DNA of 20,146 nt. Origin: a virus. This document shows, one piece after another, positions 1-20,146 of the stretch (within the stretch, counting starts at the first letter, position 1; the number at the start of each line of letters is the position of its first letter). The notes below the pieces were generated by a model. It had not been told where the DNA came from. It did no database searches and was given only the letters and a program-made list of their open reading frames with translations. Location of the stretch: the IMG/VR virus record IMGVR_UViG_3300042516_004751, positions 1 to 20,146 of that record; one strand, given 5' to 3'. Both the position numbers and the translations under genes were made by a program.

Positions 1-445
1 TTAAAGTAATTGAACCTGAACTGCCTGAAAGTGTTAAAGATAAAGAACCTAAAAATAATGAATCTTTATATCTTGCTCTTTCCATTGGTAAAGCAAAAAA
101 TTCAGATGAAGATACAGTGCCAAATACAAATTTAGCATTTTCATCACCTAATACTAAATCTTGCCATTGACCCCAAATCGTTCCTGTAGGTGATTTACCA
201 TTAACTGCTTGATTGTAATTTAAACTACCACTACCTGCTTCATTACCATAAGCAATTGCAAATTGAATTGATTCAGTAGTTGCAGAATTGAAAGTATTAA
301 TATAATAATTACCTGCAGAACTTGCTACTTGTACAGAAGAAGTAAATATAGAAGATAATGAAGGTGAATTATTTGAGAATAATGTAGATGAAATAGCATC
401 TGTGCTAACTACAAAATCACTTGGGTCTAATCTGTTAAATGACAT
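1..445 (-). CDS. Putative virion structural protein (C-terminus outside window)
   Basis: Translation from an ATG at 445 stays open for 148 codons to the window edge, so the gene is cut at its 3' end. It begins MSFNRLDPSDFVV and is rich in Ser, Gly, Asn and Thr, with alternating small and aromatic residues typical of beta-rich tail or fibre proteins. It has no signal peptide or membrane segment. It is the last gene seen in the tail module, 10 bases after the stop of the preceding structural gene, and lies on the same strand. I recognise the general style of tail-associated proteins of T4-like marine phages but cannot name a T4 counterpart. The role as a virion component is inferred mainly from position. 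Confidence 0.6.
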   Translation of the reverse strand, partial: MSFNRLDPSDFVVSTDAISSTLFSNNSPSLSSIFTSSVQVASSAGNYYINTFNSATTESIQFAIAYGNEAGSGSLNYNQAVNGKSPTGTIWGQWQDLVLGDENAKFVFGTVSSSEFFALPMERARYKDSLFLGSLSLTLSGSSGSITL

Positions 446-455
446 ATTCTATTTT

Positions 456-1118
456 TTATGATACTTTAGTTACTGTTACGGGAATTGTTAAGCGAGCACC
501 TGAATCTCTACCTACTACGGTTAAAGTAGCTTGTAAAATAGTATTTGATCCAAATAATGTATTTACTGTTGTTGCTCTTAAATTAATTGTAGTACCTACA
601 ACTGTTTTAGATACTGAAGTACCTAATGTAGTAGTTTGATTAGCTACGTTTAATGCTGTTACTGATGGAGTATTCACACCTACACCTTCGAATGTTGAAA
701 ATAATCTAACATCAGAAATTGTAGCTGTATATCCAGCTGCTTCAAAAGTATTTCCACCAAAATAATTTAATGTTTGAGGAGTAATTGCTAATGCAGCCCC
801 TTGTTTGATTATAATCGAAGTATAACCTAAATCCAAGATAGGCATTTTAGCTGTACCACGTGGTAAAGTTGTAAGTTTATATTTCATTACCTGTGTTGAT
901 TGAGGAAACGCCTCTAATAAAGGCATGTTATCAATCGCCTGACCGTAATAAGCAGAACCTGAAGGATGGTTTGGATTATACAGAGTATAATCAATTTCAT
1001 CATCTGCTAAAGCAAATTGAGTGATTCTAAACAAACCATCATTTTGAGCTAACAACTGACGGCCTGTATCAGTTAAAATTGCGTCTACTGTTACTACGCT
1101 ATTATTTAAATATCCCAT
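456..1118 (-). CDS. Virion structural protein with C-terminal Ig-like region
   Basis: A 220-residue protein. The N-terminal part (about residues 5-60: NSVVTVDAILTDTGRQLLAQ, then ITQFALADDEIDYTLYN) resembles a conserved structural protein found beside the baseplate genes of T4-like environmental phages; this is recalled by eye, not searched. The C-terminal 75 residues or so alternate Val, Thr and Leu (for example TVVGTTINLRATTVNTL) and look like one Ig-like beta sandwich, a common surface or carbohydrate-contact module in phage tails. There is no signal peptide. The start at 1118 follows an A-rich leader without Shine-Dalgarno, and the recurrent AT motif lies 11 bases upstream. It stands between the giant wedge protein and another structural gene. 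Tail or fibre attachment is inference. Confidence 0.65.
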   Translation of the reverse strand: MGYLNNSVVTVDAILTDTGRQLLAQNDGLFRITQFALADDEIDYTLYNPNHPSGSAYYGQAIDNMPLLEAFPQSTQVMKYKLTTLPRGTAKMPILDLGYTSIIIKQGAALAITPQTLNYFGGNTFEAAGYTATISDVRLFSTFEGVGVNTPSVTALNVANQTTTLGTSVSKTVVGTTINLRATTVNTLFGSNTILQATLTVVGRDSGARLTIPVTVTKVS

Positions 1119-1129
1119 TTTTTGTGTAT

Positions 1130-1143
1130 TTTATTATAAATAT
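1130..1143 (-). promoter_or_regulatory. Recurrent AT motif, copy 1
   Basis: On the minus strand this reads ATATTTATAATAAA. The identical 14-mer occurs at 12554-12567 and 18915-18928, each time in a short gap before a minus-strand gene. Here it precedes the 220-residue structural gene by 11 bases. It may be a late promoter (-10-like TATAAT is embedded) or an mRNA element. Its other strand contains TATAAATA, the T4 late promoter consensus, but in the orientation pointing away from the gene. Confidence 0.45.
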
Positions 1144-1171
1144 GTAAGTTTATTGTTTTTTATTAAATATT

Positions 1172-4100
1172 TTATAAAAATCCTGCGGATTGAGCAATTT
1201 TTAATAAATTATTTTTATATTTTGGATTAAAGTTTTGAGGTACAAGTAATCCAGGTATATTTGTTGATGGAGATGCTTTTAATGTAGGATAATAAGGATT
1301 AAGAGTTACAATAGTTTCATTATATATTCCATTTATATTATTAATATTAGATCCAGTAGTATATGTAGATTGAATACCAGAAAACCATACATTATAAGTA
1401 CCAAAGCTTCCTGATATTGGGGTTTGGCTTCCAGATGTAATATATTGTCTTATTTCAACAGATATTCCGGGGAAATATCCACTTCCACTTTCACCAAAAT
1501 TTATACCATAAAAACTATAAGGAAAGATAGAATTAACTAAAGGTATATTACTTGTTAATGGGTTTGGTATTACACTACCAGATAAAGGAATATTATTTGT
1601 TGGAGATAAATCAATTGTATTACCATTAATATCAATTAAAGTAGTAATATGAACTATATAACCTATATCAGCTATTAAAGGTGAAGAATCACCATATAAT
1701 ACTGATCCACTATTAATATTGTCAAAATAAGCAAACCAGTTACAATAATTTTCAACATTAGCTACTGAACCTATTGTACTTCCAGCTATCATAGGTTGAT
1801 TAACAAATCCTTCATAAATAGAACCTGTAGGAGAAATTGTTTCACAACCAAAATATCTTGGATTAGCAATACGAGCTGTTGTGTAATTAGAAGCAGGAGT
1901 TGTTGATGGGGTTGCACTACCTGTTCCTCTAGAGGCACTAATAATTACATTAGCATTTACTGCTGTAATTGTGTTTGATGAAAAATCAACATCAAAAAAT
2001 TCGGAATTTACTCTTGCAGCGTCAACATTCCCTGCTAATACTAAACAATCTGGTTCTATATAATCTTCAAAAATTGTAAAATTACTAACAGTTAGAGTAC
2101 CAAATAAAGTTTGGGAAATAAAATTTAAAGGAGCTATAATGCCTTGAACTTGTAATTTATTTACTGTTACAGTAGTTGAAGAGGGTATAACCCCAGAATC
2201 ATAAATAACCCTAAGATTATTAGAATTTGAAGCATCAACAATAATAAAATTTGAACTTACAGAAGGGTCAGAGGTATAAGTAAATGTTAAATAATATGTT
2301 TTATCAAAATTAAAATCATAAGATGAAAAATAAAAATTACTAAAACCACTAAGACTTCCTAAAGAAGCAGTTTCATATACTTGTACTATTTCTACATTAC
2401 AATCACTTAATTCACCATTAGTAACTGTTATTACAGATCCACTTAATTCACCATTATAAAATTCTTCTTGTGTTGAATTTACAAATGGAACTAAACCATT
2501 TAAGGATGGTGTTGAACCTGACCAACTTTGAGTAATATTTACAATACCATTTCCTGTAAATTGGGAGGATGTTAAACCAAATAAATTAGGCATTGTTCCA
2601 CCTGTACTACCAGTAATGGTATACATTTGAATAGCTGAGCCAGTAATTAATATATTTTCGGTTTGGTATTGAATATTAGTTGAACCACTTTCAATCCAAG
2701 CTATTGATGAAGTAATATTAGGTTGAGGAACAGGATATTTATTTCTTTCTAAGGTAGTTTGTTTAATTACAATACCTGAAGCTAAATTTGTTCTAGCTGG
2801 AGTAAAATCCTGGATCATTTTAAATAAAGAATTATCAAAATATTTAATAAGTCTTATATAATCCCAAATATTATAGTTACTTGTATATTTTTCAAAATAA
2901 TAATCTCTAATAGCATTTAAGGCAGGGTATGATTCTGCAGATGAAGATACTAATCTTGGATCACCAATATATTCTCCAATATTAAAATATCCTAATTGTC
3001 CAGCAATATCATTATTAATTTCATTTTGAGGAGAAAATGCTACCTCAACATAATCAATATTTGGTGTATAAGATCCACTTACAGCAACACTTTGTTGAAC
3101 TGAAATAAATGGAGATAATACTTGATTAGTTGGTAAATTTGGTTCATTACTTCCACTATAAGGTAATATTTCATTTTGTTGTCTAATTTTATTAGAAACA
3201 CGATTTTTAATACCTGCTGGGAATTGATTTAAATAAAATATTTCGGTATTTGGAATAAATACTGGGGTTGTATTAAATTTAAATGTATTAGTATTTGCAA
3301 ATGATTGAGTAGTAATCCAAGATCCTGTTACTTTAGGATGTATTGAAATTGATGAAGTATATAATTCACCTCCTAAAGTTGCTCTAAATGCTAAAGTATC
3401 TGGGGATGTATTGGTTCCATTAGCATCAATTGAATAAGGATTCATTACATAATCATCAAACTCACTTTGACTTAAAGGAGTTGTGTAAAATCTAAGTTCT
3501 TGAAATGAACCAGAGAATACTTTTCCTAATGTAGAATTAGTACCATTGTAACCTAAAAAAAATTCTTGACTAATTTCCCATGAATCTGAACCATAATAAA
3601 CTGATGAGGATGCTTGAAAACCTATATAATTCCCATCTTCACCATCATAATTTTTATTAGCAGCAATTAAGGTAAATAATGTAGGATCTACTATATCTTT
3701 ATTAATAATTACTGACCACCAACCTTTATTTAAAAATGGTAAGTAAACACTTGCTGTGTTTGTTGGTTGTGTTATAGAAGGATAAAATTCTAATAAAGCA
3801 AACTCATTATAGGGGTTTGGTATTGAACCTGAATATGAACCTGAAGTGTAAGCTGAGCCTGTATATCTTAAAATAAGAGCAGTGTTTTCATTAGTAGTCC
3901 ATATACTTTGAGAATAATATCCGGTATTTGAAGGTATTCCTCTTGTTTGAAATCTAACTTCTACTGCATTTGGGGTATTTGAACTCCAAGCTGAATTTAA
4001 TTGAAATGAAGAGGTAATATAATTAGTTCCTAAGGTATCAAAAGCATAATTATATTGATTAAACCAAAAATCATAATCATTTTCTATAATTTTATTTTGA

Positions 4101-5836
4101 CCACCAAATTCATTTACTTGTAAAATAGTATCGGGAATACCATAAAGAGTAATTAATGCTCTTAAGCCTTCTACTGTACCTTTTTTCTTAAGTAAGTAAG
4201 GTAAATTAGCATATATGCGTTTATATATCTCAGCGTTTATATCTTCGGTCGGTATTAACGAACTTGTGGATGATGCGGTAATATACGTGTTTATATACTC
4301 ATATCCAGAAGGTGTTGGTAATGAGCCAGTTGTATAAGGTAAATTATATAAACTACCTGAAGGTGTTAAACCTAATAAAGCTGAATATAAATCGTTTGTT
4401 GAAAAATTATTTTGGTATATTTTAATACCCATATCTCTTAAGATATCAGCTACTAAATCTTTTGATACACCGTAATTTAAACGGTTATCATTATTATACT
4501 TGTTAGTAATATCTTGAGTATATAAAAATATATTATCAAAATGCTGTCCAATCATCTCAATAAACAATTCATATTGAGCATTTTCAGGATCTTCTAAAAG
4601 ATAAGAAGGAATAGCATTTATTAAAGCATTATTATTTTCAATGTCATATTCTTCAGCTACTAATGATTGAGAAACAAAAAATGCTTGACCAGTTATAGAT
4701 GTTGTAGAAACATTTGTATATGGTGGAGTTGAACCTGTTTTAGGCCAACAAGCTGAACCTGAATTAAAATATAAAAAATATTCATAATTATCAAATCCAG
4801 TAATAATTTCATTTATTTTACTTTGCCAAATAACATTACTTGAAGAAACATAATAATTTGAAGGAGTAGCAGAAGAATAACTAGCACTATAATTGTACTG
4901 TTCAATTAAAGATAATTTATAATAAAAATTTTCTAGTCTAGTTTGAGCAGATGAAAAATGAATAAAATTATCATAATTAGAATAATCTATGTTAATTTCA
5001 ATCCCTGTTTTAGCTAATAAATTATTTAATTGATATCTTAAACTACCAGAACCTTGTGTTGAATCTGTAGTAGCAAGTTGATTTGAATTATTATAGTCTG
5101 TAGAATTATTAATTTGGTTTTTTATACCAATATTAATATTAGGACCTTTTAAATAAATACGATCATTAGTTACATCAAAGGTTTGAGTAATATTAACATT
5201 ATAAGCAACAGGAGTTGCTACTTGAGTTACTACCCAACATTGAGAATTTATGTCAAATTGTTGAGGTAAAGCTTCATATAATTTAACTAAAACTGTTGGA
5301 TTAGTAATACTAGAAGTATCTAATAAAACATTATTAGCAATTATTAATGCATTATCTCCAAAATTTAAATAAAAATCATAATAACTTCCTGTTGCATTTG
5401 CAATATTATTTGTTAGTTCAATTGAAGAAGATATTACTAAAAAATCAGGTATAGAAGTTGTATCTAATCTAACCTCAGTTCTATCTGGGCTGATTTGAGA
5501 TATAAAATAATTGTTATTAGGGTCTGATGCTAATTTATTACTTACAAAGTTATATAAAGTATTATATTGACCTTCAGTAAATCCTTGGGTTGTTAAATCA
5601 ATTTCAGGATAAATTGTTAAAACATTATCTAATAATCTGTAACCATTATAACCAATAACATTACTTGTTAATATAGTTCCATTTAAATCATAAACAAAAT
5701 ATTCAATATGATCTGTAGTTGGGTTGAATAAATTTTCAACCTCTACAGAAGTAATAAGAGAAGTATCATTTACTGAATATTCTTGAAACTCAAATGTAGT
5801 TGGGTTTAATGGGGTTATGTTAATTATTTCGGCCAT
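1172..5836 (-). CDS. Giant baseplate wedge-like protein (gp7-like with lectin-like domain)
   Basis: A 1554-residue protein directly downstream of the wedge genes. Residues of about 412-480 (acidic helical stretch containing MIGQHFDNIFLYTQDIT) and 545-578 (NLPYLLKKKGTVEGLRALI, then YGIPDTI) resemble the segment of T4-like gp7 wedge proteins in which a 'KGT' turn precedes a conserved helix. Residues of about 600-800 look like a concanavalin/LamG-type jelly roll, with WWSVIINKD and a closing FQELRFYTTPLSQSEFDDY. The remaining ~750 residues are Ser/Thr/Gly/Asn-rich with many 'SGS' turns, as in fibre-like beta domains. The gene overlaps the stop of the upstream gene by one base (TAATG). The gp7 assignment rests on motif and gene order; the lectin-like part may bind glycans. 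No signal peptide or membrane segment is seen. Confidence 0.65.
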   Translation of the reverse strand: MAEIINITPLNPTTFEFQEYSVNDTSLITSVEVENLFNPTTDHIEYFVYDLNGTILTSNVIGYNGYRLLDNVLTIYPEIDLTTQGFTEGQYNTLYNFVSNKLASDPNNNYFISQISPDRTEVRLDTTSIPDFLVISSSIELTNNIANATGSYYDFYLNFGDNALIIANNVLLDTSSITNPTVLVKLYEALPQQFDINSQCWVVTQVATPVAYNVNITQTFDVTNDRIYLKGPNINIGIKNQINNSTDYNNSNQLATTDSTQGSGSLRYQLNNLLAKTGIEINIDYSNYDNFIHFSSAQTRLENFYYKLSLIEQYNYSASYSSATPSNYYVSSSNVIWQSKINEIITGFDNYEYFLYFNSGSACWPKTGSTPPYTNVSTTSITGQAFFVSQSLVAEEYDIENNNALINAIPSYLLEDPENAQYELFIEMIGQHFDNIFLYTQDITNKYNNDNRLNYGVSKDLVADILRDMGIKIYQNNFSTNDLYSALLGLTPSGSLYNLPYTTGSLPTPSGYEYINTYITASSTSSLIPTEDINAEIYKRIYANLPYLLKKKGTVEGLRALITLYGIPDTILQVNEFGGQNKIIENDYDFWFNQYNYAFDTLGTNYITSSFQLNSAWSSNTPNAVEVRFQTRGIPSNTGYYSQSIWTTNENTALILRYTGSAYTSGSYSGSIPNPYNEFALLEFYPSITQPTNTASVYLPFLNKGWWSVIINKDIVDPTLFTLIAANKNYDGEDGNYIGFQASSSVYYGSDSWEISQEFFLGYNGTNSTLGKVFSGSFQELRFYTTPLSQSEFDDYVMNPYSIDANGTNTSPDTLAFRATLGGELYTSSISIHPKVTGSWITTQSFANTNTFKFNTTPVFIPNTEIFYLNQFPAGIKNRVSNKIRQQNEILPYSGSNEPNLPTNQVLSPFISVQQSVAVSGSYTPNIDYVEVAFSPQNEINNDIAGQLGYFNIGEYIGDPRLVSSSAESYPALNAIRDYYFEKYTSNYNIWDYIRLIKYFDNSLFKMIQDFTPARTNLASGIVIKQTTLERNKYPVPQPNITSSIAWIESGSTNIQYQTENILITGSAIQMYTITGSTGGTMPNLFGLTSSQFTGNGIVNITQSWSGSTPSLNGLVPFVNSTQEEFYNGELSGSVITVTNGELSDCNVEIVQVYETASLGSLSGFSNFYFSSYDFNFDKTYYLTFTYTSDPSVSSNFIIVDASNSNNLRVIYDSGVIPSSTTVTVNKLQVQGIIAPLNFISQTLFGTLTVSNFTIFEDYIEPDCLVLAGNVDAARVNSEFFDVDFSSNTITAVNANVIISASRGTGSATPSTTPASNYTTARIANPRYFGCETISPTGSIYEGFVNQPMIAGSTIGSVANVENYCNWFAYFDNINSGSVLYGDSSPLIADIGYIVHITTLIDINGNTIDLSPTNNIPLSGSVIPNPLTSNIPLVNSIFPYSFYGINFGESGSGYFPGISVEIRQYITSGSQTPISGSFGTYNVWFSGIQSTYTTGSNINNINGIYNETIVTLNPYYPTLKASPSTNIPGLLVPQNFNPKYKNNLLKIAQSAGFL

Positions 5837-6198
5837 TATATACTTCCTGTTGTTATTGTTGGTACACTTATAAGTTGTTGTTGTAAATCTAAATTCTCTT
5901 GTCTTAATTGAGTTATTTCTTCAATTAATGCTTGAATAGTATCATCATTATTAAAATCACCAGCATATTCTTGACTGGTTTTAATAAGGTACTGATGAGA
6001 ATTTATATCTCCAAACTTAGGTATTTCAAAAAATAAAGTTTGATAATTTGTAAAAAATTCTGATACTGATATTGTAGGTGCTACTACAGAACTAGTTGCT
6101 GCAGGTTGAACTAATTGATTAAAAGAAGTATCAATAACCCTTTCATATTGAGTTTTACTGTATACTTGTTTTGTTAAATTTATTATTTCACCAGCCAT
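5836..6198 (-). CDS. Small baseplate-associated protein with C-terminal coiled coil
   Basis: A 120-residue protein that I do not recognise as a named family. The first 75 residues are mixed, with aromatic-rich SEFFTNYQTLFFEIPKFGD. Residues of about 84-110 (ALIEEITQLRQENLDLQQQL) form a clear heptad coiled coil, so it probably oligomerises or docks to a partner. Both ends are coupled to neighbours by one-base TAATG overlaps, with the DNRLRE-like protein upstream and the giant wedge protein downstream. This fits a small structural or assembly component of the baseplate periphery. The position is roughly that of gp8 in T4, but size and sequence do not support that name. Confidence 0.6.
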   Translation of the reverse strand: MAGEIINLTKQVYSKTQYERVIDTSFNQLVQPAATSSVVAPTISVSEFFTNYQTLFFEIPKFGDINSHQYLIKTSQEYAGDFNNDDTIQALIEEITQLRQENLDLQQQLISVPTITTGSI

Positions 6199-7373
6199 TA
6201 TCCATTTATAACTTTAAAGTAATATTGATTATCAAATACTATTTTTGAACCATTAAGATTTGTTTGAATTAAAATAGCATAATATCTTTCAGGTTCTAAA
6301 CCATTCATGTAAATATCAAAATAACTTGATGTAGCATCAGCACTAATTTGAGTATATTGTGAATCAAAATCTATTATATATTCATTTGTATCTAAATCTT
6401 TAATAGCATACAAAGATGAACCTGAAGGTAAATAAAAATTATTTAAATAAACAGATGAGGTTTCCCATATTTGAACTGGGTATTCAGGTCTAGCATTAAT
6501 TCTAAATCTATTAATACTTTCAGGATAAAATGTTCCTGGGTTTTGTGCTAATGTTAAAGTTGCTGGTGTTGTATTTAAAACTGTTTGTTTAGATGATCCT
6601 GTATTCCAATTAAAATCAAACCAACTAATTTGTAAAGCTGGTGGGTAAATTGTATGAGTATCTCTTGAAAAATATTTTAGTTCTGGTTGAACATCTTTAT
6701 TATCAATAAATTCATCTTTTTGTTTTATAATAAATCCATCATTTGACCAAGATGGAGTTATAGTAGCCCAAAATTTTATTGTATTAGTAACATCCAAATT
6801 AAGATCTTTAGTACTATAAAAAGTAAAATTAGTTGATTGAGTAATAGGATTAATATTTGAATTAAATAATGATAGGTTTGGAGAACCTGTATACCAAGTA
6901 CCTCCTCCAGCAAATGAATATGAAACATTATAGGAAGCTGTTACATTTGATCCTAAACTAGCAATAACTGTAGGCCATTTAATTGATCCTGAATAGGTTC
7001 TCCAAATCCAACTTACACCATTAGTTACTGAGGGTTCATCTAAATATCTTCCTGTACCCATATCCCAAGCACCTGAAACTGGATAGCATTCAAGTGTGGT
7101 GGTTGCATTCATTCCTGTAGAAGTAGCAATATAACATTGTAGATTAGCTTTCCAAGATCCACTATTATATACATTATCAGGAATTAAGTCAAATGCAGTG
7201 TTAAGATCATCATTATTAAATTTAATTAAAAATCTACTTGTTTGTGGATTTGGGTCTGAGTAAGCAAAAGATGTTTCTGTGGCTTCAATAATTTCATCCA
7301 TTCCCGTATTCATACTAGGGAACAATGAATACATTGTTGCATCTTTTTCAGGAAATATTTTATAAACTGCCAT
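6198..7373 (-). CDS. DNRLRE-like structural protein, baseplate/fibre region
   Basis: A 391-residue protein. The N-terminus (MAVYKIFPEKDATMYSLFP, then NTGMDEI) and the segment YPVSGAWDMGTGRYLDEPS follow the pattern of DNRLRE-type beta-sandwich domains, which in surface proteins contain 'KDATI', 'N-G' and 'W' signatures in this order. A beta-rich C-terminal half follows, ending EPERYYAILIQT, which resembles a fibronectin/Ig-like strand set. It has no transmembrane segment. It lies 9 bases after the gp6-like gene and couples by TAATG to the next gene. A near-copy (13/14) of the recurrent AT motif lies just upstream, overlapping the end of the gp6-like gene. It is most likely a virion protein connecting the wedge to fibres; the exact T4 counterpart is not recognisable. 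Confidence 0.6.
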   Translation of the reverse strand: MAVYKIFPEKDATMYSLFPSMNTGMDEIIEATETSFAYSDPNPQTSRFLIKFNNDDLNTAFDLIPDNVYNSGSWKANLQCYIATSTGMNATTTLECYPVSGAWDMGTGRYLDEPSVTNGVSWIWRTYSGSIKWPTVIASLGSNVTASYNVSYSFAGGGTWYTGSPNLSLFNSNINPITQSTNFTFYSTKDLNLDVTNTIKFWATITPSWSNDGFIIKQKDEFIDNKDVQPELKYFSRDTHTIYPPALQISWFDFNWNTGSSKQTVLNTTPATLTLAQNPGTFYPESINRFRINARPEYPVQIWETSSVYLNNFYLPSGSSLYAIKDLDTNEYIIDFDSQYTQISADATSSYFDIYMNGLEPERYYAILIQTNLNGSKIVFDNQYYFKVING

Positions 7374-7378
7374 TTTTA

Positions 7379-7392
7379 TTTATTATAAATTT
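7379..7392 (-). promoter_or_regulatory. Recurrent AT motif, copy 2 (13/14 match)
   Basis: On the minus strand this reads AAATTTATAATAAA, one base from the exact motif at 1130, 12554 and 18915. It straddles the stop codon of the gp6-like gene and ends 5 bases before the ATG of the DNRLRE-like gene. That spacing would give a nearly leaderless transcript if it is a -10 element, so a role in mRNA control is an equal possibility. Confidence 0.35.
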
Positions 7393-9242
7393 ACTATTCT
7401 ACCTTGAATGTCTTGATTTGGATATTTAACTTCAAATATTGAAGGATCAAGTGATGGATAAATTACATTTCCTATTGTTGCTGCATTTATATCATAAGTA
7501 TAAGGTGAATATCCTAAATTTGTTCCTACAAAATTTGAAATTGTTATATCTTTTACTGTTTGTACACCTTTTATTCTATCTAAAAGAATATAAAGTTCCC
7601 TTAAAATAATAGGTTGATTAAGTTGCCATTTATCAATAGCAAAATAATCTTTTAATGCTGTAATACAATCAAATAATACTTGACTACTATTAAATTCGGG
7701 AAGTACTATAATATCAAAATTTACGCCAATATTAATAATAAATCCATCTTTAATATTAACAGCATCATTAACCATTCTATATTGAGATAAGTATGTAGTT
7801 AAATTTTGTTTTAAAGCGGGTGATGCTGTGTTTAATTGATTGTTTGCGTTATATGACAACACATACAAGTCTAATACGGAATTAGATTCGCCTGCAGACA
7901 TTGATTGAGCTTTTGTAGGTTCAATATATGCTTTAGCAATAACTCCAAATTTAGCAGGCATTGATAATGATCTTACTAAATAATCATCTTGAGTTACGTT
8001 ACGTAATTGTGTTGCAAAGTTTGCTGAGGTATTTTGTCTAATTTCTTCTATTGAATCTCCATCTCCACCACCATCAGCAGCAATTGGATTAGTAACTGCT
8101 AATGATGCAAATATAGTATTTGCCGTTGTAGAATTTAAATTTGAATTTAAAAACTGAATATTTGCTACTAAATTTGTTAGATCATTTGAAGGTACATTTG
8201 CTTCAACTCCACCGCCTGTTAAATATCTAACTGTTAAAGTTGTTTGTGATGGGGCAATACCATAAGTTTTAGTAAATATAAAGTTTGAAGGAGCATAAGC
8301 TGTTGTTAATTTATATTTTTCAAATGGTAAACCTAAACCTACGTTATCGGAATTAGGGATAATTTCTTCATCTGTATCTGTTGCAGTACCTGCACCAAAT
8401 TGTATTTGTAATGAACCTGAATCTAAAAAACGTGTAATAAATCTTCGTTGGACTTGTTTAAGTTTTAAAAGATAAGGTGTATCTCCTTGATATTGAGATA
8501 AATTAGGATCATTTGGATTAGTATTTTTTATAGAATCATAAACAGCATCTTGTGCTAAATAATCTACTTCATACCATTCATTAGAATCAGTATCAAAAAC
8601 ATCTAATATACCAATAATTCTTTCAGCATTAATTTCAACTGTTGAGAATTGTTGAGGAGCACCAAATGAAAACGTAGTTGTATTAATTGTTGAAGATATT
8701 GAATTTCTTGTTTTTTTCAATAAAAAGGAAGTTGGATTAGCTCCTGATGTAGCAAAAATTGATACTTCTGTAGGGTCACCTGAACTTGAAACTGAAAAAT
8801 CAATTGGGTCTTCTATTAAAAATGAAATATTAGGATTAGTAACTGATTTTACTTGAGCATTTTGATTAATAAAAAGTGCATAATCAAAATCAGGAATCCA
8901 GGTTGAACCTGAAAGTTTAGCTGGTACTTGTTGGTAAAAATCAATAGGGGCAGAAGCAACTTGAGTTACATTTGGTTTATAACCAAACATATAAGCTAAT
9001 TCATATAAATTATTTGTTTGACGAGCATATTGTACATATGTTTCTTGAATTTGATTATCAAGATAAAATGATAAAACATCACCTACATAGGCAGCCATCT
9101 CCATAAACATCATACCTGGTGATGCTGGAGTAAAATCGTTATATGTTGTAGGGAAGTAAGTTTTAGCATAGTCTACTAAACTAGCTCTTAACTCACTAAA
9201 GTCCCTATTAATGTATTGTATGTTTTTTCGTTGAGTTGCCAT
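7383..9242 (-). CDS. Baseplate wedge protein, gp6-like (baseplate J family)
   Basis: A 619-residue protein with the hallmarks of gp6/baseplate J proteins, which form the dimeric wedge ring around the tail hub. The N-terminus (INRDFSELRASLVDYAKTYF, then DFTPASPGMMFMEMAAYVGDVLSFYLDNQIQE) is the typical wedge entry segment. A Gly-rich loop and the motif RNVTQDDYLVRSLSMP near residue 420 match the baseplate J core. The C-terminus IPLS-type segment 'LRELYILLDRIKGVQTV' is also usual. The length is close to T4 gp6 (about 660). The gene sits between the gp25-like gene (TAATG overlap) and the DNRLRE-like gene, which keeps the T4 order gp25-gp6-gp7. This is one of the firmest assignments in the window. 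Confidence 0.88.
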   Translation of the reverse strand: MATQRKNIQYINRDFSELRASLVDYAKTYFPTTYNDFTPASPGMMFMEMAAYVGDVLSFYLDNQIQETYVQYARQTNNLYELAYMFGYKPNVTQVASAPIDFYQQVPAKLSGSTWIPDFDYALFINQNAQVKSVTNPNISFLIEDPIDFSVSSSGDPTEVSIFATSGANPTSFLLKKTRNSISSTINTTTFSFGAPQQFSTVEINAERIIGILDVFDTDSNEWYEVDYLAQDAVYDSIKNTNPNDPNLSQYQGDTPYLLKLKQVQRRFITRFLDSGSLQIQFGAGTATDTDEEIIPNSDNVGLGLPFEKYKLTTAYAPSNFIFTKTYGIAPSQTTLTVRYLTGGGVEANVPSNDLTNLVANIQFLNSNLNSTTANTIFASLAVTNPIAADGGGDGDSIEEIRQNTSANFATQLRNVTQDDYLVRSLSMPAKFGVIAKAYIEPTKAQSMSAGESNSVLDLYVLSYNANNQLNTASPALKQNLTTYLSQYRMVNDAVNIKDGFIINIGVNFDIIVLPEFNSSQVLFDCITALKDYFAIDKWQLNQPIILRELYILLDRIKGVQTVKDITISNFVGTNLGYSPYTYDINAATIGNVIYPSLDPSIFEVKYPNQDIQGRIVNL

Positions 9243-9649
9243 TATGTAAATGCTATTTCTACAGTATCACTTAAACCTGTATCTTTTATATTATATTTTA
9301 ATATTACGTTAATTTGATTAATGTCTGGGTATGAATCTATATTTAAACTTCCTATAATAACACTTGGGAAGTATAAATTCAACTGGTATTGAATATCTTC
9401 TTTTAATGAATCAAGATTACCTGTTGTAATTTGTTGAAAAATAAATGCTCTTAAATTACCACCAAATGTTGGGTTTAAATATATTTCGTTTTTATTTGTT
9501 AAGAAAAAATTAATTAAATTATTTTTAACAGCTTCTTTTGTAGTATAAGTAGTTTTAAATACTCCAGGAGCATTAAAAGGAATAGCCACACCAACACCAG
9601 TACCTGGTCTTGTATCTATAGGGTATATTTTCTTTGCTCCGAATGCCAT
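9242..9649 (-). CDS. Baseplate wedge subunit, gp25-like
   Basis: A 135-residue protein, the usual size for the gp25/IraD-like family that nucleates sheath assembly on the baseplate wedge. The pattern TTYTTKEAVKNNLINFFLTNKNEIYLNPTFG (residues 34-64, cited in two parts: TTKEAVKNNLINFFLT and NEIYLNPTFG) corresponds to the family signature, in which a helix is followed by 'GE-x3-P-x-FG'. Here the usual GE is NE. The C-terminal half is beta-rich (INQINVILKYNI). It overlaps its upstream and downstream neighbours by one base (TAATG) and directly precedes the gp6-like gene, as in T4. Confidence 0.85.
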   Translation of the reverse strand: MAFGAKKIYPIDTRPGTGVGVAIPFNAPGVFKTTYTTKEAVKNNLINFFLTNKNEIYLNPTFGGNLRAFIFQQITTGNLDSLKEDIQYQLNLYFPSVIIGSLNIDSYPDINQINVILKYNIKDTGLSDTVEIAFT

Positions 9650-9996
9650 TATTTATTCATTAATCCCATTATCATATCTAATCCTACTTCTCCAGCAGGT
9701 AATGTTCCATTAACATTATCTACAGGTCCTGTAGGGTTAAATTGACCAGTATACGCTGTTGTTGCTGGGTTGTTGTTTTGCATATCTTCTAATAAACCTC
9801 CAAACATAGCGCGTCTTTCAGCAGCATTAAGTTGTTTTGGTTTTTCAATATGTGGTTGTGCATAAGTATCTCTTATAGTTTCATTCACAACTGTTTTTGG
9901 AGCACGAACTGCTTCCAACAGGATATCTTTTAATTCCTCTTGGATAGCTTCTTTCATAGCTTCCTTAATTAGTTTTTTAAATTCTGTTGTCTTCAT
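9649..9996 (-). CDS. Small unknown protein between hub and wedge genes
   Basis: A 115-residue protein that I do not recognise. Residues 1-30 are an amphipathic Lys/Glu helix (FKKLIKEAMKEAIQEELKDI), followed by a Pro-rich linker, a short helix (NAAERRAMFGGLLEDM) and a Gly/Asn/Pro-rich tail ending in a Met-rich helix (DMIMGLMNK). This looks like a flexible adaptor or chaperone rather than an enzyme. It is in the baseplate block and couples to the gp25-like gene by a TAATG overlap. A degenerate copy (12/14) of the recurrent AT motif abuts its ATG. The start at 9996 is the only ATG that keeps the N-terminal helix. Confidence 0.6.
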   Translation of the reverse strand: MKTTEFKKLIKEAMKEAIQEELKDILLEAVRAPKTVVNETIRDTYAQPHIEKPKQLNAAERRAMFGGLLEDMQNNNPATTAYTGQFNPTGPVDNVNGTLPAGEVGLDMIMGLMNK

Positions 9997-10009
9997 TATT
10001 TATAAATAT
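9996..10009 (-). promoter_or_regulatory. Recurrent AT motif, degenerate copy (12/14)
   Basis: The minus strand reads ATATTTATAAATAA and touches the first base of the ATG at 9996. It shares the ATATTTATAA core with the exact copies. The position is too close to be an ordinary promoter for this start codon, which favours an mRNA-level role or chance in AT-rich DNA. Confidence 0.25.
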
Positions 10010-10014
10010 TAAAA

Positions 10015-10971
10015 TTAGTAAGCTTTTAAATTATCTCTGTCAATTATTAGTTTTAATTCATTAATTAAAGTTTGATCATCGGTTGTAAAGGATAATTCGG
10101 TTTGAATTAATACAATACCTGATTGGTTTTTACCTAGTGCACGTCTACGATTTACAGTAGGTGTATAAGGTACTGTTTCTATTTCAATAATAAAACCTTG
10201 ATATGTTATTTCATTTTGTGTTAAAGTTGATTGGGCTTGTGCATCTGCTACATCATTAACTTCTTTAGATATAGGAATAAGTGAATTCATATTATTAGGG
10301 TCACATTTTTCTAAAAAGAAATCAATTGATTTTAATAATGTTACTGCTGTTAATATAAAAGCACCAACAATTGATGCTACTAAAGCAGCACCTCCAATAA
10401 TTGATGTTAATTTTTGTAATCGAGAATTACCTTTTTCATCAACAAGAGCAGTTTGTTTAGCGACACTTAAAGTATTTAAAAGAAGAGGTAAACCTGCAGC
10501 TAATGGTGGAAAGGTAACTGCTGCTATTTTTGCTGCTATTTTTGCTAAATCTATTGCATTTAAAACACCTTGTAAAATATTTAAAAATGTAGCAACACCA
10601 GTTAAAGATATTGTAATAACATTTAATGTTCTACCTATTTTATTTAATTGACTTACTATTAAATCTCTTTGTTGCCTAATTTTAGCTAAAGTAGCAGCAT
10701 CTGGGCAAGAATCAGTATCAATATATTTTTGTATATAGGTAGATATTAAATTAGTTAAAGAAGGAATTACAATTTTTTGAACTTGAGTACCTATTACTAA
10801 TAATAATAAAGGTAATTTAGCTATACCCATTGCTTTTAAATCAGTAGGAGTAGCATTTTCAATTTGAGTAGCATCTATATTATTAGCATCTTGTTGATCT
10901 AAAAATAATTGATCATCAGCTGCTTTTTGCAATCTTTCTTGTTCTTGATCTTCTGGAGTTATAGCAGCCAT
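10015..10971 (-). CDS. Hydrophobic baseplate-associated protein, multi-helix
   Basis: A 318-residue protein with an acidic, Gln-rich N-terminus (residues 1-45) and several long hydrophobic stretches: 52-72 (KLPLLLLVIGTQVQKIVIP), about 117-140, 146-170 and 190-214 (IIGGAALVASIVGAFILTAV). The soluble C-terminal domain (258-315) contains NRRRALGKNQSGIVLIQTELSF and a final 'INELKLIID' helix, a pattern I associate with baseplate-linked proteins of T4-like phages. It lies between the gp5-like hub gene (TAATG overlap) and the gp25 block, so a virion role is likely. The hydrophobic helices could be tail-lumen helices of tape-measure type or could insert into the host membrane at ejection. It is too short to be a full tape-measure protein of a T4-sized tail. 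Confidence 0.6.
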   Translation of the reverse strand: MAAITPEDQEQERLQKAADDQLFLDQQDANNIDATQIENATPTDLKAMGIAKLPLLLLVIGTQVQKIVIPSLTNLISTYIQKYIDTDSCPDAATLAKIRQQRDLIVSQLNKIGRTLNVITISLTGVATFLNILQGVLNAIDLAKIAAKIAAVTFPPLAAGLPLLLNTLSVAKQTALVDEKGNSRLQKLTSIIGGAALVASIVGAFILTAVTLLKSIDFFLEKCDPNNMNSLIPISKEVNDVADAQAQSTLTQNEITYQGFIIEIETVPYTPTVNRRRALGKNQSGIVLIQTELSFTTDDQTLINELKLIIDRDNLKAY

Positions 10972-12203
10972 TATACAGTATAATTAGAATTAGATTTTAA
11001 TTTTTCAAGATTACCTTGAATTACTTTTAACTGAGAAGATAATTGACTTGCAGCTAAATTTAATGGAACTAATGGTGTTCCTGGAGCTGTTGAAACTACA
11101 GTAGCACAAATTTGTAAAAATGCACTTAAATTAGTAATTAAATTATTTAAAGTTGAAATTGTTTTATTACCTAATAATAAAGGTTCGGTTGCATTTTTAG
11201 AACCTAAATATACCTTTCCAGCTTGTAATGTAACAGTTGGTGCATCAATATTAACACTTTCTTGAGCATTTAAATTAATTGATTTTTTAGAACTAAATAA
11301 AATATGATCTAAAGTTGAATTAAATACTAAACGACCTGAATTGATTATGATTTGTTTTCCTGCGTATTGATTAGGTGCTTGAGGTGGATTATTTTTATAA
11401 CTTAAATAAGAAGTACTTGATGCTTGTAATGGAATTTGTTGAGTACTTGTAAAATATATTGATGAATCATCATTATTAATATTTTCCACTACAGGTACCC
11501 AACCTTCTTCTGTTTGAGTTCCTTGTCCATTTCTAATAATAGTAATAGGATCTCCATTTGAACCAGTTGTAGACCAATTATTAGGTGTATTTTTAACAGT
11601 TGAACCAATTCTAATACTATTACCCCATCTACCTTCATAAATTATATCACCTTCAAAAGGTAATAAAGGATGAATATTAGAACGTTCAATAAATGTATTA
11701 CCTAAAAATATTTCTGTAGATTGATCTGTTATTCTTCGAACATTACCTCCCTCAGTTTGAATATAATCTTTTTGTTGTGTTGGAGGTAAAGCATTAGGAG
11801 CTGTTGGAAAAGCATTATGATGTGGGTGATTCCAAAGTGAAACTATATTAATATAATATTCAACTGTATTTGAAGATATTGCTTCAATTTCAGTATTTGG
11901 AAGTCCAATTAAATAAACAATTTCATTTATAAGAGGTAAATTTTTAAAATTACCTGTTAAAGGTCTTGCTGTAGGTAAGGATGGAGAAGGTAATGGGTTA
12001 TTAACATCTTCATATTCAATAATTCCTAATCCATTCCATTCACCTAATTCTTTAAACCTTGGGTGAAATTCATCTAAAACAATACTTAATACTCTAACTG
12101 CTCTAATTAAATTAATTTGAGAAATAGCATTTGCAACGTTAAATCCATTATTAGCGTTGGCATTAAGTTGTTGATTTAGTGCTGCAAATCCATATTGACC
12201 CAT
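10971..12203 (-). CDS. Baseplate central hub/spike protein, gp5-like, no lysozyme domain
   Basis: A 410-residue protein built like a gp5 spike. Residues of about 33-125 (IRAVRVLSIVLDEFHPRF, then WNGLGIIEYE and INEIVYLIGLP) form the OB-fold. Residues 178-203 (HPLLPFEGDIIYEGRWGNSI) give the conserved strap seen in gp5-like hubs. Residues of about 284-345 (IIINSGRLVFNS, SSKKSINLNAQESVNID, APTVTLQAGKVYLGS) alternate like the triple-stranded beta-helix needle. A helical tail of about 60 residues follows. The lysozyme domain that T4 gp5 carries between OB-fold and needle is absent. The ATG at 12203 follows GGAG at 7 bases, one of few clear Shine-Dalgarno sites here. It overlaps its neighbours by TAATG on both sides. 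Confidence 0.82.
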   Translation of the reverse strand: MGQYGFAALNQQLNANANNGFNVANAISQINLIRAVRVLSIVLDEFHPRFKELGEWNGLGIIEYEDVNNPLPSPSLPTARPLTGNFKNLPLINEIVYLIGLPNTEIEAISSNTVEYYINIVSLWNHPHHNAFPTAPNALPPTQQKDYIQTEGGNVRRITDQSTEIFLGNTFIERSNIHPLLPFEGDIIYEGRWGNSIRIGSTVKNTPNNWSTTGSNGDPITIIRNGQGTQTEEGWVPVVENINNDDSSIYFTSTQQIPLQASSTSYLSYKNNPPQAPNQYAGKQIIINSGRLVFNSTLDHILFSSKKSINLNAQESVNIDAPTVTLQAGKVYLGSKNATEPLLLGNKTISTLNNLITNLSAFLQICATVVSTAPGTPLVPLNLAASQLSSQLKVIQGNLEKLKSNSNYTV

Positions 12204-12538
12204 TATTTATCTCCTTTTAATTCATTCATAGCAGATAATAATTGCTCTTTTTCTTCATCTGAAATAGTAAGAGAACCATCAGCTGATACGGTTGCCATAG
12301 CACGTTGAGCTAAAGCAGCCATTTTAATTAAAATATCATCATTTTTAACGCCAATTTCCATATATTCCTTAATTAAAGGAACAACAAGAGTAGCATCTCC
12401 AATATCAGAAATAAGTGGTTTTAATTCGGAAATTAAAGCAGTAACCTGTTGGTCTTTTTTCTTTTGGTTATTATAAATTTCCTCCAAAACATCAGAGAAT
12501 TTTTTCTTACCAAATATAATATTTTCAAATTGTGACAT
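12203..12538 (-). CDS. Small helical protein, first gene of the baseplate block
   Basis: I chose the ATG at 12538 (MSQFENIIFGKKKFSDVLEE, 111 residues) rather than the in-frame TTG three codons earlier. The protein is almost wholly helical, with Lys-rich residues 10-35 and a C-terminal helix (TISDEEKEQLLSAMNELKGDK). It has no membrane segment or recognised catalytic motif. Its last codons carry the Shine-Dalgarno of the gp5-like gene, and its stop overlaps that gene's ATG. An exact copy of the recurrent AT motif lies 15 bases upstream, so it probably opens a late transcription unit. I do not recognise the family; a structural or assembly role comes only from position. Confidence 0.6.
   Translation of the reverse strand: MSQFENIIFGKKKFSDVLEEIYNNQKKKDQQVTALISELKPLISDIGDATLVVPLIKEYMEIGVKNDDILIKMAALAQRAMATVSADGSLTISDEEKEQLLSAMNELKGDK
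12211..12218 (-). promoter_or_regulatory. Shine-Dalgarno site of the gp5-like gene
   Basis: The minus strand reads AAAAGGAG, then 7 bases, then ATG at 12203. It lies inside the last codons of the upstream gene (Lys-Gly-Asp-Lys-stop) and is combined with a TAATG overlap. Most other starts in the window have only A-rich leaders. Confidence 0.55.
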
Positions 12539-12553
12539 AATATACAATATTAG

Positions 12554-12567
12554 TTTATTATAAATAT
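12554..12567 (-). promoter_or_regulatory. Recurrent AT motif, copy 3
   Basis: Exact ATATTTATAATAAA on the minus strand, in the 34-base gap between the sigma-like gene (stop at 12573) and the first baseplate-block gene (ATG at 12538), 15 bases from that ATG. The place is natural for a promoter that separates regulatory and structural genes. Confidence 0.5.
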
Positions 12568-12572
12568 TAAAA

Positions 12573-13283
12573 CTAAAAATTTGTATATCCGTGTTCTAAA
12601 TAAAAGAAATAGTGTTTTTTAAAAATGTCGTAAAGCTGGTTAGCTATTTTAGTAATTTTAGGTGTTTTGACATCTATAATTTCACGGATATAAATGTAAA
12701 GTGCTTTTTTATTAAAAATATCTAAGTTTTCTCTTTTGCGAAATAATTCTAAAATCGCATCCGCAATTTGAGCGTCATATTCCTTAGGAAAAATTTTATA
12801 AATATTCTGTGTGCAGTGGTCAGTATATAAGTCTATAAACTTTGATAGACGGTCATCATATGTAGAATCTTCAAGTGTATATGAATGTTTTTCATCTTCT
12901 TCAATTGATTCTAAACCTGTAGTATCAATACGTTTTTTATAATTTTTCTGGTTAGATAATATTAAATAGCGTTTAGTAATAGTTCCAAAATATGAATATG
13001 CTTTAGCTCCACGTTCAGGGTTAAATAAATGAATTTTAGATAATAAAAATATTATTACCTCATGTTGTAAATCTTCAATATTATCTACTTCAGTGTAATA
13101 AAATTTAAAAGTATGAATAATGTTTTCGGTAAGTTTAAAAAACGCATAATGAATTTTTTCATTATAAATTCTACTTCTTAACTCAGGGTCAGTTGTATTA
13201 TTATAAAGTACAATAGCATCCTCGGTTGCTTGAGTAAAGTATTGTACTCCCTTTTTTTTCTTTTTGACTACTACCTCTTCCAT
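12573..13283 (-). CDS. Late-transcription sigma factor, gp55-like
   Basis: A 236-residue protein resembling T4 gp55, the phage sigma that directs host RNA polymerase to late promoters. Residues 38-75 (IYNEKIHYAFFKLTENIIHT, ending NIEDLQHEVIIFLL) and 83-115 (KIHLFNPERGAKAYSYFGTI, then TKRYLI) match sigma region 2 as found in gp55-like proteins: a helix with 'DLQHE', the phrase 'F-(D/N)-P-x-RG-x-x-A-(Y/F)-x-YF', and a basic helix (NQKNYKKR). No canonical region 4 helix-turn-helix is evident, as expected for gp55. The Lys-rich N-terminus (VVVKKKKKG) is notable. It overlaps the upstream one-TM protein by TAATG and lies just before the structural block, which it presumably activates. Confidence 0.75.
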   Translation of the reverse strand: MEEVVVKKKKKGVQYFTQATEDAIVLYNNTTDPELRSRIYNEKIHYAFFKLTENIIHTFKFYYTEVDNIEDLQHEVIIFLLSKIHLFNPERGAKAYSYFGTITKRYLILSNQKNYKKRIDTTGLESIEEDEKHSYTLEDSTYDDRLSKFIDLYTDHCTQNIYKIFPKEYDAQIADAILELFRKRENLDIFNKKALYIYIREIIDVKTPKITKIANQLYDIFKKHYFFYLEHGYTNF

Positions 13284-13561
13284 TATTTAATATTTTTAAT
13301 AATGAAGGCATTTAGAATTGTTTGAATACTTTGGATTTGAGTAAAAAAGAATCCTACTTCATCATCAGATTTAAAACTACCTTTTGCATCTACTTCCATC
13401 ATTTTCTTTTCTGATTCTTCAATAATTTCTGAAATTTTATTTAGGTAGGCCATATAACCTGCTAAAATATCCTCCTGTTTTTCATTCTTACGTAGGAGGT
13501 TAAAGGTCGTGAATCCAAGAGTCACGACCAATATAGAAAGAATAATAATTGTTAATATCAT
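13283..13561 (-). CDS. Small single-TM protein upstream of the sigma factor
   Basis: A 92-residue protein with an N-terminal membrane helix (residues 1-22, MILTIIILSILVVTLGFTTF) followed directly by Arg/Lys, giving N-out/C-in topology. A charged helical cytoplasmic part follows, with EESEKKMMEVDAKGSFKSDD and the aromatic pair VGFFFTQIQSI. Comparable small proteins occur beside gp55-like genes in T4-like phages, but no function is known to me. It overlaps the HD gene by four bases (ATGA) and the sigma gene by one (TAATG), so the three are translationally linked. A strong hairpin lies in codons 11-19, see separate entry. Confidence 0.65.
   Translation of the reverse strand: MILTIIILSILVVTLGFTTFNLLRKNEKQEDILAGYMAYLNKISEIIEESEKKMMEVDAKGSFKSDDEVGFFFTQIQSIQTILNAFIIKNIK
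13505..13529 (-). repeat. Perfect 8-bp GC-rich inverted repeat inside a gene
   Basis: GGTCGTGA (13505-13512) and TCACGACC (13522-13529) flank a 9-base spacer, forming one of the most GC-rich perfect hairpins in the window. It lies in codons 11-19 of the one-TM protein and about 220 bases before the sigma gene. No T-run follows, so it is not an obvious terminator. Confidence 0.6.
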
Positions 13562-14346
13562 AAGTTGTCTAATAAGTTCTTTAATCCTTCACTTTTTACG
13601 CTACCTAAGGCTTTTTGTTTAGCAGCAGCGGGTGTTGGATATTTTTTATTTGACTCCAATGTAAATTTCTTCTTTGACTCATCCACGCTATTTCCTGAAA
13701 GTTTTGGAAGCCATTCTCTTTCAAATTCAATTCTTGCAGCCATTAAATCAGCTTGATGAACAATAAATGGAAGTGATGTACGTGGTTTTTGTTCTGGCAT
13801 ATAAGTCATTAAATATTTCTTATTACCTTCATCATATAAACCATCATGAGTCTGAATAGTAATCATTTCATTAAATGAATATTGGATACCATGAGATTGG
13901 AGTAAAAATAAACCACGATCAGGAACAGAGGCAAATGGGACCTTAGTATTAAACATATAGTCTTCACCAAGTTTATTACGTCTCCATTCATCTGTTTGTG
14001 GAATATAAGAATCATTTTCTTCATCTCCCATTTTACCCAGATCATGATTTAATGCCGAAAATACTAATTCTTCTTTAGTGTAAGTAGTTAAATCTGCTCC
14101 CATTTTACCCCATAAACTATGAAGATGTAAAGCACCCGTAATTACACGATTTACATGATCTATATAACCACCAGGAAAAGCATTATGATATTCTTTTTTA
14201 TGAGCGGCAGGCATTAAAATAAGCCTATCTTCATATTTTTTATAAAATTCAATTAATTTTTCTTTCCTTGGAGATTGAATATGATCTTCAATATAACCAA
14301 TAAATTCTACCCAATTTGCTTGGATTTGCTCTGCTGTTAGTTGCAT
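13558..14346 (-). CDS. HD-domain phosphohydrolase
   Basis: A 262-residue protein with the metal-binding residues of the HD superfamily in the right order: H64 (GGYIDHVNRV), H101-D102 (NHDLGK) and D200 (VHQADLMA). A further H167-D168 (TIQTHDGLY) may complete the site. HD proteins hydrolyse phosphomonoesters or phosphodiesters, often of nucleotides or signalling nucleotides. The substrate cannot be read from sequence. The basic C-terminus (residues 215-250, KKKFTLESNKKYPTPAAAKQ) could bind nucleic acid. It starts an overlapping trio with the one-TM and sigma genes. Possible roles are dNTP pool control, degradation of host signal nucleotides, or tRNA/RNA end processing; I have no basis to choose. 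Confidence 0.8.
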   Translation of the reverse strand: MQLTAEQIQANWVEFIGYIEDHIQSPRKEKLIEFYKKYEDRLILMPAAHKKEYHNAFPGGYIDHVNRVITGALHLHSLWGKMGADLTTYTKEELVFSALNHDLGKMGDEENDSYIPQTDEWRRNKLGEDYMFNTKVPFASVPDRGLFLLQSHGIQYSFNEMITIQTHDGLYDEGNKKYLMTYMPEQKPRTSLPFIVHQADLMAARIEFEREWLPKLSGNSVDESKKKFTLESNKKYPTPAAAKQKALGSVKSEGLKNLLDNL

Positions 14347-14352
14347 AACTTA

Positions 14353-14550
14353 TTAATAATTATTAATTTCTCCGGGACCTAATGGTTCCTGTTGAATAAA
14401 TGCTTTTGTTTCTTGAATTAACTCTCTTATTTCTTGGAGTACCTCCTCAAATTGTTCTCTCGAACCTTGACGACTTAGGATGAAATGTAGCTTCTCAATC
14501 CCTCCCTCGGCTCGTTCCAACCGTCTCATCATTATTTCTCTATTCTTCAT
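14353..14550 (-). CDS. Small coiled-coil protein, unknown
   Basis: A 65-residue protein, highly charged and helical (MMRRLERAEGGIEKLHFILS, then EVLQEIRELIQETKAFIQQE), ending PLGPGEINNY. It has no membrane segment and no known motif. It is 6 bases from the HD gene, so the two are probably on one transcript. The ATG at 14550 follows an A/T-rich leader without Shine-Dalgarno. The codon pattern matches its neighbours and no competing frame is open over the region, so I accept it as real, but the function is unknown. Confidence 0.55.
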   Translation of the reverse strand: MKNREIMMRRLERAEGGIEKLHFILSRQGSREQFEEVLQEIRELIQETKAFIQQEPLGPGEINNY

Positions 14551-14619
14551 ATTTTCTATTATTTAATTTTCTAAACTCTCGTATTCCCAATATAATAAGG
14601 AAAAATGGTGTCGCCAAGC

Positions 14620-15072
14620 TTAGTTTAAAATACTTTCAAGAAAATTTTGAATTTTTTTAAGATGCGCACACTTTTCGTATTCTTCTAATTCCTGAAAGTA
14701 TAATATTGTTACTTTAGTGTAAGTAAGTAATATTTCATCTGCATAATGAGTTATAGATTCTTGATGTAATTTATTATTAATATCAATCTTACTTATCCAA
14801 TACCAGGCTCTATTATACATTATGAATTCACCGGCAGCTTCTACATCATTCATATCAAGCCCTTCATCCATATCTTTAAATGAATTTAATGCTTTAGTAT
14901 TAAATACTTTATGATTATAAATAAGTTTTTTAAACATTCCTACCCAGAACATAGGGTGCTTTTTAAAATCTTCTAAAAGATAGGACATATCTTGATTTGT
15001 ACCAAGATCCGGTTTAGGATTTTCATCCTTACTACCAAATAATTCAAAGATTTTATTTACATCCACGTGCAT
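14620..15072 (-). CDS. Unknown helical protein with UVR-like C-terminus
   Basis: A 150-residue protein. The middle (residues 60-100: LNSFKDMDEGLDMNDVEAAG, then FIMYNRAWYWI) is conserved-looking and rich in aromatic residues. The end, EEYEKCAHLKKIQNFLE (130-146), resembles the UVR helix-hairpin motif (E-x-Y-E-x-A-A-x-L-[KR]) that mediates UvrB-UvrC-type contacts, with Cys-Ala in place of Ala-Ala. Such ends occur on many small phage and bacterial proteins and do not prove a repair role. The ATG at 15072 lies within a 14-base palindrome (15068-15081). A 69-base gap follows before the coiled-coil gene. Function unknown. Confidence 0.55.
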   Translation of the reverse strand: MHVDVNKIFELFGSKDENPKPDLGTNQDMSYLLEDFKKHPMFWVGMFKKLIYNHKVFNTKALNSFKDMDEGLDMNDVEAAGEFIMYNRAWYWISKIDINNKLHQESITHYADEILLTYTKVTILYFQELEEYEKCAHLKKIQNFLESILN

Positions 15073-15081
15073 AAATATGCA
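15068..15081. repeat. 14-base dyad over a start codon
   Basis: TGCATA-AA-TATGCA, with perfect 6-base arms, covers the ATG of the 150-residue gene. It has the same 6-2-6 layout and central TAAATA as the dyads at 17291 and 19029. It could be an operator or a translation-control site. Confidence 0.35.
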
Positions 15082-15168
15082 TTATAACCGATTTATATTG
15101 TTTATAACGGCGCTTTAACCCCAAATCATGGAGTTATGTGCCTATTTGTCTAATATAACTATATACAA

Positions 15169-15190
15169 AGAGCCGACTAATGCCGGCTCT
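15169..15190 (-). terminator. Terminator-like hairpin closing the lysis cassette
   Basis: On the minus strand, 22 bases after the stop of the lysis enzyme gene, AGAGCCG and CGGCTCT form a 7-bp GC-rich stem around an 8-base loop. It is followed by TTTG and AT-rich DNA, so the T-run is weak. The remaining gap (15073-15168) holds a direct repeat TTATAAC(C/G)G and no gene that I can see. Confidence 0.6.
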
Positions 15191-15212
15191 CCATAAAATA
15201 GTTAAAAGTTAA

Positions 15213-15803
15213 TTATTTAATATCACTTGATTCGATAAGAGTATAAGTAAATGATTTACCATGTATAGCAGCTGCTTTTCTAGCTAATATCATAAATGAC
15301 TCAAAATCAGCAGATTTTTTAAATACTTGACATCCTTCAGACCAGTTTTCTACGTAAGTAGAATCAGCACCTGCTTTATGAATATTAATACCAAAGATAC
15401 CTTCTTGGATTTTAGACTCATCATAAGTCATATCCTTATTAGCGTCACGATATACTTTAACTGGTTTTTGTTGTTTTAAAGCTTCGTATTTTCCTTGGTG
15501 TAAACCTAGGGTGTGTGAACCTCTGTATTGACCTTCAACTAAACGAGCAACACCTGCAGCGTTGTGAAATTCTTTAACACCTTTAGTTCCTGGATCAGTA
15601 GTACAAGACCACTGATGAAATTTCCATACACCACCTTCTTTGTAAGATACAGTCATTGTATCATCAAATACGTTAGTTACTTTGTTACCTGTTGCAGAGT
15701 TTCTAACTCCTACAATGTTTAAGTCGAAGTCTTTTGCACCTTCAAACCAAACATACCCTTTGCCTTTAACGGCACCTTCAATTTGTTCTCTTGTGTAAGC
15801 CAT
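15213..15803 (-). CDS. L,D-transpeptidase-like (YkuD-type) lysis enzyme / endolysin
   Basis: A 196-residue protein without signal peptide. Residues 138-160 contain H142 (FGINIHKAG) and S155-E-G-C158 (ENWSEGCQVF), corresponding to the H...S-x-G-C catalytic signature of YkuD-fold enzymes, with Cys158 as likely nucleophile. The preceding region (VWKFHQWSCTTDPG, then GQYRGSHTLGLHQGKYEAL) is beta-rich as in that fold. YkuD enzymes join or cut peptide crosslinks of peptidoglycan; in a phage cassette directly behind a holin-like gene, a lytic role is the natural reading. It follows the holin-like gene by 7 bases. The lack of a signal peptide means release would depend on the holin. Classic muramidase or amidase motifs are absent. 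The fold call is by motif, not by search. Confidence 0.68.
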   Translation of the reverse strand: MAYTREQIEGAVKGKGYVWFEGAKDFDLNIVGVRNSATGNKVTNVFDDTMTVSYKEGGVWKFHQWSCTTDPGTKGVKEFHNAAGVARLVEGQYRGSHTLGLHQGKYEALKQQKPVKVYRDANKDMTYDESKIQEGIFGINIHKAGADSTYVENWSEGCQVFKKSADFESFMILARKAAAIHGKSFTYTLIESSDIK

Positions 15804-15810
15804 AATTTAA

Positions 15811-16077
15811 TTAATTTTCTACGTTATCTTTATCTTCTTCGTGTTTGTCTTTTTTGTTCATCCATTTATCAACAGAAGCGATACCAAATGAACCTAAAAT
15901 GATTACCATAAATCCATCAAAGATGAATTCGTTAATTACCAAAGCTGTACCCATGTAACCTGTAACTAGGTCTACAATAAGGGCAACTACTAGCATAAAA
16001 AATGCAATGAATCCTACAACGGCTTTTTCGTTGATTGTGTTGTTGTCATCGAATAATGACTTGAAAAATTGTTTCAT
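15811..16077 (-). CDS. Holin-like two-TM protein
   Basis: An 88-residue protein with a short charged N-terminus, TM1 about 18-39 (KAVVGFIAFFMLVVALIVDLV), a short loop, TM2 about 50-68 (FDGFMVIILGSFGIASVD) and a strongly charged tail (KWMNKKDKHEEDKDNVEN). This is the profile of a class II holin, with both termini inside. Holins set lysis time by forming membrane lesions that free the lytic enzyme. It is 8 bases after the PAS protein gene and 7 bases before the lytic enzyme gene, so all three form one operon. It could instead be an antiholin or spanin-like partner. Confidence 0.68.
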   Translation of the reverse strand: MKQFFKSLFDDNNTINEKAVVGFIAFFMLVVALIVDLVTGYMGTALVINEFIFDGFMVIILGSFGIASVDKWMNKKDKHEEDKDNVEN

Positions 16078-16085
16078 GTTATTAT

Positions 16086-17207
16086 TTATTTATTTGTTTT
16101 TATTTTATCCCCATCTTGGGTAGCATATTTAATACCCATAATTGTACCAACTATTGAAAAGGCATTTGTAAGTAATACACTAAACATATTACTCCATGTA
16201 GATCCTATTATTTGAGTATCTGTACCATAAAAAATAGCAAATGAATACATGGTAGTTGTAATAAACCCTACACTCATGATTACAAACAATGCAGATTTTA
16301 CAATCACTTTGATTAACTCGTTTTGGCTCTTTTTTAGTGTAGCATCTAAATCTTCAACAGCCGCATTTCTTTCTATTTCAAGAGCATTTTTTAGTTCTTT
16401 AGAATTATGTAATTCAATCTGTAAATTTTCCGTAAGTTCTTTAATTGCTTTTTTATTTATAGTAGCTTCTGTAACATCACTAGCAATTTTAATTATACTG
16501 GTAACATTTCCTTTACTATCAAATATAGGATTATAACTTGCTTGTAAATATACAGTAGAACCATCTACTTTTTTTCTTTCAAATATTCCATTAAATATTT
16601 TACCGGCTTTTAAATCCTGCCAAAATTTTAAATATTCATCAGATTTTGAATATTCATAAGATATAAAAATACTATGATGTTTACCTATAACTTGATTTTT
16701 TTCATTTGCTTTATATCCCATTGTTTCTAAAAAAATAGAATTAGCATCTAAAATAAAACCATTAACATCGAATCTTATAGTTGCTGAGCTTCTGTTTACA
16801 GCATCCATTTGATTTTTACTATTGACTATTTCAGTAATATCAGTAGCAATTTTCATTATTTTAGTAAGCGTACCTGATTCATCAAAAATAGGATTGTAGG
16901 TTGCTTGTAAATTTATAAGACTACCGTCTTTTTTTCTTCTTTCAAACTCTCCTTTATAATACTTCCCACTTCTTAGAATATCCCAAAACTTTTCATATTC
17001 TAAAGATCTCGCATAATCGTCACATACAAATATACTATGATGTTTACCTATAAGTTCTTTAGGGTCATCTTCTTCAAAACCCATTGCTTTTAAAAAGATA
17101 TCATTTACTCCTAAAATAACCCCAGTTAAATCAAAGTAAATAATAGCATTACTGCGATTAATTGCTTCAAGTCTACTTAATAGCTCTTCTTTAGATAAAT
17201 GTTTCAT
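16086..17207 (-). CDS. Double-PAS sensor with coiled coil and C-terminal membrane hairpin
   Basis: I take the ATG at 17207 (373 residues); the in-frame TTG at 17222 adds five unlikely codons. Two tandem PAS domains (about 15-127 and 135-247) share IGKHHSIF at 53-60 and 174-181 and YNPIFD at 104-109 and 225-230, and both end in a 'ATDIT/ASDVT' cap, so they are a duplication. They match the PAS type of chemoreceptors such as BdlA and aerotaxis-like sensors, which often bind heme or flavin; the ligand here is unknown. A coiled coil (250-297) leads to TM1 (about 301-327) and TM2 (about 339-362) and a short charged tail. There is no kinase, MCP, GGDEF or output domain. It opens an operon with the holin-like and lytic enzyme genes. 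A cytoplasmic sensor that controls a membrane pore is my inference. Confidence 0.75.
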   Translation of the reverse strand: MKHLSKEELLSRLEAINRSNAIIYFDLTGVILGVNDIFLKAMGFEEDDPKELIGKHHSIFVCDDYARSLEYEKFWDILRSGKYYKGEFERRKKDGSLINLQATYNPIFDESGTLTKIMKIATDITEIVNSKNQMDAVNRSSATIRFDVNGFILDANSIFLETMGYKANEKNQVIGKHHSIFISYEYSKSDEYLKFWQDLKAGKIFNGIFERKKVDGSTVYLQASYNPIFDSKGNVTSIIKIASDVTEATINKKAIKELTENLQIELHNSKELKNALEIERNAAVEDLDATLKKSQNELIKVIVKSALFVIMSVGFITTTMYSFAIFYGTDTQIIGSTWSNMFSVLLTNAFSIVGTIMGIKYATQDGDKIKTNK

Positions 17208-17257
17208 ACTTTTTATTATCAAAATAAAAAACTGATTGAAACAACTTTATTTACTTA

Positions 17258-17304
17258 CTTATATATATAAGAAAAATCTAAAACTACCCTACAGTAAATA
17301 CTGT
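17258..17304. promoter_or_regulatory. Palindromes upstream of the lysis cassette
   Basis: The 127-base gap between the tRNA cluster and the PAS gene holds two perfect 14-base dyads: CTTATATATATAAG (17258-17271) and ACAGTA-AA-TACTGT (17291-17304). They lie 50 and 83 bases before the ATG at 17207, where a promoter and operator would be expected. Nearer the gene, TTG (17244) and TATTTTG (17222-17228) loosely resemble a Bacteroidota promoter. Confidence 0.35.
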
Positions 17305-17320
17305 CAATGATACATATTGG

Positions 17321-17346
17321 AAAAAATTTTTCTGTCGGGAAGACAG
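17321..17346 (-). terminator. Terminator-like hairpin at the end of the tRNA cluster
   Basis: On the minus strand CTGTC-TTCCC-GACAG is followed by AAAAATTTTTT. The first arm is the 3' side of the T-stem of the last tRNA, so the hairpin competes with that tRNA's fold. It is plausible as the intrinsic terminator separating the tRNA cluster from the lysis operon. Confidence 0.5.
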
Positions 17347-17408
17347 GACTCGAACCTGTGACCCACGCATTATGAGTGCGGCGCTCTAACCAACTGAGCT
17401 AAAGGTCC
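17335..17408 (-). tRNA. tRNA-Met/Ile2-like (CAU) with non-pairing acceptor stem
   Basis: D-arm (GCTC/GAGC), anticodon loop CTCATAA (CAU) and T-arm (ACAGG TTCGAGT CCTGT) are well formed. The acceptor 5' strand GGACCTT should be matched by AAGGTCC, but the 3' side reads CTTCCCG, which pairs at only one position. The 3' strand instead belongs to a terminator-like hairpin. It is probably a tRNA pseudogene or a truncated tRNA; the 5' half resembles tRNA-Ile2 or elongator Met of Bacteroidota. Confidence 0.6.
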
Positions 17409-17411
17409 AAA

Positions 17412-17452
17412 TGTAGGATATCGCTTAACCTACGATGATTGCGCTTATCATC
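17412..17452 (-). other. Tandem hairpins with a shared loop between two tRNAs
   Basis: Two abutting inverted repeats: GTAGG/CCTAC (17413-17417, 17429-17433) and GATGAT/ATCATC (17434-17439, 17447-17452). On the minus strand both loops contain AAGCG (AAGCGCA in the second). They fill the spacer between tRNA-Glu and the tRNA-like gene and no tRNA can be folded from them. Confidence 0.4.
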
Positions 17453-17480
17453 TTCAACCTAAATGATCACGATTTTTTTG

Positions 17481-17552
17481 TACTCGATAGGGGAATCGAA
17501 CCCCTCTTACCAGGATGAAAACCTGGTGTCCTAACCGATAGACGAACCGAGC
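17481..17552 (-). tRNA. tRNA-Glu (UUC)
   Basis: Complete cloverleaf: acceptor GCTCGGT/ATCGAGT (two G-U pairs), anticodon arm CCAGG-TTTTCAT-CCTGG with anticodon TTC, and T-arm AGGGG-TTCGATT-CCCCT. The discriminator is A. No CCA is encoded. It reads GAA, a preferred codon in this AT-rich genome. Confidence 0.93.
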
Positions 17553-17688
17553 AAATAAACCAAAGTAGAGTAAAATTAAAGTTTCGTTGAAAAGATTTGA
17601 GATTTAAGTTTTCCTAATATTGAATTTTAAATTTTGAATCTTAAGGCATTCGTCAATATCAGTATCAAAGCATCATGTTTATATGTAG

Positions 17689-17728
17689 AGTTGATAATTC
17701 CGAAGAATTAAGCACTACTAATTCAACT
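17689..17728 (-). ncRNA. UUCG-capped structured element downstream of a coiled-coil gene
   Basis: On the minus strand TAATTC-TTCG-GAATTA forms a stem closed by C(UUCG)G, a very stable tetraloop. An outer stem AGTTGA/TCAACT (17723-17728 with 17689-17694) stacks directly on its 3' side, leaving a 12-base bulge on the 5' side. An alternative stem pairs GAATTA (17705-17710) with TAATTC (17719-17724). It lies 17 bases after the 144-residue gene. The rest of the 192-base gap before tRNA-Glu shows no gene. It could be a processing signal or a 3' stabiliser. Confidence 0.4.
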
Positions 17729-17744
17729 TTACTCTTTAAATTGG

Positions 17745-18179
17745 TTATATCTTTGTGATGGCATTAAATGCCTCAATCTCTTCTTGGAGTTTTTCTAACT
17801 CCTCTTCATAATTTTTAATTTGAAGATCTTTATTAAATAAATTCATGTATGCTCTATATTCAACAGCATTATCATTAACCGAATAACGATCACGAACTTT
17901 TCCTTCTTTAGTGTCAAGTCCACGCATACGAGAAATTATATTTTTAATTTCCCCTAATCGAAAAATTTTTTCAGCAATAGGTACATTTGCTTGATGGATT
18001 TTTGCTTTTAAACTAACTAACTCATCAGTTTTTTTCAACCATCCTTCAAACATTTCTTCTGGTTTATAAGATGGAGTTGTTCCAACTTCAAAAGAATTGT
18101 AATTAGAAAAACGAGAATAAAATTCATCGGCTTGTTTTACAAGTTTTTTCTTGTGTTTAAGTGCTTTTGTCAAATTCAT
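17745..18179 (-). CDS. Coiled-coil protein, possibly DIP1984/septicolysin-like
   Basis: A 144-residue, highly charged helical protein inside the tRNA cluster. It begins MNLTKALKHKKKLVKQADEF and ends in a long coiled coil (NYEEELEKLQEEIEAFNAIT). The layout, with a Lys-rich first helix, a middle phrase LKAKIHQANVPIA and a conserved-looking RMRGLDTKEGKVRDRYSV, recalls the DIP1984 (septicolysin-named) family, whose function is unknown; the match is weak and by eye only. It has no signal peptide or membrane segment. The ATG at 18179 has an AT-rich leader. A UUCG-capped structure follows its stop. It is flanked by tRNA-Gln upstream and tRNA-Glu downstream and may be a cargo gene of the tRNA region. 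Confidence 0.6.
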   Translation of the reverse strand: MNLTKALKHKKKLVKQADEFYSRFSNYNSFEVGTTPSYKPEEMFEGWLKKTDELVSLKAKIHQANVPIAEKIFRLGEIKNIISRMRGLDTKEGKVRDRYSVNDNAVEYRAYMNLFNKDLQIKNYEEELEKLQEEIEAFNAITKI

Positions 18180-18226
18180 AGTATCAATATAACATTTTTA
18201 TTTTAAAATTCCAAACTAAGTTTTAG

Positions 18227-18297
18227 TTACCTCCCAAGGATTCGAACCTCGATTAAGTGGACCAAAACCACTTGTCCTGCCATTAGACGAGGAGGTA
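18227..18297 (-). tRNA. tRNA-Gln (UUG)
   Basis: Acceptor TACCTCC/GGAGGTA (weak U1-A72, as in tRNA-Gln), anticodon arm AGTGG-TTTTGGT-CCACT with TTG, T-arm CGAGG-TTCGAAT-CCTTG, and discriminator A. It reads CAA. Confidence 0.93.
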
Positions 18298-18407
18298 ATA
18301 ATGCTAGGTCACCGCTGCCACCTAGCGTGGGGAGATTTAACGTGATTTTTCTCTTTACTAGAAGCGCAGGCCTCCCTTGTTCACGGACCCGAATCGGTAT
18401 TAAGGTG
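18298..18407 (-). other. GC-rich unexplained island between tRNA-Gln and tRNA-Ser
   Basis: About 110 bases that are visibly richer in G+C than the surrounding phage DNA. They contain a perfect 7-bp hairpin GCTAGGT/ACCTAGC (18303-18309, 18320-18326; 10-base loop), the palindromes AGGCCT and CCGAATCGG, and AAGCGCA on the plus strand, complementary to the loop at 17440-17446. I could not fold a tRNA from it on either strand. The reading frame that crosses it also runs through both tRNAs and is not a gene. It may be a non-coding RNA or a tRNA remnant. Confidence 0.4.
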
Positions 18408-18492
18408 CGGAAGATGTAGGATTCGAACCTACGGTACCTTGCGGTACAACAGTTTTCAAGACTGCCGCGATCGACCACTCTGCCAATCTTCC
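18408..18492 (-). tRNA. tRNA-Ser (UGA)
   Basis: Class II tRNA with acceptor GGAAGAT/ATCTTCC, discriminator G, anticodon arm GCAGT-CTTGAAA-ACTGT (TGA), a long variable arm (TGTACCGCAAGGTACC region) and T-arm GTAGG-TTCGAAT-CCTAC. It reads UCA. Confidence 0.93.
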
Positions 18493-18510
18493 AATTACTC
18501 CTTATTCTAA

Positions 18511-18571
18511 TACCCTTTTATTTCGGAGTCAACCTGCTTTACTTAAACGAGTTTTTCAAGGGTACAGGTTG
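18511..18571. repeat. Interleaved inverted repeats (pseudoknot-like) in tRNA spacer
   Basis: TACCCTT (18511-18517) pairs perfectly with AAGGGTA (18558-18564), and CAACCTG (18530-18536) pairs perfectly with CAGGTTG (18565-18571). The order A-B-A'-B', with A' and B' contiguous, is a pseudoknot topology. It fills the gap between tRNA-Met and tRNA-Ser and does not fold as a tRNA. Confidence 0.4.
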
Positions 18572-18576
18572 TTTAG

Positions 18577-18647
18577 TTGCGAACCTAGGACTCGAACCTA
18601 GAACTCTGGGTTATGAGCCCAATATGTTACCATTACACCAACTCGCT
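18577..18647 (-). tRNA. tRNA-Met (CAU) with initiator-like features
   Basis: Acceptor AGCGAGT/GTTCGCA pairs at positions 2-7 but has an A1-A72 mismatch. The anticodon arm TTGGG-CTCATAA-CCCAG has three G-C pairs next to the loop. Both are hallmarks of bacterial initiator tRNA. The D-stem pair is T11-A24, as in elongators. T-arm CTAGG-TTCGAGT-CCTAG; discriminator A. Identity Met is firm; initiator function is an inference. Confidence 0.88.
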
Positions 18648-18652
18648 ATTTG

Positions 18653-18725
18653 AGCCACCTGACGGACTCGAACCGCCGACCATCTGATTACAAATCAGAA
18701 GCTCTACCAACTGAGCTAAGGGGGC
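18653..18725 (-). tRNA. tRNA-Thr (UGU)
   Basis: Acceptor GCCCCCT/AGGTGGC with one C4-T69 mismatch, anticodon arm TCTGA-TTTGTAA-TCAGA (TGT), T-arm GGCGG-TTCGAGT-CCGTC, discriminator T. It is 5 bases from the tRNA-Met gene. It reads ACA. Confidence 0.92.
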
Positions 18726-18737
18726 TTGTAAACTCAA

Positions 18738-18887
18738 TTACTGAGCTACAACTGTATCAACTGGTGCTACAACTGAAGAATCTACAGCAGTAGAATCAGA
18801 AGTTGAAGTTGATGTACTTGCATTGTTTGAACAAGCTGACATTGTAGCTACGGCTACGATTGCGATTGCGAAAATTACTTTTTTCAT
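18738..18887 (-). CDS. Tiny secreted lipoprotein inside the tRNA cluster
   Basis: A 49-residue protein from the ATG at 18887. The frame is open further upstream only through tRNA-Leu, so I reject the longer start. MKKVIFAIAIVAVATMSAC is a classic lipoprotein signal peptide with lipobox M-S-A-C and Cys19 as lipidation site. The mature part is about 31 residues, almost entirely Ser/Thr/Asp/Ala/Val (NASTSTSTSDSTAVDSS), disordered and weakly acidic. The residues after Cys (SNNAS) lack the acidic Bacteroidota surface-export signal, so a periplasm-facing anchor is more likely. An exact copy of the recurrent AT motif lies 27 bases upstream. It resembles host lipoproteins in style. Known phage lipoproteins such as T5 Llp block superinfection; that role here is speculation. 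Confidence 0.7.
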   Translation of the reverse strand: MKKVIFAIAIVAVATMSACSNNASTSTSTSDSTAVDSSVVAPVDTVVAQ

Positions 18888-18914
18888 TTTTCTTTTTTTG
18901 GTTTTATTATTAAT

Positions 18915-18928
18915 TTTATTATAAATAT
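18915..18928 (-). promoter_or_regulatory. Recurrent AT motif, copy 4
   Basis: Exact ATATTTATAATAAA on the minus strand, between tRNA-Leu and the lipoprotein gene, 27 bases before the lipoprotein ATG. The spacing suits a promoter with a short leader and suggests that the lipoprotein is transcribed with the late structural genes, apart from the tRNAs. Confidence 0.5.
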
Positions 18929-18937
18929 TTAATTTTG

Positions 18938-19020
18938 TACTTGAGACGGGAATTGAACCCGTAAGAACAATGTTCATTGGTGTTTAAGACCAACGCGTCT
19001 ACCGATTCCGCCACCCAAGT
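18938..19020 (-). tRNA. tRNA-Leu (UAA)
   Basis: Class II tRNA with acceptor ACTTGGG/CTCAAGT, anticodon arm TTGGT-CTTAAAC-ACCAA (TAA), a long variable arm and T-arm ACGGG-TTCAATT-CCCGT. The discriminator is A. It reads UUA, a very common codon here. It is the first tRNA of the cluster. Confidence 0.93.
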
Positions 19021-19028
19021 ATTTGTGT

Positions 19029-19042
19029 TATATAAATATATA
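19029..19042. promoter_or_regulatory. AT dyad upstream of the tRNA cluster
   Basis: TATATA-AA-TATATA, a perfect 6-2-6 dyad containing TATAAATA on the plus strand, ends 8 bases before the 5' end of tRNA-Leu. It is a candidate promoter or operator for the cluster; low complexity limits confidence. Confidence 0.3.
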
Positions 19043-19049
19043 ATATTTT

Positions 19050-19220
19050 TTAAACGTCCCATTCATCCGCACCTACTTGCAAACATTGCAATAAAGGAGC
19101 ATCTGGAAATTGTTCTTTATGTTGGAATGCTGATTCTATAACTTCAAAAGCAAGCCCAGCATTTACAGCTTCTACAATAATTTTATCACAGGCGTTATTA
19201 TAATCATTTCTAGCTTTCAT
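19050..19220 (-). CDS. Small hypothetical protein, 56 residues
   Basis: Starts at the ATG at 19220 and ends with TAA at 19050. It begins MKARNDYNNACDKIIVEAV and ends LLQCLQVGADEWDV. The composition is normal for a small soluble helical protein with two Cys (11 and 46), unlike the low-complexity AT gaps, and it uses the same strand and codon habits as its neighbours. It sits between the DUF932 gene and the tRNA cluster. I do not recognise it and cannot propose a function. Lack of any competing frame over 170 bases supports it. Confidence 0.55.
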   Translation of the reverse strand: MKARNDYNNACDKIIVEAVNAGLAFEVIESAFQHKEQFPDAPLLQCLQVGADEWDV

Positions 19221-19273
19221 GTCGTTAATATAATATATATTTTTTAAATAACCAAATTTATTTTAAAGTATTT

Positions 19274-20059
19274 TTAAGCGTATGCGTATGCTAGTTGAAA
19301 CAACTCTTTATTAATACGTGTATCTTCACTAGCACCAACAACACCATTCATCATTCTACCTTTATCATCAGTAATGCGATGTGGTTGTGTTAAATTTTCT
19401 TGTATGCGGTTAAATACTGTCCATACATCATCACCTTTATCTTCATCACGAACTGTATTAAGTAATTGATCAACGTTTATACGATGGTTTTTACCAAAAC
19501 GAAGTGTTGCAGCCTCTGTAGCCATAGCTATAGCTTGTTGAGGTGTCAAATTACTATCTTTTAGTTTATTAAATTCATCCATAATACCTTGTGTACGAAT
19601 ACCTAAATCACAAAGTATTTCTTGCAATGAATATTGACCTTTTTCATTATGTGGTACTTTAGCACTACTATAAGATGTATGTGCAATAACACCATTCGAA
19701 CAAACTTGACGATAAGCACCTAAATCTAATTCCATAGGTTTAGAACCATTACAACTATTTTGAATATTCATAGTAGCAACAGCTTCTGTTTGACCTTTTT
19801 TATTAAGGATTTTAAAATCTGGATGTTCCATTTTAATAAAATGATTAGCAACCTTACGATTTTTACCTCTGTTTTCTAATGCACCTGCAACATTCCAACC
19901 TTGACGTTGAAATTCACGTACAGCATCTAGAGATTCGATTTGAAAAGGTTTTGAAGTAATACGTTGATTAGTACGCCAATCCTTATTAAGTGAAGGAATA
20001 AAAGCTGACAATTTATTAATGTCGTTGTTTAGCGGAATAAAGTTTAAATTTTTTCTCAT
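19274..20059 (-). CDS. DUF932-family phage/plasmid protein
   Basis: A 261-residue protein with the signature of the DUF932 family (phage/plasmid-like proteins): LDLGAYRQVCSNGVI (residues 111-125) with the conserved R-x-V-C-S-N-G, preceded by a beta-strand stretch (VATMNIQNSCNGSKPMEL) and followed by helices (TPQQAIAMATEAATLRFGK). The end (GVVGASEDTRINKELFQLAY) also fits. The biochemical role of the family is not established; members are common on large phages and plasmids. It has no signal peptide or membrane segment. The ATG at 20059 has an AT-rich leader and lies 5 bases after the stop of the preceding gene, so the two are probably co-transcribed. Confidence 0.75.
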   Translation of the reverse strand: MRKNLNFIPLNNDINKLSAFIPSLNKDWRTNQRITSKPFQIESLDAVREFQRQGWNVAGALENRGKNRKVANHFIKMEHPDFKILNKKGQTEAVATMNIQNSCNGSKPMELDLGAYRQVCSNGVIAHTSYSSAKVPHNEKGQYSLQEILCDLGIRTQGIMDEFNKLKDSNLTPQQAIAMATEAATLRFGKNHRINVDQLLNTVRDEDKGDDVWTVFNRIQENLTQPHRITDDKGRMMNGVVGASEDTRINKELFQLAYAYA

Positions 20060-20064
20060 GATTT

Positions 20065-20146
20065 TTATTTTGTTTTAAGTGAATAAATTGGTTTAACATT
20101 ACCTTTTTTATCGATTGTATACGATATAGGTTGTTTTAAATTGTTA
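20065..20146 (-). CDS. 3' end of an unidentified gene (N-terminus outside window)
   Basis: An open frame from the window edge to a TAA at 20065 encodes the last 26 residues, ending IDKKGNVKPIYSLKTK. It is on the same strand and 5 bases from the DUF932 start, as expected for a co-transcribed gene. Too little is visible to identify it. Confidence 0.55.
   Translation of the reverse strand, partial: NNLKQPISYTIDKKGNVKPIYSLKTK

Follow-up and report, generated by a model that had tools for sequence, protein, structure and literature searches.

We conclude, at a probability of roughly 0.55, that the 373-aa protein encoded beside the lysis genes of this virus is a signal transducer that belongs to the phage and is devoted to lysis, namely, a flavin-based redox or energy sensor that is anchored in the membrane and tunes lysis timing. 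The joining of PAS sensor domains to a membrane hairpin in a gene next to the lysis genes, here called PAS-TM, suggests that the phages carrying it sense the condition of their host in timing their burst.

Organization of the lysis operon

The window, i.e., the whole stretch of DNA analyzed, is an AT-rich IMG/VR virus record of 20,146 bases, and its run of structural genes includes recognized T4-like baseplate wedge genes. The three minus-strand genes lie where the initial annotation had placed them, separated by the gaps of 8 and 7 bases that it reported (Table 1).

Table 1. Features of the lysis operon and of the PAS-TM protein in the window
Feature	Position	Strand	Description and evidence
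PAS-TM gene	16086..17207	-	ATG start, 373 aa; first in lysis operon; ORF, PAS_3/PAS_9, AlphaFold model, 57 distinct homologs
PAS1, residues ~20-124	16836..17150	-	Pfam, model, alignment to MmoS/NifL/Aer; predicted flavin residues N35, H57, W75
PAS2, residues ~142-244	16476..16784	-	Pfam, model, alignment to MmoS/NifL/Aer; predicted flavin residues N156, H178, W196
Signaling helix/coil, residues ~246-299	16311..16472	-	Continuous model helix 246-327
TM1, residues ~300-327	16227..16310	-	Hydropathy and model
TM2 block TQIIGSTWSNMFSVLLTNAFSIVGTIMGIKYAT, residues 331-363	16119..16217	-	Sequence identity in sampled family; dN/dS 0.03
88-aa two-TM gene	15811..16077	-	Two long predicted helices; lytic-enzyme neighbor with or without PAS gene
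Predicted YkuD-type lytic enzyme (endolysin) gene, 196 aa	15213..15803	-	phrog_3000, phrog_33083; relative fused to PG_binding_1

The 196-aa protein belongs to phrog_3000 (1e-38) and matches the endolysin family phrog_33083 at 1e-10, and one of its relatives carries a fused peptidoglycan-binding domain, PF01471 (PG_binding_1). An H...S-E-G-C motif can be read directly in its sequence. It matched nothing in Pfam (E of ≤0.1, with the YkuD model included), NCBIfam, or the PDB sequences, and no signal peptide was seen. On these sequence features, we identify it as a predicted YkuD-type endolysin.

The 88-aa protein has the traits of a holin: it is small, with two TM helices, a charged C terminus, and an endolysin as neighbor. 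Its model consists of a short N-terminal helix and two long helices (residues 17 to 41 and 50 to 86). Pfam, PHROGs, and NCBIfam returned no curated holin family and only subthreshold matches to other families; the one to TssN was discarded, being under the Pfam cutoff. In Flavobacterium phage immuto, a homolog adjoins a chitinase and an annotated holin. Homologs occur in 10 of the 12 PAS contigs tested, at times 8 to 17 kb away, and the 88-aa and PAS-TM proteins usually co-occur in one genome. An adjacent 88-aa gene is missing in about one-third of the loci, and a Phage_holin_4_1 protein is also present in some PAS cassettes. We consider the 88-aa protein the best holin candidate of the cassette.

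Architecture of the PAS-TM protein

Two PAS domains, a coil, two TM helices, and no enzymatic output were what the initial annotation described, and Pfam, NCBIfam, and the AlphaFold model bear this out. Pfam recognizes PAS_3 (4e-24) and PAS_9 (2e-21), each in two stretches, and the NCBIfam sensory_box model matches at 3e-30; PAS1 and PAS2 can be aligned from end to end. The AlphaFold model (mean pLDDT of 82) has a single helix from residue 246 to 327, comprising the coil and TM1, then a short turn and a second helix, TM2, from 332 to 367. Given a short hairpin made up of two helices, both termini of the modeled protein should be cytoplasmic. Scans with Pfam and NCBIfam found no kinase, MCP, or other output domain, and there was no match to a DNA-binding domain. 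Identity as a sensor histidine kinase was rejected because HisKA and HATPase are absent in these scans, and identity as a methyl-accepting chemoreceptor or BdlA was rejected because the MCP signaling domain is absent.

Among solved structures, the sequence is nearest to that of MmoS, which has FAD-PAS domains in tandem, and to the domains of this type in NifL and Aer; MmoS (3ewk) tops both the sequence-profile (2e-11) and the structure (1e-15) comparisons of the PAS part. According to a survey of PAS domains, the determinants of FAD binding are a Trp in helix F (F-alpha), a His, and an Asn (PMC10468136). Alignments with Aer, NifL, and MmoS place the equivalents of the flavin pocket at one Asn, one His, and one Trp in each domain (Table 1). 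Across 144 PAS units, the His and Trp are present without exception and at constant spacing, and the Asn is present in at least 137. For the double-PAS receptors BdlA and McpS, a published prediction assigns the PAS domains to the FAD type (PMC8694187). The PAS domains of the 373-aa protein probably bind FAD, with the caveat that flavin-pocket residues can be retained without flavin. Together, the PAS fold and the conserved predicted flavin residues favor the earlier reading of the protein as a cytoplasmic sensor of redox or energy state.

The membrane hairpin

Residues 331 to 360, in TM2, are identical across 57 distinct proteins, which were retrieved with seeds lying outside the TM2 block and represent a sample skewed to close relatives (73% identity or more); synonymous codons there vary as they do elsewhere. 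The invariance may relax in more distant relatives. Pooled dN/dS values are 0.12 to 0.14 for the PAS domains, 0.21 for TM1, 0.03 for the TM2 region, and 0.02 for the N terminus, and they indicate strong purifying selection. TM2 is the most constrained long element of the protein, as would be expected if it made specific contacts within the membrane. It is rich in Ser, Thr, Asn, and Gly. The idea of an amphipathic TM2 was rejected, as there was no excess over shuffled sequences.

The hairpin had been described as holin-like and as having the same layout as the 88-aa protein. The common layout stands, but a profile comparison of the two shows no homology (probability of 0.4%, E of 0.14), which leaves a holin-like origin by descent unsupported. 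The PAS-TM protein has the TM helices and the endolysin-side location expected of a holin, and it matched no known holin family in Pfam or PHROGs. A weak, uninformative match to phrog_1544 was set aside as a candidate for the ancestor of the tail. Among the best 80 loci of a tail search seeded inside TM2, the tail occurred neither alone nor on other sensor domains.

Gene neighborhoods of relatives

The loci come from a search of IMG/VR in which the query was the PAS protein alone, and they were therefore unselected for lysis genes; the top 80 of the 153 relatives that it yielded were retained. The neighbor clusters identified by Pfam are GH19 chitinase/lysozyme, GH24 phage lysozyme, peptidase M15, and Phage_holin_4_1, and a further cluster is a YkuD-type enzyme with a peptidoglycan-binding domain. 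In a gene-order tally that is partly circular, as its models derive from the neighborhoods themselves, a lytic enzyme occurs within three genes on either side, on the same strand, in 68 of 75 distinct loci with full context over that range; the count rises to 73 of 75 when an 88-aa homolog or holin is also accepted, and no lytic enzyme in the 75 lies further than four genes from the PAS gene.

Owing to this circularity, the analysis was repeated with Pfam models (PF00182, PF00959, and PF08291) on the whole of 38 PAS contigs longer than 40 kb. A GH19, GH24, or M15 gene was found in 32 of the 38, and in 31 of these 32 it lies within 2 kb of the PAS gene and shares its strand, where position alone would predict 1.9 (nominal probability of 2e-38, which overstates the case because many contigs are related and the counts are not independent). 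The proximity of lytic enzymes is not in doubt. Placement in a lysis cassette, as originally proposed, thus held in a search for relatives located away from lysis genes.

In 102 of 106 loci, the gene following the PAS gene shares its strand (gap of 60 bases or less in 88), and it encodes a GH19 or M15 enzyme in 52 loci. A fixed order of PAS, holin, and YkuD genes, for which a survey had been suggested, is not conserved: four kinds of enzyme (GH19, M15, GH24, and YkuD-type) alternate beside the PAS gene, and the 88-aa gene may be upstream, downstream, or elsewhere. Genes for small, lipoprotein-like products that have a TM helix at the C terminus occur near the PAS gene in L037 (1045-1521, cluster c16), L228 (2814-3290), and L230 (4876-5352), and these look like unimolecular spanins. 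A phage lysozyme domain in G362 (C1:17047-17442) lies outside the lysis cassette, within an open frame of 1,061 aa, and is probably a tail-associated lysozyme.

Distribution, origin, and sister phages

A search of IMG/VR with the hairpin only recovered at least 592 stretches that carry the PAS-TM family, which is absent from a collection of isolate phages (50,697 records). A search for prophage carriers found the tail in none of 349 genomes of Flavobacterium (the genus of L237) with the same model that finds all 38 viral contigs, an absence that fits, but does not establish, strictly lytic phages. Based on the immuto homolog and on base composition, we tentatively assign the carrier phages to Flavobacterium-like hosts.

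The PAS units of the phages group in a single clade (support of 0.97), and among the cellular sequences sampled, the one closest to this clade is a PAS unit from a Fulvivirga (Bacteroidota) protein; their cellular relatives are hybrid histidine kinases with PAS arrays and MCPs. The number of PAS domains is one or two, with single-PAS versions of about 250 aa. It is likely that a cellular PAS unit was captured and fused to the hairpin and was duplicated later; the duplication is placed late because the single-PAS versions also occur.

Six sister phages (L082, L085 to L088, and L131) have no PAS gene and retain the 88-aa and YkuD-type genes. L082, L086 to L088, and L131 are 86 to 88% identical to the window from the 88-aa gene downstream, and L085 is 93 to 96% identical on either side of the missing PAS gene, with tRNA-Met followed after about 90 bases by the 88-aa gene and no PAS gene between. 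As the 88-aa and lytic genes persist in these phages, we regard the PAS gene as an accessory, add-on regulator and not a required part, and a modulator is therefore favored over a sole pore former in this group. L085 also has genes for a 98-aa TM-coil protein and a 126-aa protein between its 88-aa and YkuD-type genes (783-1461), which gives the impression of a second slot for insertions in the cassette.

Proposed mechanism and alternatives

In the mechanism that we propose, cytoplasmic PAS domains, one or two in number and probably with FAD, would sense the redox or energy state of the host through a flavin whose oxidation state may shift with host respiration. The signal would run along the continuous helix to the two-helix hairpin, and the near-invariant TM2 would influence the lysis step from within the membrane; most likely, it would enter or block assemblies of holins, e.g., those of the 88-aa protein. 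The PAS-TM protein would thereby tune the time of endolysin release. We infer FAD binding, the nature of the signal (redox or energy state), an effect on the holin, and the direction of control. For the last, an antiholin-like brake released by a change in redox state is slightly favored, because sisters without the PAS gene keep the other lysis genes.

It is also conceivable, if unlikely, that the PAS-TM protein is itself the holin, with TM2 building or lining the lesion, the PAS domains setting the trigger, and the 88-aa protein serving as an accessory or antiholin. This explanation stands close to the preferred one. In its favor, many phages that have no 88-aa gene next to the PAS gene carry the latter immediately 5' of the endolysin, where a holin gene usually lies; a GH19 or M15 enzyme is the next gene in the 52 loci noted above; and TM2 combines extreme conservation with its Ser/Thr/Asn/Gly-rich composition. 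However, sister phages presumably lyse without the protein, most PAS contigs tested have an 88-aa homolog and some cassettes a Phage_holin_4_1 protein, TM2 is no more amphipathic than its shuffles, and 370 aa is large for a holin.

More doubtful is a late sensor that merely shares the lysis transcript and serves another role, such as superinfection exclusion or interference with host PAS kinases. A conserved gene of a late operon could have another late function, and an effect on host signaling is possible since the cellular relatives are sensor kinases and chemoreceptors; yet the PAS gene adjoins four kinds of lytic enzyme in otherwise dissimilar phages and is almost never elsewhere. PAS domains often dimerize, and both this and the variable PAS count (one or two) would be compatible with PAS domains that are mere dimerization modules of a nonsensing, structural membrane scaffold. 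We consider such a scaffold very improbable, as the cofactor-pocket residues, which dimerization alone does not need, are kept in every unit checked. Returning to the sensor that acts on lysis, we give about even odds to the broader statement, taken jointly, that PAS-TM proteins are a widespread class, so far only from metagenomic phages, in which a flavin sensor is fused to a hairpin that gates, or is, the holin and the respiratory state of the host sets the moment of lysis.

Relation to known systems and significance

Lysis timing governs phage yield, and to our knowledge, the systems in which sensory input into it has been documented are few (T4-type lysis inhibition, N4, ICP1, and VP882). 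The T4 protein RIII is a cytoplasmic component of lysis inhibition; no T4 homolog of the PAS-TM protein was found. In T4, holin T and antiholin RI set the time of lysis (PMC11413866). The two systems share a sensory input to a membrane lysis protein that sets lysis time, but T4 senses superinfection in the periplasm, whereas in the PAS-TM protein the sensor is a PAS module in the cytoplasm, joined to a hairpin of its own. VqmA of vibriophage VP882 is also a phage-encoded PAS protein tied to the lysis decision (PMC8284805); however, VqmA acts as a transcription factor that binds DNA and serves a quorum signal, and the PAS-TM protein is predicted to be membrane bound.

With Aer, MmoS, NifL, and receptors of the BdlA/McpS type, the PAS-TM protein shares the PAS fold, the order of the flavin residues, and a GxxH motif. 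It differs from them in lacking an MCP or kinase output, in place of which it has a hairpin from a phage lysis operon. LysF1a of mycobacteriophages Girr and NBJ has 88 aa and two TMDs in an N-in, C-in arrangement (PMC13056207); the likeness to the 88-aa protein drawn here is one of size, topology, and cassette position, and its host group is different. The lysis region of immuto contains the 88-aa homolog, the chitinase, and the annotated holin but no PAS gene.

Sensory control of lysis is thus already known (T4, N4, and VP882), and it is the variant with a cytoplasmic redox PAS fused to a hairpin that appears to be undescribed. Neither a PAS-holin nor a lysis-cassette PAS protein of such form was present in the literature covered, which includes few subscription-journal papers, and within that scope, the remark of the initial annotation that it knew of no described phage with a PAS-holin of this form still stands. 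Loss of membrane energy has long been known to trigger holins, and a redox sensor beside holins would, if the proposal is correct, provide a genetic basis for the coupling of energy to lysis. Abundant environmental phages would then tie lysis to host energy metabolism via a captured redox sensor, a link from host physiology to phage release that lends itself to direct testing, as well as a portable sensor-membrane module.

Other features of the locus

A putative promoter element upstream, ATATGTATCA, which was sought as common to the loci, showed no excess over chance in the window and was weak across loci. The 236-aa protein encoded near the lysis cassette (12573-13283) matches sigma-70 region 2 weakly (1e-4) and a late sigma factor PHROG and is a possible phage late sigma factor. 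The 262-aa protein encoded at 13558-14346 (phrog_5889) has an HD-like motif, HDLGK, is kept beside the cassette in relatives, and is possibly a phosphohydrolase. ARAGORN called six tRNAs in the window. Immediately upstream of the lysis operon is a tRNA-Met-like sequence (17343-17416) that ARAGORN did not call, although a tRNA-Met is called at the corresponding site of L085, L004, and L005; the acceptor stem of the window sequence may have decayed. In L005, a related phage fragment, the region upstream of the PAS lysis cassette packs 23 tRNA genes (287-5509) into about 5 kb.
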